From positions 1 to 63,091 of the forward strand of contig DYIZ01000015.1 in the NCBI GenBank assembly GCA_020723385.1: DNA of 63,091 nucleotides. The letters run 5' to 3'. The DNA comes from Candidatus Aquidulcis sp. (GTDB taxonomy: Bacteria; Chloroflexota; Anaerolineae; Anaerolineales; UBA4823). Below are positions 1 through 63,091 of the stretch, piece after piece. Under the pieces are notes generated by a model. That model was not told where the DNA came from, ran no database searches, and saw only the letters and a list, made by a program, of their open reading frames with translations. How positions within the stretch are numbered: the stretch's first letter is position 1; the number at the start of each line of letters is the position of its first letter. The translations under genes and the position numbers were made by a program.

Positions 1-3000
1 CCACCCACCCGCCCCAAGCCGTCACTCCCGGTTGGCGAACCCGCTGGCGCGCCTCCTGCGGCCGAACCGCCTGCTGCGCCGTCGCGCGGCGTCAGTTACA
101 CGCCGCAGGAATGGCTGCTGCCAGCCGGTTCCCCGATTACCCCGCTCAGCGCGGAACGCCTGGAACAAAGCAAGTTCATTGCCCGCCCGGCGATTGATGG
201 TCAGCCAGCGAGTATCGCCGTGCCGGTGCGCACACAAAGCCAGGGTATCAGCCTGCTGGAAATCATTGACGATACGCCAGGCCGCCATTGGGCCGAAGAC
301 GAGCGCCGCCTGGTTGAACAGGTAGCCGACCAGCTCACTCTGGCCTTGGAAAACGCCCGCTTGTTCCAGGAGACCCAATCGGCCCTGGCAGAGACGGCCA
401 CGCTCTACGCGATTACAAGCGCCGCCACACGTTCCCTCGATCTGAAAGAGACACTGCAAGAAATGCTCATGCGGGTGCTCTCCGCGATCAATTTCGAAGC
501 CGGATTGATCAGCCTGGCCAATTTCAACACTGGCAAGCTGGAGCTTGCCGTCCAGCACAACCTGCCCGACCCTCTCCTGAAAGGCCTGGAAAAGAATGGC
601 TTCGATGGAACTCTATGCGCCATCGTCTTTGAAACCGGCCAGCCGCTCAGCATCGAAGAACTTTCTGAGTTCACCCAGGCAGACATCAAATCGTTGACCA
701 AGCAAGGGATTCACGCTTACCAGAGCGTGCCGCTTGAATCGAAAGGCCGCGTGCTGGGCACCCTGTGCGGTTTCTCTTATCAACACAAACCCAACCAGGC
801 CGCCAGCTTGCCGTTGATGCAAATCGCCGGCCAGCAGATTGGCATCGCCGTAGAAAACTCCCGGCTGTTCAAGGAAACCCAACGCCGCAGTTCCGACCTG
901 GCAGTATTGAACGAAATGGGGCGCGCCCTGACCTCCCTGCTGGATGTCAACGCCATCTGCGAAGCCCTTTATACCTACACCAGCCAGTTAATGCCGCCCG
1001 ACAGCTTCTTCGTTGCCTTATATGATAACGCTTCCGAGACGCTGACGATGCCCGTGATCTACAACGCGGGTGTGCGCGTTCCCGGCCGATCACGCAAACT
1101 TGGGGATGGCCTGAGCGACATGGTTGTCCGCCGCCGGCAGTCGCTTTTGCTCAACGGCGATGTGATGACCCAAATGGGAGAGCTGGGCGTCAAATTCATC
1201 CCGGTTGGCAATGATCGCCCGGCTGTCTCCTGGCTAGGTGTGCCCATGCTGATCGGCGAGGAAGTTATCGGCGTTATCGTGCTGCAAAGTGTGTACACGC
1301 CGTATCTTTACCAGGAAACCGAGCGCGATCTGCTGACGGCAGTCGCCAGCCAGGCCGCGATCGCCATTCAGAACGCCCGCCAGTACCAACTGACCCAATT
1401 GCGCGCCGAAGAATTAGCCGCCCTGAACGATCTGGCCCAGGTGCTGGCTTCACGCCTCGATCTCGATCAAGTATTGGAAGAAGTGTACCGCGGGGTTTCC
1501 CGCCTGCTGGATACGACCAATTTCTACATTGCCCTCTATGATGCCGAGAAAAACGTCAACACCTTCCCGATCAATGTGACAGCCTCCGCCATCGAGCGTG
1601 AGATCGTAACCATGCCTGGTGACCAGGGGATTACCGGTTATATTGTGCAGCGACGGGAGAGTGTGCTGATCACCGACAATGTGAATCAATGGCTCGCAGA
1701 GCATGGGATTCCCATCGTCGGTGAGGTGTCCCTCTCCTGGTTAGGCGTCCCGATGATGGTCGGCGACCAAGTGATGGGTGCGATGGCTGTGCAGAATTTC
1801 GAAAAGCCGGGCGCTTATGATGAGCGCGACCGCTCGATGCTCACCGCGATTGCCAACCAGGCAGTCATCGCTATCCAAAATTCTCGCCTGTTCGAGCAGA
1901 CACAGACGGCCCTCTCCGAAACAGAGCGCCTCTACCAGGCCAGCGCAGACCTCAACACCGCCAAAAGTTACGATGCCGTATTGGAGACCTTACAGCGATA
2001 CACGATCGCTGGGCAGGGCGCCCACCAACTCAGCATCAATTTCTTCGACCGACCCTGGAAAGAAGAGCCGCCGCAATGGATCGAGGTCCTGGCCCGCTGG
2101 ACAACGCTTCCAAACGATGTGTTCGTCCCGCACTACCCGCTCAAAACGTTCCCCTCGGCAAAGGAATTATTGCGGTCGGATGGGCCTCTGATCATCGAAA
2201 ATGTTCTTACCGATCCACGCCTGGACGATAATGTGCGCGCATTATACGCGCAGCGTTTCGGCGCTAAAAGTACGATCTTTGTGCCGCTGGTGGTCGGCGG
2301 GCAATACCTGGGCTTCATCAACGCATCTTACCCTGAACAGGTAATTTTCCCAGAGGCAGAGATTCGTCGCCTCACCGTTCTGGCAGCTCAAGCAGCTGTC
2401 GCTGCCCAGAACTTGCGCAGTGTTGCATTGGCCGAGCAGCGCGCCCATGAGTCCCAGCAGCGCAGTGAGGAGCTGGCGCTAATCAACCGCATTGTTACGC
2501 CGTTGGTCTCTATGCCAGACTTACGCCAGGCGCTGGATGTGGTCGCAATCGAGTTGTTGAAGGCCTTTTCACTGGGGCACGTGGGCATCGCCCTGCTCGA
2601 TTCTGGCAAGACATCCCTCACGGTGATGGCAGATCATTCGAGCTATGAATCCCCATCGGCCGTAGGCCAGGCAATCCCGGTCGAAGGCAACCCATCTACG
2701 GAGCAAGTCATCCGCACCCGGAGATCCGTCATTATCAACGATCCTCAAATCAACCCGTTAACCGCCCCGATCCACGATCTCATGCGGCAGCGAGAGGCAA
2801 CGTGCCTGGCAATCCTTCCCCTGATTACCGGCGGCGAGGTCATCGGCACAATCGGACTGGATATCACCGAGGCGGGACGTACATTTACGCCTCAAGAACT
2901 TGCCCTGACGGAAACGCTGACGGCGCAAATTTCGACTTCGATTCAGAACGCCCGGCTCTTCGAACAGACACAGAAAGCGCTGTCTGAAACCGCCAATCTT

Positions 3001-3693
3001 TACCAGGCCAGCGCAGGGCTAAACTCTGCAAACTCGTACGACGATATTCTGACTATCCTGCGGAAATCGTCCATTTTAGGACATCCCAACGCCAAGAGCG
3101 TCACCCTGAGCCTTTTCGACCGGCCATGGGTTGGCGATGAGAAACCGGAATGGTATATCCCCCTGGCCCGATGGTCGTCTACACCGGTCAGTGGTGAGCA
3201 GGCGGCTCGCTACCCGCTGTCATCCTGGTTGACGGCCCCAGACCTGTTGAAACCCGACCAAATTGTCGTGATCGGCAACGCGGAAACCGATCCGCGTATG
3301 GATGAAACTGCCCGTTCGGTATACGTTGAACGGTTAGGCGCAAAGAGCATCGTTTTCGCGCCATTAGCTGCCGGTGGAAAATGGACCGGCCACATTAACG
3401 CCGTTTTCTCTAAACCAACCCACTTTACAGAAGAAGATACTCGCCCACTGATGGCGCTTGCCGGGCAAGCAGCGACAGCAGTACAAAACTTATATCAATT
3501 GCAGCAAATCCAGGCACGCGCCCAACAAGAGCGGATGATCCGCGAAATCGGCGGGCAGATTACCAGCTCGATTGAAGTGGAACGGATTCTGAAAAACACG
3601 GCGCGATCCTTGAGTCAGGCATTAGGTGTCTCCCACGCTGTTATCCGCATCGGCCCGCCACCCGAAAAGGACGCGGGAACAGATAACAAGTAG
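1..3693 (+). CDS. Multi-GAF signalling protein (5' truncated by window edge)
   Basis: The frame is open from base 1, so at least 1230 residues are visible and the start lies outside the window. After a Pro/Ala-rich stretch the protein is a chain of about seven GAF domains. Each ends in a helix of the type (E/Q)N-(A/S)-R-L-F-x-x-T-Q followed by a short coiled-coil linker, visible near residues 120, 290, 460, 620, 800, 980 and 1160. An eighth GAF appears to begin and then stops. I see no kinase, cyclase, GGDEF or receiver domain, so this part can only sense or scaffold; an output domain may lie upstream. GAF domains bind small ligands, chromophores or partner proteins. Neighbours downstream are a methyltransferase and a GAF hybrid kinase, which suggests one signalling locus. 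GAFs 4 and 6 share the linker start LYQASA, a sign of internal duplication. The domain call is firm; the ligand is unknown. Confidence 0.85.
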   Translation, partial: PPTRPKPSLPVGEPAGAPPAAEPPAAPSRGVSYTPQEWLLPAGSPITPLSAERLEQSKFIARPAIDGQPASIAVPVRTQSQGISLLEIIDDTPGRHWAEDERRLVEQVADQLTLALENARLFQETQSALAETATLYAITSAATRSLDLKETLQEMLMRVLSAINFEAGLISLANFNTGKLELAVQHNLPDPLLKGLEKNGFDGTLCAIVFETGQPLSIEELSEFTQADIKSLTKQGIHAYQSVPLESKGRVLGTLCGFSYQHKPNQAASLPLMQIAGQQIGIAVENSRLFKETQRRSSDLAVLNEMGRALTSLLDVNAICEALYTYTSQLMPPDSFFVALYDNASETLTMPVIYNAGVRVPGRSRKLGDGLSDMVVRRRQSLLLNGDVMTQMGELGVKFIPVGNDRPAVSWLGVPMLIGEEVIGVIVLQSVYTPYLYQETERDLLTAVASQAAIAIQNARQYQLTQLRAEELAALNDLAQVLASRLDLDQVLEEVYRGVSRLLDTTNFYIALYDAEKNVNTFPINVTASAIEREIVTMPGDQGITGYIVQRRESVLITDNVNQWLAEHGIPIVGEVSLSWLGVPMMVGDQVMGAMAVQNFEKPGAYDERDRSMLTAIANQAVIAIQNSRLFEQTQTALSETERLYQASADLNTAKSYDAVLETLQRYTIAGQGAHQLSINFFDRPWKEEPPQWIEVLARWTTLPNDVFVPHYPLKTFPSAKELLRSDGPLIIENVLTDPRLDDNVRALYAQRFGAKSTIFVPLVVGGQYLGFINASYPEQVIFPEAEIRRLTVLAAQAAVAAQNLRSVALAEQRAHESQQRSEELALINRIVTPLVSMPDLRQALDVVAIELLKAFSLGHVGIALLDSGKTSLTVMADHSSYESPSAVGQAIPVEGNPSTEQVIRTRRSVIINDPQINPLTAPIHDLMRQREATCLAILPLITGGEVIGTIGLDITEAGRTFTPQELALTETLTAQISTSIQNARLFEQTQKALSETANLYQASAGLNSANSYDDILTILRKSSILGHPNAKSVTLSLFDRPWVGDEKPEWYIPLARWSSTPVSGEQAARYPLSSWLTAPDLLKPDQIVVIGNAETDPRMDETARSVYVERLGAKSIVFAPLAAGGKWTGHINAVFSKPTHFTEEDTRPLMALAGQAATAVQNLYQLQQIQARAQQERMIREIGGQITSSIEVERILKNTARSLSQALGVSHAVIRIGPPPEKDAGTDNK

Positions 3694-3827
3694 GAACGAC
3701 ACGCTAAATAATTTCACTTTTATTCAGGAGCAGCTATAGAAAATCAATTCATCACATCATCTTTCGCTTCCAACACACCACAGGTAACCATCAATCCATT
3801 CGAAACCAACACATCATGGAGGAAGAA

Positions 3828-4631
3828 ATGTCAGAAGAAAGTATCATTGACGCCAGTAAACCGAACGCAGGGAGGATCTATGATTATCTGCTTGGGGGTC
3901 ACCATAATTTCGAGGTAGATCGCCAGGCAGCAGACCGATTGGTCCAATTGTTGCCCTTTATCCCCAAGGCAGCGCGCTTGCAACGGTGGTGCCTCCAGGA
4001 TATCGCCGCAGAATTGACGCAAAAGCGTGGCTATGATCTTATCATTGACTACGCTTCTGGCTTGCCAACCAACGATCATATCCATTACATTGCCCCCGAG
4101 GGTACCACGGTGATTTATTCCGACTACGATCCGGTGGTGGTGGAATATGCCAAAGAAATTTTGAAAGACACCCCCAACGTGTACTACTTCCAAGCTGACC
4201 TTCGCCGGCCAGAGGAATTGTTGAATCGCGACGAAGTGAAGGATATCCTCAAAGGCCGACGCAAAGTAGCTTTTGTCTCGTGGGGTGTCTCTGCTTTTCT
4301 GACCGATAACGATGTTGCCCACGTGGCGGAGGTTTTGGGTGATTGGTCTGACGCTGGTAGTTGTTGGGCTTTTCATGCCCAGGGAGCCGATGCCAACCCG
4401 AACGACCCGGCAAATATGAGGGTCAATCAAATCTACCAGCAAATGGGGTCGCCAACCTATTTCCGTTTCCTTGACCAATACGAGAAATTGCTCCAGCCGT
4501 GGAAACCAGACGAAAATGGTTATATCTCATTGCTGAAATGGCACGGCTTCGACGAAAGTGTCATGACCGAAGATGATCGGAAATCTCTTGGGCCGGCAGG
4601 TATTGGATACGGCTCATACCTTATCAAATAA
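3828..4631 (+). CDS. SAM-dependent methyltransferase, DUF574/Methyltransf_19 type
   Basis: 267 residues. The N-terminus carries the signature of the DUF574 family, N-A-G-R-I-Y-D-Y-L-L-G-G-H-H-N-F-E-V-D-R. It is followed by a Rossmann-like region with IIDYASGLPTNDH in place of the glycine-rich SAM motif, and an acidic turn YSDYDPVVVEYA that should hold the SAM ribose. I chose ATG 3828 because GGAGG at 3818-3822 sits five bases upstream; the in-frame ATG at 3816 overlaps that ribosome-binding site. Members of this family are abundant in actinobacteria and mostly lack a known substrate. The gene sits between a GAF-repeat protein and a hybrid histidine kinase in the same direction, so a role in signalling, for example modifying a sensor or a signal molecule, is possible but only inferred from position. 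The family call is confident. Confidence 0.85.
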   Translation: MSEESIIDASKPNAGRIYDYLLGGHHNFEVDRQAADRLVQLLPFIPKAARLQRWCLQDIAAELTQKRGYDLIIDYASGLPTNDHIHYIAPEGTTVIYSDYDPVVVEYAKEILKDTPNVYYFQADLRRPEELLNRDEVKDILKGRRKVAFVSWGVSAFLTDNDVAHVAEVLGDWSDAGSCWAFHAQGADANPNDPANMRVNQIYQQMGSPTYFRFLDQYEKLLQPWKPDENGYISLLKWHGFDESVMTEDDRKSLGPAGIGYGSYLIK

Positions 4632-4710
4632 TTATGAATCTTCCGTTTAACGGGAGAGCCATAATAATCAACTCTTGTTTTTATATCTTCAGACCGGCAG
4701 GTGAAGTGCT

Positions 4711-7700
4711 ATGAGTGAATCCGCGCTTGAACCAATCCAAATCCAAATTGCTGAACAGCAGGATAAGTTGGTCAGTCTTTTTCAGCACGGCTTGCAAGAA
4801 ACAATGTTCACCAACCGCTCAGAGCTTCGGCCTGCCAGCCTGAAGGCTATTGCCCGAACTGAAGCTGAGGCCGTTCTGGCTTTCTGCAAAAACCCAGACC
4901 CGAAACTGGCTCAAAAACACGGCAGTCAGTTATGCAAGGATGGCCTGGGAAGTGAGTCGGTTCTGGGTTTAGCGCAAATCACGCGCCAGTTTGCCCAGGA
5001 GCAATTCAGCGGAAGCCAGCGCGCCTCAGCCGTTCGGCTGTTAGAACCCTATCTCGAAGCCGTTTTACAAGGCTACCAGCAAACCCGCGAGATAGAAGTG
5101 CTAAAAGAACAGGAACACCTGCAATCGGCTTTCCAACGGACGATCAGCCAATACTCCAACGATATCAATGTCACAGAGTTGGCCGCAGAGCTTGCCAGCG
5201 CCGCGGCGCATGCCCTCGATCCGGCCAGGCGGAATGTGATTCAAGGCCAGGTGCGAAGCCAGTTGGTGAGTCTGGCAGATTTGTTCCATAATAAGCTCCG
5301 GGAGACAGTTTTCAGCAGCCGCTCTTTCGTGCGCCCGGCTGCTTTGCCCGAGCTTGCCAAAATCGAAGCCGAGAGGGTTTTGGATTTCTTGAGTAATCCC
5401 GACCGGGAGCGCGCTACCCATCATGGCGCCGATCTCTGCCAGACTGGCTTGAGTCAAGAAAGCATCGAAAGCCTGGCTCAAACCACCCGGCAATTTTGCT
5501 TGACGCAATTGCCCAACAATCTGCGCATCCCCTCCGCCAACCTCACGGATATCTACTTCACTGCCGTGATGAAAGGCCATCGCCAGAGCAGTGGGACGAT
5601 CATTCTAAATGAGCAAGAGCGCATCCGTAAAGCCCTGGAAAAAGCGCTCCAGCACTATGCAGTCCAAATGGAGACAGCAGCCGATATCGCCCAGGCCACG
5701 ACCTCGATCCTGAATTTGGATGATCTGCTCAAAACGAGCGTTGATCTGATCCAGCAAAAATTCGACCTTTACTACGTGGGCATATTTCTGCTGGACGAAT
5801 TTTCGCAGTGGGCTGTATTACGGGCGGGAACCGGTAAACCCGGCGAGGAAATGCTGCGCGGCGGGCACAAGCTCAAAGTCGGGGGCAACTCGATGATCGG
5901 TTGGTGCGTCCACCACAGCCAGCCACGCATTGCATTGGATGTTGGGCGGGAAGCCATCCGTTTCGTCAATCCACACTTACCCGACACTCACTCGGAGATG
6001 GCGCTCCCCTTGGTCGCGCGCGGCGCCGTAATCGGCGCGATCAGCATTCAGAGCCAGCGGGTTGGCGCTTTTTCGACCGAGGATATCCGGGTGCTCAACA
6101 CCATCGCCGGCCAACTGGCTGGCGGCATCGAAAACGCCCGCTTATTTGCAAAAAACCAATCACAAATCGAGGAAATGCGCGCGACGCAAGAGCAGCTTGC
6201 CGGAAAGACCTGGCAGCAGCTTCCAGGTCAGAATAACCCGGCATTCCTGTACGAGCTTAATCTCGATCAATTCTACAGTGCGCAAGATCTCTGGCGTCCA
6301 GAGATGGACGAAGCGTACCGCGAGCACCGCCCGGTTGTACACCCCCAAAGTACGACACTGCCCGCGCAATCTGCAATGGCAGTCCCCATCATGCTGCGAG
6401 ACCAGGTTATCGGCACGATTGATTTGTATGACATCGCCGGGCCAAGGGAATGGACGCAAGACGAAGTGGGGCTGGTCACGACCATCTCGTCCCAGGCGGC
6501 CCTGACTCTCGAGAACGCCCGTCTCTTCCAGGAAGCCCAACGGAAAGCCATCCAACTTGGAACCGCAGCCGAAATTGCCCGAGACACATCCAGCACGTTG
6601 GCGCTGGAAGCGCTGCTCAACCGTTCGGTCAGCCTGATCCGCGACCGATACGGCTACTATCACTCATCAATCTTCCTGATAGACGAGTCAGGCATCAACG
6701 CGGTTGTACGCGCCTCCACCGGACGCGCCGGTGAGGAAATGAAACGCCGCAACCACAAACTGGCTGTCGGCTCGCAATCTGCAATTGGTTATGTCACCGA
6801 GGCCGGCAACCCGCTGGTCATTAATAATGTGGCGCAAAACCCCATTCACCGGCCCAACCCACTCCTTCCAGACACCCGAGCAGAATTGGCGATTCCGATG
6901 AAGATCGGTAACCGCATCATCGGCGCGCTGGATGTGCAGGCGACCGAGATCGGGGCTTTCACACCCGACGATGTGGCCGTGTTGCAATCCCTAGGTGACC
7001 AGATTGCCGTGGCGGTGGATAACGCCCAATCCTACGAGCTTGCCCAGCAAGCCATTTCCGAGACCCGTCAACGTGTTCAGGAAATGAGCCTGCTGTTCAC
7101 CTTCACCCAAAAGCTCGCCAGCGCGCCCATGGATACCTACGAAATCGCCAGCATCGTGACCCGCAACTTCATTGATGTGATGGATATTCCCGCAGCCTCG
7201 ATCTCGGTGGCGCAGGCCGAAACGGATGAATTGCGCACCTTGATTGATATGACCCGTACCGAGGATGGCAGAGAGGTGATCATCAAAGAAGACGAAGGGC
7301 TGATGTATCATCTTGCAGATTACCCGGCGACGGCCAAAGTCATGCAGACCTTCCAGCCTTTGGTTATCTCCTTACGCGATCCAACGGCTGATCCTGCTGA
7401 AATCGCTTACATGCGGAAGAACGATTTGTTCACCCTGCTCATCTTGCCTCTTGCGGTGAAAGGCCAATCTTTCGGTATCATCGAATTGGAATCCTGGGAC
7501 CGCGAGCGCCTCTACACACCCGAGCAGATCAACCTGGCGATGACATTGGCAAATGCTTCTGCAGTCAGCCTCGAAAACGCCCGCCTGTACCAGGAGCAGA
7601 TCGAGACCGCCGAGAAATTGCGTGAGGTAGACAAGCTGAAGTCGCAGTTCCTGGCGAATATGTCACACGAGCTGCGCACGCCGCTCAACTCCATCATTGG

Positions 7701-9117
7701 TTTCTCCCGCGTCATTCTGAAAGGCATTGACGGCCCGATCACCGATTTGCAGCAGCAAGACCTGACCGCGATCAACTCCTCCGGGCAGCACCTGCTCAAC
7801 CTGATCAACGATGTTCTCGACATCTCGAAAATCGAGGCTGGCAAGATGGAGTTGGCCTTCGAGGATAACGTCAGCCTGGGCGATCTCATTAACAGCGCCA
7901 TGTCCACCGCCGTCGGCTTGACCAAAGATAAACCCATCAAGCTGGAGCGAATCGTTCCTGCTGACCTGCCCACAGTACGCGCTGACCCGACCCGCATCCG
8001 CCAGGTCATTATCAATTTCTTGTCAAACGCCGCCAAATTCACCGAGGAAGGCACGATCACCGTAAAAGCCTTGCTCCAAAGAAATGCGCGCGGCATCCCG
8101 GAGGTTATGGTCGGCGTCACCGATACCGGTATCGGCATCACGCCAGAAGACCAAACCAAATTGTTCCAGGCCTTCACGCAGGTAGATGCCTCCCCTACCC
8201 GTAAAACAGGCGGTACCGGCCTGGGGTTGTCTATCTCCCGCCGTCTCATTGAAATGCACGGCGGCCGCATTGGCGTCCACAGCGAAGCCAGTAAAGGCAG
8301 TACATTCTATTTCACCATCCCGGTCCCGGGCGCGGGGCCAGATAACGCAGATGGTGAAAACGCCAAATCCATCCTGGCGATTGACGATGACCGGATGGTA
8401 ATCAATTTGTATGAACGCTACCTCAAAGAGCACGGTTACCACGTTGTGCCGCTGACCGATCCCGCTCATGCCGTCGAGATGGCCCGCCAGATCAAGCCCT
8501 TTGCCATCACCCTGGATATCATGATGCCTAATCGCAATGGCTGGACAGTGCTCGAAATGTTGAAAGCCGATCCGGTGACACGCAATATTCCGGTCGTCAT
8601 TTGCAGCATCGTCGAAGATCAGGAAAAAGGCTTCAGCCTGGGCGCGGCCGATTACCTGACCAAGCCAATCCTCGAGGACGACTTGGTAACCGCCCTCAAT
8701 CGCCTCAACGGAGATGGCAGTATTCACGAAGTGCTGGTCGTTGACGACGACGCCGATGACTTGCGTCTTGTTCAGAAAATCTTGCAAGAGCACACCCAAT
8801 ATACGGTTCGCCTGGCTCATGGCGGGCCGGAAGGACTGGCTGCTATCCAGGCAAAACCGCCCCATGCGGTGATCCTCGATTTGTTCATGCCAGAACTGGA
8901 CGGCTTTGCATTCCTGGAGGCCATCCGCGCCGACAAGGCCTTCCGGGATATACCGGTGATTATCTTCACCGCTGGAGATCTAACCGATGAGCAAGTTCAG
9001 CGTCTGTCTGATTTTTCTCAGACAATGATCCGAAAAGGGTTATTCAAAGAGGAAGACTTGCTCGCCAGCATCGAACACGCTCTCCAGCGCTTCAAACCGC
9101 CTGAAGTAACGAAATAG
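4711..9117 (+). CDS. Hybrid histidine kinase with GAF domains and two receivers
   Basis: 1468 residues. Order: two copies of an all-helical N-terminal module (about residues 8-125 and 178-295, sharing LRPA-L--IA--EAE and an HG--LC--GL motif) that resembles the RsbRD N-terminal fold, a tentative match; then about four GAF domains (330-960). A HisKA dimerisation helix follows with SHELRTPLNSIIGF and phospho-acceptor His986. The HATPase has N-box Asn1106 in SNAAKF and G boxes DTGIGI and GGTGLGLSI. Two receiver domains follow with phospho-acceptors Asp1269 (TLDIMMP) and Asp1390 (ILDLFMP). No transmembrane segment is seen, so the kinase should be cytoplasmic. AGGTGA lies before the ATG. The next gene carries another receiver fused to an enzyme, the natural candidate for phosphotransfer. 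A strong hairpin follows directly after the stop codon. Architecture is certain; the signal is unknown. Confidence 0.93.
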   Translation: MSESALEPIQIQIAEQQDKLVSLFQHGLQETMFTNRSELRPASLKAIARTEAEAVLAFCKNPDPKLAQKHGSQLCKDGLGSESVLGLAQITRQFAQEQFSGSQRASAVRLLEPYLEAVLQGYQQTREIEVLKEQEHLQSAFQRTISQYSNDINVTELAAELASAAAHALDPARRNVIQGQVRSQLVSLADLFHNKLRETVFSSRSFVRPAALPELAKIEAERVLDFLSNPDRERATHHGADLCQTGLSQESIESLAQTTRQFCLTQLPNNLRIPSANLTDIYFTAVMKGHRQSSGTIILNEQERIRKALEKALQHYAVQMETAADIAQATTSILNLDDLLKTSVDLIQQKFDLYYVGIFLLDEFSQWAVLRAGTGKPGEEMLRGGHKLKVGGNSMIGWCVHHSQPRIALDVGREAIRFVNPHLPDTHSEMALPLVARGAVIGAISIQSQRVGAFSTEDIRVLNTIAGQLAGGIENARLFAKNQSQIEEMRATQEQLAGKTWQQLPGQNNPAFLYELNLDQFYSAQDLWRPEMDEAYREHRPVVHPQSTTLPAQSAMAVPIMLRDQVIGTIDLYDIAGPREWTQDEVGLVTTISSQAALTLENARLFQEAQRKAIQLGTAAEIARDTSSTLALEALLNRSVSLIRDRYGYYHSSIFLIDESGINAVVRASTGRAGEEMKRRNHKLAVGSQSAIGYVTEAGNPLVINNVAQNPIHRPNPLLPDTRAELAIPMKIGNRIIGALDVQATEIGAFTPDDVAVLQSLGDQIAVAVDNAQSYELAQQAISETRQRVQEMSLLFTFTQKLASAPMDTYEIASIVTRNFIDVMDIPAASISVAQAETDELRTLIDMTRTEDGREVIIKEDEGLMYHLADYPATAKVMQTFQPLVISLRDPTADPAEIAYMRKNDLFTLLILPLAVKGQSFGIIELESWDRERLYTPEQINLAMTLANASAVSLENARLYQEQIETAEKLREVDKLKSQFLANMSHELRTPLNSIIGFSRVILKGIDGPITDLQQQDLTAINSSGQHLLNLINDVLDISKIEAGKMELAFEDNVSLGDLINSAMSTAVGLTKDKPIKLERIVPADLPTVRADPTRIRQVIINFLSNAAKFTEEGTITVKALLQRNARGIPEVMVGVTDTGIGITPEDQTKLFQAFTQVDASPTRKTGGTGLGLSISRRLIEMHGGRIGVHSEASKGSTFYFTIPVPGAGPDNADGENAKSILAIDDDRMVINLYERYLKEHGYHVVPLTDPAHAVEMARQIKPFAITLDIMMPNRNGWTVLEMLKADPVTRNIPVVICSIVEDQEKGFSLGAADYLTKPILEDDLVTALNRLNGDGSIHEVLVVDDDADDLRLVQKILQEHTQYTVRLAHGGPEGLAAIQAKPPHAVILDLFMPELDGFAFLEAIRADKAFRDIPVIIFTAGDLTDEQVQRLSDFSQTMIRKGLFKEEDLLASIEHALQRFKPPEVTK

Positions 9118-9118
9118 T

Positions 9119-9169
9119 GCGCTGAAGCGCCCACTACAATCACCTCGCTCGTAGTGGGCGCTTCGGCGC
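9119..9169 (+). terminator. Long GC-rich hairpin after kinase gene
   Basis: Arms 9119-9137 (GCGCTGAAGCGCCCACTAC) and 9151-9169 pair over 19 bases with a single G-T wobble and a 13-base loop. The hairpin begins two bases after the kinase stop codon. No U-tract follows, so it may be an mRNA-stabilising or attenuating hairpin, or a dispersed palindromic element, rather than a full terminator. It covers the GTG at 9154, which argues against that codon as a start for the next gene. Confidence 0.6.
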
Positions 9170-9201
9170 TCCCGCGTATGCACATCAACGGAGGAACACC
9201 A

Positions 9202-10887
9202 TTGTCATCGCATGTTGCCGTCGAATGCCTGGATTGTGGGTATCAGGCGCCCTATTTCCCAACCTCCTATTCCTGCCCGCGCTGCGGCAGCCAATGGCGC
9301 GAAGCCCGCTATGACTTCGATTCCATCGGGAAGACACTGCCCTCCTTGTTACCCGGACGCCCCCTTGATTTGTGGCGCTACCGCGAGCTGCTTCCCGTTC
9401 AGGGGCCGAATCCCATTATCTCTTTAGGAGAAGGCGGCACCCCGCTGATCCACGCCGCCAATTTGGGGATGATGTTAGGCTGCCCGCACATTTACATCAA
9501 AGACGAGCGCCAGGGACCTACGGCATCATTCAAAGACCGGCAAGCATCGGTCAGCATCGCTGCCCTCAAAGAGGCCGGCATCACTGAGATCGTTCTGGCA
9601 TCCACCGGGAATGTCGCCATTGCCTATTCGGCCTACGCCGCGCGCGCTGGCATCAAGCTGTGGGCTTTCCTCACCAGCCTGGTCCCCGCCGAGAAAATGC
9701 GTGAGGTCGCCATTTACGGGACTCAGGTCGTTAAAGTGACCGCATCCTACGATCAGACGAAACAGGTTGCAGCGGAGTTTGCCCGCCAGCGCAATCTCTA
9801 CCTGGAGCGCGGCTCACGCTCAATCCCCTCCGTCGAGGCGATGAAGACCATCGCCTTTGAAATATCCGAGCAATTGACTGCCACCTTAGGCCCGCTGCCC
9901 AACCATAATGCTGTCCCGGCGGCGCGCTGGCGAGCGCCCGATTGGTACTTCCAATCCGTGAGCGGCGGGCTTGGGCCGCACGGGGTGTCGAAAGGCTTCG
10001 ATGAGCTGCACCGTATGGGGTGGATCGAACGCGTCCCGGCCATGGCCAACATCCAGGCCGAAGGCTGCGCCCCGATGGTTCACGCCTGGAAACAAAATCT
10101 CGCCGAAGCTGAACCCATTCGCTCGCCGCGCACGCTGATCGCCACACTGGCGACCGGCGACCCGGGCCGCACCTACACCCTCATCCGCCAGCGAATGCTC
10201 AACGGGAGCAATGGCGTTTTCGAAAGCGCCACCGACGAGGAAGCTTACCGCGCCATGCATATCCTGGCAAAAATGGAAGGGATTTCTTGTGAGCCGGCTG
10301 CCGCCGTTTCCTTTGCGGGTCTCATCAAAATGGTGCGCGCCGGGCAGATCAAATCATCCGACGTGATCGTCGTGAACTGCACCGGGCATACCATGCCCAT
10401 CGAGAAGATGATCCTTGGCGAAGGGTGGGCACGCGATGTTGTTGTACCGACCGAAGCGCTCAAAGACAAGCCCGAGGAGGGCTTGCTGTCCGCGTTGAGC
10501 CGCGTGACTGCCGAGCGCTACCCGCGCGTTGCCATCGTAGACGACACACCCGACGCGCGGCGGTTGATCCGGCGCATCCTCCAATCCCAGGGGGATTACA
10601 CCCTCTACGAAGCCAGCAATGGGAAGGAAGCCATCGAGCTGGCGCAGCGCGAACTGCCCGATCTCATCATCCTGGATTTGATGATGCCGGAGATAGATGG
10701 CTTCTCGGTGCTCGATGCGCTCAAAGATAACCCCCAGACTGCACCCATCCCGGTGATTGTGGTCACCGCGAAGGAATTGACTCCCGAGGAGAAGTCCCGC
10801 CTGCAAGGCCGAATCCACACATTGATGCAGAAAGGGGAATTCATGAACGACGAGCTTGCCGACGAAGTCCGCGCCCTGCTAAAATGA
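9202..10887 (+). CDS. Threonine-synthase-like PLP enzyme fused to a C-terminal receiver domain
   Basis: 561 residues from TTG 9202, chosen because GGAGG at 9190-9194 is seven bases upstream, while the in-frame GTG 9154 lies inside a hairpin and ATG 9178 has no clear ribosome-binding site. Residues about 1-430 are a fold-type II PLP enzyme of the threonine synthase group: an N-terminal four-Cys zinc ribbon (CLDCG and CPRCG), GEGGTPL, and the PLP lysine Lys111 in ASFKDRQ. Threonine synthase converts O-phosphohomoserine to threonine. Residues about 440-561 are a complete CheY-like receiver: VAIVDD acidic pair, phospho-acceptor Asp492 in ILDLMMP, and VVTAKE. A receiver attached to an amino-acid enzyme is very unusual and suggests that phosphorylation by the upstream kinase controls catalysis. 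The EamA gene overlaps its stop by four bases. The enzyme might use another substrate; the fusion itself is plain in the sequence. Confidence 0.88.
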   Translation: MSSHVAVECLDCGYQAPYFPTSYSCPRCGSQWREARYDFDSIGKTLPSLLPGRPLDLWRYRELLPVQGPNPIISLGEGGTPLIHAANLGMMLGCPHIYIKDERQGPTASFKDRQASVSIAALKEAGITEIVLASTGNVAIAYSAYAARAGIKLWAFLTSLVPAEKMREVAIYGTQVVKVTASYDQTKQVAAEFARQRNLYLERGSRSIPSVEAMKTIAFEISEQLTATLGPLPNHNAVPAARWRAPDWYFQSVSGGLGPHGVSKGFDELHRMGWIERVPAMANIQAEGCAPMVHAWKQNLAEAEPIRSPRTLIATLATGDPGRTYTLIRQRMLNGSNGVFESATDEEAYRAMHILAKMEGISCEPAAAVSFAGLIKMVRAGQIKSSDVIVVNCTGHTMPIEKMILGEGWARDVVVPTEALKDKPEEGLLSALSRVTAERYPRVAIVDDTPDARRLIRRILQSQGDYTLYEASNGKEAIELAQRELPDLIILDLMMPEIDGFSVLDALKDNPQTAPIPVIVVTAKELTPEEKSRLQGRIHTLMQKGEFMNDELADEVRALLK

Positions 10888-11831
10888 CATCTCTCATGCG
10901 CCAGCAGATGCGAGGACTGCCCGCGGCCCTCGCATCCCCGCTCTTTCTTGGCCTTGCCCCCGTCTTCGGCAAATTAGCCATCAACCACGGCTTGCCGCCG
11001 TTGTTTGTGGTCGCACTGCGCACCTTGCTGGCAGCGTTATTGTTCCTGCTCGTCATGTTGCTCTTCCGCAGGCAGTTCTTGTTCATTTTTCCGGCAGGTT
11101 TGCTCGGCTGTTTGATCGCCGGGTGGATCAACGGCATGGGATCGCTGCTGTACTACAGCGCGTTGGGACGTATTGACGCCAGCCTGGGCCAGATCGTTTA
11201 TTCGCTATACCCCTTGTTTGTGGCTCTATGGTTGTGGCTCGACCGTCAGCCCCCCAGCCGGCTGACCATCCTCCGGTTGATGCTGATCCCGCCGGCGCTG
11301 GTGCTGCTGACCCTCTCCGGGCAGGATCACGTTGACATGATCGGCGTTTTGATGATGCTGGCGGCGTCTATGCTGTACGCGCTGCATCTGCCCATCAACC
11401 AGCGTGTGCTTTACGAAATGCCCGCCCCCACCGTGACAGCCTACACTTTATTGGCAATGAGCGCCACGGTGATGCCGGTCTTGTTCTTCACCAAATTTTC
11501 GACCGCCCCCGAAACGATCAGTTGGCTGGGGCTGCTCGGCCTGACTGCGGTGATGTTCCTGTCGAGGCTGACCCTCTTCCTGGGGGTCAAACACTTCGGC
11601 GGATTGCAAACATCTTTGCTCGGCCTGGTGGAGTTGTTGGTAACGATCAGCTTTTCACACCTGATCCTGGGTGAACGGCTGCAACCGATCCAATGGGCGG
11701 GCGTTTTGTTACTGGTGATCTGCCTGGCGCTGACCATGTTCGAAAAACCCCGCCCCAAGCAGAGCGCCGGGGGCTGGTTGAGCTGGATTCGCCCCCCGGT
11801 ACCGCAAGATCTCGCCTGGCCGCGCGATTGA
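10884..11831 (+). CDS. EamA/DMT-family membrane transporter
   Basis: 315 residues with about ten hydrophobic helices in two repeats, as in the drug/metabolite transporter (EamA) superfamily. Recognisable pieces are the N-terminal half ending in LGRIDASLGQIVYSLYPLF and the second half with FGGLQTSLLGLVELLVT and LGERLQPIQWAGVLLLV. Members export amino acids, nucleobases or other metabolites. The ATG at 10884 overlaps the TGA of the threonine-synthase/receiver gene in the form ATGA, so the two are almost certainly translated together. This makes an amino acid or related metabolite a reasonable guess for the substrate. A 14-bp hairpin follows ten bases after the stop. Confidence 0.85.
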   Translation: MTSLMRQQMRGLPAALASPLFLGLAPVFGKLAINHGLPPLFVVALRTLLAALLFLLVMLLFRRQFLFIFPAGLLGCLIAGWINGMGSLLYYSALGRIDASLGQIVYSLYPLFVALWLWLDRQPPSRLTILRLMLIPPALVLLTLSGQDHVDMIGVLMMLAASMLYALHLPINQRVLYEMPAPTVTAYTLLAMSATVMPVLFFTKFSTAPETISWLGLLGLTAVMFLSRLTLFLGVKHFGGLQTSLLGLVELLVTISFSHLILGERLQPIQWAGVLLLVICLALTMFEKPRPKQSAGGWLSWIRPPVPQDLAWPRD

Positions 11832-11840
11832 TTCTTCGAT

Positions 11841-11875
11841 CAGACTCCCGGAGTATTTGAAACTCCGGGAGTCTG
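11841..11875 (+). terminator. Perfect 14-bp hairpin after the EamA gene
   Basis: Arms 11841-11854 (CAGACTCCCGGAGT) and 11862-11875 pair perfectly round a seven-base loop ATTTGAA. No U-tract follows. It shares a skeleton with the hairpin at 53664-53696, with compensating base changes in both arms (see findings), so it may belong to a dispersed family rather than be a simple terminator. Confidence 0.6.
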
Positions 11876-11938
11876 GTTACCGGCGACGATTTTTGCCGCG
11901 TCTCTCAAAATAGTCTCAATAAAACAGGAAACACTGCT

Positions 11939-12904
11939 ATGAAGACCCTCCCCCGCCTCAAATTCGCTCATCTGCCCACGCCGGTCGAGGCTATGCCGCG
12001 TCTTTCCGCGGCGCTCGGTGGGCCGGCCCTGCTCGTCAAGCGCGACGACCAGACCGGCCTGGCCCTGGGCGGCAATAAAACCCGCAAACTGGAATTTCTG
12101 ATGGCCGAAGCCCAGGCCAACGGCGCGCACACCGTCATCACCGCCGGCGCGATCCAATCCAACCACTGCCGCCAGACGGCTGCGGCGGCGGCGCGCTTCG
12201 GGTTGGGATGCATTCTGGTTTTGGTAGGCGACCCGCCGGCGGCTGCGTCCGGCAACCTGCTGCTCGACGGGCTGCTCGGCGCGGAAATCGTGTGGACGAC
12301 GCGCCCTCAGCGGGATCAGGCTTTGAAGGAAACGTTCGATAAAGCCTGGGAGCAGGGCCGCAGGCCGTATCTGGTTCCGTATGGCGGATCGAACACCACC
12401 GGCGCGGCCGGGTACGTTGTTGCGATGCAGGAATTGATCGAGCAGGGGGCGCGGCCCGATTGGATTGTCTTCCCCTCGTCGTCGGGTGGGACTCAAGCGG
12501 GATTGGTCGTGGGAGCCAGGGTTTTCGGTTATTCTGGAAAGATTCTCGGCATCAGTGTGGATGAGCCAGAGACGGTATTATGCCAGCGGGTGGCTGCGCT
12601 GGCGACCGCTGCCGCTGATTTCCTCGGGGAGCCGGTCGCCTTCTCGGATGCCGAGATCCTCGTCAATGCGAGCTATCTCGGCGGCGGGTACGGCGTCATG
12701 GGGGATGCAGAACGCGAAGCGATCACGCTGTTCGCCCGCAACGAGGGCATCCTGCTCGATCCGGTGTATACAGGCCGCGCCGCGGCGGGTTTGATTGATC
12801 TCATTCGCACAGGATATTTCAAGCACAGTGAAACTGTGCTGTTCTGGCACACCGGCGGCGCGCCCGCCCTGTTTGCCGACCGGTATCGTGAAACGTTGGG
12901 ATGA
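11939..12904 (+). CDS. D-cysteine desulfhydrase / ACC-deaminase family PLP enzyme
   Basis: 321 residues, the usual length for this family. Motifs are KRDD near residue 34, GGNKTRKLEFL with the PLP lysine (Lys47 or Lys50), AGAIQSNHCRQTAAAAA, and SSGGTQAGL for phosphate binding. These match D-cysteine desulfhydrase (D-cysteine to pyruvate, sulfide and ammonia) and the related 1-aminocyclopropane-1-carboxylate deaminases. AGGAAA precedes the ATG. The gene is co-directional with the threonine-synthase/receiver fusion and EamA transporter but is separated from them by a hairpin and 107 bases, so it may be transcribed separately. The exact substrate cannot be fixed from sequence by eye. A 25-bp palindrome ends the transcription unit. 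Confidence 0.85.
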   Translation: MKTLPRLKFAHLPTPVEAMPRLSAALGGPALLVKRDDQTGLALGGNKTRKLEFLMAEAQANGAHTVITAGAIQSNHCRQTAAAAARFGLGCILVLVGDPPAAASGNLLLDGLLGAEIVWTTRPQRDQALKETFDKAWEQGRRPYLVPYGGSNTTGAAGYVVAMQELIEQGARPDWIVFPSSSGGTQAGLVVGARVFGYSGKILGISVDEPETVLCQRVAALATAAADFLGEPVAFSDAEILVNASYLGGGYGVMGDAEREAITLFARNEGILLDPVYTGRAAAGLIDLIRTGYFKHSETVLFWHTGGAPALFADRYRETLG

Positions 12905-12914
12905 ATGTAAATAT

Positions 12915-12969
12915 CCGAAAAACGGACATGCGGCTGATGGGTTGCATCAGCCGCATGTCCGTTTTTCGG
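12915..12969. terminator. Bidirectional terminator, perfect 25-bp stem
   Basis: Arms 12915-12939 and 12945-12969 are perfectly complementary over 25 bases round the loop GGTTG. Each strand ends in CGTTTTTCGG, giving a short U-run in both directions. It sits between convergent genes (stops at 12904 plus and 12977 minus), the standard place for a shared terminator. Confidence 0.85.
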
Positions 12970-12976
12970 CAACATC

Positions 12977-14704
12977 TTACCGCATCCCCAAAATCTCGTA
13001 CACTTCCAGCGGGGCGCGTTTGCCTTTGGCGATCACCGGCTCCACCATGCGGGCGTCCACCAAATCAATCACATGGGCGTAAGCCTCGGCGCTGATCAGG
13101 ATTTGCCCGCCGGAGGCGTTTTCCTGGATGCGCTTGGCGGTGTTGACGCAGTCGCCAATGGCGGTGTACTCGATCTTGTCTTGCGTGCCGATCAACCCGA
13201 GAACGGCCTCTCCAAAGGTGATACCCACGCCAAAGGAGAGATGGGCTTCGGCTGGCAAGGCTTTGTGCAATGCGTAGATCGCATCGCGAATGCCAAGAGC
13301 GGTTTTGACTGCCCGCAGGGTGTGATCGGGCTGGGGAATGGGGGCATTGAACCAGGCCATGATGGCATCGCCCATGAACTTGTCAATCGTTCCCTGCTGT
13401 TCGAGCACTGCGTCGGCGGCAGCGGCCAGATACCGGTTGAGGATAGACACGAGCTTTTCCGGGCTGATCGTCTCGCTGAAGCTGGTGAAACCGCGCACAT
13501 CTGCGAAGAGGGTGGTGATGGCTGTGCGTTTACCGCCCAGTTGCAATTGGTCAGGGTCCATCCCTTCGATGACATCAATCACAGCCGGCGATACCATGCG
13601 GCCGAATAGTTTCCGTGTTGCTTCCAGCCGTCGCTTTTCGGTGAGATCATCCAGCACGATCGCCACACCCTGGGTATTGTGCGAGGCGTCTTTGAGCGGG
13701 GAGAGATTCAGGCTCAGGTTTATCTGCCCCCGGTTGGGAAGCATAGGAGTGAACTCCAGGCCGACCATATTCTGATCGGTCTGGCGGACGATGTTGACAT
13801 GCCGGCTGAGGTCAACCGCAATCGGAGGCAAGATCTCAGAGATGGTGTGTCCCACCACGTCACACGCAGATTGCCCCAGGATTTCTTCTGTGGCCCGGTT
13901 GCACAACAAAATGTTATCCTCGATATCCGCAGTGATGACGCCGCTGGCGATAGAGGCGAACACATTATCCATCAGGTTTTTCAGCTCGGTGACTTCTGCC
14001 AGGGTGCGCCGCACCGATTCGAACAAGCGGGCATTCTCGATGGCGACCGCCGCCTGGTTGGCAAAAGCCGTCAGCAAATCGCGCTCGGCGGCGGTAAAGA
14101 TGCCCACCCGAATGCGGTTATCGGTGTACATCACACCCGTAATCTCGTCTTTCACCTTCAGCGGCACACATAGGATCGAGCGCAAATGATAGGCGATGAT
14201 GCTTTCCTGGCCGCCAAAGCGCGGGTCTTCCTGGGCGTTGGTCGTAAGCACCGGCAGGCCATCCTTGACAACCCGGTCAATCACCGTGCGGCTGATGGCA
14301 AACTCGGAGGCATTGATCGACTCCTGCTCCCAGTTGCGGGCGATGCGGGTGGTCATCAAATTGTTTTCGTCTCTCAGCATGAGGAAACCACGCTCGGCGC
14401 CCGTCAACCGGACGATGGTGTCCATCACGATGCGCAGCACCTCGTTCAACTCGAGGGACGAATTGACCACCTGGCCAATATCCGCCAGGGCTTTGAGGTT
14501 AGTGAACTGTTCTTCGAGCTTCACCACCTGGCGGCTGAGACGTCCCAGGCTGCCCGCGATCTGGTTCAATTCCTGCACGAACCCCGGGGGGAGGGCGTAC
14601 CCGCCGCGCAGCAGAATGTCTCGCATTTCATCCGCCATCTGGCCAAGACGCGTCAACTGTTGGCCGATATCAATGGTGATAGAGGTGGTCGACTCTTCGC
14701 TCAT
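12977..14704 (-). CDS. GAF-PAS class III adenylate/guanylate cyclase
   Basis: 575 residues. An N-terminal coiled coil is followed by a GAF domain (about 65-215, ending ENARLFESV), a PAS domain (about 240-370) and a class III cyclase catalytic domain (about 390-575). Metal-binding aspartates are Asp402 in LFADVRGF and Asp446 in GDAIMAWF. The purine-selecting lysine is in QDKIEYTAIGD, and the transition-state Asn-Arg pair is in NTAKRI. The Lys plus Asp combination points to ATP, hence cAMP, by analogy with known adenylate cyclases. No transmembrane helix is present. It lies 13 bases downstream of the transglutaminase gene on the same strand and is probably co-transcribed. An AG-rich ribosome-binding site precedes the ATG. 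Signal and downstream cAMP receptor are not visible in the window. Confidence 0.92.
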   Translation of the reverse strand: MSEESTTSITIDIGQQLTRLGQMADEMRDILLRGGYALPPGFVQELNQIAGSLGRLSRQVVKLEEQFTNLKALADIGQVVNSSLELNEVLRIVMDTIVRLTGAERGFLMLRDENNLMTTRIARNWEQESINASEFAISRTVIDRVVKDGLPVLTTNAQEDPRFGGQESIIAYHLRSILCVPLKVKDEITGVMYTDNRIRVGIFTAAERDLLTAFANQAAVAIENARLFESVRRTLAEVTELKNLMDNVFASIASGVITADIEDNILLCNRATEEILGQSACDVVGHTISEILPPIAVDLSRHVNIVRQTDQNMVGLEFTPMLPNRGQINLSLNLSPLKDASHNTQGVAIVLDDLTEKRRLEATRKLFGRMVSPAVIDVIEGMDPDQLQLGGKRTAITTLFADVRGFTSFSETISPEKLVSILNRYLAAAADAVLEQQGTIDKFMGDAIMAWFNAPIPQPDHTLRAVKTALGIRDAIYALHKALPAEAHLSFGVGITFGEAVLGLIGTQDKIEYTAIGDCVNTAKRIQENASGGQILISAEAYAHVIDLVDARMVEPVIAKGKRAPLEVYEILGMR

Positions 14705-14717
14705 GCAAATCCTCTTC

Positions 14718-17336
14718 CTATGGTGATGTTTCGATCTGTGTACTTTGCGGCGGTTTAAATGGCTTTTGTATACGAGCCAGGAATCGTTTGAACAAGGCCA
14801 GATAAGAGTCCTGTCTTATCCAAAGAGCGGCGATATGAGTGGATTTAATGTCAGCTCGATGCTGGCCATACACGGTAGCCTGGTATTCGTCGAGCAGCAA
14901 TTGAATTGCGGGCCGGGCTTGAGGCAGCAACCGGATCAATTCGGCTGCCCGTTCTGCCGGGGTGTCCATAATTGCCGGTTTTTTGCCGAGGCGGTTCAAC
15001 GCTCGGTTGATTTCAAGGTATGACCGCGACAAGGATGACAGCGTCGAATAGTAAGCCCATTTCTGCAAGAATTTCGGCGGTTGTAAACCCAACCGGCGCA
15101 TCAATTGCTCTAATTGTACCGGTAATGGCGGTAGTTGTCTAAGGGAATTTCGCCATCTTTCGAAAATCGTAAGGGATTTGCGCCGCCCGCCACCTGCGGG
15201 CACGCCTCCGAGTGGATGCTCACGCGTGTAGTCCGCCCATCGCCGGACGAATTCCGGGGGGTGGATGCCTCGCCGAGTCAGCCAGGCTGCCAGCCAGTTC
15301 GGCAAGGCGGAATGCAAACTGGAAACGAGCAGGACTGCGCCAACTACCAGCGCCGATAGGCCGTACAATACGAAGGCCATATCGAGTGTTCCGCCAGCGC
15401 CCGAGGGCGGCAGGTTGTTGCCGCTCGTGGCCGGGGTTGGGGTGGGTTCATCGGTCGGGAGGAGTTCGGCGGCATCGTCTATAACGGGTGTTTCTCTGAC
15501 GCTCTGCGCCGGGTCGGTGTTTGTGCCCAGGGGGCGAACGATAGCTCGTTCGGAGGCGGTCGGCTCGAACTCGATCCAGCCGATGCCGGGGAAATAGACT
15601 TCGGGCCAGGCGTGCGAATCGCGCTGTCTCACCACAAATGAGACCGTCCTTGCCCCGGGGATGTTACTTTCCTGGCCGCCCTGCCGCTCGCCGGAAAGGT
15701 AACCCACGGACAGACGGGCAGGTATGCCCAATGAGCGCAGCATCATCACTTCGGAGGAGGCGTAGAAATTGCAAAAACCCTGCCGGAGATCGAAGAGGAA
15801 CCAATCCAATTGCTCGCGGCCCTGCGGCACCTGAGGAATTGTTTTTGTGTAAGCGATATTATTGCGCAGGTAGCTGGTGACTGCTTCGACGATTTCGTAT
15901 GGAGTCTCATGGCCCGCGGCAATCTGCCGGGCCAGATCCCGCATCCGGGGGGTGATCTCACTCGGCACCTCGAGATATCGTTCGGTGATCCATTCGGGAT
16001 AATCCGTTCCGGCAGCCTTCAAATCTGCTACGGTCACGGTGCTGAGCGAGGCTTCGACTTGATATCGCTCATAAGCCCGCAGGTATGGATCAGCGTTGAC
16101 GGTGACGATTTCTTTTCCCCCCAGATCGGTCTGCACCATCGTGATTGACGCCGGGCGGCTGACCCAAAGCGGCTGAGGGACGACGAACAAGGTGGTCAGG
16201 GCGTGATAGGGGATGAAAGTGAAAGTGGCGGTCGTCCGGTCGCCCTCAACCGGGGGAGGCAGCTTGAATTGGTTAGGTTTCGTACTCTGAATGATATCGT
16301 AATTGCTGACCCAGCGTTCGCCAGTGTATTCATCGTAGATGCGGGCGCGCCAGTAATAACGCAATCCCGAATAAGCCTCGACCGGCGCCTCAACGATCAT
16401 CACGATCGAATCATTCAGCACGGCCCCCCGCCCCAGGAACATATCCTCGCCGTAGATGCCGATGTCGGTCGTAACCGAAGGGCTGAGGGCGGCAAACAGA
16501 TAATCGTATCGGTCGCGAAGGTCGCGCAACGGCTCCATGATGAGGCGGTTGATATCTTCAGCCGTAGGAAGTGATTTAGCCGATACCGGGATGATCCAGG
16601 CCAGTACGACGATAATGGTCACGGCAGCAATGGCGAAACGGGTCAGATCATAACTGACATCCGGGGGCACATAGATGCCTTCGTTCTGCCAATGGTGTAC
16701 CTGTTTGAGATAGTTGATCCGGGCGACCAATAACAAGGCCAGGAACAGAAACACTGGAAGGTATAAAACCTGATAGGACAATGCAGAATTACAGAATATT
16801 CCGCTGTCGAAGGGAAATGGGCAATTGGCAAAGAAATGGATGATGAACAATGCAATGCCGGTCGGGACGACAATGCGCCAGGCGTGTGCATCACGAGTCA
16901 GGACAAAGCCGGCATGGACAGTCAATACCCAAAACAGGATAGCCATCGCCGTAACAAAGAAAATATTATCGGTAACGGCCTCTTGCTGGTAGATTTGGGC
17001 GCTGGTCGCCCCCAGTCGTCCGGCCAGGCTGGCGAGACGCTCCCGCCAGGAAATTCCGGCGCCCAAGGTCAGCCCAAGCTGCCAGGGGATGGCAAACAAA
17101 CCATAAACAGTCGCCATTAAAGCGGCTGTCCGCTTCGAGAAACGGCTGTATCCGAGCAATATCCCGAACACAATGCCAATGGCAGTCGTGGTCTGAACGA
17201 TGCTCAGATCATAAGTCCAGCGCGTGGCGGTCAACCTGGCTGCGGTAGTCTGCAAGGCTGCGAACAGCAGGAAAGCCGACAGGGGATCCCACCAACGATG
17301 CGGATGAGGGGTTTTAGATTTCGATGGATTCTGCAT
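14718..17336 (-). CDS. TgpA-like membrane transglutaminase-domain protein
   Basis: 872 residues. The N-terminal 260 residues hold several membrane helices. A large extracytoplasmic part then contains the transglutaminase-like core: Cys522 in RQGFCNFYASS, His575 in RDSHAWPEVYFPG, and the third position in GWIEFEPT, where Glu replaces the usual Asp. A Pro/Thr-rich linker, one more transmembrane helix near residue 660 and a cytoplasmic tail (about 690-872) of the DUF4129 type follow. This is the layout of TgpA/DUF3488 proteins, thought to act in cell-envelope processes as peptidase or acyltransferase. The cyclase gene follows 13 bases later. The reaction is not known for this group; Cys and His are intact, so activity is plausible. 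Confidence 0.88.
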   Translation of the reverse strand: MQNPSKSKTPHPHRWWDPLSAFLLFAALQTTAARLTATRWTYDLSIVQTTTAIGIVFGILLGYSRFSKRTAALMATVYGLFAIPWQLGLTLGAGISWRERLASLAGRLGATSAQIYQQEAVTDNIFFVTAMAILFWVLTVHAGFVLTRDAHAWRIVVPTGIALFIIHFFANCPFPFDSGIFCNSALSYQVLYLPVFLFLALLLVARINYLKQVHHWQNEGIYVPPDVSYDLTRFAIAAVTIIVVLAWIIPVSAKSLPTAEDINRLIMEPLRDLRDRYDYLFAALSPSVTTDIGIYGEDMFLGRGAVLNDSIVMIVEAPVEAYSGLRYYWRARIYDEYTGERWVSNYDIIQSTKPNQFKLPPPVEGDRTTATFTFIPYHALTTLFVVPQPLWVSRPASITMVQTDLGGKEIVTVNADPYLRAYERYQVEASLSTVTVADLKAAGTDYPEWITERYLEVPSEITPRMRDLARQIAAGHETPYEIVEAVTSYLRNNIAYTKTIPQVPQGREQLDWFLFDLRQGFCNFYASSEVMMLRSLGIPARLSVGYLSGERQGGQESNIPGARTVSFVVRQRDSHAWPEVYFPGIGWIEFEPTASERAIVRPLGTNTDPAQSVRETPVIDDAAELLPTDEPTPTPATSGNNLPPSGAGGTLDMAFVLYGLSALVVGAVLLVSSLHSALPNWLAAWLTRRGIHPPEFVRRWADYTREHPLGGVPAGGGRRKSLTIFERWRNSLRQLPPLPVQLEQLMRRLGLQPPKFLQKWAYYSTLSSLSRSYLEINRALNRLGKKPAIMDTPAERAAELIRLLPQARPAIQLLLDEYQATVYGQHRADIKSTHIAALWIRQDSYLALFKRFLARIQKPFKPPQSTQIETSP

Positions 17337-17630
17337 GGCGATGATACTCCCGTGACAACAACGACATGGATCGAATACATACGTTTATGTTACACGGGGG
17401 ATTGCTTGCAGGTTCAGTTTACCGCAGAAATAGCCGGTTGGGGAGCAAGATTAAGAGGTTCTAACGGAGGAGCTGCTGACCATTAACCGCTTATCTGCGG
17501 CCTGGCTGATCGAAAGACCCTAAAGGTTTCCCTTGACAGCCAAGACGGCAAGTAAGCAAACTCATTTGCCAGAAAAAGCGCCGATTCGCGGGAAAACCTT
17601 TAGGGTCTGGGCAAGACATTGCAAGGCTGG
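17337..17630. other. 294-bp gene-free stretch upstream of the transglutaminase gene
   Basis: No coding region is convincing here. The stretch separates the transglutaminase gene (start 17336, minus) from the surface-protein gene (end 17631, minus). It contains the long-range inverted repeat at 17515-17608 and otherwise ordinary sequence that should include the promoter of the transglutaminase-cyclase pair. I could not place a convincing -35/-10 pair. Confidence 0.5.
17515..17608. repeat. Long-range inverted repeat with 57-base spacer
   Basis: Left arm 17515-17532 (AGACCCTAAAGGTTTCCC) is the reverse complement of right arm 17590-17608 except for one extra A in the right arm. The 57-base spacer contains TTGACA directly after the left arm. 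The arms could be short terminal inverted repeats of a minimal element, or the stem of an RNA 3' structure for the gene ending at 17631 on the minus strand. Confidence 0.6.
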
Positions 17631-18776
17631 CTATTTTCGACGTCCGATCAAAAATCCGCCGGTAAATGTCAGCGCAGCGAAGGCAAAGGCGAAGCCTATG
17701 ACAACCATTACTCCCAAGACCGGAAGCAGGATGCTTCTTCCACTACTCGATGATTTCCCTTCGATCGGGGTAGGCAAAGCGGTGATTGAAATAGATGGTG
17801 TATCAGTGAGTGTGGGCGGAAGTGACGGTAATAAGGTTGCCGTAGGAGAATCTGTGGGTGATGGGGTAATTGAAAGGTGAGGGGTCCAAGTAGGCCAGGG
17901 TGTCGGCGTGCGTGAGGCTGTGCGAGCAGGAAGATGGGTTTGTGTAAATGTAGGTGATGGGGTGATACTATCCGTGTTCAACGATTTGTACCAACTACAG
18001 GGATCAACAATCGCGGCTATGATATTCTCATTAGAAGTTGGCTCCAGGTTATCCCAATGCCAACGCAACTCGTTGCCAGCAACGTAATAGCCCGGTGTTG
18101 TTCCTTTCAATGTGTTACCTTTACCATCATAAGTAACGCTCAATATGTTCTCATCTGTGGCCTTATACGGCAGCCGAAATATTACGTCTACAGAACCAAT
18201 TGATTTATACCATCCAGCGCCCGTTTCGAGAATGTAAGCAAATGCTATCCAGGGGTGATTCGTATTCTGGACCATATCATAGGACACCTGGACATTGACA
18301 ATTTCATTCGACGGAAAAGACACTTCGAACGCAGCCCAGGTAATTGGAACTCCAGCTTGGCGATAATAATTATCAGTGGTCACTTCAGTTGTGGTCACCT
18401 GACGACCGTCAATTTTAGCTACAAACGTCTCGTCCTTGATAACGTAAAAGCTGCCATTAATATCAATGTTTGTCAACGGGTAAAGCACTTGCATTGATTC
18501 AGTGATATTACCGCTATTTAGCATAGTAAAATCTGCCATTACAATCACCACTTCATCTCCCCAGGGTCCGCAACCGGGCGATGGTGGTGGAACTTCCAGA
18601 ACAACTCGTTCCGATTCCATCCGCACTTTCGTATTTTCCGAATTGAAGGGGGAGATATTGCCGACTTCAGAAGGGATTGGCGGCGCTACATCCGCCCGAG
18701 CCGGGCTGGCGGGCAAAGAGACCGACAAAAGACAAACGATCAACAGCAGGGTACTCCAGCGAATGGATGGCGCCAT
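17631..18776 (-). CDS. Secreted, C-terminally anchored surface protein (DUF4424-like)
   Basis: 381 residues from ATG 18776, chosen because GGAGG lies at 18786-18790 and a clean signal peptide follows (MAPSIRWSTLLLIVCLLSVS, cleavage after ARA). A longer reading would overlap the next gene without reason. The mature protein begins ADVAPPIPSE and has an all-beta-looking region of about 230 residues that resembles DUF4424-type domains, a tentative match. Then comes a Ser/Thr/Pro-rich wall-spanning linker (residues about 265-335), a hydrophobic helix near the C-terminus and the basic tail GRRK. Function is unknown. It lies downstream of the spermidine-synthase-like gene on the same strand with a 59-base gap. 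Confidence 0.75.
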   Translation of the reverse strand: MAPSIRWSTLLLIVCLLSVSLPASPARADVAPPIPSEVGNISPFNSENTKVRMESERVVLEVPPPSPGCGPWGDEVVIVMADFTMLNSGNITESMQVLYPLTNIDINGSFYVIKDETFVAKIDGRQVTTTEVTTDNYYRQAGVPITWAAFEVSFPSNEIVNVQVSYDMVQNTNHPWIAFAYILETGAGWYKSIGSVDVIFRLPYKATDENILSVTYDGKGNTLKGTTPGYYVAGNELRWHWDNLEPTSNENIIAAIVDPCSWYKSLNTDSITPSPTFTQTHLPARTASRTPTPWPTWTPHLSITPSPTDSPTATLLPSLPPTLTDTPSISITALPTPIEGKSSSSGRSILLPVLGVMVVIGFAFAFAALTFTGGFLIGRRK

Positions 18777-18835
18777 CGTATCTGTCCTCCTTCCTATACC
18801 TGTTTGACCCGCGTGGAAAATGATCGGTTTCCCAA

Positions 18836-20920
18836 TCACTCCCCCTTCTTCCGTAAAAACGCCGCCAGCGCCAGCCCGTATACCGCGATGCCGATCAAGT
18901 ACAGGCTCTGCACCCCCCACCAGATCGAGCTGTATTCGATGATGCCGCCGAACACCGAGCCGCTCAGATTGGACGCCAGAGGCCCCGTAATCTCGTTGCG
19001 CCGCCGCAGCGACTCGGAGAAGATCAGGCCCGAGAAGAACAGCGGCAGGGACAGGATCAGCACACTGCCCAGGCCGCGCCACAACGGGTCGAACCGGTTG
19101 AAGAACTCCAGCGGGAAGAAATACACCAGCCCCAGGCTGACGAAAAGCAAGGCATACGTCCAGCGCAGGTCAATGCGCGGCCGCCACAGCACGAACAGGT
19201 TCGCCGCCAGGATCATCAGCAGCACGCCCGAGATCGCCAGCGCATTCACCAGCCAGGTCGTGCCGAACAGCAGCGCCAGGCGGGTGATGCTGGTGAACTC
19301 GATCAGCATGAACGCCGCCCCCAGGAGCAAAAAATGCCAATCGGGTTTCAGCGCTTCGGGGAACGACCGGCGGAAAATGAAAATCGCCGCCGCCGCGATG
19401 AGCAGCAAGGCCTGCCAGTAAGCCGCCGGAACCTTGCGCGCCCGCAGATACAGGTAAGGCCAATCATCCGTGGGCAGAGGAATCCCGTTAAACGCCGGGT
19501 CCGCCGACCAGCTTTCGAGAGACAAGGCCCCCGCTTTCTCGGTCGTCACCGGCCCGGCGACGAAGGTCGCGCCCACCGCGCCGTAATGCACCCAGACTTT
19601 ATCGGCCCCAAAAACCTCCGCCAACATGCGTCCCAGGCGCTCCTCGATCCAGGGCGTGCTGGTGGCGAACGTCACCGCCGTGATGCCATTTTCCTTCAAA
19701 TGCGCCCTCACCTGGCGGAAACTCTCCAGCGTGTAAACATAAGAATCGAGCCGCACGCTGGATAGGGATGACAACAATGTGTGCGAATCCAGCAGGCCGA
19801 AGGCGATCACGTCATACTTTTTATCCGTTTCCTCGAAAAAGGCGCGCGCGTCGTCCGTGATGGGCGTGACGCGTGGATCTTTGTAGGGATGCTCCGGGTG
19901 AAGATCGTACCCCATCTCGATGATCGCCGGATCAATCTCGACCGCGTCCACGTGACCGGCCTGATTACGCAGCGCCGCGGCGGCGTCATTACCGCTCCCC
20001 GCCCCCACGATCAACACCTGGCCGCCGGGGTCAGCCAACAAGTAAGGCAAGTTATACGAGACGGCGATATCCTCCATCTCGGGGATCTGACCCTCCAGGG
20101 AGGCGAGGAACTCCGGGGAGAGATCAATCGCCCGCTGGTAGAACACCTGCTGGACGTTTATGGTATAGCCCACCTTGACCGCCTCGCCGGTATCCTCACG
20201 CGGCAAGATCAAATCCGTCACCACCAGCCTTTGATAAGGCGACCAGATCGCGTTCTGCCCGAAGATAGCCACCCCAATCAGAACCACCGCCAGGAGGATC
20301 CCATTGAGCGGATTCAGCAGCTTCCGGGCATAATAATAGACCCCCACCCCCAGGATGGCAATGCCAAACCAGATCGCCGGCGGCCACTGGAAATATGACA
20401 CCACCGAAAACAGCCAGATACCAATCAGGCTGGCGGCGATATTGACCACGTAAGCCGGCACCGGCTTGTAGCGCGCCATCTCTTCGCCCGTCGCCTGTCC
20501 GAGTGGGATAAAGAGCAGCATGGTGATCAGGAAGAAAACGAACACCATACCCAGAAAGGTCGCCAGCGACAGCCAGTACGAAAAATCGGCCGTGTACCAG
20601 ACGAACTCATCCCCGCCGGGATACGCCAACGCGCGCGGCGAGCTGATCCGTCCGACGACCAACACCAGCGCCGAATAGATCAACAGCAAGGCCGGAAAAG
20701 CCTTTTTGTAATCCCGCCCCTTCCCGACGATGGCGTATCCGATAGACAACCCAAGAAAAGCCGCCAGCAGGGGGATGTTCTTGAGATACGAAAACAGCCG
20801 TACCTCGGAGGACATCCAGCGAATTACCGCTAGCTCGACGAACAGCCCCAGCCCGCTCATCAAGGCCAGGAGCAGCCAGGAGTGCCGGTTATTTTTCGAC
20901 GATAGATTTTCATTTTCCAT
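18836..20920 (-). CDS. Membrane protein with spermidine-synthase-like methyltransferase domain
   Basis: 694 residues. About seven membrane helices (residues 1-235) are followed by a soluble Rossmann domain with SAM-binding VLIVGAGSGNDAAAAL and the acidic turn VDAVEIDPAII, as in spermidine synthase-like proteins, then roughly six more helices (about 520-690). Membrane-embedded SpeE-like proteins are widespread but their substrate is unknown. The canonical polyamine-binding Asp pair is not obvious, so spermidine synthesis should not be assumed. The ATG at 20920 lies inside the last codons of the CSLREA/LamG gene in another frame, so the two genes are translationally coupled. That suggests a link to surface-protein modification or export. 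Confidence 0.8.
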   Translation of the reverse strand: MENENLSSKNNRHSWLLLALMSGLGLFVELAVIRWMSSEVRLFSYLKNIPLLAAFLGLSIGYAIVGKGRDYKKAFPALLLIYSALVLVVGRISSPRALAYPGGDEFVWYTADFSYWLSLATFLGMVFVFFLITMLLFIPLGQATGEEMARYKPVPAYVVNIAASLIGIWLFSVVSYFQWPPAIWFGIAILGVGVYYYARKLLNPLNGILLAVVLIGVAIFGQNAIWSPYQRLVVTDLILPREDTGEAVKVGYTINVQQVFYQRAIDLSPEFLASLEGQIPEMEDIAVSYNLPYLLADPGGQVLIVGAGSGNDAAAALRNQAGHVDAVEIDPAIIEMGYDLHPEHPYKDPRVTPITDDARAFFEETDKKYDVIAFGLLDSHTLLSSLSSVRLDSYVYTLESFRQVRAHLKENGITAVTFATSTPWIEERLGRMLAEVFGADKVWVHYGAVGATFVAGPVTTEKAGALSLESWSADPAFNGIPLPTDDWPYLYLRARKVPAAYWQALLLIAAAAIFIFRRSFPEALKPDWHFLLLGAAFMLIEFTSITRLALLFGTTWLVNALAISGVLLMILAANLFVLWRPRIDLRWTYALLFVSLGLVYFFPLEFFNRFDPLWRGLGSVLILSLPLFFSGLIFSESLRRRNEITGPLASNLSGSVFGGIIEYSSIWWGVQSLYLIGIAVYGLALAAFLRKKGE

Positions 20921-23900
20921 AAGTGGTATCCTTCTTCCCCCGCAAATGACCGGCCAGCCCGCCGAAAAGCGCCAGTAGCCCGGCCAATAGCAATCCGGCG
21001 AAAACGATGCCCCGCCCGGCTGGCGCGGCGGTCAAGGATGTCTGCTCGACAGCGGTTGGGCTGCTGCTTTTTAGCACGAAAGCCGAGAAATCGCTCACCG
21101 GGTAGACCCGGATGGAATACGGCTCACCATCCTCCCCCGGGCAAACGCGCCCATCGCCGCCCCAGGAAGTATCCAGGGGGAGCGGGCCGTCCCAGCCAAC
21201 GCCGTTCCAGTGATAGACATTTAGCGCGTTGCAATCGTTGCCCGAAAGCTCGCTTCCCGCGAAGAAGAAATGCACCATCGCCGGGTCGTCTGTGACTGCG
21301 GGATCAATGTCGTAGCAGCGGCGCACAGTCTCGCCAGGGGTGATGGTGCAATCCCGGTTGCCGCGAATGGTCACGGTGGTCATACCCAGGTCTGCGCCAG
21401 CGATGGAGACTCCGCCGTAATCGCCGGCCCACAGGAAAGCCGTCCCGGTGTTGACGACATTCTTCGTCTGCTGGAGCACGCCGTTGTTGGTCAGCGTTCC
21501 GTTGGCGTACAACGCGGGCGGCGCGACGAGGGTTGTGCTAACGGGGACGGTGATGTCGTAAAAAGTGATGACATCGGTGCCAATGGTTTGTGTGACGCCG
21601 CCGTCAAAAATGATCGCCCCAGCGCGGGCGTCGAACACCCCGCCATAGCGGTTGAAGTTTCCGGCGAGGTTGATGGTGAAGCTGCCCGCAGTCACGTCCA
21701 GCGTCCCGCTGCCCAGGGTCAGATCGCCGTTCACGTCGAGGCTGCCGCCCAGGGTAGCCGCGGCAAGGGAAGTCTGGGGGTGTTTGCCCGCCGCCAAATC
21801 ACCGATCTCTGTGGCCGAGAGCGCCCGGTCGTAGATGCGCACATCGTCCAGGCTGCCCGCCAGGTGATCGGATGTCCCGCCGCCGTCCCATTCCTGACCG
21901 AGGGACCACAGGTTGTCGACGGCGAAGGCGTAATTGGGCGTATGGGTGGCTTCTTCCACGCCGTCCACGTACAGCCGCCCGGTTGCGCCGTCGGTCGTGT
22001 ACGCCAGGTGTCGCCAGACCCCTTCGGCCACATCAATATTGGTATCGCCCTCCCAGGCCGAACTGCCGCCATCGTAGATGATAAATTCATCGGTATTGTT
22101 TAGAAACAGAATGACCACGTTGCCCCGCCCGGCGGTGTTGACGGCGAGAACGGCCTGGTTTTGGCTGCGCCCGCTGGGGATATTGACCCACAAAGCAATC
22201 GTCGCGCTCCCCTCGACATCGCTTGCCACGCTGTCAAACGCAGCGTAATCGTTCGCCCCGTCGAATTGCAGGGAGGCGGCATCGGGGAAATCCATCGTGG
22301 CGGGAGCGTCCACAACCCAGGTTGGGCCGTTGATCAGCGCGCCGTCGTGGGCGAAGCCGGACGAGTCGCCTGCCGCGCCGCCGGCGCCTTCGTCCAGCTT
22401 CCAATAGCCCAACAGCCCATCGTTGATTGCCAGATCATTGAAAGCGTTGGCGGGCAGCGCGCCGGAGGGCAGCAGCACGCTGGTTGAGGGGTTGGACATG
22501 GCGTCCATGCCGCCCCCGCCAGAGAACGCGCCGGCGACGCGGAAGACGGCGTTGGCGGCGAGTTCCAGGGTGACGCCGGGGTTGATAGTCACATCGGCGA
22601 ATGTCACCGCGCCGTCGAAAAGCTGCGTCCCGCTTCCACTGAAGGTGACCGCGCCGAAATTGTGGAGAAAGCCGCCGCCGAGGGTGAAGTCGCCGGCAAT
22701 GCTCAGGCTGGCGGGCGCGGAAAGGGTCGCCGCAGGGCTGACAACCAGATGGCGGACGGCGCTGGCGGGGAACGCCTGCACCCCCGAGCCAGCCAGCGTG
22801 ACGGTCGTGGGGGCGTTGGTCGTCGCGTCGAAGCTGCCGTTCAAGGAGAAAACGTTGGCGTAGCCAAAGTTAGCATTGGTTGCCAGACGCAGCGTGCTGC
22901 CGCTGTTGACGATCACATCGTAGAAAGTGGTCGCCCCGCTGAAAATTTGCGCGCCGCTGCGGTTGAAGGTGACGGCGTGGTTGTTGTGGACGAGCGCGCC
23001 GTCGTTCGTCCAGTTGCGCCCGACGGCGATGTCGCAACCCAGGGTGAGGGTCACGCCGGGGTTGATCTGCACATTGCCGAACGTAATCGCGTCGGTATTT
23101 ACAAACTGAAATCCCGCGCCGTCGAAGGTCACGCTCCCATTCCGGGCGGTGAAAACGCCCCCATTGCGGACGAAATTGCCAGCCACGGTGATGGCGTAAT
23201 TGCTCGTCGAAACGTCGAGCGCGCCGCCGTTCAGGGTCAGATCGCCGTTCACGTCGAGGTCTGCGCCCAGGGTGGTTGTCGCCAGGGAGGTTTGCAAGTG
23301 TCTGCCGTCCGCCAGCGCGGAGATCTCGGCGGGCGAAAGCGCCCGGTTATAAATGCGCACATCGTCGAGACGTCCATCCAGCGCCTCGTCGTTGGCAGAA
23401 TGGCTCAAACGCACCCCGTTCCCGGCGTCCACCGTGCCGGCGATGCTCAATGTCTCCATCTCTGCCCCGTCCACGTACACGCGCATCACGCTGCCGTCGT
23501 AGGTTCCAGCAACGTGAAACCACACACCGGTTGTCCACGGCGGGCTGACCACGATGCTATGCAGGCTGCCGCCGATGCTCATGTAGAATTGCACCGCGTC
23601 CACGCCGCTGTTGTCGTAATAGCGCAGCACGGCTTTTTCGTTTCCCAGGCTGATAAAGCGCATGTAGGTGTAGCCGGTCCCGCTGGGAGCGGAGTTCATG
23701 TACACCCAGGTCGAGAGCGTCAACTCCTGTGCGCCGTCAATCTTGGGCGTGCCGCTCGTCGTGGCGTACTCGGTGACGCCGGAGCGGTCGAAGCCCAGCG
23801 CGTAGGGGTCGGGGAAATCCATTGTCGAAGGGACGGCTGCATCCCAAACCGGGCTGTTGGTCAGTTCGCTATTGTAGCCATACCCTGAGTCATCCACAGC

Positions 23901-25931
23901 CGTCGTCCCCGCGCCTTCGTCCAGCTTCCAGTAGCCCACCAGCCCGTCGTTCAGGTAGAGATCGTTGAACGTGGTGGCGAGGGTCTGATCGGTCATAGTG
24001 TCGAGGACGACACGCGCGCCGTTGGGGTCGAAGCTGCCGCCGGTGTGGTGGAAACCCCCGGAGACGATCATCAGCTCGAGGGGCGCCCGAAAAAGCCCGC
24101 CGGAAAATTCGAAACTCCCGGCGATGGAAAGGATGCCGTGATAGCCGCGTACATCGCCTCCAAACTGGAGCCAGTCGCCGTTGACGGTCAGGTCTCTACT
24201 CACCTGAATAAAGCCGGCGTAATTGCTTTCGATGATCCAGCCGGCGACGGTCAAAGGCGGTTGCACGGTCGCCATATCGCTGCTGGTGTCGTCGAACACC
24301 GGGATTTTGTCGGCGGTGGGCACCAGGTCGGTACTCCAGTTTCCGGCTACGCTGGTGTAGCTATTCGCTCCCCCTCCATCCCAGTAAACGTAAGGAGATT
24401 CGAGGGCGCCGCTGTCGCAATAATTGTTCCACGGGCGCGCCTCGCCGCGCTGGTCGGTTGTGTACGTCCCGCCGCAGCCGTTCGCCCCGTTGGGGATGGC
24501 GTCCACTGCCGGGCTGTCATGCAAAAGAAAGTGCGTGTACGTCGAGCCGCCGTTGTTCGCCAGCGGTTTGAGCCTGGGATCGGCTGCAACCTGATCGCCA
24601 GTTCCGCTGCTGGGGCAACCCGTGCCGCTGCCCACCAGGTTGTAACCCTGGGAGGTGGGGGTTCCGGCGCAGTCGTCGTAGCTGCTGTTGCGGGCGTCAT
24701 TGGAGGCGATGATGGCGTTCCTGAAGTTGAGCGTGCCGCCGTTGTGCGCCAGCCCGCCGCCGTTCTCCGTCGAATCGTTGTCGTCGTCGGCGACGTTGGC
24801 GGTCACGGTGACGTGGGCGAGGGTCAGTGTGCCGCCCCAGATATAGATTCCTCCACCGCTGCCACGCGCGCGGTTGCCGCTGATGGTGACGTTGGTGAGC
24901 GTGGGGGTGGTATCGCCTGTGTACAGCCCGCCGCCGCGCCCATCTTTCGAGTTCGATCCGTTTCCGGTGAGGTTGCCGCTCAAGGCGCTGTCGCTGATGC
25001 TCAAGGGGGTCGTATCATAATAGTTGTAATTATAGATCGCGCCTCCATCGCCGCCCTGTCCGGTTGCGCCGCTGGCGTTGCCGGTGACGTTGCCGCGCAC
25101 TGTGCAGCGGGTCATCGTCATCGCTCCATAGTTATCCACGCCGCCGCCATAACCGCCAAAATTGACGCCGCTGCCAGTGGTGTTGTTCTCGATGAGGCTA
25201 TCTTCGATGGTCAGCGCGCCGGCGTTGTAGATGCCGCCGCCGTCGCCGCCGTAAGTGTTGCCGCTGTCGCCGGTGACGTTGCCGCTGATCGTGCTGCGCC
25301 GGATGGTGGTCGTGGTGTTATCGGCGAGGCTCAACCCGCCGCCGGAACAGCCGTTGCTGCCGGGGATCGTCCCGGTGGCATTGCCGCTTACCGTGCTGTC
25401 GGCGAGGGTTAGCGTACCCTGGCTGTACACCCCGCCGCCGTTGCAGCTCGACGCGCCGGCGTTGGGCGTTTTGCCGTTGGAAATCGTAACGTTGTTCAGG
25501 GTCAGCGCACCGCCGGCGGCGACGTGCAAAACGCGGTCGAGCTGGTTTCCGTCTATGGTTGTACTGTCTGCGCCCGCGCCGTTGAGGGTGAGATTGCTGG
25601 CAACGTCGAGATCGCCGCTGGCGTTGGCGTCTTCGCTGGCGCCGGCAATCGAGAGCGTATACGTTCCGGCGGGCAGGGTGATGGTATCCGCCCCGCTTCC
25701 CGCAGAACATCCGCCGAAAGCCGCGTTTGTGTTGGCGGCCTGGATAGCCTCGCGCAGCGCGCAGCCCGCGCCGCCGCCGTATTCGTCGGCGGTGGTGGTG
25801 ACGGCGATGGTCGCATCGGGAGCAGCAAGAGCTGCCCGAGAGGGCGCCACTCCGAAGAATAATCCTGTCAACAGAGCGGCAGCGAGTGAAAGGCGTGACA
25901 GATTTGTGAGCTTGGACGGTCGGTGAGACAT
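20910..25931 (-). CDS. Giant CSLREA/LamG-domain surface protein
   Basis: 1673 residues. A signal peptide (hydrophobic LSLAAALLTGLFFGVA, cleavage near ALA) leads into a CSLREA-type start, GCALREAIQAANTN. A parallel beta-helix of Asn/Gly-rich turns follows, with many NGGG, SGN and DST steps (about 60-480). Two LamG-like lectin folds each begin YWKLDEGAG (near residues 670 and 1200). Each is followed by a matching DVNGDLTL stretch, so a module of several hundred residues has been duplicated. The C-terminus has a transmembrane helix (IVFAGLLLAGLLALFGGLAG) and a basic tail. This is a cell-surface adhesin or polysaccharide-binding protein by architecture. It overlaps the start of the membrane SpeE-like gene by 11 bases. 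Codon use is more GC-rich than in its neighbours, which creates long spurious frames on the other strand. Confidence 0.88.
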   Translation of the reverse strand: MSHRPSKLTNLSRLSLAAALLTGLFFGVAPSRAALAAPDATIAVTTTADEYGGGAGCALREAIQAANTNAAFGGCSAGSGADTITLPAGTYTLSIAGASEDANASGDLDVASNLTLNGAGADSTTIDGNQLDRVLHVAAGGALTLNNVTISNGKTPNAGASSCNGGGVYSQGTLTLADSTVSGNATGTIPGSNGCSGGGLSLADNTTTTIRRSTISGNVTGDSGNTYGGDGGGIYNAGALTIEDSLIENNTTGSGVNFGGYGGGVDNYGAMTMTRCTVRGNVTGNASGATGQGGDGGAIYNYNYYDTTPLSISDSALSGNLTGNGSNSKDGRGGGLYTGDTTPTLTNVTISGNRARGSGGGIYIWGGTLTLAHVTVTANVADDDNDSTENGGGLAHNGGTLNFRNAIIASNDARNSSYDDCAGTPTSQGYNLVGSGTGCPSSGTGDQVAADPRLKPLANNGGSTYTHFLLHDSPAVDAIPNGANGCGGTYTTDQRGEARPWNNYCDSGALESPYVYWDGGGANSYTSVAGNWSTDLVPTADKIPVFDDTSSDMATVQPPLTVAGWIIESNYAGFIQVSRDLTVNGDWLQFGGDVRGYHGILSIAGSFEFSGGLFRAPLELMIVSGGFHHTGGSFDPNGARVVLDTMTDQTLATTFNDLYLNDGLVGYWKLDEGAGTTAVDDSGYGYNSELTNSPVWDAAVPSTMDFPDPYALGFDRSGVTEYATTSGTPKIDGAQELTLSTWVYMNSAPSGTGYTYMRFISLGNEKAVLRYYDNSGVDAVQFYMSIGGSLHSIVVSPPWTTGVWFHVAGTYDGSVMRVYVDGAEMETLSIAGTVDAGNGVRLSHSANDEALDGRLDDVRIYNRALSPAEISALADGRHLQTSLATTTLGADLDVNGDLTLNGGALDVSTSNYAITVAGNFVRNGGVFTARNGSVTFDGAGFQFVNTDAITFGNVQINPGVTLTLGCDIAVGRNWTNDGALVHNNHAVTFNRSGAQIFSGATTFYDVIVNSGSTLRLATNANFGYANVFSLNGSFDATTNAPTTVTLAGSGVQAFPASAVRHLVVSPAATLSAPASLSIAGDFTLGGGFLHNFGAVTFSGSGTQLFDGAVTFADVTINPGVTLELAANAVFRVAGAFSGGGGMDAMSNPSTSVLLPSGALPANAFNDLAINDGLLGYWKLDEGAGGAAGDSSGFAHDGALINGPTWVVDAPATMDFPDAASLQFDGANDYAAFDSVASDVEGSATIALWVNIPSGRSQNQAVLAVNTAGRGNVVILFLNNTDEFIIYDGGSSAWEGDTNIDVAEGVWRHLAYTTDGATGRLYVDGVEEATHTPNYAFAVDNLWSLGQEWDGGGTSDHLAGSLDDVRIYDRALSATEIGDLAAGKHPQTSLAAATLGGSLDVNGDLTLGSGTLDVTAGSFTINLAGNFNRYGGVFDARAGAIIFDGGVTQTIGTDVITFYDITVPVSTTLVAPPALYANGTLTNNGVLQQTKNVVNTGTAFLWAGDYGGVSIAGADLGMTTVTIRGNRDCTITPGETVRRCYDIDPAVTDDPAMVHFFFAGSELSGNDCNALNVYHWNGVGWDGPLPLDTSWGGDGRVCPGEDGEPYSIRVYPVSDFSAFVLKSSSPTAVEQTSLTAAPAGRGIVFAGLLLAGLLALFGGLAGHLRGKKDTTYGK

Positions 25932-26025
25932 GAGTAGCCCCTTTCCTTAGAGCAGATTCGATAATGTTCAATTCTCAATCGCCTTATGTCGAATCCCGCC
26001 AGTGACATCATTGTACGTGAAAAGC

Positions 26026-26043
26026 GCCTGTCATACAACAGGC
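26026..26043 (-). terminator. Short hairpin after leuS
   Basis: Read on the minus strand, a six-base stem GCCTGT/ACAGGC with a six-base loop is followed by GCTTTTC. It lies about 50 bases past the leuS stop. The stem is short and the U-run brief, so confidence is limited. Confidence 0.4.
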
Positions 26044-26091
26044 ATTTCGAGGCAACAGCCCACAACTTTGTCAGGCGATGGAAAACGAGGC

Positions 26092-28923
26092 TCAACCCAC
26101 CACATTCACCAGCCTGCCCGGCACAACGATCACCTTCTTCGGGGCGCGGCCTTCGAGGTGCTTCTGCACCGTCTCGTTGGCCAGGGCGGCCTGGCGGGCG
26201 TCGTCTTCGCTGATGCCCACCGGCACGACCAGCCGATCGCGCACCTTGCCATTGACCTGCAGCACCAGGGTGATCGTCTCTTCGGCAGCGGCCGCCTCAT
26301 TAACCATGGGCCAGGGCTGGTGATGGATGGAATACGGCTTGCCGATGAAAGACCACAACTCTTCGGCAATGTGCGGCGTGACCGGGGCCATCATGCGCAG
26401 GTAAACATTCAGCGCTTCGGCCCATTCGGGCGTTCCGGTCGCGCCCTGCTCGCGGGCTTTGTAGAGATCGTTGAGCAGTTCCATCAACGCCGAGACGATG
26501 GTGTTGAATTCGAAATTCTCGAAGTCGTGGGTGACTCGCTTGAGAGTCTGGTGCAGCTTTCGTCGCAGGGATTTGAGCATCTCGGGGGCGGGAGTCCCTT
26601 GCGGCCCAGGCTCGGTCACCAACGACCATACGCGCCGCACCCAGCGCGCCGATCCCTCTATCCCCGATGAGTTCCACGGCGCGCCCATATCCCAGCGGGC
26701 GAAGAACATCAAATAAGCCCGCACAGTATCAGCGCCATAACGTTTTACTAATATATCGGGGGCGACCACATTCCCACGGCTTTTCGACATTTTCTCGTGG
26801 TCTTCGCCCAACACCATGCCCTGGTTGCGAAGCTGGATCATCGGCTCGGAGCCGGTGGTGATGCCCATGTCGCGGCAGGCTTTATGGAAGAAACGGGTGT
26901 AGATCAGGTGCATGGTGGCGTGTTCGATGCCGCCTGTGTAGGTATCCACCGGCATCCAGTATGCGTAAACCTGCGGGTCGAACGGGCCGCGGGCGTATTT
27001 CGGCGACAGGTAACGCAGGTGATACCACGACGAGCACATAAAAGTGTCCATCGTATCGGTTTCACGCGTTGCATCTCCGCCGCAAACCGGGCAGGTGGTC
27101 TTGGCCCAGGTGGGATGCAGCTTGAGCGGCGACTCGCCGGTGGGCTTCCATTCGACATCGTCGGGCAGGAGCACCGGGAGTTGATCTTCGGGAACGGGCT
27201 GCCAGCCGCAGGCGGGGCAGTTGACCATGGGGATCGGCGCGCCCCAGTAGCGCTGGCGCGAGATAAGCCAGTCGCGCAAACGGTAGTTTGTGGCGGCTTT
27301 GCCGATGCCTTTGGTCTCCAGCCACGCCGCAATACGTTGTTTGGCGACATCGCCGGGGGCGCCGCTCATCTCGCCGGAGTGGATCATCGTGCCGTACTCT
27401 GAATGGAACAAGACATCTTTGTAAAACGGCAACGTGTTGACCATCTCCATAACCGTGCGATTGGCGCTGACCGGGGGATAGATGGCCTTGCAGCGAGCCA
27501 GGATCGCCTGGTCGGATTCAACCCCATCCAATTCGAGGACGCCATCGTCGAAGACGAACAGCCAGCGCCCGCCGACGATCTCGTTCCAATTGTTGGGCTG
27601 GAGATGCTGACGCATCAGGGCAACGAAACCATCCACCTGATCGCGCTGCAAGGTGACGAATAATCCCACCCCGAGGGCGCCAACCTGCTGGGAGGAGAAC
27701 TGAATTCCCGCAGCCGTCAGGGTCTCGGTAAAGGAGGGTGACACTGAGCCAGGGAAAACGAAGCTTTTGCTGATTCCGTCAGGCCGGTCAATCACCGGGA
27801 TGATGGGCAAGCCATATTTGATGGCAAAGGCGAAATCCCGCTCGTCGTGGGCAGGGACAGCCATGATCGCGCCGGTTCCGTAGGTCATCAAGACATAATC
27901 GGCAATCCAGATGGGGATCGGCTTGCCATTGACGGGATTGCGGGCGTAACCGCCGGTGAAGACGCCGGTTTTTTCTTTATCCGTGGCTTCGCGGTCAATA
28001 TCGGACAGGCGCGTGGCCTGTAGCTTGTATGTTTCGACTTCGGCTTTGCGGTCGGGGGTGGTAATCTGGTCAACCAGGGGATGCTCGGGGGACAGAACCA
28101 TGAAGGTCGCGCCCCACAGGGTGTCGGGACGGGTGGTGAAGACAGTGATCAGTGATCGGTGATCAGTTATCAGTAGGTCTTCACCGATGACTGATGACTG
28201 ATCACAGATCACTGGAAACTGAACTTCCGCCCCTTCCGACCGCCCGATCCAGTTGGTTTGCAGGGTGCGCACACGCTCGGGCCAATCGAGCGATGAGTAA
28301 TCGAGCAGCTCGGCGGCATACGATGTGGTTTTGAAGAACCACTGGTCGAGGTCTTTCTTGATGACCGGGGTATCACAGCGCTCACAGTGGCGGTCTTCTC
28401 CCCAGACTTGCTCGCGCGCCAGAGTTGTATTGCAGTTAGGGCAAAAATCCACCGGCGACATCTTGCGATACGCCAGCCCGTGTTTGAAGAGCTGAATGAA
28501 AAACCATTCTGTCCAGTGATAATACTCGGGGTCAGCCGAGACGGCTTCGTGCCGCCAATCGAACATGGCGCCCATCGAGCGAAGCTGCAAGCGCATGTTT
28601 TCGATGTTTTTATAGGTCCACGTTTTGGGATGAATGCCGCGTTTGATGGCAGCGTTTTCGGCTGGCAAACCAAAGGAATCGAAGCCCATTGGAAATAAAA
28701 CATTGAAGCCCTTCATGCGCATGTAGCGGGCGCGGGCATCCGAAGGGGCCATAGCATACCAGTGTCCAATATGGAGGTCGCCTGAGGGATATGGCAGCAT
28801 GGTCAAGGCATAGTGTTTGGGCCGTGATGGGTCAATGTCAGCATTATATAAACCATCGGCTTCCCATTGGGACTGCCATTTCGGCTCGATTTCGGCGGGT
28901 TGGTAGGGATGGGTGTCAGGCAT
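26092..28923 (-). CDS. leuS: Leucyl-tRNA synthetase
   Basis: 943 residues. The class I signature HIGH is at 51-54 (SGDLHIGHW) and the second signature is EKMSKSRGN. The editing domain has VFTTRPDTLWGATFM and YGTGAIMAVPAHDERD. C-terminal anticodon-binding and VNGKVRDR segments are present. It charges tRNA-Leu in the cytoplasm. It is longer than typical bacterial LeuRS (about 810-880) for two visible reasons. About 14-20 extra residues (ICDQSSVIGEDLLITDHRS) are encoded by a heptamer array at 28144-28213, just before VFTTRPDT. An insert of roughly 110 residues (about 385-505) containing GGRWLFVFDDG and ILARCKAIYP lies within the editing domain before the GTMIHSGEMSG segment. All catalytic motifs look intact, so the enzyme should work. 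It is transcribed divergently from the liv operon. Confidence 0.97.
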   Translation of the reverse strand: MPDTHPYQPAEIEPKWQSQWEADGLYNADIDPSRPKHYALTMLPYPSGDLHIGHWYAMAPSDARARYMRMKGFNVLFPMGFDSFGLPAENAAIKRGIHPKTWTYKNIENMRLQLRSMGAMFDWRHEAVSADPEYYHWTEWFFIQLFKHGLAYRKMSPVDFCPNCNTTLAREQVWGEDRHCERCDTPVIKKDLDQWFFKTTSYAAELLDYSSLDWPERVRTLQTNWIGRSEGAEVQFPVICDQSSVIGEDLLITDHRSLITVFTTRPDTLWGATFMVLSPEHPLVDQITTPDRKAEVETYKLQATRLSDIDREATDKEKTGVFTGGYARNPVNGKPIPIWIADYVLMTYGTGAIMAVPAHDERDFAFAIKYGLPIIPVIDRPDGISKSFVFPGSVSPSFTETLTAAGIQFSSQQVGALGVGLFVTLQRDQVDGFVALMRQHLQPNNWNEIVGGRWLFVFDDGVLELDGVESDQAILARCKAIYPPVSANRTVMEMVNTLPFYKDVLFHSEYGTMIHSGEMSGAPGDVAKQRIAAWLETKGIGKAATNYRLRDWLISRQRYWGAPIPMVNCPACGWQPVPEDQLPVLLPDDVEWKPTGESPLKLHPTWAKTTCPVCGGDATRETDTMDTFMCSSWYHLRYLSPKYARGPFDPQVYAYWMPVDTYTGGIEHATMHLIYTRFFHKACRDMGITTGSEPMIQLRNQGMVLGEDHEKMSKSRGNVVAPDILVKRYGADTVRAYLMFFARWDMGAPWNSSGIEGSARWVRRVWSLVTEPGPQGTPAPEMLKSLRRKLHQTLKRVTHDFENFEFNTIVSALMELLNDLYKAREQGATGTPEWAEALNVYLRMMAPVTPHIAEELWSFIGKPYSIHHQPWPMVNEAAAAEETITLVLQVNGKVRDRLVVPVGISEDDARQAALANETVQKHLEGRAPKKVIVVPGRLVNVVG
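28144..28213. repeat. Heptamer inverted array inside leuS (in frame)
   Basis: Left arm: AGTGATC, AGTGATC, GGTGATC, AGTTATC, AGT (28144-28174). Spacer AGGTCTTC. Right arm: ACC, GATGACT, GATGACT, GATCACA, GATCACT (28183-28213). The arms are inverted copies and each step is exactly seven bases. The array keeps the leuS frame open and gives residues such as DQSSVIG. It is the only array in the window that lies inside a gene. Confidence 0.85.
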
Positions 28924-28984
28924 AGATTTCTCCAGGTTCGAAAGGTGTGACTACAATTGTAACGCGTTTACAACGATAAATCTA

Positions 28985-29013
28985 TTGACAACCCAACTGC
29001 CCACCGCTAGAAT
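28985..29013 (+). promoter_or_regulatory. Sigma-70-type promoter of the liv operon, with long leader
   Basis: TTGACA at 28985-28990 and TAGAAT at 29008-29013 are separated by exactly 17 bases. Transcription would start near 29020, leaving an untranslated leader of about 200 bases before livK at 29217. The leader holds small hairpins, such as CGCCTGGAGGCG near 29154, but no structure I can name. The gap also has to contain the leuS promoter on the other strand. Confidence 0.7.
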
Positions 29014-29216
29014 ATATCAGGATCATATCATCTCGAAAAAGAGGGGCGTGGGTTGTTGTGGCAGGAAAATGCCAGGTTGATAGAAATATTGGGGATTATC
29101 CAAGAACAGGCAGTACCGTACTTTCACATTCGTGAGTACCACCCACCGGTAGTACGCCTGGAGGCGAGCTTCAGGTAAGTTATTCCCACCTAACCAAAAC
29201 AAAAGGAGAGAAGAAA

Positions 29217-30395
29217 ATGAGAAATGCTTCCAAAATGCGATGGATTGGCCTGTTGATGGTCATCCTGCTGCTTACGACTTCGGTCTTAACAAGCTGCTCG
29301 CAGGAAAAGGTACTGAAGATTGGGTTCATCACCGAACAAACCGGCGTTGACGCCTATATTGGGCCAGCATCGGTTCCCGCGCTTCAAGATAAGGTTGATG
29401 AGATCAATGCAGCCGGTGGAATTGGCGGGTACAAACTTCAGTTGATCGTTTACGATACCCGATCCGAAGTCACCGACGCTGTGGCAGTTGCCAAACGCCT
29501 GATGGATCAGGATAAGGTCGTCGCCATCATTGGCCCATCCTGGTCAGCCGCGGGTATCCCCCTCGCCGACATCGCTGATGCGGGTAAAGTCCCGATGATC
29601 GCCACCACGGCATCGAATATCAATGTGACGGTGTCTGAAGCCGGTGTGCTGCATCCCTATATGTTCCGGGTATGCTTCATTGATCCCTACCAGGGTTACG
29701 CCCAAGCTGACTTCGCCTACAACAAGTTGGGCCTGCGCAAGGCGGCTCTTCTCACCGATGTTGCTTCACCCTACACAGTCGGTCTGCACCAGTTCTTCGA
29801 AAAGCACTTCCTGGAACTGGGCGGCGAGATCGTCTCGAAAGAGGGCTACAACCAGGGCGATGCTGAATTCCGCGCCCAACTAGCCAAAATCAAGGATGCT
29901 GGCGCCGATCTGCTCGTAGTTGACGCCTATACCTACAAAGATGTTGGCCTGGTTGCCCAGCAGGCTGAAGGGCTTGGCCTGAAAATCCAGATCATGGCTG
30001 GCGACGGCGTTTTCGTCCCAGACCTACTCGAAATGGCTGGCCCGCAGTTGGAAGGCGCTATCGTGACCACAGGCGTCTCTGAGAGCGCCCCCGAGTTTGC
30101 TCAATTCAACGCCGATTTCGAAGCCAAACACGCCGGGGTCAAGGCCAATATCTATACATACTACGGTTTGGATGCTTTGATGGCCATCGAGTATGCCATT
30201 CGCGAAGCCGTAAAGAATGGCGAGCCGACGCCCACGGCCATCCGCGACGCGCTGGAAAACATGAAGGATGTTCAGTTGTTCACCAGCGTTGTGACCATTG
30301 AACCGGACACCCACAATCCGCACAACAAACCCTTGCTGATCATGACGATCAAAAACAGCGCATGGGAACTGGTTGAAACCTTTACGCCTAAGTAA
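29217..30395 (+). CDS. livK: Branched-chain amino-acid ABC transporter, substrate-binding lipoprotein
   Basis: 392 residues. The signal peptide ends in the lipobox LTSC with Cys27 as the lipidated residue. The mature protein is a type I periplasmic binding protein: IGFITEQTGVDAYIG, DQDKVVAIIGPSWSAA, and a C-terminal YYGLDALMAIEYAI segment, all typical of LivJ/LivK (Peripla_BP_6). It binds a branched-chain amino acid or similar amide outside the membrane and delivers it to LivHM. It heads a five-gene operon in the order SBP, permease, permease, ATPase, ATPase. AAAGGAG lies eight bases before the ATG. A hairpin after the stop probably sets the higher level of this gene over the membrane subunits. 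Exact substrate is not determined. Confidence 0.92.
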   Translation: MRNASKMRWIGLLMVILLLTTSVLTSCSQEKVLKIGFITEQTGVDAYIGPASVPALQDKVDEINAAGGIGGYKLQLIVYDTRSEVTDAVAVAKRLMDQDKVVAIIGPSWSAAGIPLADIADAGKVPMIATTASNINVTVSEAGVLHPYMFRVCFIDPYQGYAQADFAYNKLGLRKAALLTDVASPYTVGLHQFFEKHFLELGGEIVSKEGYNQGDAEFRAQLAKIKDAGADLLVVDAYTYKDVGLVAQQAEGLGLKIQIMAGDGVFVPDLLEMAGPQLEGAIVTTGVSESAPEFAQFNADFEAKHAGVKANIYTYYGLDALMAIEYAIREAVKNGEPTPTAIRDALENMKDVQLFTSVVTIEPDTHNPHNKPLLIMTIKNSAWELVETFTPK

Positions 30396-30408
30396 GACAT
30401 AATGCTCG

Positions 30409-30444
30409 AAGAGGGGTGTTTGCCCGACCGCAAACACCCCTCTT
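30409..30444 (+). terminator. Attenuating hairpin between livK and livH
   Basis: Arms AAGAGGGGTGTTTG (30409-30422) and 30431-30444 pair perfectly over 14 bases with an eight-base loop; only GATTCT follows. Such hairpins after a binding-protein gene commonly protect the upstream mRNA or reduce read-through into the permease genes. Confidence 0.75.
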
Positions 30445-30466
30445 GATTCTGGAAAGGGAAACCGCA

Positions 30467-31342
30467 ATGGAATTATTCGTCCAGCAACTCATCAGCGGTA
30501 TTTCAATCGGTGCGATCTATTCGCTGCTGGCGGTGGGTTACGCCCTGGTTTACAGCGTCTACAACTTCACCAACTGGGCGTTCGACGCATTCATGGCTTT
30601 CGGCGCATTCATGGCTTTTACAGCCATTTCGTCGCTCTTCCTGCCTTTTTGGCTGGCGATGATCATCTCGGTAGCCCTCACCATCATCTTGTCGGTAGGG
30701 GTTGAGAAACTGGCTTACAGCACCCTGCGCCGCCGAAAAGCGCCCCGCCTGTTCATGATGATCTCGGCCATGGGGGTTAACCTGGCCATCGTCAACCTGA
30801 TCAATAAAGCCTACGGCGGCACATTCCGCAAGTTCCCGTTTGAAAACTTCGAACCGATCTTTGTGGGAGGGGTTTCCATTGGCCGGATGGATCTCATCGC
30901 CGGGCTAATCTCCTTCGGCGTGCTGGCGCTCCTGTGGGTGTTCCTATATCGCACCAAATGGGGTCTGGGGATACGCGCCAGCGCCATTGATATTCTCACC
31001 GCGTCGCTGATGGGCATCAACAATGATGCCGTAGCTGTGATCATTTTTACCATTACCGGCGTGTTATCCTCGGTCGCAGGGGTCTTCTACGGTATGAAGT
31101 ATGCGGTTTATCCGATGATGGGTATCGTCACCATCAAGGCCATGATTGCCAGCATCGTGGGCGGCCTGGGCAGCCTGCCGGCTGCCATCATCGGCAGCAT
31201 GATCCTGGGCATCCTGGAAACCCTGGTCTCGGGATATATTTCCTCGAGCTACCGCGATCTGTTCTCCTTCTTGTTCTTGATCGTCATCCTCCTTTTCTTC
31301 CCCAACGGGTTGATGGGCAAGAGCACCGAGGAGAAATTGTAA
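30467..31342 (+). CDS. livH: Branched-chain amino-acid ABC transporter permease LivH
   Basis: 291 residues from ATG 30467, preceded by GGAAAGGG. A longer reading from 30416 would run through the attenuator hairpin and is rejected. About eight membrane helices are visible, with the family motifs GISIGAIYSLLAVGYALVY at the N-terminus and GLGIRASAIDILTASLMGIN for the cytoplasmic EAA-like loop that contacts the ATPases. It forms the transmembrane channel with LivM. Genes follow with short gaps. Confidence 0.92.
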   Translation: MELFVQQLISGISIGAIYSLLAVGYALVYSVYNFTNWAFDAFMAFGAFMAFTAISSLFLPFWLAMIISVALTIILSVGVEKLAYSTLRRRKAPRLFMMISAMGVNLAIVNLINKAYGGTFRKFPFENFEPIFVGGVSIGRMDLIAGLISFGVLALLWVFLYRTKWGLGIRASAIDILTASLMGINNDAVAVIIFTITGVLSSVAGVFYGMKYAVYPMMGIVTIKAMIASIVGGLGSLPAAIIGSMILGILETLVSGYISSSYRDLFSFLFLIVILLFFPNGLMGKSTEEKL

Positions 31343-31360
31343 AGAAAGGCCGGTGGAATC

Positions 31361-32341
31361 ATGGGTTATATCAATGCAATTATCATCTTGAGCGGAATCA
31401 ATATCATCGCTGCCCTCGGCGTAGCCATTCTCACGGGCTACACGGGATTGTTCACCATCGGTCATGCCGGTTTCATGGCGTTGGGCGGCTACATGAGCGC
31501 TATCATGGTGAAGGAGCTTCAAACGCCATTTCCCATCGCTTTGCTCATCGGCGGCACTTTCGCAGGATTGTGCAGTTTCATCATCGGATACCCTGCCTTT
31601 CGCAGCCGGCTGCGCGGCGACTACTTCGCCATTGCCACCCTGGGCTTTTCCGAAGCCATCCGCTTGCTGCTCAATAATACAAAAACAATCGGTACGATCA
31701 ACCTCGGCGGCGCTTTTGGTTATATGAATATCCCAAGCATTACGAAAGAACCGGGGAATTTCGTATGGGTGGTTCTCTTCACGCTGATCCTGGCGCTGAT
31801 ATTGGCCCACATGTTCGTGACTTCGCAGTACGGCAAGAACTGCATCGCGGTGGGCCAGGATGAGGTTGCCGCCCAAATGATGGGCGTCAACCTGCTCAAA
31901 ACCAAACTGACCGCCTTGTTCATCAGCGCATTTTACGCCGGCGTGGCCGGCGGGCTGTTGGGCTTTTACTTCGCCTATCTCAGCCCATCTTTTTTCAACA
32001 TCACCAAATCATCGGATCTGCTGGCGGCAGTCGTCTTTGGCGGCATCCAATCCCTGATTGGCCCGTTCATCACCGCCTTCGTGCTGATTGCGGTACCCGA
32101 ATTGCTGCGCTCGCTGGCTGAATGGCGCTTGATCATCTATGGCTTCCTGTTCGTGGTGGTGATGATCTTCCGCCCCCAGGGATTGCTGGGCTACGTTGAG
32201 ATGAACCTGAACTTTGTGCGCAGTCTGGTTAAATGGCTTATGGGCGTGGTTAAGTGGTTTTTTGGCTTAGTCAAACGTATTTTTGGCCGCAAATCATTAT
32301 CATCCACTGCCAGCGATCCCAAGCGACAGAAGGGTAAATAG
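31361..32341 (+). CDS. livM: Branched-chain amino-acid ABC transporter permease LivM
   Basis: 326 residues with about ten hydrophobic segments. Motifs are [22 protein letters not shown] near residue 25 and the coupling loop [21 protein letters not shown]. The second membrane subunit of the Liv complex. The C-terminal 40 residues are unusual: a run of amphipathic, Trp- and Lys-rich repeats ([21 protein letters not shown]) followed by a basic tail, longer than in typical LivM. It ends three bases before livG. Confidence 0.92.
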
Positions 32342-32344
32342 CCG

Positions 32345-33154
32345 ATGAACACAGAAAATCGCAATGGCGAAATTCTCACGATCACCGATCTCACCGTTGA
32401 TTTCGGCGGTGTGCGGGCTGTCAACAATGTCTCCATCTCCCTGCAAGCTGGCGAGCTGGTGGGCCTGATCGGGCCGAATGGGGCCGGAAAAACGACCGTG
32501 TTCAACCTGATCACGAATGCCATTCAACCCACTTCGGGGCAGATCATGCTGAATGGCAAAAGTATCCTGGGGAAATCCCCCGACAAAATTTGCCGCCTGG
32601 GAATCAGCCGTACTTTTCAGAACATCCGCCTCTTTCCGCAAATGACCGCTTACGAAAACGTGGAATTGGGGCTGCACAGTTCACCGCGCTACTCGATTGC
32701 CGAAGCCTTCGTGCGCCTGCCGCACGCCCACCGCATCGAACTGGATACCCGCAAAAGAGCGCTGGAATTGCTCGAGATCGTCAACCTGAAAGAATTTGCC
32801 CGAGAGCGGGCATCCAGCCTGCCCTATGGGCTTCAACGCCGCCTGGAAATCGCCCGCGCCATGGCCACCTCGCCGCAATTGCTGCTGCTCGACGAACCCG
32901 CGGCCGGCATGAACGAAGACGAGTGCAAAGCGCTGGTCAAGCTCATCCGCGAGATTCACACCACCATGAAATACACCACCCTGATGATCGAGCATCACAT
33001 GGCGGTAGTGATGGATCTGTGTGAACGCATCTACGTGCTCAATCTGGGTTCACTTCTGACCGTGGGCAATCCAAAAGAAATCCAGAACAATCCGCAAGTT
33101 ATCAAAGCTTACCTGGGAGAGAGAAAAAATGCCCGAGAATCAAGCGTTTCTTGA
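32345..33154 (+). CDS. livG: Branched-chain amino-acid ABC transporter ATPase LivG
   Basis: 269 residues. Walker A GPNGAGKT is at 43-50, the signature region is [16 protein letters not shown], and Walker B is [12 protein letters not shown]. This is the LivG subfamily (long C-terminal segment with [16 protein letters not shown]). It hydrolyses ATP to drive uptake through LivHM. Its last 26 bases overlap the start of livF. Confidence 0.94.
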
Positions 33155-33869
33155 TATCAGCGAGCTTGTCGTCCATTACGGCGGCATCTGCGCTCTCGAC
33201 CGGGTCAGCCTGCACGTGAACCAGGGAGAAATCGTGGCTGTGATTGGCGCTAACGGGGCTGGAAAATCCACCTTGATGAAAACCATCGTGGCAGCCAAAT
33301 CATACACGTCTGGCGTGATCCGATTCAAAGGCGAACCGCTTAGAAAAGAAGCCCACCAGGTCGTCAAAAGCGGAATCACCCTGGTGCCGGAGGGCCGCCG
33401 GATATTTGCACCCCTTTCGGTACGCGAAAACCTGATGGTGGGCGCATACACCCGCTCCAATCGCCAGGAGTTTGAAAAAAATTTGGATGAAGTTTTTATC
33501 CTTTTTCCCCGGCTGAAAGAGCGCATCAACCAGCGAGGGGGCACCCTCTCTGGCGGCGAGCAGCAAATGCTGGCGGTCGGGCGCGCCCTGATGTCGCAGC
33601 CTCAACTCCTCATGCTGGATGAGCCTTCGCTCGGGCTGGCTCCGATCATCATTGATACTATGTTCGAAACCATCGTGCGGCTGAATCGCGAAATGGGTCT
33701 CACGATCCTGCTAGTCGAGCAAAACGCATCCCTGGCCCTGGAAATGTGTAACCGGGCGTATGTGCTCAAGACCGGCCAGATCACGATGGAAGGCCTGGGG
33801 AAGGATTTGCTCGAAGACCCGCGTATCCGCAAAACCTACCTGGGCATCACCGATGAGATCGCAGCCTAG
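33129..33869 (+). CDS. livF: Branched-chain amino-acid ABC transporter ATPase LivF
   Basis: 246 residues. Walker A GANGAGKST lies at 40-48, the signature is LSGGEQQMLAVGRALM, and Walker B is LLMLDEPSLGLAP. The LivF-type segment TLVPEGRRIFAPLSVRENL is clear. The start overlaps livG by 26 bases, and a GGGAGAGAG stretch serves as ribosome-binding site inside livG. A strong intrinsic terminator follows the gene and ends the operon. Confidence 0.94.
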   Translation: MPENQAFLDISELVVHYGGICALDRVSLHVNQGEIVAVIGANGAGKSTLMKTIVAAKSYTSGVIRFKGEPLRKEAHQVVKSGITLVPEGRRIFAPLSVRENLMVGAYTRSNRQEFEKNLDEVFILFPRLKERINQRGGTLSGGEQQMLAVGRALMSQPQLLMLDEPSLGLAPIIIDTMFETIVRLNREMGLTILLVEQNASLALEMCNRAYVLKTGQITMEGLGKDLLEDPRIRKTYLGITDEIAA

Positions 33870-33891
33870 CGGCGTGCAGGAATGAACTAAT

Positions 33892-33936
33892 AATTGATGT
33901 TTGTGTGTGCTTTGCACACATAAACATCAATTTTTT
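33892..33936 (+). terminator. Intrinsic terminator of the liv operon
   Basis: Arms 33892-33910 (AATTGATGTTTGTGTGTGC) and 33914-33932 pair over 19 bases with one mismatch and a three-base loop, and are followed by a run of six T. This is the clearest intrinsic terminator in the window. Confidence 0.9.
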
Positions 33937-33973
33937 GCTCCCCTCGATTTACCTTCCCAATTTGGAGATAAAC

Positions 33974-35782
33974 ATGACTGAATCCACCACCCTCCCGCCC
34001 CGCAACGAGGTCCCGGTTGAACAGACCTGGGCGCTCGAATCCATTTTCGCTTCTCCCGCCGATTGGGAGACGGCCTGCCAGACTCTGAACAAGATATTGC
34101 CATCCCTATCGGCTTTTCAAGGCCGCCTGAAAGAAGGCCCGCAGACGTTGCTAACATGCATCCAGACTCTGGAAGAAGCCGGCGCCTTGCTTGGCAAGAT
34201 CACAGTTTATGCCCACAATGCCAATACAGTTGACACAGGCAACCAGGCAAATGCAGCCCGCGTAGGCCAGGCGCGCAGCCTGGGAGCGCGCTTCGGCGCA
34301 GCCATAGCCTTCTTCGATCCCGAATTGATGGCGCTCGGCTTCGAAACGTTGCGCCAATGGATACAGCAAACCCCCGAGCTGGCCTTCTTTGCCCAATATG
34401 CTCACCGCCTGGAAAAACGCGCGGCCCACGTGCGCACCGGTGAAGTCGAGGAAGTCCTGGCTCTCACCGGCGACCCGTTCTCCGGGCCATCGGGTATTTA
34501 CTCCATGCTCAATAACGCCGATCTGACTTTCAAGCCTGCTGTCGCTTCGGATGGGACGCAAATGGAGGTTGGACAATCCAGCATCGGCTCGCTGGTCACT
34601 GATCCAGACCGGGAGGTGCGCCGCACCGCCTGGCAGAACTACGCCGACGGCTACCTGGCCTTCAAGAATACGTACGCGGCCACGCTCATCACCGCCGTCA
34701 AGCAGGATGTTTTCAACGCTCGCACGCGCCGCTACACGACTTCGCTGCATGGATCACTGGAAGCCAACGACATCCCGGTTGAGGTCTTCCACAACCTGAT
34801 CGAGGTCTTCAAACAAAACCTGCCCACCTGGCATCGCTACTGGCGTTTGCGCCGTAAAATTCTGGGGTTCGATGAGTTCCATGTTTATGACATCAAAGCC
34901 CCGCTCACCACAGCCAAGCCGGTGGTGCCTTTCAAGCAAGCCGTCGAGTGGATTTGCGCGGGTATGGCGCCTCTCGGCGAGGAATACGTGCAAATTCTAC
35001 GCAAGGGCTGTCTCGAGGACCGCTGGGTGGATTGGGCGCGCAATAAAGGCAAGCGTGAGGGCGCTTATTCCAGCGGCTCGTTTGGCACGCGCCCGTTCAT
35101 CATGATGTCCTATGCCGATGATGTCTTCAGCCTGTCCACGCTGGCGCACGAATTGGGACATTCGCTGCATTCGTTCCATTCCCGCCGCGAGCAGCGCTTT
35201 CTCTACAGCCGGTATGGATTGTTCGTGGCCGAGGTAGCATCCAACTTCAACCAGGCTATGGTGCGCGAGTACCTGTTCCGCACCCAAACCGACGCGAATT
35301 TCCAGGTGGCGCTGATCGAAGAAGCCATGTCGAATTACCATCGCTACTTCTTCATCATGCCCACTCTGGCACGCTTCGAGCTGGAAATGCACACCCGGGC
35401 CGAAAAAGGCGCTCCGCTCAGCGCTGATATTCTCACAGGCTTACTGGCCGACCTTTTCAAAGAAGGCTATGGGGAAGAAGTTGTCTTCGACCGGGAGCGC
35501 ATCGGCATCACCTGGGCGCAGTTCGGGCATATGTACATGAACTTCTACGTGTACCAGTATGCCACCGGCATCTCCGGTGCGCACGCGCTCTCGCATGGTG
35601 TGCTGACCGGTGAACCAGGGGCTGCCGAACGCTATTTGAGTTTCCTGAAAGCTGGAAGCTCACAATACCCGCTGGACGTGCTGAAGATGGCTGGCGTAGA
35701 CCTGACGAATCCCGAACCCGTTCACCAGGCGTTTGCCGTGCTGTCCGGGTTGGTAGACCGGCTGGAAAAGTTGATGGGCTGA
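33974..35782 (+). CDS. pepF: Oligoendopeptidase F, M3 family
   Basis: 602 residues from ATG 33974, which has TTGGAG ten bases upstream; an earlier in-frame start at 33905 would lie within the liv terminator. The zinc motif is HELGH with His392, Glu393 and His396, followed downstream by the third ligand region SNFNQAMV. The N-terminal helical half matches M3B oligoendopeptidase F (WALESIF...). It cleaves peptides of roughly 6-20 residues in the cytoplasm. Position next to an amino-acid uptake operon fits peptide and amino-acid nutrition. It has its own leader, so it is likely transcribed separately from liv. Confidence 0.94.
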   Translation: MTESTTLPPRNEVPVEQTWALESIFASPADWETACQTLNKILPSLSAFQGRLKEGPQTLLTCIQTLEEAGALLGKITVYAHNANTVDTGNQANAARVGQARSLGARFGAAIAFFDPELMALGFETLRQWIQQTPELAFFAQYAHRLEKRAAHVRTGEVEEVLALTGDPFSGPSGIYSMLNNADLTFKPAVASDGTQMEVGQSSIGSLVTDPDREVRRTAWQNYADGYLAFKNTYAATLITAVKQDVFNARTRRYTTSLHGSLEANDIPVEVFHNLIEVFKQNLPTWHRYWRLRRKILGFDEFHVYDIKAPLTTAKPVVPFKQAVEWICAGMAPLGEEYVQILRKGCLEDRWVDWARNKGKREGAYSSGSFGTRPFIMMSYADDVFSLSTLAHELGHSLHSFHSRREQRFLYSRYGLFVAEVASNFNQAMVREYLFRTQTDANFQVALIEEAMSNYHRYFFIMPTLARFELEMHTRAEKGAPLSADILTGLLADLFKEGYGEEVVFDRERIGITWAQFGHMYMNFYVYQYATGISGAHALSHGVLTGEPGAAERYLSFLKAGSSQYPLDVLKMAGVDLTNPEPVHQAFAVLSGLVDRLEKLMG

Positions 35783-35813
35783 ACACCTGCCAACATTGAA
35801 ACAACAAAAAGCA

Positions 35814-35848
35814 TATAGCCGCAGAGGGTGTTGCTCTCTGCGGCTATA
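35814..35848. terminator. Hairpin between convergent genes
   Basis: TATAGCCGCAGAG (35814-35826) pairs with CTCTGCGGCTATA (35836-35848), 13 bases, nine-base loop. It sits between the pepF stop and the stop of the zinc-ribbon gene on the other strand. On the minus strand it is followed by TGCTTTTTG, a good U-run, so it terminates the minus-strand unit at least. Confidence 0.75.
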
Positions 35849-35876
35849 AGTTTCAGTTCGGATGCGACCACGCTGT

Positions 35877-36179
35877 TTACTGCGATAGCGCAAACGGGAG
35901 TATGATACCCAGCAGTGGGCCAACGATCCCCAAGAAAGCGCCAAGCAAGGTGACTGCAATGCTCAGGCAGGTGGGAACAACAACAACGAGCACGAGAAAG
36001 ATCACCAGATACCTTCCCAGACGGCTGGCAGTTTTCGATGCATCCGCTTCCTGCTTCGCCTGTAGAAGCACACCGGGTACCGGGGCATTATTGTTGCAAT
36101 AGGGACATTGCATACTCGATCCGCTTCCAGACCATTCGATGGTTGCACCACAACTGGGGCAGGAGAAAGTTTGGGACAC
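35877..36179 (-). CDS. Small zinc-ribbon membrane protein
   Basis: 100 residues from GTG 36179, with AGGGGG upstream. An N-terminal zinc ribbon (CPSCG and CPYCN, about 15 residues apart) is followed by a charged helix and two hydrophobic segments (residues about 55-75 and 78-98). Function unknown; similar short zinc-ribbon membrane proteins are common hypothetical genes. It starts ten bases after the SBBP-repeat gene on the same strand, so it is likely its operon partner. Confidence 0.7.
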   Translation of the reverse strand: MSQTFSCPSCGATIEWSGSGSSMQCPYCNNNAPVPGVLLQAKQEADASKTASRLGRYLVIFLVLVVVVPTCLSIAVTLLGAFLGIVGPLLGIILPFALSQ

Positions 36180-36188
36180 GGCAACCCC

Positions 36189-39100
36189 CTATCTGTGCAC
36201 CAATGGCAAATATATGAAATCATGCGAATTAACCCGGGTAACAAATCCCTCCCACCCGAAAGAGCCATAAATCGGATGAGTGTATCCGGCGACATAGATA
36301 GCGCCGTCGCCATCTAACCCAACACCCGTGCCATAATCCTCGGCTGCGTCGCCAAGGAAATTCGTCCAGCCGATAACGCCAGTCGGTTCCACCTGGGTGA
36401 TAAAGGCTATTTCGCCGCCTCCGCCGCCTTCGGTGAAGCTGGCGGGCCAGCCCGAAAGCGTATCGCCAACCAGGTAAATATCCCAGGTATCGGGGTCCAA
36501 GGCGACGGCTGTGCCATAATCAGTGCCCGATCCGCCCACAAACGTTGACCAGATCAGGTTGCCCGTGATCGTCGAGATATTGGCGACATAGGCATCCACG
36601 CCGCCTCCGCCGCCCTCCGTGTATTCCTCAGCCGAGGCAGACCAACCTCCCGCGGTATCGCCAGCGATGAGGATATTCGCGCCCCAACCTAAGGTTATCG
36701 CCATACCTTCATCGAGACCCGTACCGCCGACGAAGGTATTCCACTGCAATACGCCGGTAGACGGCGCCAGCTTGACGGCAAACGCATCGGTGCTAGCGGT
36801 GTAAGCGTGAGCAGGCGATCCCCAGCTTGCATTGCTATTGCCGACAACGTAAAGCGCTGTGGTTGCATCTGCTGCGATACCATATCCTCCGTCGCTGCCG
36901 GAGCCGCCCAGGAAGGTGTTCCACACCAGCACGCCGTCATAGTTCAGCTTGGCGGCGAAGGCGTCGGTGCCGCCAGTGTAATTTCTGACGGGCGACCCCC
37001 ACGAGGCTGTGCTATAACCGGTCACATAAGTACCGCCAAAACGATCCTCGGCGATGCCATAACCGCCCTCATTGCCAGCGCCGCCCAGGAAAGTATTCCA
37101 GCGCATCACGCCGGTGGCGTCATCCAACGCGGCCACAAAGGCATCGGCGCCCCCCGTGTAGAGACGCACTGGGGAGCTGCCCCAGGTGTCGCTGCTGACG
37201 CCAGCCACATAGACGCTGCCATCCCCATCCACGGCGACACTGTAGCCGTAATCGTTGAGGTCCCCACCCAGGAAAGTATTCCAAACCAGCGCCCCGGCGG
37301 CGTCCAGCTTGGCAACGAAAGCGTCATATTTCCACCAATAATCATTGACCGGCTCGCCCCAGGGCATGTTGCTGTAACCAGTCACAAAACTGTTGCCGCT
37401 GTCGTCCACGGCGATGGCGGTGACAAAATCGTCATCGGAACCGCCCATGAATGTGTTCCACAGCAAGATACCGCTGAGACTCAACTGGGCAGCATAAGCC
37501 TCCGGGCTGCCTGACATCGCTCGAATTGGCGTGCCAAAGCTGGTCTGGCTGTTACCCGCCAGGTAAACAAACATTCCTAAAACAGCGATCCCATTGCTCC
37601 CTGCGTAACCCGTTGGGCCATTCAGGAAAGTATTCCAACCCAATTCGCCGCTGGTTGCATTCAATTGGGCGGCATAACCGGAATAACTGCCAGTGAAGGG
37701 GATATTGGGCGACCCCCAGGAGACCCAGCCCGTTTCACCGGTCACAAAAACGTTACCATAAGCGTCTGCGGCGATCCCGTGGGTATATTCATAACCTGGG
37801 CCGCCTAGAAACGTGTTCCAAACCAATGCACCGGTAGAATCCAGTTTGGCGGCGAAGCTTTCCGGGGCCGTGTCGAAAGCGCGCACCGGTGCGCCCCAGG
37901 TGGCGTCGGCGTCGCCAGCGATATAAATATTCCCATTGCCATCCAATGTGATCGCAGTCCCGTATTCGTTGCCGTCTCCACCCAGGAATGTGTTCCATTG
38001 CAATACACCGCTGGTTGAGTTGAGCTTGGCTGCAAACCCATCGCCGCCGGCGGTATAGGGCCGCTTAGGCACTGCACCCCAGGTTGCTGAACTACCGCCG
38101 GTTACGTAAACCGCGGAATCCGTTACAGCAATCGCCTTGCCCGAATCAGCAGCCGTGCCGCCTAAAAATGTACTCCACCCCAAAATGCCGTTAGCGCCCG
38201 CCAGTTTCACCACGAATGCGTCGCCGCCGCCGACAAAGGGGCTTATCGGCGCTCCCCAATCGCTGGTTGAATAACCGACCACAAAAGGATTCCCACTGGA
38301 GTTCACTGCAATCCCATAACTGTAGTCGGTGCCAGCCGAACCCAAAAACGTGTTCCATTGCAAATCGCCGGCGGGGTTTATTTTGGCTGCCCAGGCATCA
38401 TCAGCGCCTTGATACAACCGGGCCGGCGCCCCCCAGGTTGCATCGCTCGTGCCGGTCATGTACACATTGCCATTGGGATCAACAGCTATGCCAACGCCAG
38501 TGTCGTCTCCAAAACCGCCCAGGAAGGTGTTCCACAACAGGTTGCCGTCAGAATCCAGCTTGGCCGCAAAAGCATCACGCTCGTCAGAAAATAACCGCTT
38601 CGGCGACCCCCAGGAAATGCGGCTTAAACCGCCGATATAGACATTTCCGTTGCCATCTACCGCAATAGCTTTGGCTTGATCGTTGTCATAAGCCTCGCTC
38701 CCACCCAGGTAAGCCGTCCACATCAGCAGGGGATCAATCGTCAGCGGAAAAGCGGGATCGTAGCCGCTGAGGGCAAAACCAACCTCATTGTCAACCAACT
38801 CCCGGAAGAAGACCCCCACCGGGATGCGCTGATCCCCAATGGTTTGCCACGCCCGGGGCGCAGATTCGATCATCAGCCCGGTCTCGAAATCCATGGCCAG
38901 TGAGCCGTCACCATTCAGGGAAACCGGGACGTTGTAGCGCAGGCGAATAGCCTCCACCGGCGCTCCCGCATCAATCACGTAGACACTCTCGGCAATTCCA
39001 TCTGGCACGGCCTGATAAGAGAGGCTGATGCCATCCCACAAATTGGCCCAAGTCACCTTATCCAGCGGTTGCGCTTGCCCAAAGGGCGCAGTGGTCAACT

Positions 39101-39359
39101 TTTCGGTCTGGCTTGAGGCAGGCTCAACATGATTTGCGCCCACAAACTCGATGTGCAAGGAATGGCTGGATGAAGCGATGTAGACGCCCGTTGCCTGAAA
39201 ACCTAATACATGCCCGCCAGCAGTGAACTGCTGTGTCAGCCCACCCGAAGAAACGGGATTATTCTCAAAGAGCATGCCAGACGCTGGCTTTGCCAACGGC
39301 GCGAAAAACGCGGTCAGGAAGAACAAACTGCAAAAAACATTTACTACGGTCCTTTTCAT
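36189..39359 (-). CDS. Secreted SBBP-repeat (beta-propeller) protein
   Basis: 1056 residues from ATG 39359, preceded by GGAGAG; the ATG at 39374 overlaps that site. A signal peptide (VVNVFCSLFFLTAFFAP) is followed by an N-terminal domain and then fourteen repeats of about 58-65 residues. Each repeat carries WNTFLGG-x-G-x-x-x-x-G followed by I-A-V-D-x-x-G-N-x-Y-V-x-G and then W-G-x-P-x-R. These are SBBP-type blades that form beta-propellers on the cell surface. The last residues are IYLPLVHR, a terminus I associate with secreted proteins of Chloroflexi (inference). Role unknown, possibly adhesion or substrate binding. Confidence 0.85.
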   Translation of the reverse strand: MKRTVVNVFCSLFFLTAFFAPLAKPASGMLFENNPVSSGGLTQQFTAGGHVLGFQATGVYIASSSHSLHIEFVGANHVEPASSQTEKLTTAPFGQAQPLDKVTWANLWDGISLSYQAVPDGIAESVYVIDAGAPVEAIRLRYNVPVSLNGDGSLAMDFETGLMIESAPRAWQTIGDQRIPVGVFFRELVDNEVGFALSGYDPAFPLTIDPLLMWTAYLGGSEAYDNDQAKAIAVDGNGNVYIGGLSRISWGSPKRLFSDERDAFAAKLDSDGNLLWNTFLGGFGDDTGVGIAVDPNGNVYMTGTSDATWGAPARLYQGADDAWAAKINPAGDLQWNTFLGSAGTDYSYGIAVNSSGNPFVVGYSTSDWGAPISPFVGGGDAFVVKLAGANGILGWSTFLGGTAADSGKAIAVTDSAVYVTGGSSATWGAVPKRPYTAGGDGFAAKLNSTSGVLQWNTFLGGDGNEYGTAITLDGNGNIYIAGDADATWGAPVRAFDTAPESFAAKLDSTGALVWNTFLGGPGYEYTHGIAADAYGNVFVTGETGWVSWGSPNIPFTGSYSGYAAQLNATSGELGWNTFLNGPTGYAGSNGIAVLGMFVYLAGNSQTSFGTPIRAMSGSPEAYAAQLSLSGILLWNTFMGGSDDDFVTAIAVDDSGNSFVTGYSNMPWGEPVNDYWWKYDAFVAKLDAAGALVWNTFLGGDLNDYGYSVAVDGDGSVYVAGVSSDTWGSSPVRLYTGGADAFVAALDDATGVMRWNTFLGGAGNEGGYGIAEDRFGGTYVTGYSTASWGSPVRNYTGGTDAFAAKLNYDGVLVWNTFLGGSGSDGGYGIAADATTALYVVGNSNASWGSPAHAYTASTDAFAVKLAPSTGVLQWNTFVGGTGLDEGMAITLGWGANILIAGDTAGGWSASAEEYTEGGGGGVDAYVANISTITGNLIWSTFVGGSGTDYGTAVALDPDTWDIYLVGDTLSGWPASFTEGGGGGEIAFITQVEPTGVIGWTNFLGDAAEDYGTGVGLDGDGAIYVAGYTHPIYGSFGWEGFVTRVNSHDFIYLPLVHR

Positions 39360-39603
39360 CGCGAAACTCTCCATTTACTTTTACATTAAGGTAAGAATAT
39401 TTTCCGAAAGGCAACCATTTCTGTTTGCATACAATTCGGAGGCCTCAAAATCCAAAAATCTCATCAAAGCTTGTTTACTCATAAGGATCTAACCAATGCA
39501 TTCTGTGCAAAAAGCGCGAAATCCAAGATCAGGTTATGGCTGTTCTGCTTTATGCGGGTTAGGGATTCTCTTTCGATAAAATCAAATCACAGGAGTCAAT
39601 CAG
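39360..39603. other. 244-bp gene-free stretch
   Basis: AT-richer than its surroundings and without a credible coding region on either strand. It should contain the promoter of the SBBP-repeat gene (minus strand). I see no repeat or hairpin of note. Confidence 0.4.
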
Positions 39604-39876
39604 TTATGCTTCATCCTCCGGCCTTTCTTCTCTCTCAACATCAATCCCTGGTGATAAATCCATCGCTGGCCGAGACATTAACTCTGAGATATCGCCCCCT
39701 TCAGGAGTTTCATTCTCGCCAGGGTAATCGTCATCCTCCGGAAGCTCACCGCCTTCAGGGAGCATCACTATCGGATCGGCGGGTTCAGAATCAGCCGCTT
39801 CGACTTCATCGTCCCAGGTTAGTTTAACGGAGACAATTTTTATTGTGGTGGTTTGGCGTCGGATAACACGTCGCAT
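39604..39876 (-). CDS. Small acidic protein divergent from the STAND regulator
   Basis: 90 residues from ATG 39876, with GAGGA nine bases upstream; TTG 39882 is too close to that site. The N-terminus is basic (MRRVIRRQTTTIKIVSVKLTW) with a predicted beta-hairpin, and the rest is very acidic (Asp/Glu/Pro rich, no aromatic core), so it is probably disordered. I do not recognise a family. No signal peptide. It shares a 124-base promoter region with the divergent XRE-STAND-TPR gene, which makes a functional pair plausible. The good start signal and the ordered N-terminus argue that it is a real gene. Confidence 0.55.
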   Translation of the reverse strand: MRRVIRRQTTTIKIVSVKLTWDDEVEAADSEPADPIVMLPEGGELPEDDDYPGENETPEGGDISELMSRPAMDLSPGIDVEREERPEDEA

Positions 39877-39893
39877 GGTCAATGATCCTCACA

Positions 39894-39953
39894 TTGACAC
39901 TTTATCAAATTCCAAACGCCAAAAGTTGACATTTCTTGTCAAAATGGTATACC
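39894..39953. promoter_or_regulatory. Divergent promoter region with TTGACA/TGTCAA dyad
   Basis: For the plus-strand STAND gene, TTGACA (39926-39931) and TATACC (39948-39953) are spaced 16 bases apart. The -35 is half of a perfect dyad TTGACATTTCTTGTCAA (39926-39942), so the other half presents TTGACA on the minus strand. A second, degenerate copy TTGACACTTTATCAAA starts at 39894, exactly 32 bases earlier, about three helical turns. This layout suits binding by the XRE-type HTH of the adjacent regulator. Confidence 0.5.
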
Positions 39954-40000
39954 GGGTTTAAAATCACCCCGCAGTCCATCCATTTAGTTACCAAGAGAAT

Positions 40001-42808
40001 ATGATGCCAGCCGTTGCCTCTATCGAAACATTTGGCGAAATGCTCAAATTTGTGCGCCGACGGGCGCGCCTGACTCAACGCGAATTAGCGATCGCGGTCG
40101 GCTACACCGAAGCTCACATCTGCCGCCTGGAAAAAAACGAGCGCCTGCCCGACCTGACAACAGTTGCGGCGTTGTTCATTCCTGCGCTGTTCCTGGAAGA
40201 TGAGCCTGAATTGCTGGAACGACTGCTCAAACTGGCAACATCCGCGCGCAGTGGGCGACGACTTTCGAGCGTCACGATCAACCAGATTACGATTGAACAC
40301 CAGGTCGAAATGGAGATCGGCGCGCTCGAAGAGATCCCCGCTCTTCACGCGCACTATGTAGCTCGCCCCAAGGTTATTCGCCGAGTGAGCGCTATGTTGG
40401 CGAGGGAACGGGTTGTTGTGTTATGCGGTATGCCAGGGATAGGAAAAACTGTGCTCGCTGCCACAGTTGCTCATGACTACAAGCAAGGACCGGTCTTCTG
40501 GCAGACTTTTGCCGCCGGAGTCAATACTGGCGTCGAAATCATCGTCAGACAACTGGCTTTGTTTTTCCTGGCGCATGGCCAGACGAGAGTCAAGCCGTTG
40601 GTCGAGAGCCGTACTGACGCCAAACCCATGCCGCTCGACCAGCAGATCATGCTCTTGAGAGCTGCTCTGGCGCAACGGCCAGCTCTGCTCTGTTTCGACG
40701 ATGCGCACTTGATTTGCGAAAATGAGCTTAGTTTATCCCTTCTACGCCATCTGAGCGAAACAACCTCTGCCTCTATTTTGCTCACCAGCCGGGAAGATTT
40801 GCCTTTACCAGCATCTCAGATCAGCCTAGATGGCTTAGAACGCAGCGAAGCGCGGGAATTGATCGCACAGTTTGAGCTTAACCTGGAGGATGAGGTGGCC
40901 GATCGGCTGATGACCAGAACCGGCAGTAACCCAGTGCTGCTCCGGCTGGCAGCTGGGCAATTAACCGAAGCTAAATCTGATGCGGCCGCATTCGTCGAAC
41001 ATATCGAAACGCAGCCGCAGGTGGTCTCTTATTTGTTGAACACTGTGCTGGACGATCTATCCCCCGCGACGCGGTGGCTGGCTACGCTCATCTCGGTTTT
41101 CCGCCAGCCAGTTGATCTTTACGATGAGTTTTTGAACGAATTGATTGGCGACGCTGGCCAGCCCTGCTGTCTTGATAATGCTATGACTGAGTTGCAGCAT
41201 CGCTACTTGATTAACGATGTCTGCCGCGCCGCGCTGCACCCACTCGTGCGCGACCATCTTTATGCTGCCCTGGCAGTCGAGCCGGCCCGCAAGAAACAAC
41301 TTCACGCGATTGCTGCCGATTGGTCAGAGTTAGCGCAAGGTGATATTGTCGAAGCGGCCCATCATTGGGTCAATGCTGACGATTTGGAACAAGCAGCCGA
41401 AATCATTAGCAGCCAGAGCGAACTGCTATTCGATCGAGGAAAAGCGCCTACTGCCATTCTGGTGGTAGATGAGGCGCTGGAACGGATACAGCACCGGCGT
41501 GGGAATACAAGCGAATTGCGCCGGCGCCTGCTCACGGCCCGCGGCGATTTGCTGCGGGGGACCTTGCGTGCGGCAGAGGCTGAGACCAGCTACCGCGAAG
41601 CTTTGGCTTTAGCCCACAATATGCCATCTTTACGCGCACAGATTGTCCGCAACCTGGCGCAAATCTTGATGCAGCGTGGTCAGGCCGCTGAAGGACTGCG
41701 TCTGTGCCAATCAGCCAATGCAGATCTTTCGGCTGGGGATACCGTGCTGCTGGCGCGCGTGGCAGCCATCGAATGCCGGGCGCACCTCGTCCTGTCACAA
41801 TATGACGAAGCCGAAAAAATCGCCCGATATGCGCTTGGGCTGGCCGACCAATTCGCTGAGTACCTGCCCCAACTGGCCGATGATGTTCGAGCACGCGCTG
41901 AACGCACATTGGGTTGGGTCAGTTACACCCGACATCCACAAGGCGACGAAGCATTGGCTCACTTTCGGCGAGCATTAGACTGCGCCCGGCGCGCCGGGCT
42001 GCGAATGGTCGAAAACGCAGCGCTTTCTAATTTGGGCACAGCCCTGACGGAACGAGGCGATTACGAGAACGCCATACGTACCTATCAAGAAGCGCTCGAT
42101 GGATGCAAAGCGATGGGGGATATGTATGCGACGGCCAGCATCCTGCACAACCTGGGTCACGTTCACCATGTCCGTCTCGAACTGGAGGCGGCTTTAGACT
42201 GTATCATCCAGGCCTGTGAGATAGAAAAATCCATTGGCGACGCGGATGGCCTGCTCAGCTCTCAACAAGCACACGCATCTATTTTGCTGGAGATGGGAAA
42301 AGTAGCAGAAGCGCGCCTCGTGCTCGATAATGCGCTGGCTGGGGAACAGGAATCAACCGATACGTGGACGATGGGAAGCTGCTTATGCACTTTGGCTGAG
42401 GTTCAATTACTGCAAGGCGAGGTGGAGACGGCCCGCTCGACGATCGAGCGAGTGCTGGCTATGCCGGGAATCGAAGAGAACGCGCGCATCCACTCCTGGG
42501 CTTTGGGCGGGCTTGCGCTGATGCAGATGGTATCCGGGGAAATCGAAGCAGCGCGGAAAATAGTCGCAGATCCGCCAGCAGAAGATTTGGGACTGGAACT
42601 GACCATTCGATGGCTGTTGGTCCAGATTGCTGTTTCCCTGGCGGGTGGTGATTTGAGCCGACCACGTATGATTGTTCGCTCGATGGAATCAGCGGCTTCA
42701 CAGCAGGATTTTCGCGAGGCTATCACGTGGGCAGAAAATATGATCGCCAAGCCCAATCTGCTCGCGACTGATTTCGTGCGCCTGATTTTGATAGGCAATC
42801 TCGACTGA
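40001..42808 (+). CDS. XRE-HTH / STAND NTPase / TPR regulator
   Basis: 935 residues. An N-terminal XRE-type HTH (about 10-65: FVRRRARLTQRELAIAVGYTEAHICRLEKNER) is followed by a STAND/NB-ARC-type NTPase: P-loop GMPGIGKT with Lys149, Walker B LLCFDDAHLI, and sensor region ILLTSRE. A winged-helix-like part and a long array of TPR-like helical hairpins (about 460-900) follow, with segments such as ALSNLGTALTERGDYENAIRTYQEAL. STAND proteins are ATP-dependent switches that oligomerise when a ligand binds the repeats. The HTH suggests DNA binding near its own promoter. An AAGAG site precedes ATG 40001. It could be a transcriptional regulator or a stress or phage sensor; no effector domain is present, which favours regulation. 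Confidence 0.85.
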   Translation: MMPAVASIETFGEMLKFVRRRARLTQRELAIAVGYTEAHICRLEKNERLPDLTTVAALFIPALFLEDEPELLERLLKLATSARSGRRLSSVTINQITIEHQVEMEIGALEEIPALHAHYVARPKVIRRVSAMLARERVVVLCGMPGIGKTVLAATVAHDYKQGPVFWQTFAAGVNTGVEIIVRQLALFFLAHGQTRVKPLVESRTDAKPMPLDQQIMLLRAALAQRPALLCFDDAHLICENELSLSLLRHLSETTSASILLTSREDLPLPASQISLDGLERSEARELIAQFELNLEDEVADRLMTRTGSNPVLLRLAAGQLTEAKSDAAAFVEHIETQPQVVSYLLNTVLDDLSPATRWLATLISVFRQPVDLYDEFLNELIGDAGQPCCLDNAMTELQHRYLINDVCRAALHPLVRDHLYAALAVEPARKKQLHAIAADWSELAQGDIVEAAHHWVNADDLEQAAEIISSQSELLFDRGKAPTAILVVDEALERIQHRRGNTSELRRRLLTARGDLLRGTLRAAEAETSYREALALAHNMPSLRAQIVRNLAQILMQRGQAAEGLRLCQSANADLSAGDTVLLARVAAIECRAHLVLSQYDEAEKIARYALGLADQFAEYLPQLADDVRARAERTLGWVSYTRHPQGDEALAHFRRALDCARRAGLRMVENAALSNLGTALTERGDYENAIRTYQEALDGCKAMGDMYATASILHNLGHVHHVRLELEAALDCIIQACEIEKSIGDADGLLSSQQAHASILLEMGKVAEARLVLDNALAGEQESTDTWTMGSCLCTLAEVQLLQGEVETARSTIERVLAMPGIEENARIHSWALGGLALMQMVSGEIEAARKIVADPPAEDLGLELTIRWLLVQIAVSLAGGDLSRPRMIVRSMESAASQQDFREAITWAENMIAKPNLLATDFVRLILIGNLD

Positions 42809-42832
42809 CTCAATTAAACAAACCGCATATTT

Positions 42833-43225
42833 TTGGCTCTTCCAAAGTCGCCGAAAAAGAGGCCGCATTTGGGGGACATGGGCGGGCTTGTAAGTTTCCC
42901 AAAAGGTGGCAAACCCCGCAGGCTGACAGCGGAAGTGGATGCCCGCTTGAGCGAAGGGCCGCCTGTCTTGCCGGAAAAAGGTGAGGAGAGCGCCCAATTT
43001 CAGGAGGTGACCATCCCCACGGGATCCCGATCTGTAGGCAAAACGATTGCCGAACTCGGTATCCCTCGCTCTGCCGTATTGGTTTCGATCCGATGCGGCA
43101 AAGAGATAATCATCCCCCGCGGCGACACCCAGGTATGGGATGGAGATGTCGTGACGATGCTATGCGAGCGTGAAATGGCCGCCGAAGTGAAAGACATCTT
43201 ACGCTCGAAGAGCAATCCAAAATGA
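42833..43225 (+). CDS. RCK_C (TrkA-C) domain protein, probably a gene remnant
   Basis: 130 residues from TTG 42833. Only the last 70 residues look like protein structure: an RCK_C/TrkA-C domain (VTIPTGSRSVGKTIAELGIP, GKEIIIPRGDTQVWDGDVVTML). Such domains regulate K+ channels, Trk systems and ClC channels by binding nucleotides. The first 60 residues have the low-complexity look of non-coding sequence, and no pore or RCK_N domain is present. I think this is the 3' end of a former transport gene, or a stand-alone domain starting further in, for example at GTG 43006. It follows the STAND gene by 24 bases. Confidence 0.45.
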   Translation: MALPKSPKKRPHLGDMGGLVSFPKGGKPRRLTAEVDARLSEGPPVLPEKGEESAQFQEVTIPTGSRSVGKTIAELGIPRSAVLVSIRCGKEIIIPRGDTQVWDGDVVTMLCEREMAAEVKDILRSKSNPK

Positions 43226-43274
43226 GATGTCGGCAACTGCAATGTGCGGCCGCCCTCTAAGAAGGTGTAAAACA

Positions 43275-43298
43275 ACAAGCCGCTCGAAAGCGGCTTGT
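43275..43298. terminator. Bidirectional hairpin beside tRNA-Leu
   Basis: ACAAGCCGCT (43275-43284) pairs with AGCGGCTTGT (43289-43298), 10 bases with a CGAA tetraloop. On the plus strand GTTTT follows; on the minus strand TGTTTTA follows. It can end the RCK_C transcript and, on the other strand, the tRNA transcript. Confidence 0.75.
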
Positions 43299-43308
43299 GT
43301 TTTGCCAG

Positions 43309-43390
43309 TGCGCTGGGGGGGACTTGAACCCCCACGGCTCTCGCCACATGGCCCTCAACCATGCCTGTCTGCCAATTCCAGCACCAGCGC
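43309..43390 (-). tRNA. tRNA-Leu (anticodon GAG)
   Basis: 82 bases on the minus strand. The acceptor stem GCGCTGG/CCAGCGC is perfect with discriminator A at 43309; CCA is not encoded. The anticodon stem is CATGG/CCATG round the loop TTGAGGG, giving anticodon GAG (Leu, codons CUC/CUU). A long variable arm (class II) with GGCGAGAGCC and a T-arm GGGGGTTCAAGTCCCCC complete the fold. A hairpin with a U-run lies just downstream. Confidence 0.93.
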
Positions 43391-43426
43391 GGGCGGATGT
43401 ATTATAATCGGGTCTACTTTCTTGTC

Positions 43427-43467
43427 AAGTTGAAGGTTAGCCTATTACCTTCAACCTGTTACCTGAA
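43427..43467. repeat. Short heptamer inverted array before plsX
   Basis: AAGTTGA, AGGTTAG (43427-43440), spacer CCTATT, then ACCTTCA, ACCTGTT, ACCTGAA (43447-43467). Seven-base steps with inverted arms, related in sequence to the arrays at 54173 and 55012. It lies between tRNA-Leu and the plsX ribosome-binding site. Confidence 0.6.
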
Positions 43468-43490
43468 AATCATCGCCAAAGGAGAAAGAC

Positions 43491-44531
43491 ATGCGTATTG
43501 TCCTGGATGCAATGGGGAGCGACACCTGCCCCGAGCCGGAAGTCGTCGCCGCCCTCGAAGCGGCCCGCCTCTTCGGGGAGGAGATCATCCTCGTCGGCCC
43601 GGCAGACCAACTGCGGCCTCGGTTGACCGCTCTGGGCGGAGAAAACCCGCTCGTCAGAATCGTCCACGCTCCCGATGTCATCACAATGGAGGATAAGGGC
43701 CTCGGCCTGGCGCTTAAAGCCAAACGCCGCGAAGCCAAGACATCCATGGCAATTGGGATTGATTTCGTCAAAGATGGGGCTGCTGATGCCTTCGTCACCG
43801 CAGGCAACACGGGCGGTGCGATGGCTACCGCGTACTACCGCCTGGGCACGATCCCCGGCGTCGAGCGCCCCGGCCTGACGGCGCTCTTCCCCAACAAAAC
43901 CGGCTTTTGCACCGTTCTGGATATCGGCGCGAATCCCGATTGCAAGCCCGAGCATTTGCTGGTGTTTGCCATCATGGGATCGGTTTTCAGCCAGAAAGTG
44001 CGCGGCGTTCAGTCGCCGCGGGTCGGGCTGATCTCGAATGGCGAAGAAGCTGGCAAAGGCAACGAGCTGGTCAAAGGCGCTTACCCGCTGCTGGCAGCCA
44101 GTGGATTGAACTTCGTCGGCAACCTGGAAGGCAAGGAAATCTTTGGAGGCGAGGCCGATGTTGTGGTAGCGGATGGCTTTACCGGCAATGTGCTGCTCAA
44201 AACCAGCGAGGCGGTTGCCAAATTGATGTCGGACCTAATCAAGGAAGAGATCAAAAACTCGAAGAGCCTGGGGGCCAAAATCGGCGGGCTGCTGGTCAAG
44301 CCGGTTCTAAAAAATATGATGAAGAAGAAACTGGATCCCGCCGAAGTCGGCGCGGCGCTGTTGTTGGGGGTCAACGGGCTGGTATACATCGGCCACGGGC
44401 GGTCAGACTCTCGGGCGATGGTATCCGCAATCCGGGTGGCGCGCCAGGCCGTGGATGCCAAACTGCTCGACGCCGTCCGCCAGGCCATCCAGGAACGACT
44501 GACAACTCAAAAAATTCAGGAGGCAGTATGA
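43491..44531 (+). CDS. plsX: Phosphate acyltransferase PlsX
   Basis: 346 residues. The N-terminus MRIVLDAMGSD is the PlsX signature; further family pieces are AFVTAGNTGGAMA, PALTALFPN-type segment ERPGLTALFPNKTG, VLDIGANPDCKPEHL and DVVVADGFTGNVLLKTSE. It makes acyl-phosphate from acyl-ACP and phosphate for phospholipid synthesis, at the inner face of the membrane. AAAGGAG lies before the ATG. The stop overlaps the start of fabF (ATGA), so both fatty-acid/phospholipid genes are translated together. Confidence 0.96.
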   Translation: MRIVLDAMGSDTCPEPEVVAALEAARLFGEEIILVGPADQLRPRLTALGGENPLVRIVHAPDVITMEDKGLGLALKAKRREAKTSMAIGIDFVKDGAADAFVTAGNTGGAMATAYYRLGTIPGVERPGLTALFPNKTGFCTVLDIGANPDCKPEHLLVFAIMGSVFSQKVRGVQSPRVGLISNGEEAGKGNELVKGAYPLLAASGLNFVGNLEGKEIFGGEADVVVADGFTGNVLLKTSEAVAKLMSDLIKEEIKNSKSLGAKIGGLLVKPVLKNMMKKKLDPAEVGAALLLGVNGLVYIGHGRSDSRAMVSAIRVARQAVDAKLLDAVRQAIQERLTTQKIQEAV

Positions 44532-45775
44532 AACGACCCAGAGTGGTCATCACCGGTTTAGGGGCCATCACAGTACTCGGCCCATCTGTAGAGCAGTTCT
44601 GGGATGGACTGATCAATGGGCGGTCCGGCATCCGCCGCATCACACAATTCGATGCGAGCGGCCTCCCCTGCCAGATTGCGGGAGAAATCCCGCAGTTCGA
44701 GCCGGGCAATTACATGGATCGTAAAGAAGCGCGGCGGGTATCCCGCTCGTCGCAGGTGCAATTGGCTGCCGCCGTTCAGGCAGTGGCTGACGCCGGGCTG
44801 CCCAATACCATGCCAGACCCGGAACGCAGCGGTGTGGTTTGCGGCACGGCCATGGGCGGCGTCGAACGCGTGGATGAAGGCATCACCACTCTACGGACGC
44901 TGGGATTCGACCGGGTGAATCCCTTCACTGTCGGGGCTGGAATCCCCAACCTGGGGGCATTCCTCATCTCCGAGAAATTTCACTGCCTGGGGCCGAGCAG
45001 CACCATCACTACCGCCTGCGCCGCCGGAACGCAAGCGGTCGGCGAGGCGGCAGAAGTCATCCGGCGCGGCGCAGCCGACATCATCATCACTGGCGGCGCT
45101 GAAGCGCTCATCAAAGACTTTGCCATTAGCGGGTTCTGCGCCATGCGCGCCCTGCCTTTGAACTACAACGACCAGCCCGAAAAAGCCTCCCGCCCGTTCG
45201 ACGCCAAGCGGGAAGGCTTTATTTTCTCCGAAGGCGCAGCGGCGCTGGTCCTCGAGCGGCTGGATACTGCTCTGGCGCGCGGCGCTCGCATCTATGCCGA
45301 AATCATCGGGCAAGGCGCATCGGCAGATGCCTATCATATCGCCGCGCCAGACCCGGAGGCGGCCGGCCCTGCCCGGGCTATGCGCTGGGCTATCGCCGAC
45401 GCAGGGATTGATCCCACCGAGGTGGACTACATCAACGCCCACGGCACATCCACGCCCCTCAACGATGTCACCGAGACACGCGCGATCAAAAAAGTTTTCG
45501 GCGACCATGCCTACAAACTGGCGATCAGCTCGACCAAGTCCATGATCGGCCACGCCATGGGCGCATCGGGCGCGCTGGAGGCGATTGTGTGCGCGCTGAC
45601 GGTTTCGAAGAACATGATCCACCCAACAATTAATTACGAAAACCCCGATCCGGAATGCGATCTGGATTACACGCCAAACAAACCCTGCCAGCGTGAGGTC
45701 AGAGTGGCCCTGTCGAATTCCTTCGGCCTGGGCGGTCAAAATGCCTGTCTGGTGCTCAAAAAATACGTGGAGTAA
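44528..45775 (+). CDS. fabF: Beta-ketoacyl-ACP synthase II
   Basis: 415 residues from ATG 44528, which overlaps the plsX TGA and has AGGAGG just upstream. Catalytic residues are Cys164 in TTACAAGTQAVGEA, the first His in NAHGTSTPLNDV and the second His in KSMIGHAMGASGALEAI (the common form is GHLLGAAG). The N-terminus RVVITGLGAITVLG and C-terminus NSFGLGGQNACLVLK are typical. It elongates acyl-ACP with malonyl-ACP in fatty-acid synthesis. Confidence 0.96.
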   Translation: MKRPRVVITGLGAITVLGPSVEQFWDGLINGRSGIRRITQFDASGLPCQIAGEIPQFEPGNYMDRKEARRVSRSSQVQLAAAVQAVADAGLPNTMPDPERSGVVCGTAMGGVERVDEGITTLRTLGFDRVNPFTVGAGIPNLGAFLISEKFHCLGPSSTITTACAAGTQAVGEAAEVIRRGAADIIITGGAEALIKDFAISGFCAMRALPLNYNDQPEKASRPFDAKREGFIFSEGAAALVLERLDTALARGARIYAEIIGQGASADAYHIAAPDPEAAGPARAMRWAIADAGIDPTEVDYINAHGTSTPLNDVTETRAIKKVFGDHAYKLAISSTKSMIGHAMGASGALEAIVCALTVSKNMIHPTINYENPDPECDLDYTPNKPCQREVRVALSNSFGLGGQNACLVLKKYVE

Positions 45776-45777
45776 TC

Positions 45778-46473
45778 ATGAAAATTGTCGCTAACACGAA
45801 ATTGATTCGCCGAAACTCACTGATTGGGCAAATTACAATATTCTCCAGTTTAGCCATCCTGGTCGGGTCGTTCCTGATTTCGATACGGTATCCGAATCTG
45901 TACATCATCGCCTACGTGGGCTTGTTGCTCGGATTCGTGCTCACCCAGGTCGGGATCTATTACGGCAGCCGGTTCGGGCGCAGCCCGCGTCCCGATGAGA
46001 TGCTCAACAAATCCCTGGAAGGCATGGATAACCGGTATTCGATTTATCATTACATTTTGCCTGTGCCCCATGTGTTGATCGGCCCGGCAGGTATCTGGGT
46101 GCTCCAGCCGAAACAACAACTTGGCAAAGTGACTTACGAGAAGAACCGCTGGAAGATCAAGGGGGGCGGGGTAATCCAGGGGTATCTGCGCCTCTTTGGG
46201 CAGGAGGGGATCGGCCGCCCCGATTTGGAGGTCAAAACCGAGGTCGAAAACACCGAAAAATACCTTCACAAGGTACTGCCCGACGTTGAGCTTCCTGCCA
46301 TCCAGGCCGTGCTGGTCTTTACTCACCCCCAAACTGTGATCGAGGCTGATGAAGCGCCAATCCCAACCGTTTCCGCAGCCCGGCTCAAAGAATATATCCG
46401 ATCAACGGCCAAAGGGAAAACCATCTCCCCTGAGAAAGTAAAAGAAATCACATCTGCACTGGGAGAAGGGTGA
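45778..46473 (+). CDS. Two-TM protein with NERD-like domain
   Basis: 231 residues, beginning three bases after the fabF stop. Two membrane helices (about 17-40 and 43-62) are followed by a cytoplasmic domain with HYILPVPHVLIGPAGIWVLQPKQQLGKV. That resembles the start of NERD (nuclease-related) domains, in which a beta strand, an acidic residue and a lysine follow a conserved 'hvlvgp-G' turn. The catalytic acidic residue of a true nuclease is not clear to me, so the NERD match is tentative. Position after plsX-fabF suggests co-transcription rather than shared function. Confidence 0.6.
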   Translation: MKIVANTKLIRRNSLIGQITIFSSLAILVGSFLISIRYPNLYIIAYVGLLLGFVLTQVGIYYGSRFGRSPRPDEMLNKSLEGMDNRYSIYHYILPVPHVLIGPAGIWVLQPKQQLGKVTYEKNRWKIKGGGVIQGYLRLFGQEGIGRPDLEVKTEVENTEKYLHKVLPDVELPAIQAVLVFTHPQTVIEADEAPIPTVSAARLKEYIRSTAKGKTISPEKVKEITSALGEG

Positions 46474-46526
46474 TACTCGATCAAGCAGGTGTTGGGTTAC
46501 GAAAATTTAGCCCAAAGGAAAACAAA

Positions 46527-46805
46527 ATGAGACCGACACAGCAAGAGGAACTCAAACAGCGAAAACAAGAGCGGCAGGAATTAGAGCTCCAACAGGAACA
46601 GAGACGAAAACTGCAACAAGAGGAGCAACAAGAACTGGAGAAGCAACAGGAACTGAAGCGAAAGCTGCAGCAGCAAGAACAGCAGCAATTGGACCTGCAA
46701 GGAGAACAGAAACGAAAACTGCGGCAGCAGGAGCAGCAGCAAGTGGATGTGCAAGGAGAAAAGAAACGTAAGCTGCGGCAGCAGGAACAGCAAGATAAGA
46801 AATAG
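46527..46805 (+). CDS. Gln-rich helical protein of four 18-residue repeats
   Basis: 92 residues from ATG 46527, preceded by AAAGGA. After an 18-residue lead the protein consists of four tandem repeats of exactly 18 residues, with consensus (L/V)(D/E)xQxExKRKLxQQEQQ(D/E/Q), and ends KK. The composition is almost wholly Gln, Glu, Lys, Arg and Leu, so it should form a long single helix or coiled coil; 18 residues equal five helical turns. The DNA repeats every 54 bases. I know no family. It follows the NERD-like gene and ends at a strong bidirectional terminator. Confidence 0.6.
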   Translation: MRPTQQEELKQRKQERQELELQQEQRRKLQQEEQQELEKQQELKRKLQQQEQQQLDLQGEQKRKLRQQEQQQVDVQGEKKRKLRQQEQQDKK

Positions 46806-46840
46806 CCAAAGCCGAAACCAAATCGCTGCCAGAACCGAAA

Positions 46841-46883
46841 GAATCAAAAACGACCGGCCTGTTCAACCGGTCGTTTTTGATTC
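46841..46883. terminator. Bidirectional terminator, perfect 17-bp stem
   Basis: GAATCAAAAACGACCGG (46841-46857) and its exact reverse complement (46867-46883) flank a nine-base loop. Both strands read CGTTTTTGATTC after the stem core, giving a U-run in each direction. It lies between convergent genes. Confidence 0.85.
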
Positions 46884-46893
46884 AGGTGATTTC

Positions 46894-47967
46894 TTACCCT
46901 TTGAGGAACGTTTCGACTGCTTCTTTGCTGATGCGATAAGCGCTGCCGAGCTTCTTGGCTTTGAGATCGCCAGCGGTGATCGCAGCAATCACATCCTCTT
47001 CGGATACCCGCAGGACTTGAGCCGCCTCAGCCGGAGTCATCACGGCTGGCATCCCGCCTGCTGAAGGCGCGGGAGTGGGCGCAGCCGCCGGAGCGCCGCC
47101 GCCCGGAGGCGTGCCAGCGCCGGTCATCCCGGAGAGCGCCTGGCCCATCACCTGGCCAATCCCCAAACCAGCGCCGATGCCTGCCGTGAGGCCCGCGCCG
47201 CCGCTCGGATTTTGCGCGGCATCCCGCAGCGCATCTGCCGCCTGGAGCTGGGTGTAGGTTTGCATATCCAGCATACCCATCGCCCGCAGTTCTTCCGCCG
47301 ATTTGGTGGAGGGTTTGAGATTCTCGAGGTAGAAGGTCTTGAGCGTCAGGCCAATCGCGCCGAAATCATCCTGCGCCTTCGCCCGAACGCCCGCCCCGAT
47401 CTCCTCGGTCAGCCCGATCAATTCTGGAACGGTGTGCTTGGCAGCCGTCTCGCCGAGCAGGTCTTGCAGCTTGGAGAGCAGCATCGAGCGCATACGGGCT
47501 TCGATGTCTTCCGTGCGGAAAACGCCCTGCGCGCCGACCAACTGTGTGACGAACTGCTGAGGGTCTTTGATCTGGAAACTGAAAGTGCCGAAGCCTTGCA
47601 GCAGCGCCACACCCAGACCCATGCCCGGATTGCGGACAATGATAGGCTGAGGCGTGCCCCACTTCTGATCGGCGAATTCGCGCATAGACACGAAGTAGAC
47701 TTCCGCCGGGAAGGGAGTCCGGTCGCTGAATACGGCTTTCCCGATCTTTTCGATCAGGAGGGGAATATTGGCCGTCATGATGGTATGCCGCCCAGGGCCA
47801 AAGGTGTCCAGGGCCACGCCATCCCGGTAGAAGACCGCCATCTGGCCGTCGCGGACGATCACCTGGGAGCCGATGCGAAAGTCGCCGGGGCCGGTCTCTG
47901 GGAAGCGATGCACAATCTCGTTGCGCATCTCATTGGGATATTCGACGATATCGAAAATTCTAGCCAT
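46894..47967 (-). CDS. SPFH-domain protein fused to an excisionase-type HTH
   Basis: 357 residues. Residues about 20-235 form an SPFH/band-7 domain of the YdjI-like ('virion core') group: SQVIVRDGQMAVFYRDG, GPGRHTI, TPFPAEVYFVS, FYLENLKPS. An Ala/Gln helix and a Gly/Pro/Ala-rich linker (about 245-310) lead to a C-terminal HTH_17/excisionase-like domain (about 310-357: MTPAEAAQVLRVSEEDVIAAI, then AYRISKEAVETFLKG). YdjI-type proteins usually end in a zinc ribbon, so the DNA-binding-type tail is odd. SPFH proteins form oligomeric rings at membranes. The upstream gene on the same strand encodes a helical protein and is probably a partner. Confidence 0.85.
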   Translation of the reverse strand: MARIFDIVEYPNEMRNEIVHRFPETGPGDFRIGSQVIVRDGQMAVFYRDGVALDTFGPGRHTIMTANIPLLIEKIGKAVFSDRTPFPAEVYFVSMREFADQKWGTPQPIIVRNPGMGLGVALLQGFGTFSFQIKDPQQFVTQLVGAQGVFRTEDIEARMRSMLLSKLQDLLGETAAKHTVPELIGLTEEIGAGVRAKAQDDFGAIGLTLKTFYLENLKPSTKSAEELRAMGMLDMQTYTQLQAADALRDAAQNPSGGAGLTAGIGAGLGIGQVMGQALSGMTGAGTPPGGGAPAAAPTPAPSAGGMPAVMTPAEAAQVLRVSEEDVIAAITAGDLKAKKLGSAYRISKEAVETFLKG

Positions 47968-48041
47968 GGCAATTTCTCCTGCTTGGATTTTTGTCGTTTG
48001 AGTGCATCTTTTGATGATGTTAGTGGGGGCGTCGAAAGCCC

Positions 48042-48569
48042 TTATCCAGCGACGACCATCTCTTCGCGGTGATCGTAAGCCTCAACACATTGCTGAGACA
48101 CCGTCTCCAGGTTGCGCAGCGCAGCATTGATGCCATCGGTGCCCACCGAGGCCTGGACGTTGTCAATGGCGCGGCCAACCTCGTCGCCCATGGTCAACAT
48201 GGTGTTATCGTATTCGTACAGCTTGGCCAGCTCGGCTTCGCCAATCTTGACGGCTTCGAACAGGCTGGAATAACCGCGCGGGGCTGTGCGAACCCGGTCG
48301 GCGAAGGTGCGCAGCTTGATCGCCGATTTCTCCAGGTTATCCACATAGCCAATCTCGCCGGCCTCGATGAATTCGCGCTGCAAAGCCGAGACACGGCCTT
48401 CCAATTCGCGGAAGCGGGTGAACATCGTGTCACGCAGCAGCTTATCGGAATCGCGGCGGGCCTGCCGCTCGATGTACCCCTTGAAGCCGGGGATTTTGCT
48501 GGCGATCTTCTTGAAAATATCCATATCGCCGGTGACAGCGCCCAAAATCTGATCTTTTAAGTCGCTCAT
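48042..48569 (-). CDS. Helical protein, putative SPFH partner
   Basis: 175 residues from ATG 48569, which has AAGGAG six bases upstream; the in-frame ATG at 48596 lacks one. The protein is predicted all-helical with charged amphipathic segments (for example RRDSDKLLRDTMFTRFRELEGRVSALQREF). I do not recognise a named family; it loosely recalls PspA- or TerB-like helical proteins, which is not enough for a call. It is the first gene of a two-gene unit with the SPFH-HTH protein (74-base gap), suggesting action on the same membrane complex. Confidence 0.6.
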   Translation of the reverse strand: MSDLKDQILGAVTGDMDIFKKIASKIPGFKGYIERQARRDSDKLLRDTMFTRFRELEGRVSALQREFIEAGEIGYVDNLEKSAIKLRTFADRVRTAPRGYSSLFEAVKIGEAELAKLYEYDNTMLTMGDEVGRAIDNVQASVGTDGINAALRNLETVSQQCVEAYDHREEMVVAG

Positions 48570-48711
48570 CGTAAACTCCTTCTTTGGATCGGTCATTTTG
48601 ATTGGAATTCCCTCAGATTATAGCCTCAGTTGCGCCCTTGCGCAACCGATTTGTGTTGACTGTCTATCTGAGTTTCCACAAATTTATACGGGAAATGCGT
48701 GAAGAAGTTGC

Positions 48712-48836
48712 GCCCCCTCCCACCTCCCCCATTTTCCAAAGTGCGGAAAATGGGGGAGGCTTCGAGCCTGCGCCAGCAAAGCCCCTCCCCCAAATACAGC
48801 GTATCTTGCTGTATTTGGGGGAGGACGGGAGGGGGC
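48712..48836. repeat. Branched palindrome (outer stem plus two hairpins)
   Basis: Outer arms GCCCCCTCCC (48712-48721) and GGGAGGGGGC (48827-48836) enclose two perfect hairpins: 48723-48759 (15-bp stem, CCTCCCCCATTTTCC) and 48784-48824 (17-bp stem, CCTCCCCCAAATACAGC). Both inner hairpins start with the same CCTCCCCC. The whole can fold into a three-way junction. Size and layout recall small non-autonomous or REP/BIME-type elements. Confidence 0.75.
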
Positions 48837-48884
48837 TGAATAACTGATCGAGTACAACAATTTTCATTTCGATTTTGCCAGACC

Positions 48885-48948
48885 AGGTGTAACGCAGTTT
48901 TGAGCCAGAAAACGGCCAGAAATCGTAGTTTTGAAGTGCGTTGCACCT
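48885..48948. repeat. Inverted repeat AGGTGTAACGCA / TGCGTTGCACCT
   Basis: Twelve-base arms with one mismatch, 40-base spacer that itself contains GTTTTGA twice. It looks like a small dispersed element or a large RNA hairpin. Confidence 0.5.
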
Positions 48949-49047
48949 TTATCCTGAGAATTGCTCCACCAACTACCAATCGTTTGACACCCTCCGCATC
49001 GGGAGGATATACTTGGAATGTCCAACGCCATAAGGAGGCCACCTGCT

Positions 49048-49380
49048 ATGAAAATCTACTGGAGCATTGCTGACATTCCCGAACTCAAGAAATTGCCTCC
49101 CAGTAAAAGAAGTGAAGTCTGGAAAGCGTGCTATTTGAAGAGCTTCAAACATTGGCAATCCTGGGTAGGTATGCTCGTATTGGGTTTGAGTTCTTGGCTA
49201 GCTTTGAAGCTATTTTTCTATCTTCTACACTTGGTGAGCCAGTGGGGGTTGCTTTTATTCCTTCCAGGATTAATTGCCATATTAGCCTTTATTGCTTCAG
49301 TCGCTTTTTTGATAAGCCAGAATTGGTTTGAACAAACCCGCCCTCATCTGCGCGATTATATCGAAAACCATACGCCATAA
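49048..49380 (+). CDS. Small two-TM membrane protein
   Basis: 110 residues from ATG 49048, with AAGGAGG upstream. A short charged N-terminus precedes two hydrophobic helices (about 40-65 and 70-95). No family recognised. It ends ten bases before the phosphofructokinase gene and is probably co-transcribed with it. Confidence 0.6.
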   Translation: MKIYWSIADIPELKKLPPSKRSEVWKACYLKSFKHWQSWVGMLVLGLSSWLALKLFFYLLHLVSQWGLLLFLPGLIAILAFIASVAFLISQNWFEQTRPHLRDYIENHTP

Positions 49381-49390
49381 GGAGTCTCCC

Positions 49391-51634
49391 ATGTCCTCTC
49401 CCCTCCCTCCCAAACGCATCGCCGTCCTCACCTCCGGCGGCGACGCACAGGGCATGAACGCCGCCCTGCGCGCCATCGTCCGCACCGCCATCGAGCGCGG
49501 CTGTGAAATTTTCGCCATCTACGAAGGCTACCAGGGCATGGTGGATGGCGGCGACCGCATCCGCCCGATGAACTGGGACTCGGTCGGCGGCATCCTCCAC
49601 AAGGGCGGCACCGTCATCGGCACCGCCCGCAGCGACGACTTCCGCACGCGTGAAGGCCGCCTGAAGGCCGCTCAAAACCTGCTCGACCACCACATTGACA
49701 ACCTCATTATCATCGGCGGCGACGGCTCGCTCACTGGCGCGAACATCTTCCGCCAGGAATGGCCCTCGCTGGTCGCTGAGTTAGCCGAAAAAGGTATCAT
49801 TACCAAAGAGATCGCCGAAAGCCACCCGCATCTCGTCATCGTCGGGTTGGTCGGCTCGATAGACAATGATTTCTACGGCACCGACATGACCATCGGAGCC
49901 GATTCGGCGCTGCACCGCATCACCGAGGCGGTGGACGCCATCACCAGCACCGCCGCCAGCCACCAGCGCACCTTCGTCATCAAAGTCATGGGGCGAAACT
50001 GCGGCTATCTGGCCCTCTACGGCGCGCTCGCCACGGGCGCCGACTGGGTGCTCATCCCAGAAGCCCCGCCCGATGTGGACAACTGGCAGCAGGTGATGGT
50101 CGAGCGCCTCAATGCAGGCCGCAAAGCCGGGCGGCGCGACAGCATCGTCATCATCGCCGAAGGGGCGCGCGACAAATACGGCAACTATATCGGCTCCTCC
50201 GATGTCCAGAAAGTGCTCGAAGAAGCCCTGGGCGAAGAAGTGCGCGTCACCATGCTCGGTCACGTGCAGCGCGGCGGCGCGCCGAGCGCCTTCGACCGCA
50301 ACCTGGGGACGCTGATGGGTTACGCGGCGGTCGAGACCGTGCTCACCGCCAAACCCGACGACGAGCCGGTGGTAATGGGCTTCAAAGGCAACCGCATCAA
50401 TAAAACCCCGTTGATCGAATGCGTGGAAAAAACCCGCGCCGTGGCCGAAGCCATCGCCGCCAAAGATTACGAGCGGGCCATGGAGCTGCGCACCAGCTCG
50501 TTCAAAGACGCTTTCCGCACGCTGAAAGTCATGGTTCGGGCGCTGCCGCACACCCCCGAGCCAGGGCAGTCTCGCTATCGCCTGGCCGTACTCAATGCGG
50601 GCGCGCCCGCCCCCGGGATGAATACCGCCGTCCGGGCCGCCGTCCGACTTGGGGCTGACAAAGGTCACACCATCCTGGGCATCTGTAATGGCTTCCAGGG
50701 TTTCGCCGACGGCGAGATTAACGAGATGAATTGGATGAGCGTCAACGGCTGGGCCTCGATTCGCGGCTCCGCGCTGGGAACCAGCCGCCGCGTCCCCGCC
50801 GGGTCTGACCTGTACGCACTGGCGCGCGCTATCGAGAAGAACAACATCCAGGCGCTGCTCGTCATCGGCGGGTGGCCGGCTTACGAGGCGGCTTACAAGC
50901 TGTTCACCGAGCGTAAAAACTTTACGGCATTCGACATTCCGACCGTCTGTCTGCCAGCCAGCATCAACAACAACCTGCCCGGCTCAGAATTGAGCATCGG
51001 CGCGGACACAGCCCTGAACAGCATCGCCGAGGCGGTGGACAAGATCAAGCAGTCGGCGGTGGCCTCGCGGCGGGTGTTCGTCGTCGAGGTGATGGGGCAT
51101 TACTGCGGCTATCTGACCTTGATGAGCGGCCTGGCGACCGGGGCCGAAAGGGTTTACCTCCACGAGGAGGGGGTCACCATCCGGGATTTGACACACGATG
51201 TCGAGAAGCTGGTCAACGGGTTCAAATCGGGTAAACGGCTGGGGTTGATGATCCGCAACGAGTACGCCAACCCCGTCTATACCACCCCCTTCATGCGCGA
51301 TCTCTTCGAGGAGGAGGCTCACGATCTCTTCGATGTGCGTCAGGCGATCCTGGGCCACTTGCAGCAGGGCGGCGACCCCTCGCCGTTCGACCGCATCCAG
51401 GCCACGCGTTACGCCCGCCTGTGCCTCGACTTCCTGATCGAAGCCTGCAACAAGGGCGACACCCCCAATGCCTTCATCGGCCTGGAATCCGGGCAGATCC
51501 GCTTCCACGATATGCTCGATTTCCCGCGAATGATTGACGAGGTTCGCCAGCGTCCGAAGCAGCAGTGGTGGCTGGATTTGCGCCCGATTGCCAAGCTGTT
51601 AGCGCAGCCGGGGCCGACAGGCGCTGTAGCCTAG
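49391..51634 (+). CDS. Tandem (eukaryotic-type) 6-phosphofructokinase
   Basis: 747 residues from ATG 49391 with GGAG upstream. Two PFK domains are fused head to tail (about 8-390 and 396-740). The N-half has the ATP loop TSGGDAQGMN and a catalytic motif GSIDND with Asp158. The C-half has NAGAPAPGMN in place of the ATP loop and SINNN with Asn526 where the catalytic Asp should be. The C-half pieces GAPAPGMN, PGSELSIGADTALN and LGHLQQGGDPSPFDR closely match the C-terminal, regulatory half of animal and fungal PFK-1. So one half should be catalytic (fructose-6-phosphate to fructose-1,6-bisphosphate) and the other an allosteric descendant. Ordinary bacterial PfkA is about 320 residues and not duplicated. 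Confidence 0.92.
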   Translation: MSSPLPPKRIAVLTSGGDAQGMNAALRAIVRTAIERGCEIFAIYEGYQGMVDGGDRIRPMNWDSVGGILHKGGTVIGTARSDDFRTREGRLKAAQNLLDHHIDNLIIIGGDGSLTGANIFRQEWPSLVAELAEKGIITKEIAESHPHLVIVGLVGSIDNDFYGTDMTIGADSALHRITEAVDAITSTAASHQRTFVIKVMGRNCGYLALYGALATGADWVLIPEAPPDVDNWQQVMVERLNAGRKAGRRDSIVIIAEGARDKYGNYIGSSDVQKVLEEALGEEVRVTMLGHVQRGGAPSAFDRNLGTLMGYAAVETVLTAKPDDEPVVMGFKGNRINKTPLIECVEKTRAVAEAIAAKDYERAMELRTSSFKDAFRTLKVMVRALPHTPEPGQSRYRLAVLNAGAPAPGMNTAVRAAVRLGADKGHTILGICNGFQGFADGEINEMNWMSVNGWASIRGSALGTSRRVPAGSDLYALARAIEKNNIQALLVIGGWPAYEAAYKLFTERKNFTAFDIPTVCLPASINNNLPGSELSIGADTALNSIAEAVDKIKQSAVASRRVFVVEVMGHYCGYLTLMSGLATGAERVYLHEEGVTIRDLTHDVEKLVNGFKSGKRLGLMIRNEYANPVYTTPFMRDLFEEEAHDLFDVRQAILGHLQQGGDPSPFDRIQATRYARLCLDFLIEACNKGDTPNAFIGLESGQIRFHDMLDFPRMIDEVRQRPKQQWWLDLRPIAKLLAQPGPTGAVA

Positions 51635-51680
51635 GGCCTTGCGCCCGTCCCAGTGGTCGCCCACAAGCGGCTAGGCTACA
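51625..51680. repeat. Inverted repeat spanning PFK stop and next start
   Basis: TGTAGCCTAG (51625-51634) and CTAGGCTACA (51671-51680) are perfect inverted copies 36 bases apart. The left arm contains the PFK stop codon TAG, and the right arm ends on the first base of the next ATG. Folding would hide the start of the next gene. Confidence 0.6.
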
Positions 51681-52285
51681 TGACATCATCACCCCCTCCC
51701 CTCCAGCGCATCGTCGTCGTTGGCCCGACCGGATCGGGCAAAACCACCCTGGCGCAAACCCTTGCCCGTCGCCTCGATTTGCCACACATCGAGACTGATG
51801 CGATCTATTGGGGGCCAAACTGGACGGAACCCAACCGAGACGAATTCAGGCAAAAGATGGATTTGGCGCTGCGCGGCGAGCGATGGGTGATTGACGGCAA
51901 TTACAGCTCGATCCGCGACATCTCCTGGCGCCGCGCTGACACACTCGTCTGGCTGGATTATCCGTTTCTGCTGGTATTTTGGCGGCTGCTGCGCCGGACA
52001 ATCCCCCGGGTGATCTCGGGGGAAGTGCTGTGGGGTACGAACCGTGAAACTGTCCGGGATGCATTTTTCAGCCGCGAGTCGCTCTTCGTCTGGCTGCTCA
52101 AATCCTATCCGCGCCAGAAACGAAATTATCCCCGCCTCGTCCAACAGCCCGAATTCGCCCACCTGTCCGTCGTCCGGCTGAAATCGCCGAGGGAGACAGA
52201 CGAATGGCTGGCAAAACTATCCGCGGTTCAAAGGTTGCCAATTCAGCCGGGCACGGCATCGGTTGAAGCCGACGCCTATCGTTAG
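51680..52285 (+). CDS. P-loop kinase of the adenylate-kinase-like / FlaR group
   Basis: 201 residues. P-loop GPTGSGKTTLAQTLA near residue 15, followed by LPHIETDAIYWGPNW, WVIDGNYSS, TLVWLDYPFLLVFWRLLRRT and R-rich lid segments. This is the family annotated as adenylate-kinase-like or 'DNA topology modulation protein' (FlaR), whose true substrate is unknown. I chose ATG 51680, since the GTG at 51653 lies inside the intergenic inverted repeat. The C-terminal 25 residues look poorly conserved. Confidence 0.75.
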   Translation: MTSSPPPLQRIVVVGPTGSGKTTLAQTLARRLDLPHIETDAIYWGPNWTEPNRDEFRQKMDLALRGERWVIDGNYSSIRDISWRRADTLVWLDYPFLLVFWRLLRRTIPRVISGEVLWGTNRETVRDAFFSRESLFVWLLKSYPRQKRNYPRLVQQPEFAHLSVVRLKSPRETDEWLAKLSAVQRLPIQPGTASVEADAYR

Positions 52286-52333
52286 AAATCCCGCAGATTG
52301 CGGGGTGAATCCAAACCATGAACCGGCTTTCAG

Positions 52334-52385
52334 CCAGTTTTACAGCGATAGCCGTCGGTTTAAAACCGACGGCGGGGCAAACTGG
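52334..52385. repeat. Nested palindrome with GCCGTCGGTTT core
   Basis: The outer stem CCAGTTT (52334-52340) / AAACTGG (52379-52385) encloses an inner palindrome GCCGTCGGTTT-A-AAACCGACGGC (52351-52373). Intergenic, about 50 bases after the P-loop kinase stop. No U-run follows, so I class it as a dispersed palindromic element. Confidence 0.6.
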
Positions 52386-52506
52386 GGTGCAAGCCCCCTC
52401 CCGGCCGCCGCAAAATCATTCTCTCCACTCAGTGGTATACTCTCCTCCCAACCCGTCCGTGTGTATTTGATGATCCGTTTTTCATCCGTTGCTCCCATCC
52501 GCTGCT

Positions 52507-53661
52507 ATGACCTTCAAACGTTCCTTCACCCTCACCTTTCTGACCGCCCTGTGCATTCTGACCGCCTTCGGCGCAGGCTACGCCGCCCGCATGTACCAGG
52601 ATTCGCGCGCGGCTGCTTTCCCCGTGCTGGACGAAGCGTATACGATCCTCCACGATAACGCCTACGATCCGCTTCCCACCGCGCCCGCAATCGAATACGG
52701 TATGGTGCGCGGCATGTTGCAGGCTTACGGCGACCCGCACACTTCATTTCTAGAGCCGCCGCAAGCCGAGTTGGAGAGCCAGAGCCTGCAAGGCAGTTTC
52801 GGCGGCATCGGGGTCGAGATGCGCTATGATCAAGAAGGTAATCCTGTCTTATACCCGTTCCCGGATGGCCCGGCAAAGAAGGCTGGAATCCAGGACGGGG
52901 ACCGGCTGCTGCGGGTTGACACCTTCGAGGTGACGCCGCAGACACCGTTGGATACGATTCAAGCGGCAATTCGTGGGCCGGTTGGGGAAGCTGTGACCAT
53001 TGCCATCGGGCGTCCCCCGGATTACGCGCCCATCGAGTTTTCGGTCAAACGGGAGGAGATCGGCCTACCCTCGACGACCTGGTATATCGAGGCCAGCGAG
53101 CCGCGCCTGGGAGTGATTCGCATCAATGTCATCGCCAGCACGACGCCCGCCGAAATCCAGCGGGCAGTGGACGATCTGAAATCGCGCGGCGTGACGGCTT
53201 TCGCCCTCGACCTGCGGGACAACGGCGGCGGGCTGCTGGATGCCGGGATTGACGTAGCGCGGCTGTTCCTGAAAGATGGCGTCGTCATCGAGCAGCAGTA
53301 TCGCGGCGAGAGCGTGAAAACCTACCGGGTGGAGCAGCCCGGCCCGCTGGCTGACATCCCCCTGGCAATCCTGGTCAATCAGAATACCGCCTCGGCCTGC
53401 GAGATTATCGCCGGGGCGCTGAAAATCCAGGAGCGCGCGCCCCTCATCGGCATCCCCACTTACGGCAAGGATACGATCCAGCTTGTTTTCAAGCTGCAAG
53501 ACGGTTCCAGTATGCACGTCACAGCCGCCAAATGGTGGGTACCGGGCCTCGAACCGCCGCTGGCCGGGATTGGCTTGCAGCCTGACATCGTCATCCCGCC
53601 CGACGCCGCCGGCCCCGATCCGTACATCGCCGCGGCTATCCAGGCTCTGTTCGGGAAATGA
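52507..53661 (+). CDS. S41 family C-terminal processing peptidase
   Basis: 384 residues from ATG 52507; no good ribosome-binding site is seen, and TTG 52489 is an alternative. An N-terminal membrane anchor or signal (SFTLTFLTALCILTAFGAGY) is followed by a helical region, a PDZ domain (about 95-175, GGIGVEMRYDQEGNPVLYPF) and the S41 protease core. The catalytic dyad is Ser296 in NTASACEI and Lys321 in TYGKDTIQ, the 25-residue spacing expected for CtpA/Prc enzymes. It should cleave proteins at their C-termini in the cell envelope. The gene is followed three bases later by a strong hairpin and then by smpB. Confidence 0.92.
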   Translation: MTFKRSFTLTFLTALCILTAFGAGYAARMYQDSRAAAFPVLDEAYTILHDNAYDPLPTAPAIEYGMVRGMLQAYGDPHTSFLEPPQAELESQSLQGSFGGIGVEMRYDQEGNPVLYPFPDGPAKKAGIQDGDRLLRVDTFEVTPQTPLDTIQAAIRGPVGEAVTIAIGRPPDYAPIEFSVKREEIGLPSTTWYIEASEPRLGVIRINVIASTTPAEIQRAVDDLKSRGVTAFALDLRDNGGGLLDAGIDVARLFLKDGVVIEQQYRGESVKTYRVEQPGPLADIPLAILVNQNTASACEIIAGALKIQERAPLIGIPTYGKDTIQLVFKLQDGSSMHVTAAKWWVPGLEPPLAGIGLQPDIVIPPDAAGPDPYIAAAIQALFGK

Positions 53662-53663
53662 GC

Positions 53664-53696
53664 AGACCCCAGGGGTTTTTGAAACCCCTGGGGTCT
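53664..53696 (+). terminator. Perfect 15-bp hairpin between S41 protease and smpB
   Basis: AGACCCCAGGGGTTT (53664-53678) pairs exactly with 53682-53696, three-base loop TTG, followed by TCGTTGTGTT. It starts three bases after the stop codon. The skeleton GAC-CC--G-GT-TTTGAAAC-CC--G-GTC is shared with the hairpin at 11841. Confidence 0.7.
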
Positions 53697-53717
53697 TCGT
53701 TGTGTTAGAATCGCCCC

Positions 53718-54170
53718 ATGGAAAACGTCAAGATCGTCGCCACCAATCGCAAAGCCAAGTTCGAGTATTTCCTGCTCGAAACCCACGAAGCCGGCATCGC
53801 CCTGCAGGGCAGCGAGATCAAATCCATCCGCGCCGGGCAGATCAGCCTGGCGGAAGCCTACGTGGAAATCCGCGACTCCCTGGAAGCCTGGCTGGTGGAT
53901 GCGCACATCGCGCCATACGTTCAAGCCAGCCGTTTCGGGCACGACCCGCTTCGCCCCCGGAAACTATTGCTGCACAGCGAGGAAATCCGCAAGCTGTGGG
54001 ATGCCGTGCGTCAGAAAGGTGTCACCATCGTGCCGACGAAGGTCTACCTGAAAGACGGCCGCGCCAAAGTCGAGATTGCCGTAGCGAAAGGCAAGAAGCT
54101 GTATGACAAACGCGAAACCATCGCCAAACGCGACGCGGAACGGGAAATGAAGCGCGGGGCTATGGAGTGA
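53718..54170 (+). CDS. smpB: SsrA-binding protein SmpB
   Basis: 150 residues. Family motifs NRKAKFEYFLLETHEAGIALQGSEIKSIR, LRPRKLLLH and a C-terminal basic helix KKLYDKRETIAKRDAEREMKR are complete. SmpB binds tmRNA and carries it to stalled ribosomes in trans-translation. No tmRNA gene is seen in the window. A heptamer array begins two bases after the stop. Confidence 0.97.
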   Translation: MENVKIVATNRKAKFEYFLLETHEAGIALQGSEIKSIRAGQISLAEAYVEIRDSLEAWLVDAHIAPYVQASRFGHDPLRPRKLLLHSEEIRKLWDAVRQKGVTIVPTKVYLKDGRAKVEIAVAKGKKLYDKRETIAKRDAEREMKRGAME

Positions 54171-54172
54171 CA

Positions 54173-54277
54173 CGGTGACAAGGTGACAGGTTGTAGGTTG
54201 TAAGTTGCTTCCTTGAAAATTGTTTTCACCTGTAACTTTCAACCTTCCAACTTTCAACTTACCAACCTTCAACTCCC
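54173..54277. repeat. Heptamer inverted array between smpB and the kinase-like gene
   Basis: The left part steps through GGTGACA-type and then AGGTGAC, AGGTTGT, AGGTTGT, AAGTTGC (54181-54208). The right part runs AACTTTC, AACCTTC, AACTTTC, AACTTAC, AACCTTC (54234-54270) with two single-base slips. The arms are inverted relatives. The array starts two bases after a stop codon and ends 15 bases before the next ATG. Confidence 0.7.
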
Positions 54278-54291
54278 AGGAATAACTCAAG

Positions 54292-54999
54292 ATGATTCAT
54301 AACAATTTCATCGCCCTCATCATCACCTTCGTCGTCGCCCTCGCCTGGCTGCGATTGTGCGATTTCGCCGCCCACCGGGGCTGGATCAGCAGCCAGCTCA
54401 GCCGCAAGATCATCCACATGGGCACCGGCCCGCTGTTCGTGCTGTGCTGGCTGTTGTACACCGACGCGGCCAGCGCGCGCTGGCTGGCGGCGCTCGTCCC
54501 GTTTGCTATCACCGTGCAGTTTGCGCTGGTGGGGCTGGGCATCATGAAAGACGAGTCCGCCGTCAAAGCCATGTCACGCAGCGGCGACCGGCGCGAGATT
54601 CTACGCGGCCCGTTGTTCTATGGCATTATCTTCGTCGTACTGACCCTGGTTTACTGGAAGGATTCGCCCATCGGGATGGTGGCGCTGATGTTGATGTGCG
54701 GCGGCGACGGGCTGGCCGACGTGCTCGGTCGCAGCCGGGGAAAGATGAAAATCCCCTGGAACCGAGATAAAAGCTGGATGGGCACATTGGGCATGTTCCT
54801 GGGGGGCTGGCTGTTCGCCGTGGGGATACTGGCAGCCTACGTGGCCGCTGGGGTCTTCTCCGGCCCGTGGGTGAGCTATTTGCTCGGAATAACAGTCATC
54901 GCCGTCGCCGGGACGCTGATCGAGACCCTGCCCATCAAGGATGTGGATAATATCACTGTGACAGCGACAGCAGTGATATTAGGACACCTTCTGTTGTAA
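54292..54999 (+). CDS. Polyprenol/phytol-kinase-like membrane protein
   Basis: 235 residues with about seven hydrophobic helices. The motifs LSRKIIHMGTGPLF near residue 38, GGDGLADVLGRSRGKMKIPW and KSWMGTLGMFLGG place it in the CTP-dependent lipid kinase family that includes dolichol kinase (SEC59/DGK1) and phytol/farnesol kinase (VTE5). Such enzymes phosphorylate isoprenoid alcohols in the membrane. The C-terminus (TLIETLPIKDVDNITVTATA) also matches. Substrate cannot be told; in bacteria phytol or farnesol salvage is a common suggestion. Confidence 0.8.
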   Translation: MIHNNFIALIITFVVALAWLRLCDFAAHRGWISSQLSRKIIHMGTGPLFVLCWLLYTDAASARWLAALVPFAITVQFALVGLGIMKDESAVKAMSRSGDRREILRGPLFYGIIFVVLTLVYWKDSPIGMVALMLMCGGDGLADVLGRSRGKMKIPWNRDKSWMGTLGMFLGGWLFAVGILAAYVAAGVFSGPWVSYLLGITVIAVAGTLIETLPIKDVDNITVTATAVILGHLLL

Positions 55000-55011
55000 A
55001 CCTTCTATTGA

Positions 55012-55070
55012 AGGTTGAAAGTTGCAGGTTGCAGGTAAACCTTCAAACTTTCAACCTTCAACCTGCAACC
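55012..55070. repeat. Heptamer inverted array between convergent genes
   Basis: Left arm AGGTTGA, AAGTTGC, AGGTTGC, AGGTAAA (55012-55039); right arm CCTTCAA, ACTTTCA, ACCTTCA, ACCTGCA, ACC (55040-55070). Steps are exactly seven bases and the arms are inverted copies. It starts 12 bases after one stop codon and ends at the base before the other. Confidence 0.85.
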
Positions 55071-56261
55071 TCATTCATACCGAAACCGCGCCACCCCCAC
55101 CCCGAAGAACACCACTGCAAACCCCAGCAGCACGCCGACGGCGGGTAAAACGTCCGCCAGTCCCATGCCGCGCATACTCAAATCCGTAAGAGCATTCATC
55201 CCCCACGTCGTGGGCAGGATTTTGACCGCGGTGCGCATCGCATCGGGGAAAAGCTCCATCGGCCACCAGCAGCCGCCGAGCAGGGCCATCACCATGCCGA
55301 GCATGATGCTCAGGTTGCTGGCCTGCTTCTCGGTTTTGATGAACGTCCCCAGGGTCACACCCATCGCCACCGAGGCCAGCCCAAAGCTGACCAGAACAAC
55401 AGCCAGCGCCGAGGGGGAATTGCCCCAGTTGACGCCCAGTATCCACGCCCCCACTCCCACCAGCAAAACCATCTGCACCAATCCGGCAGATAACTGCCCG
55501 GTGATGGCGCCCAGCAAGAAAGTGGCTTTATTGGTCGGGGTGGTCAGCAGGCGGTGCAGTGTCTTCTGATTGCGCTCGTAGGCAAACAACCCCGATGTTC
55601 CCAGCAGCGGGATGAACACCCAGGTGATGAGCTGCCCCGCCGAGGCCTGCGCCGCCGGGTCGTAATCGCTGCCGGTTTCCGGCGGTCGGGTGACCGTCAC
55701 CCGTTCGGGGGCAGCGTCGAACTTCTGGCGGGCGGCGTCCAGGCTGGCGGTGAAATATGCCTGCTGGTCGGCAGGGTTGTCGAAGGGGCGCACCCGCTCG
55801 GCTTCGGCCAGGCTGGCTCGAGCGGCAACCAGCGGGCGGTTGATGGCGCTGACCGCCGCGCCAACCGACCGCTCGACGCCGTCAGCCTCGTTGTTCTTGG
55901 GCAGCTTTTGCAGGCTCAGCGCAGTGGATTCGCCCGCCAGCAGGGACTGCTCGAACCCGGAGGGGATCAGCAGCCAGGCGTGAGCGTCTTTGTCGGCGAA
56001 TTGTTCTTCGGCCTGCGGGCGTGTGACCAGCTCGGTCTTTAGCGTATCCTCTGAGGCCAGGCTGGTCAGCAATTCGCCGGACAACGTGCTGCGGTCTTCG
56101 TCCACCACCAACAGGAGGGCAGTCGAATCGCCGCCGCCGCCCCCCATCCCGCGCAGCAGGAACGAGAAGATGATCGGCAGGATGATGAAAAACAGCAGCT
56201 CGGTTCGATCCGAGAAACGGTTTAGAGTGTCTTTCCAGGCTATCGAGAAGATTTTCAACAT
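55071..56261 (-). CDS. ABC-2 type permease (second exporter subunit)
   Basis: 396 residues from ATG 56261 with GGAG six bases upstream; a longer reading would run through a heptamer array. One N-terminal helix (ELLFFIILPIIFSFLLRG), a large extracytoplasmic domain of about 190 residues, then five helices near the C-terminus with the family segment FAYERNQKTLHRLLTTPTNKATFLLGAI. This is the ABC2_membrane_3 (NatB/YhaP-like) layout. It pairs with the permease at 56330 and the ATPase at 57681 to form an efflux ABC transporter. The cargo is unknown. Confidence 0.88.
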   Translation of the reverse strand: MLKIFSIAWKDTLNRFSDRTELLFFIILPIIFSFLLRGMGGGGGDSTALLLVVDEDRSTLSGELLTSLASEDTLKTELVTRPQAEEQFADKDAHAWLLIPSGFEQSLLAGESTALSLQKLPKNNEADGVERSVGAAVSAINRPLVAARASLAEAERVRPFDNPADQQAYFTASLDAARQKFDAAPERVTVTRPPETGSDYDPAAQASAGQLITWVFIPLLGTSGLFAYERNQKTLHRLLTTPTNKATFLLGAITGQLSAGLVQMVLLVGVGAWILGVNWGNSPSALAVVLVSFGLASVAMGVTLGTFIKTEKQASNLSIMLGMVMALLGGCWWPMELFPDAMRTAVKILPTTWGMNALTDLSMRGMGLADVLPAVGVLLGFAVVFFGVGVARFRYE

Positions 56262-56276
56262 AGGGAACTCCATGAG

Positions 56277-56328
56277 GACCGTGGACGGTAGACCGTGGAC
56301 GGTTTTCGCCGGTCTACCGTTTACGGTC
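56277..56328. repeat. Heptamer inverted array between permease genes
   Basis: Left arm GACCGTG, GACGGTA, GACCGTG, GACGGTT (56277-56304); the right arm (56311-56328) reads, as reverse complement, GACCGTA, AACGGTA, GACC. It ends one base from the stop of the upstream permease gene and lies 15 bases from the next start. Confidence 0.85.
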
Positions 56329-56329
56329 T

Positions 56330-57592
56330 CTATTTTACGAACCCCGACGCCCAACGCCGCCGGGAGGACAGCACAGCCACAATGAACAGGATGACGCCCA
56401 TCGCCAGCAGCGCCAGGATTGGCGTGACCACGTCAGCCAGTGTGCCGCCGCTGCCGAGGGTGGTAAAGCCTTCCAGCGCCCAGGCATTGGGGGTGATCTT
56501 GCTCAACAGGCGCACCGTGCCGGAAAATGAGTCGAGCGAGATGAACGAGCCGCCCAACAAGCCGAAGAAAAGCATGAGCGCCGTCCCGATGGAGGCCACC
56601 TGCCAGGGATGCCGGGCAAACGAGGCCAGCAAGATACCCCAGCCCGTCGCGCCGATGGCAGCCGCGGCGATGAGCAGGGTCACCGCCAGCGGGTCGCCCC
56701 ATTTCAGCCCGAAGAGCAGCGTCGAGCCGAATACCAGCACACCCACTTGCAAAAAGCCGGTGACGACGATGCTGAGCAGCTTGCCGCCGAGCACCTGGGC
56801 GGTGCTGGTGGGCGTGGCGAGCATACGCGGCAGCGTACCCATATCGCGCTCGGTCAGGATACTGCGCCCGCCCTGGGTGACAGTGTACATCAGGAACAGC
56901 AGCGCCATGCCGGGGGCCAGGTAAGACAACGGGTTGAAATCCGGGGTTTCCGCGCCCGCCGCGACGTTCAGCGTGACAGGCAGTTCCCCTTCGGCCTCCG
57001 CCGCAAGCCGTGGAGCCATTTCGCCCGCGTAGGCAGCGATCTCGGAGATGTCGAGTCGTCCGCTGGCGAGTAGTTGGCCGATGGCGACCTCGCCGCTCAC
57101 CGGGCCGGCTTCGAGGCGGTTGACGATTTCGACGACCACCGAACGCACCACCCCGCCGCTGATCGGCCGGGAAGGGCTGGTATAGATTTCGATGGGCGCG
57201 GCAGCCCCGGTCGCACCAGTGGCTTGATCGGGAAGGATGGAAGCGGAGAAACCCGCCGGGACGATGACGGCCGCAGCGACGGAATCGTCTGTGACAAGCT
57301 GGCGGGCCGCTTCGAGATCGGTGGACTGACTGGCATCGAAGAGGGTGGCCAGCTCGGAGGAGTCGAACGCCTCCGAGATGAACGCACCCATCTGGCCTTC
57401 ATCCTGGTTGACGATCACCACCGGGATTTCCGACAACCCGCCCCCGCCGCTTGGCTGCCGGTTAAAGGAGCCGGTCACCGCGCCCAGCGCCAATGTGAGC
57501 AAAAATGGCGCCAGCAGCATGAAAATGAGCGCAGGCGTGTCGTTGAGGGTGATGAGTAAATCTTTCTTGCAAATGGTGAATACTTTGTTCAT
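56330..57592 (-). CDS. ABC-2 type permease (first exporter subunit)
   Basis: 420 residues, start ATG 57592 (MNKVFTICKKDLLITLND). One N-terminal helix (ALIFMLLAPFLLTLALG), a large outside domain with an EAFDSSELATLFD segment, and a C-terminal membrane domain with GRSILTERDMGTLPRMLATPTS, the coupling-helix signature of ABC2_membrane_3 proteins. It is a paralogue of the next permease, so the exporter is probably a heterodimer. Confidence 0.88.
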   Translation of the reverse strand: MNKVFTICKKDLLITLNDTPALIFMLLAPFLLTLALGAVTGSFNRQPSGGGGLSEIPVVIVNQDEGQMGAFISEAFDSSELATLFDASQSTDLEAARQLVTDDSVAAAVIVPAGFSASILPDQATGATGAAAPIEIYTSPSRPISGGVVRSVVVEIVNRLEAGPVSGEVAIGQLLASGRLDISEIAAYAGEMAPRLAAEAEGELPVTLNVAAGAETPDFNPLSYLAPGMALLFLMYTVTQGGRSILTERDMGTLPRMLATPTSTAQVLGGKLLSIVVTGFLQVGVLVFGSTLLFGLKWGDPLAVTLLIAAAAIGATGWGILLASFARHPWQVASIGTALMLFFGLLGGSFISLDSFSGTVRLLSKITPNAWALEGFTTLGSGGTLADVVTPILALLAMGVILFIVAVLSSRRRWASGFVK

Positions 57593-57616
57593 AAGAAATT
57601 CCTTTGGAAACGGATT

Positions 57617-57679
57617 CCGTAAAACGTAAGGCGTAAAACGTAAAAAGAATCTTACGGATTACGTTTTACGTGTTTACGT
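57617..57679. repeat. Heptamer inverted array between ATPase and permease genes
   Basis: Left arm CCGTAAA, ACGTAAG, GCGTAAA, ACGTAAA (57617-57644); spacer AAGAATC; right arm TTACGGA, TTACGTT, TTACGTG, TTTACGT (57652-57679). The period is exactly seven. It ends one base before the stop codon of the ATPase gene. Confidence 0.88.
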
Positions 57680-57680
57680 T

Positions 57681-58628
57681 TCAGTCCCTCAGCGCCCGTC
57701 CCGTCAAATGCAAGAAAACCGACTCGAGATTTGGCTCCTCGATATCTATCGAGCGGATGCGCACACCGGCTTTGGAGGCGGCGGCGACCGCGCCGGGCAG
57801 CACGTCTTCGGCTTCGGTGACGGAGAGCATCACCTGATGATCGAGCGCGGTGGCGAGTAGAACCCCCTCCAATCCCCGGAAGAGGGGGGCCAGTTTCTCG
57901 GCGGATTGATCTTCGCCAAAATGCAGGCGCAGCGTCTCCTGCTCACCCACCAGTTTGGTCAGCTCTTTCTGCGTGCCGAGTGCGATCAGCTTGCCGTGGT
58001 CAATGATGCCCACCCGGTCGGATAGCTCCGCGGCTTCCTCCATGTAATGGGTGGTGTAGAGCACGGTCATACCCTGCTTTTGCAAGTCGAGCACCATGTC
58101 GAGGATGCTGCGCCGAGATTGAGGGTCAATGCCCACGGTCGGCTCGTCCATGAACACAAGCTGCGGCTTGTGCAGCAGCCCCACCGCGATGTTGAGGCGG
58201 CGTTTCATCCCGCCCGAATATTTTTCGATGGCGTCTTTGGCGCGATCGGCCAGGCTGACCTGTTCGAGCACTTCGGCGATGCGGGTTTTAAGGGCTTTGC
58301 CGCTCATGCCGTACATGTGGCCCCAAAACTCGAGGTTTTGCAGCGCGTTGAGCGAGTGGTAGAGCGCCAAATCCTGTGGAACAATACCGATCAACCGCTT
58401 GACAGCCATCGGGTTTTTAGTCACCGAATGCCCGCCGATCTCGGCGTCGCCCGAAGTGGGCGGGAAAAGGGTGCTCAGCATGGAGATGGTGGTGGTTTTA
58501 CCGGCGCCGTTCGGCCCGAGCAGGCTGAAGATTTCGCCGCGCAGCACGCTGAACGAGACGCCTTTTACGGCTTCGAGATTGCCGTAGGATTTTTTGAGGT
58601 CTTTGGCGATGAGGATTGGATCAGACAT
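57681..58628 (-). CDS. ABC exporter ATPase, DrrA/NatA type
   Basis: 315 residues. Walker [10 protein letters not shown] at 38-46, signature YSGGMKRRLNIA, Walker B LVFMDEPTVGID, and H-loop TTHYMEEAAEL. The C-terminal extension of about 90 residues is typical of the daunorubicin-resistance/NatA group. It energises the two permeases encoded next on the same strand. Confidence 0.94.
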   Translation of the reverse strand: MSDPILIAKDLKKSYGNLEAVKGVSFSVLRGEIFSLLGPNGAGKTTTISMLSTLFPPTSGDAEIGGHSVTKNPMAVKRLIGIVPQDLALYHSLNALQNLEFWGHMYGMSGKALKTRIAEVLEQVSLADRAKDAIEKYSGGMKRRLNIAVGLLHKPQLVFMDEPTVGIDPQSRRSILDMVLDLQKQGMTVLYTTHYMEEAAELSDRVGIIDHGKLIALGTQKELTKLVGEQETLRLHFGEDQSAEKLAPLFRGLEGVLLATALDHQVMLSVTEAEDVLPGAVAAASKAGVRIRSIDIEEPNLESVFLHLTGRALRD

Positions 58629-58645
58629 AAGATTTTCCTTTCATG

Positions 58646-58802
58646 TTTCACCGCAGAGACCGCGGAGTCCGCAGAGTTTTTATGAATCTTTGGGTGTTGC
58701 CGTGAAAATAAGCACCCTGAGCGTAGTCGAAGGGCCTGTAACGGCAACTCCCAGAGAACCGTTTTTATTTTCTCAGCGGTCTCCGCGTACTCAGCGGTGA
58801 AA
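58646..58802. repeat. Nested inverted repeat with nine-base period (CCGCAGAGA type)
   Basis: Outer arms 58646-58676 and 58772-58802 (31 bases each) are inverted copies with about 25 matches. Each arm repeats every nine bases: CCGCAGAGA, CCGCGGAGT, CCGCAGAGT. Inside lie a second pair GTTGCCGT (58696-58703) / ACGGCAAC (58741-58748) and, at the centre, the palindrome-like CCCTGAGCGTAGTCGAAGGG (58715-58734), a phrase I know as a dispersed repeat in many bacteria. The element fills the gap between two genes. Confidence 0.8.
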
Positions 58803-58812
58803 ATTAAATTCA

Positions 58813-59103
58813 TCAGTCAGCAAACAGCCGGGCAAAACCCGGATAGGGTTCGAGTGGGATAACTTCGAATTCGATCAAACCCTGCTGGACAAGCGGCAGG
58901 GAATTCAGCGCCTGGTGCGCTTCGTCAAGCGTACCGCATTCCAGTATGAGCACAGCCGCGTGCTGGTCGCTGCGGAAGTAAAGCTCCCGGATGACGCCCG
59001 ACTGGTACAACCCCCAGGCGCGGCGCGCTTCGTCCTTCAGGTGGAGCCGAAACTGTTCTGTGGTCGCGGCGGGCAATTCGTGTTCGAGCGCCAGTATTTT
59101 CAT
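58813..59103 (-). CDS. Muconolactone-isomerase-like small protein
   Basis: 96 residues of the dimeric alpha/beta-barrel type: MKILALEHELPAATTEQF, RRAWGLYQSGVIRELYFRSDQHAAVLILEC, LPLVQQGLIEFEVIPLEPY. This matches muconolactone delta-isomerase-like (YciI/EthD-like fold) proteins. No other aromatic-degradation gene is nearby, so the name should be read as a fold, not a pathway. It starts two bases after the preceding gene on the same strand. Confidence 0.7.
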   Translation of the reverse strand: MKILALEHELPAATTEQFRLHLKDEARRAWGLYQSGVIRELYFRSDQHAAVLILECGTLDEAHQALNSLPLVQQGLIEFEVIPLEPYPGFARLFAD

Positions 59104-59105
59104 GG

Positions 59106-59567
59106 CTATTTCCGATCATTCAACAGGTTCACCCGGATGGCGTAGCTCTTCTCGAGGTTGTACGTCCCCTCGAGGCCAAGAACTCGCTCCGAGTAAGGGG
59201 TGATCGTCGCCTGGGTGGTCTTCGGCTCCCACTGGACGCGGAAATCCGGCGCGCCGTCATTGTCGAAATCAATTTCCTCGTCAATCTGGGTGGGGACGAA
59301 ACCCTTGGGAGTCCAGGCGATCTGCACGAAGCCTTCCTTACGCTCGCCGATCAACGCTTGAAAGACCGGTTGATAAATTTCGGTGCGATAGCGATCGTGC
59401 TGGACTTTATAGGCCACTTCGCCGCCAGTAAACCACGGCGAGATGGTCACGCCGGTGAGATCAACGAACAGGTTCATCCAGGTGGTTGCGCCCATGAAAA
59501 TTATCAGTATCAACGGAACGCCAAGCGTGGCGAGGATGTAACCGAGAATAGATTTGAGTTTGGTCAT
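59106..59567 (-). CDS. Single-TM protein of unknown function
   Basis: 153 residues from ATG 59567, preceded by GAAAGGAAA. One N-terminal hydrophobic helix (SILGYILATLGVPLILIIFMGA) anchors an outside domain with DEEIDFDNDGAPDFRVQWEP, an Asp/Asn-rich loop that resembles a calcium-binding turn. I do not recognise the family. It sits in the same run as the NapH-like and DsbD-like genes and may be part of the same membrane process. Confidence 0.65.
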   Translation of the reverse strand: MTKLKSILGYILATLGVPLILIIFMGATTWMNLFVDLTGVTISPWFTGGEVAYKVQHDRYRTEIYQPVFQALIGERKEGFVQIAWTPKGFVPTQIDEEIDFDNDGAPDFRVQWEPKTTQATITPYSERVLGLEGTYNLEKSYAIRVNLLNDRK

Positions 59568-59587
59568 GGTATTTTCCTTTCTGATTC

Positions 59588-59652
59588 GACCGCAGACCGA
59601 TGACCGTAGATCGAGATTTCGGTGCACGGTCTACTGTCATCAGTCAACGGTT
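59588..59652. repeat. Heptamer inverted array after the NapH-like gene
   Basis: Left arm GACCGCA, GACCGAT, GACCGTA, GATCGAG (59588-59615); right arm CACGGTC, TACTGTC, ATCAGTC, AACGGTT (59625-59652). The arms are inverted relatives with exact seven-base steps. It lies two bases from the NapH-like stop and about 20 from the next start. Confidence 0.8.
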
Positions 59653-59654
59653 TT

Positions 59655-60863
59655 CTAGATCATACTGCCCGTGGTGATCAGTTTGAGAATGCGCCAGATT
59701 GCCGAGATGAGCATCCCGCCGCCGAAGGTCGCCAGGAAGAGGAAAGCCGGGTAGAGGAACAACATGCGTGCAACCCGAGGATGTGCGCCGGGCTGTGTCC
59801 CTTTGATGTGGAAGGAAATGGCCTGCTTTGGGCACACGTCAACGCATTTGCCGCATTTCGAGCAAGAGATCAGCGTTTTTCCTGTTTTATAGCTGGATTC
59901 ATCCAGCGAGAAGGACGGGCAATTGGTGGCGCAGTGGCCGCACTCGGTACATTTCTCGGTGTCTATACGCACATCGTAGACATTGACCTTGTTGGTCCAA
60001 TTTTGCATAGCCCCCAACGGGCAGAATAAACCGCATTGGGTGCGTTTGCGGGTCAGGATCGGCAATACCACAACAAGGCCGATGAACAATGACACAAAAA
60101 TGATTGTCTTGATAACTGCCTCGAACGAGGTGACCGCCTCGAACTCCGTCACGGCCTTGAATGGGCACAGCCACTCGCAGTAGGCCGGCGAAAGCGTTAT
60201 CGCTGAGAGCAGCACGATACCCAACAGCACGGCATATGGCAAATACGTCCACTTGCGGTCAATCTTTTTGATGACCGGCTTCTTCAGCAGGCGGGAAAAG
60301 CCATCATCCAACCCACCGTAGAAGCAGCCCCAACTGCACCAGCCGCGCCCTAAGACCAGAGAGGCCCCCGTCCAGAGCACGATCATCCCGGCCACACTGG
60401 CAAACCCGGAGAGCAGCGAGCCGGGGAAAATGATCGTGCGGGTGAGAACGCCGGGCAGGATGATCATCGGGATGACCAGGTGGCAGAACGGCGTTTCGCC
60501 TTGGACCATATTTTCGCCGGTCAGCGCCAGGCTGCCGCGCGTTTCGATGATAGTGGTCATAAAGAAGACAATGAAAGCAACCGCCATCCCAACGAACAAC
60601 AGGGAGCGATAACTGTCGGTGCGCCCGGTCTTGACCATGAGGAAAAACAGGGTATTGAGAAATACCCAGGCCAGAAGGGTCGCCAACAACACCAGCGGGT
60701 CAGGCTGCCCCGACGACATGATTTGGCCGAAAGTCATCAGAGCGGTCAGCAGCAGCATTGGAATCGCCAGAAGGATCGCCTTGCCCCATCCAAGCTGGAA
60801 CGGGCTGGGTCTACGCGGCTTTGGCTTGAACATCCGGGGGAGAGCTTGAGAAAGAGTAGTCAT
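59655..60863 (-). CDS. NapH/CcoG-like membrane ferredoxin protein
   Basis: 402 residues from ATG 60863, which overlaps the TGA of the upstream gene (ATGA) and has GGAGG upstream; a much longer reading upstream is spurious. About six membrane helices carry Cys motifs on loops: GRGWCSWGCFYGG, CEWLCPF and CGLFCPLGA, as in NapH/MauN/NosR-type proteins. Two ferredoxin 4Fe-4S sites follow, CTECGHCATNCP and CSKCGKCVDVCP. One more helix is at the C-terminus. It should move electrons across or along the membrane. It is coupled with a DsbD-like protein, which suggests thiol or metal redox work outside the membrane. Confidence 0.9.
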   Translation of the reverse strand: MTTLSQALPRMFKPKPRRPSPFQLGWGKAILLAIPMLLLTALMTFGQIMSSGQPDPLVLLATLLAWVFLNTLFFLMVKTGRTDSYRSLLFVGMAVAFIVFFMTTIIETRGSLALTGENMVQGETPFCHLVIPMIILPGVLTRTIIFPGSLLSGFASVAGMIVLWTGASLVLGRGWCSWGCFYGGLDDGFSRLLKKPVIKKIDRKWTYLPYAVLLGIVLLSAITLSPAYCEWLCPFKAVTEFEAVTSFEAVIKTIIFVSLFIGLVVVLPILTRKRTQCGLFCPLGAMQNWTNKVNVYDVRIDTEKCTECGHCATNCPSFSLDESSYKTGKTLISCSKCGKCVDVCPKQAISFHIKGTQPGAHPRVARMLFLYPAFLFLATFGGGMLISAIWRILKLITTGSMI

Positions 60864-61549
60864 AGGTGGTGGATTCCTCCAATCAGATAATGGATTCCCA
60901 TGTACAGATAGTAAGCTGCCATGATAACGGCGGCGAATTTTCCAATGGTACGCAGCGGCTGGATATGATTGAGCTTGCCGATGAAAGGAACCGGGACGAA
61001 GAAAAGCGATGTGCCGACGAAGAAAGCGGCGAAGAAGAAGAGACTCGCTGCCAGTGAGCCGGTATAACTGGCATTGGCGAAGGCCGCCAGGAAAGGAGGG
61101 CAAAGATTCAGCCCGGTGAAGAACCCAAATGCAACCGGGAGCATCGCCGGCCAGCGACGAAACCAAATGCGCGTTGTCTTGGGAGAAATCGGGCAGCCCG
61201 ACAATTGACGGACGATCGGCGACGGTTGATGGCCATTTGCCATCAATCCCCCGTCACTCATCGGCATCTTTCCCAGCCCATAGAATACCAGCAGCCCGCC
61301 GAGAAGCACGTACACCCCGCCAAAGATCAGCTCACGATAGCCTGAAGCCCCGAAAATCCAGCGATACGCCAGCCAGGCCGCCAGCCCAAAGAGAAGGTAC
61401 CCCGCCAACCGTCCGGTCAGAAACTTGACCAACAGCCACCAATTTTGATGGGTGTGCTTCCCCTCGCCTAAAAAGAATGGGATAAGCACCGGGGCGCAAT
61501 ACGCCAGGCAGGTTGTGCCGCTTGCCAAACCGAGGATGAAACCTTGCAC
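60860..61549 (-). CDS. DsbD/CcdA-like (TauE/SafE-type) membrane redox protein
   Basis: 229 residues with about six helices. The first helix has GTTCLAYCAPVLIPFFLG and the fourth has GLNLCPPFLAAF, so the Cys-Pro pair pattern of DsbD-transmembrane/CcdA proteins (DsbD_2) is present. Such proteins pass reducing equivalents from the cytoplasm to outside acceptors; related ones serve cytochrome maturation or heavy-metal handling. It is the first gene of a seven-gene minus-strand run. It faces the AAA ATPase gene across a 169-base gap. Confidence 0.82.
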   Translation of the reverse strand: MQGFILGLASGTTCLAYCAPVLIPFFLGEGKHTHQNWWLLVKFLTGRLAGYLLFGLAAWLAYRWIFGASGYRELIFGGVYVLLGGLLVFYGLGKMPMSDGGLMANGHQPSPIVRQLSGCPISPKTTRIWFRRWPAMLPVAFGFFTGLNLCPPFLAAFANASYTGSLAASLFFFAAFFVGTSLFFVPVPFIGKLNHIQPLRTIGKFAAVIMAAYYLYMGIHYLIGGIHHL

Positions 61550-61617
61550 GTTGGATCTCCTTTCGTCGTTCTGCCCCCTAATTTATCATCCCGCCCCATT
61601 TCACGCATGTGCCAGAG

Positions 61618-61687
61618 GTCACGATGAAGGGTCATGCTCTTGACCATGACCTATGAAAGAGGAACATGACCTGTCACAGGGTATAAT
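61618..61687 (+). promoter_or_regulatory. CATGACC repeats upstream of a TATAAT box
   Basis: GGTCATG (61630-61636) faces CATGACC (61645-61651) as a dyad, and CATGACCT recurs at 61665, 20 bases after the copy at 61645. TATAAT lies at 61682-61687 without a good -35 element at 16-18 bases. This layout suggests an activated promoter with operator repeats for the ATPase gene, or a shared divergent control region. Confidence 0.45.
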
Positions 61688-61718
61688 TAGCCAATGATCT
61701 GGCGAAAGAGAGGCAAAT

Positions 61719-62837
61719 ATGGTTGAGCATTTGGAAATTCGCAATTTTGGCCCAATCCGCGAGGCGAATCTCGAAATCCGTGATTTGACGATTTTCGTCG
61801 GACCGCAGGCGACAGGGAAATCGCTGGCGGCGCAGGTGTTATATTTTCTGCGGGCATTACCGGAATTTCGAGATGTGATTCCGCCAGATATCCAAAAACC
61901 TTCTGAGTTCGCTTCACGCGCCCTGGAATACTGGCTTGGTAATAAACCAGAAATGTATGTAAACAATGGAGCCACCCTTAAGTGGACAGCTACTTCTTCT
62001 AATAATAGCTCTATTGTGCGTCAATTAACTTGGCAAAATGGGGAAATAACAGTAAGTGATAACATAACCTCAGGAAATATTCGCGAGCAAGTTTATATTC
62101 CTGCAGGCAGATCGGTCTATTCATTTCTTCCTCCTTTTTATCGTACTGTTGCATTACAGCCATGGCCAGGTCACGTACGCACCTTTTACGAAGCTCTCGG
62201 CCGAGCAATAGAACAGCAAAACCAAGAAGCGGTCATTCCAGACAAGTTCATCCAGGTACGGATCGAGAAGATATTGAAAGGTGAAATCCAATATAGTCAA
62301 ACAATAATCATGCTCAAAGTAAAGGACAAGCTGTTCTACCCTGCAACAATGGCTGCTGGCCAAATGGAAATTTGGCCCTTCTTTGCAATTCTCCTGGCTG
62401 GGCTGACAAAACCGGGATTACCATTCCCAATTACATTTCCAATTAACTTTTCAAAAGAAGTTTATTTTGAAGAGCCGGAAGCACATCTCCACCCAAATGC
62501 TCAAAAGACAATTCTTGAAATCATTGCATATAAACTGAACCAGAAAACGAATTTTCTCCTCACCACCCATAGCCCCTATATCCTTTATGCCGTCAACAAT
62601 TTCCTGATGGCCCAAAAAGTGGTGGATGCAGGAAAACCATTGCCCGATGGAATTCCACCCGAGGTTGCATTGCGTCCCGAACAGGTTGCCGCTTACCGCT
62701 TCGACCAGGAAGGCTTTGCACACAACATCATGGACTCCGAAGTTGATCTTATAGATGAAAACGAATTGGATCGTGTAGCAGACGATCTTGACACGGATTT
62801 TACCCGCCTGCAAGATCAATTGGGGAGTGAGGAATGA
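61719..62837 (+). CDS. AAA (RecF/OLD-like) ATPase, defence-type
   Basis: 372 residues. The N-terminus LEIRNFGPIREANLEIRDLTIFVGPQATGKS is the ABC/SMC-like AAA_15/AAA_21 type, with P-loop GPQATGKS at 28-35. Walker B is VYFEEPEAHLHP, and a His switch is in LLTTHSPYILYA. No TOPRIM nuclease domain is attached, unlike classical OLD. GAGAGG precedes the ATG. Bases 61930-62550 are clearly richer in A/T than the neighbours, which suggests recent acquisition. The next gene overlaps the stop by four bases. Such ATPase plus small nuclease pairs are common in anti-phage modules (compare Septu PtuA or Gabija GajA); that role is inference. Confidence 0.85.
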   Translation: MVEHLEIRNFGPIREANLEIRDLTIFVGPQATGKSLAAQVLYFLRALPEFRDVIPPDIQKPSEFASRALEYWLGNKPEMYVNNGATLKWTATSSNNSSIVRQLTWQNGEITVSDNITSGNIREQVYIPAGRSVYSFLPPFYRTVALQPWPGHVRTFYEALGRAIEQQNQEAVIPDKFIQVRIEKILKGEIQYSQTIIMLKVKDKLFYPATMAAGQMEIWPFFAILLAGLTKPGLPFPITFPINFSKEVYFEEPEAHLHPNAQKTILEIIAYKLNQKTNFLLTTHSPYILYAVNNFLMAQKVVDAGKPLPDGIPPEVALRPEQVAAYRFDQEGFAHNIMDSEVDLIDENELDRVADDLDTDFTRLQDQLGSEE

Positions 62838-63091
62838 CGCTGCCTCCAATTTTGACGGTTTTAGAAATTCCTCAAAAGTGTCTATCTCAACACAGTTCTG
62901 CCCACAAAATGAGGCGGTTCACGATTCATCCAGGAAATGGAGATACCGTATGGCGAGCAGAAGTAGACGGATGCTGGCTGCAAGACACCACCATGAAGAA
63001 AGTGGATTATTTGTTTTGGTGGTACAGCGCATCTGAGAGAAGTGAAATAACTATTTTGGTCGAGCTAAAGGGGAGCAATTTCGGAGAAGCG
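62834..63091 (+). CDS. Putative nuclease-like partner (3' truncated by window edge)
   Basis: 86 codons are visible, open to the end of the window. The ATG at 62834 overlaps the TGA of the ATPase gene in the form ATGA. The visible part contains KKVDYLFWW followed 14 residues later by ILVELKGSNFGEA. An Asp on one strand and an E-x-K on the next is the pattern of PD-(D/E)xK nucleases, but half the protein is missing, so this is tentative. Tight coupling with the ATPase implies a two-subunit complex. Confidence 0.6.
   Translation, partial: MTLPPILTVLEIPQKCLSQHSSAHKMRRFTIHPGNGDTVWRAEVDGCWLQDTTMKKVDYLFWWYSASERSEITILVELKGSNFGEA

Follow-up and report, generated by a model that had tools for sequence, protein, structure and literature searches.

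The heptamer arrays that fill successive intergenic gaps of the window (the whole stretch of 63,091 nucleotides of Candidatus Aquidulcis sp. DNA analysed here) are probably short, mobile, non-autonomous palindromes of the REP/MITE kind, of which several families share the genome and whose arms would change in seven-nucleotide steps. Judged from sequence comparisons, a family would be marked by a heptamer word of its own, by a head-to-head polarity that is usually the same throughout a genome, and by a conserved centre where copies are recent.

Heptamer arrays in the window

An earlier reading made from the sequence alone (the sequence-only reading) had named six arrays in one part of the window, and all six were located. 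They are given first below, followed by two further sites.

54173..54277, GTTG-family ([AG]GTTGNA) heptamer array, between smpB (stop 54170) and the next gene on the + strand (start 54292)
55008..55070, GTTG-family heptamer array, between convergent genes (stops 54999 and 55071)
56277..56328, GACCGTN-family heptamer array, between two ABC-2 permease genes, - strand
57617..57679, CGTAANN-family heptamer array, between an ABC ATPase stop (57681) and an ABC-2 permease start (57592), - strand
58646..58802, nine-base-period relative (CCGCAGAGN), 31-nt arms, 84% complementary, with a 95-nt centre
59588..59652, GACCGTN-family heptamer array, in the - strand gap from the stop of a 4Fe-4S protein gene (59655) to the start of a small gene (59567)
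28138..28223, CAGTNAT-family heptamer array, - strand, in frame within leuS
43427..43466, weak GTTG-type hairpin in an intergenic gap, folding z -2.8

An inverted-repeat search of the window recovered four of the six (55008–55061, 56277–56328, 57618–57670 and 58646–58802); the arrays at 54173–54277 and 59588–59652 were not among its output. All six fold into hairpins that are 3.9 to 8.9 s.d. lower in energy than plain base shuffles, and no known RNA family reached its gathering score in the window. Intrinsic terminators were considered and rejected, as the arrays are absent from the five terminator-like sites found in 53900–59800 by a scan for loops of 3–8. DNA similar to the array at 54173..54277 is present elsewhere in the genome, and the centre of the nine-base relative includes a piece resembling another repeat (CCTGAGCGTAGTCGAAGG).

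The arrays lie 0–12 nt from a stop codon and about 14–24 nt before the next start, much as the sequence-only reading had described; the exception is the array at 56277, which is 15 nt from the next start if the gene begins at 56261 and 3 nt if it begins at the gene caller's start of 56273. The gap that holds the array at 55012–55070 separates convergent genes and so is not internal to an operon. The hairpin proposed at 43427 does exist as a GTTG-type structure, albeit a weak one, and the array proposed inside leuS is a clear heptamer hairpin in coding sequence, where it lengthens the loop before VFTTRPDT by ~15 residues relative to 13 of the 15 relatives compared. Each gap had also been credited with a different heptamer. 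The units do vary, but the five heptamer arrays of this cluster reduce to three genome-wide word families, AGGTTGT and AGGTTGC belonging to one ([AG]GTTGNA) and GACCGTG and GACCGTA to another (by reading).

Abundance, word families and polarity

The hairpin scan covered 784 kb, made up of the window and 40 further stretches of its genome chosen by their contig numbers. It returned 174 hairpins, whereas the two third-order Markov copies gave 5 and 4. Hairpins were classed as strong lag-7 when their best lag was 7 at a match of at least 55%, with permuted arm columns as the control. There were 37 of these against 0.3 expected, while each other period from 4 to 13 contributed at most 2 hairpins; the seven-base arrays to which the sequence-only reading had drawn attention are thus far above chance. 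Their vocabulary is open, with steps of 7, 8 or 9.

Across the whole genome, 92 CAGTNAT and 134 CGTAANN hairpin pattern matches were found (overlaps counted). CAGTNAT hairpins are strictly polar, with 438 matches in the F..R arrangement and none in R..F over 14 genomes, and the CGTAANN hairpins of the window's genome are nearly so (134 vs 8). Polarity is not universal across genomes and families: the CGTAA-type hairpins of genome G387 are mostly of opposite polarity (2 vs 18), those of viral contigs are divided (2 vs 1), and GGGGATA hairpins were found by eye in both polarities. A purine-rich 5′ arm was rejected as a rule of polarity, being a bias only (among 53 lag-7 hairpins, 38 lie above one half and 11 below it) that is also contradicted by G387.

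The distribution of CAGTNAT hairpins is patchy, with 0 to 113 matches per genome and occurrence in 48 of 298 genomes of the class, and the patchiness extends to the inside of a single genus (g109). Lag-7 hairpins were found in 3 of 20 relatives, sampled as pieces of at most 20 kb, ten of which had been picked for holding the permease. Numerous bacterial phyla and a phage carry heptamer-armed hairpins, and identical heptamer words recur across unrelated phyla.

Shared cores and candidate enzymes

The CGTAA family shows signs of copying. Its arrays gave 38 readings, one locus being counted twice. An 8-nt loop is present in 17 of the readings, and in 12 of the 17 it matches AGNGCNCC with no more than one mismatch; in 2000 shuffles such matches averaged 0.38 and never exceeded 4. 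The flanks 10–110 nt away show no similarity, save in one pair of ABC operons. The array at 57617..57679 has arm units (CGTAATC-CGTAA / TTACGTTTTACG) in common with this copied family, and its loop departs from the common AGNGCNCC at 3 of 6 fixed positions. The loop core AAAGGC was present in 27 of 29 arrays on IMG/VR contigs, which amount to 7 of 8 distinct places because many contigs repeat each other. A loop and similar arms are likewise common to four Microcystis loci in different strains with unrelated flanks, and in genome G378 several copies lie within a larger element that has outer inverted repeats. Conserved copies at unrelated flanks, as in MITEs, were found for the CGTAA core, the Microcystis loci and the G378 element; the ends of the arrays are fuzzy. 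Since such cores are shared at unlinked sites, we infer that the elements would be copied as wholes to new positions.

Several observations count against mobility. In the window's genome, most loops of families other than CGTAA have no common centre, and the 259 CAGTNAT arm flanks contain no end motif past one decayed unit. Matches to the Y1 transposase profile (Y1_Tnp) occur in 31 of 32 genomes. Their higher average in the 17 genomes with CAGTNAT hairpins (4.5) than in the 15 without (2.6; p 0.012, the genomes not being independent) speaks for mobility. Among the 17 hairpin genomes, the number of Y1 matches does not rise with that of hairpins (rho -0.19), which also counts against mobility. 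The window's genome has six Y1 loci; one of them has a CGTAA hairpin, ~1 kb from the match, and none is flanked by a pair of heptamer arrays.

Orthologous gaps and unit-step change

As the window's genome has no congener among the genomes searched, 30 congeners of genus g35, a different genus of the same order, were compared. Their ATPase-permease gap is nearly absent (<25 nt) in six and at least 25 nt long in 24. These 24 constitute a hotspot: the automatic search found a hairpin in 14, against 30 of 124 background gaps, and a lag-7 hairpin in eight, against 1 of 124. The contents include at least five heptamer word classes, as well as 8-mer, 9-mer or other hairpins (by eye). The next gap of the same operon is shorter than 25 nt in 13 of 23 cases, with a hairpin in 5 and a lag-7 hairpin in 1. 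Sister species differ in what the orthologous gap holds: one pair (G114/G079) has it filled in one member and empty in the other, and the contents differ in two further pairs (G070/G103 and G093/G115).

Closer comparisons show change by single units. Between two orthologous viral arrays (L345 and L355), one 7-nt unit is inserted beside a constant loop; a second array of the same pair is too diverged for a simple unit count. Genomes G101 and G100 are 97.7% identical over 124 kb, and 20 of the 21 hairpins compared keep their place, no orthologous place having been found for the other. One of their nine-base arrays differs by one 9-nt unit, and one lag-8 hairpin differs by 6 nt, which is not a unit. 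Within an arm, likeness between units is about twice as frequent as among random units, and one CGTAA array has nine intact units in one arm and two in the other. The proposal of a process that copies in seven-base steps has support in a modest form, from the viral 7-nt unit, the likeness within arms and the unequal CGTAA arms.

After insertion, the arms of an element may gain and lose seven-base units by slippage, largely independently of each other, while the centre drifts. Element loss followed by replacement with an element of another family would explain why neighbouring gaps carry different words of the same period, although recombination between species could also have exchanged what the gaps hold. 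What had been described as a conserved period with changing sequence is largely accounted for by coexisting word families and replacement at the same gap.

Paired units match across the two arms above the level of swapped arms (best-register score 47 vs 4 ± 7). This excess hints at arm correction or at selection on pairing, and counts against the mobile-element interpretation. Fold-back copying as the sole origin was rejected when sets of 9, 18 and 12 arrays showed no arm-arm matching beyond swapped arms; a larger test on 164 arrays gave a modest excess in the paired register.

Position next to genes and alternative explanations

Of the gaps with lag-7 hairpins, 103 are co-directional, 42 convergent and 7 divergent; the background comprises 748, 206 and 159 such gaps, respectively. 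The hairpins are depleted from divergent gaps (p 0.0005; 1 of 34 in the window's genome alone, p 0.16), and their median distances from the upstream stop are 2 and 9 nt. Mobile elements could be tolerated mostly just 3′ of stop codons and rarely between divergent genes, with at least one accommodated in frame in a protein loop. The ATPase-permease hotspot would not be expected from neutrality by itself, and counts against a mobile origin.

The same location just 3′ of genes, the scarcity in divergent gaps and the hotspot would be expected of hairpins selected as RNA. On that view, a stem-loop directly behind a cistron would protect or process the mRNA upstream of it, and the sequence would be free to vary while pairing holds. 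The REPs between malE and malF are a precedent for such a stem-loop. Strong folding energies and the matching of paired units above swapped arms fit as well. Selection on hairpin shape in mRNA, one of two causes suggested by the sequence-only reading, is nevertheless not favoured, and we consider it unlikely. In transcript sense, the stem mismatches of co-directional lag-7 hairpins are 39 G-U vs 55 A-C (the window's genome giving 12 and 16 of these, GTDB loci 27 and 39), and thus without an excess of G-U, although the test is weak because comparison hairpins barely show such an excess either (33 G-U vs 28 A-C). Nor would pairing in RNA by itself lead one to expect a polarity, and that of CAGTNAT is fixed at 438 v 0. 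Further points against it are the recurrence of the same words across phyla, the array within leuS, the six congeners in which the ATPase-permease gap is shorter than 25 nt, and the next operon gap, which is mostly short and has a hairpin in 5 of 23.

Purely local slippage is very unlikely. A short duplication would grow by 7 nt and a copying error would fold the palindrome in place, with no mobility; the largely independent growth of the two arms agrees with this, as does the proposal of heptamers as a favoured bacterial slippage step (Mrazek 2007, as told in part of PMC4679880). An origin in place should yield unrelated words in both polarities, yet unlinked sites and unrelated phyla have words, polarity and core in common, and in one family (CGTAA) a core is shared by loci that are not linked and whose flanks are unrelated.

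Templated addition, in which a telomerase-like enzyme (cf. DRT10) would extend broken ends by heptamers before they are joined around an arbitrary centre, is highly improbable: it agrees with the head-to-head polarity, the mostly arbitrary loops of the window's genome and the open vocabulary and its varied step (7, 8 or 9), but shared loops and cores point to whole-element copying, the units of an arm have variants in common, and RVT_1 matches, from a profile that could miss divergent reverse transcriptases, are absent from the window's genome and from four array-rich genomes (G225, G229, G332 and G395) and unrelated to hairpin numbers over 32 genomes (rho -0.10). DRT10 reverse transcriptases do produce tandem-repeat DNA, the step of Eco3DRT10 being 9 nt and DRT10 templates being poorly conserved, according to the part of PMC12632851 drawn on here.

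Comparison with described repeats

Inverted heptamer hairpins are already in print, in the GGGAATC repeats of Xanthomonas and in the Nostoc trnL intron. Isolated reports from Xanthomonas, Nostoc, Beggiatoa and Microcystis seem to show a single widespread class from different sides; its traits are one architecture with changing sequence, head-to-head polarity within families, change by single units and gaps that differ between sister species. This makes testable an old question, whether intergenic hairpins are kept for RNA or are passing DNA elements. It is quite doubtful that all seven-base-armed palindromes form one general bacterial DNA class with an open vocabulary, carried between phyla by phages; unrelated words in unrelated phyla would then converge on one architecture because a common enzyme or replication step both builds the arms and copies them, seven bases at a time.

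As reported for Xanthomonas, convergent heptamer arrays were found here close to the ORF on the 5′ side. As far as they are described in the part of PMC4692102 used, the Xanthomonas GGGAATC and Nostoc GGGGA(C/T)T repeats resemble our arrays in having heptamer units with variable positions and in being mostly intergenic, nearer the 5′ neighbour ORF and few between divergent genes; they have 2–26 units, with 70–75 convergent pairs per Xanthomonas genome. Unlike our arrays, they are there given one word per genome and interpreted as quadruplex-forming, and that description does not include multiple families per genome, word replacement at a gap or a copied core. The P6b stem of the Nostoc trnL intron also has seven-nucleotide motifs (TDNGATT or NNTGAGT), of which the classes repeatedly replace each other at the same site, with whole-motif indels on either side of the stem, as here; it differs in being a single site in intron RNA with just two classes (PMC4476775, in part).

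The TAACTGA repeat of Beggiatoaceae, Cyanobacteria and Bacteroidetes is the CAGTNAT word itself, as a rotation of its complement with N = T. In the sections of PMC4679880 considered, it is scattered across phyla and shows 7-nt indels (between two Cyanothece strains), as do our arrays; in BOGUAY, in contrast, the repeats are nearly all direct (169 sets, one indirect), lie mostly just upstream of starts and are interpreted as possible translational regulator sites. MacGregor also notes there a range of mixed heptamers in Microcystis, which makes the earlier statement that one unit recurs across a cyanobacterial genome too simple.

REP/REPIN elements differ from our arrays in that the arms here are tandem heptamers, a putative link to RAYT genes is weak, and the terminal GTAG/CGTC tag was not seen in 259 CAGTNAT arm flanks. 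Two inverted copies that fold into a hairpin around a less conserved spacer are nonetheless found in both. As described in parts of PMC3116915 and PMC3733652, REP/REPIN doublets also lie close downstream of genes, fall into many families and sometimes occur within genes, tRNA synthetases included, as our arrays do.

Heptamer arrays of the window and their setting

The window, a single contig, belongs to a draft genome of 6.43 Mb in 239 contigs (completeness 95.6%, contamination 4.5%). The six inverted arrays that a sequence-only reading had located between its genes were found in the sequence at these positions:

54173–54277, heptamer array
55012–55070, heptamer array
56277–56328, heptamer array
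57617–57679, heptamer array
58646–58802, nine-base-period relative
59588–59652, heptamer array

Array edges lie 0–12 nt from a stop codon, in agreement with that reading. The array at 55012 keeps its position but loses the operon setting ascribed to it, as its neighbour genes are convergent. The flanking genes are smpB, one gene lacking Pfam hits, two ABC-2 permeases, an ABC ATPase, a 4Fe-4S-domain protein and two small genes without assigned function (the searches covered all but the 96-aa gene at 58813–59103). The centre of the nine-base hairpin contains CCTGAGCGTAGTCGAAGG, which resembles another inverted-repeat family, present at L018:3329–3378 and L037:10698–10773; perhaps one repeat is nested inside another. 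A tRNA-gene-like sequence, recognized by eye at 43300–43400, directly precedes a weak array. Several loci of the same genome hold perfect, non-periodic stems of 25–27 bp with loops of 3–5 nt, some with CCGAAAA/TTTTCGG feet, which may be terminators or form a hairpin family of their own:

L018:1584–1638, perfect stem
L020:5424–5476, perfect stem
L022:6329–6385, perfect stem
L024:8685–8739, perfect stem
L032:17443–17497, perfect stem
L037:8644–8696, perfect stem
Window 12915–12969, perfect stem

Lists sorted by reading gave the heptamer families [AG]GTTGNA, CGTAANN, CAGTNAT, GGGGATA, GACCGTN, TCAGCNN and rarer others in this genome, together with period-8 words (ACAAGTAA, AGGAAGGT) and period-9 words (CGCAGAGNN, CACGAATNN). 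Each gap had been said to use a different heptamer; there is more than one word, but the five heptamer arrays fall, by reading, into three families. Many further words occur at loci of other phyla.

Abundance, period and position

A sequence-independent hairpin scan (+1 per pair, −2 per mismatch, score ≥12, loop ≤40) of the window and 40 stretches of its genome chosen by contig number (784 kb) returned 174 hairpins; two third-order Markov copies yielded 5 and 4. Lag 7 was the best lag in 54 of the 174. A match of at least 55% at lag 7 was reached by 37 hairpins vs 0.3 with arm columns permuted, and by 0–2 at each other lag from 4 to 13; both the excess over chance and the seven-base period proposed earlier therefore hold. 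The lag-7 hairpins, whose arms have this period, are mildly clustered (dispersion 1.68, p = 0.006; 49 stretches of 20 kb each). They occurred in just three of 20 relatives (pieces of ≤20 kb, ten picked for holding the permease), and the window's genome therefore looks unusually rich in them.

Across 1.18 Mb of this genome (home-made hexamer caller) and GTDB loci (longest frames), lag-7 hairpins were counted in co-directional gaps (103, against 748 gaps present), convergent gaps (42, against 206) and divergent gaps (7, against 159). The depletion in divergent gaps was significant when combined (p = 0.0005; 1/34 and p = 0.16 in the window's genome alone). Another 27 lay in predicted coding sequence, perhaps partly in spurious frames. 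The leuS array lengthens the loop before VFTTRPDT by ~15 residues relative to 13 of the 15 relatives read and by ~14 relative to PDB 1h3n; the two other relatives (G012 and G014) have different, longer loops at the same place. An essential gene here tolerates an insertion in its coding sequence.

The same gap in related species

The ATPase–permease gap was compared in 30 species of g35, a genus of the same order (permease present in 35 of 57 searched). By eye, it was shorter than 25 nt in 6 and held heptamer hairpins in 11 and other inverted repeats in 10, the rest being one 8-mer, one 9-mer and one long gap of a different kind. No fewer than five classes of word are represented among the heptamer hairpins (GAAAG type, TTCGATA, GACC type, TTGGAGA, mixed). 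Automated counts, which are below those by eye, gave a hairpin score ≥10 in 14/24 longer gaps vs 30/124 background gaps (p = 0.0015) and lag 7 in 8/24 vs 1/124 (p = 1e-6), the background being co-directional gaps of 25–159 nt in two congeners. The next operon gap, readable in 23 species, was ≥25 nt in 10, with a hairpin in 5 and lag 7 in 1. Comparing orthologous gaps, as the sequence-only reading had proposed, revealed different contents in sister species on the permease tree (G070/G103, G093/G115); in the pair G114/G079, the G079 gap is TAAAAATCATCATG vs TAAAAAT-array-CATCATG in G114. Recombination between species could have swapped gap contents.

Probable whole-element copying, polarity and change within arrays

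CGTAA arrays were taken from the matches listed for the window's genome and from 61 sampled pieces, giving 38 readings (one locus twice), 17 with an 8-nt loop. The loop AGNGCNCC (≤1 mismatch) recurred in 12 of these 17 vs 0.38 on average and never more than 4 across 2000 shuffles, a statistic of likeness among the arrays from which the consensus was derived rather than of prior prediction. The arrays also share their loop-adjacent units (CGTAATC and, across the loop, TTACGTTTTACG), and flanks are dissimilar except at C27:14835, on another contig of this genome, where the array (L385, C27:14700–15000) directly follows the stop of a second ABC ATPase that ends FLHLTGRALRD and resembles the window's. 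The window's own copy keeps the common arm units with a diverged loop. In Microcystis, four loci (different strains, unrelated flanks) had the loop in common and similar arms, and IMG/VR contigs had the loop core AAAGGC in 27/29 arrays, or 7/8 distinct places, since many contigs duplicate each other. In the genome G378 (L404–L409, L412), CGTAATG arrays are enclosed by a larger palindromic element that has AAGTTAGATTGACACTT-like outer repeats and lies mostly close to contig ends. It may be a MITE, and the transposon it derives from could point to the mover. Against whole-element copying, the compared loops of other families in the window's genome showed no common centre beyond decayed units.

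CAGTNAT hairpins are head to head with CAGTNAT on the 5′ arm, at 438 pattern matches (overlaps within arrays counted) vs 0 reversed in the same 14 genomes; a lengthened pattern gave 21 vs 0 among viral stretches. The CGTAANN order prevailed 256 to 29 in 20 genomes and 134 to 8 in the window's genome, stood at 2 vs 1 in viral contigs and was inverted in G387 (2 vs 18), while GGGGATA hairpins had both orientations by eye. Polarity is a property of a family within a given genome, as expected if its copies descend from one common element. Loci L414–L419 of G387 carry TTACGAT...ATCGTAA hairpins of opposite polarity, with the tail CTGAAATCGTAAATC common to L414 and L415.

Among 164 CAGTNNN arrays, the same variable triplet recurred within one arm in 26% of unit pairs, vs 11% at random and 12% between opposite arms. 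Paired-register matches were 19.5%, vs 13.5 ± 1.4% after arms were exchanged among arrays, and the best-register arm–arm score was 47 vs 4 ± 7; a smaller array test found no such matching. The arms thus change largely independently, with some arm–arm matching. One orthologous viral array pair differed by an inserted 7-nt unit and a substitution, the loop being constant, and a second differed more. Comparing G101 with G100 revealed a 9-nt difference in one nine-base array and a 6-nt difference in one lag-8 hairpin.

Spread and candidate movers

A pattern scan of GTDB species genomes found the CAGTNAT hairpin in at least 111 stretches, the 80 matches listed including Chloroflexi, Cyanobacteria, Planctomycetia, Acidobacteria, Deltaproteobacteria, Chlorobiaceae, Lentisphaerae, Spirosoma and Chthoniobacter. 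Because numerous carriers are metagenome bins, some taxon labels may be wrong. Within the window's class it occurred in 48/298 genomes, with 0 to 113 matches per genome (backward-read control mostly 0, maximum 10), and numbers differed widely inside the genus g109. It was also present in 21 stretches of viral contigs. Frames were tested in two: L355 encodes phage tail proteins in 3/5, the other two giving hits to one glycoside hydrolase family and one family whose function is unknown, and L357 had one match in four, its function unknown.

Y1 transposase matches were found in 31/32 genomes, averaging 4.5 in 17 with CAGTNAT hairpins vs 2.6 in 15 without (p = 0.012). As these genomes are related and chosen, the association is only a lead, and among the 17 carriers Y1 number did not rise with hairpin number (rho −0.19). 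The window's genome yielded no RVT_1 match, and RVT_1 number was uncorrelated with hairpins across genomes. Were the arrays kept for RNA pairing, an excess of G-U among transcript-sense stem mismatches would be expected in co-directional gaps; there were 39 G-U vs 55 A-C. Other hairpins, likely terminators included, gave 33 vs 28, which indicates low power. Because the test is weak, we rate RNA pairing slightly higher than before, as an unlikely explanation. The Y1 association leans the opposite way, and we continue to regard families of mobile palindromes, with arms changing in 7-nt steps, as the somewhat probable explanation.

Comparison with known repeats

Top-ranking matches in the open-licence literature included no general account of multi-word heptamer hairpins. 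Earlier papers describe related features: convergent heptamer pairs are already published for Xanthomonas (PMC4692102), TAACTGA arrays are spread over several phyla (PMC4679880), and REP elements are described by position, close downstream of genes, and with intragenic cases (PMC3733652). In the Nostoc trnL intron, heptamer stem classes replace each other (PMC4476775).
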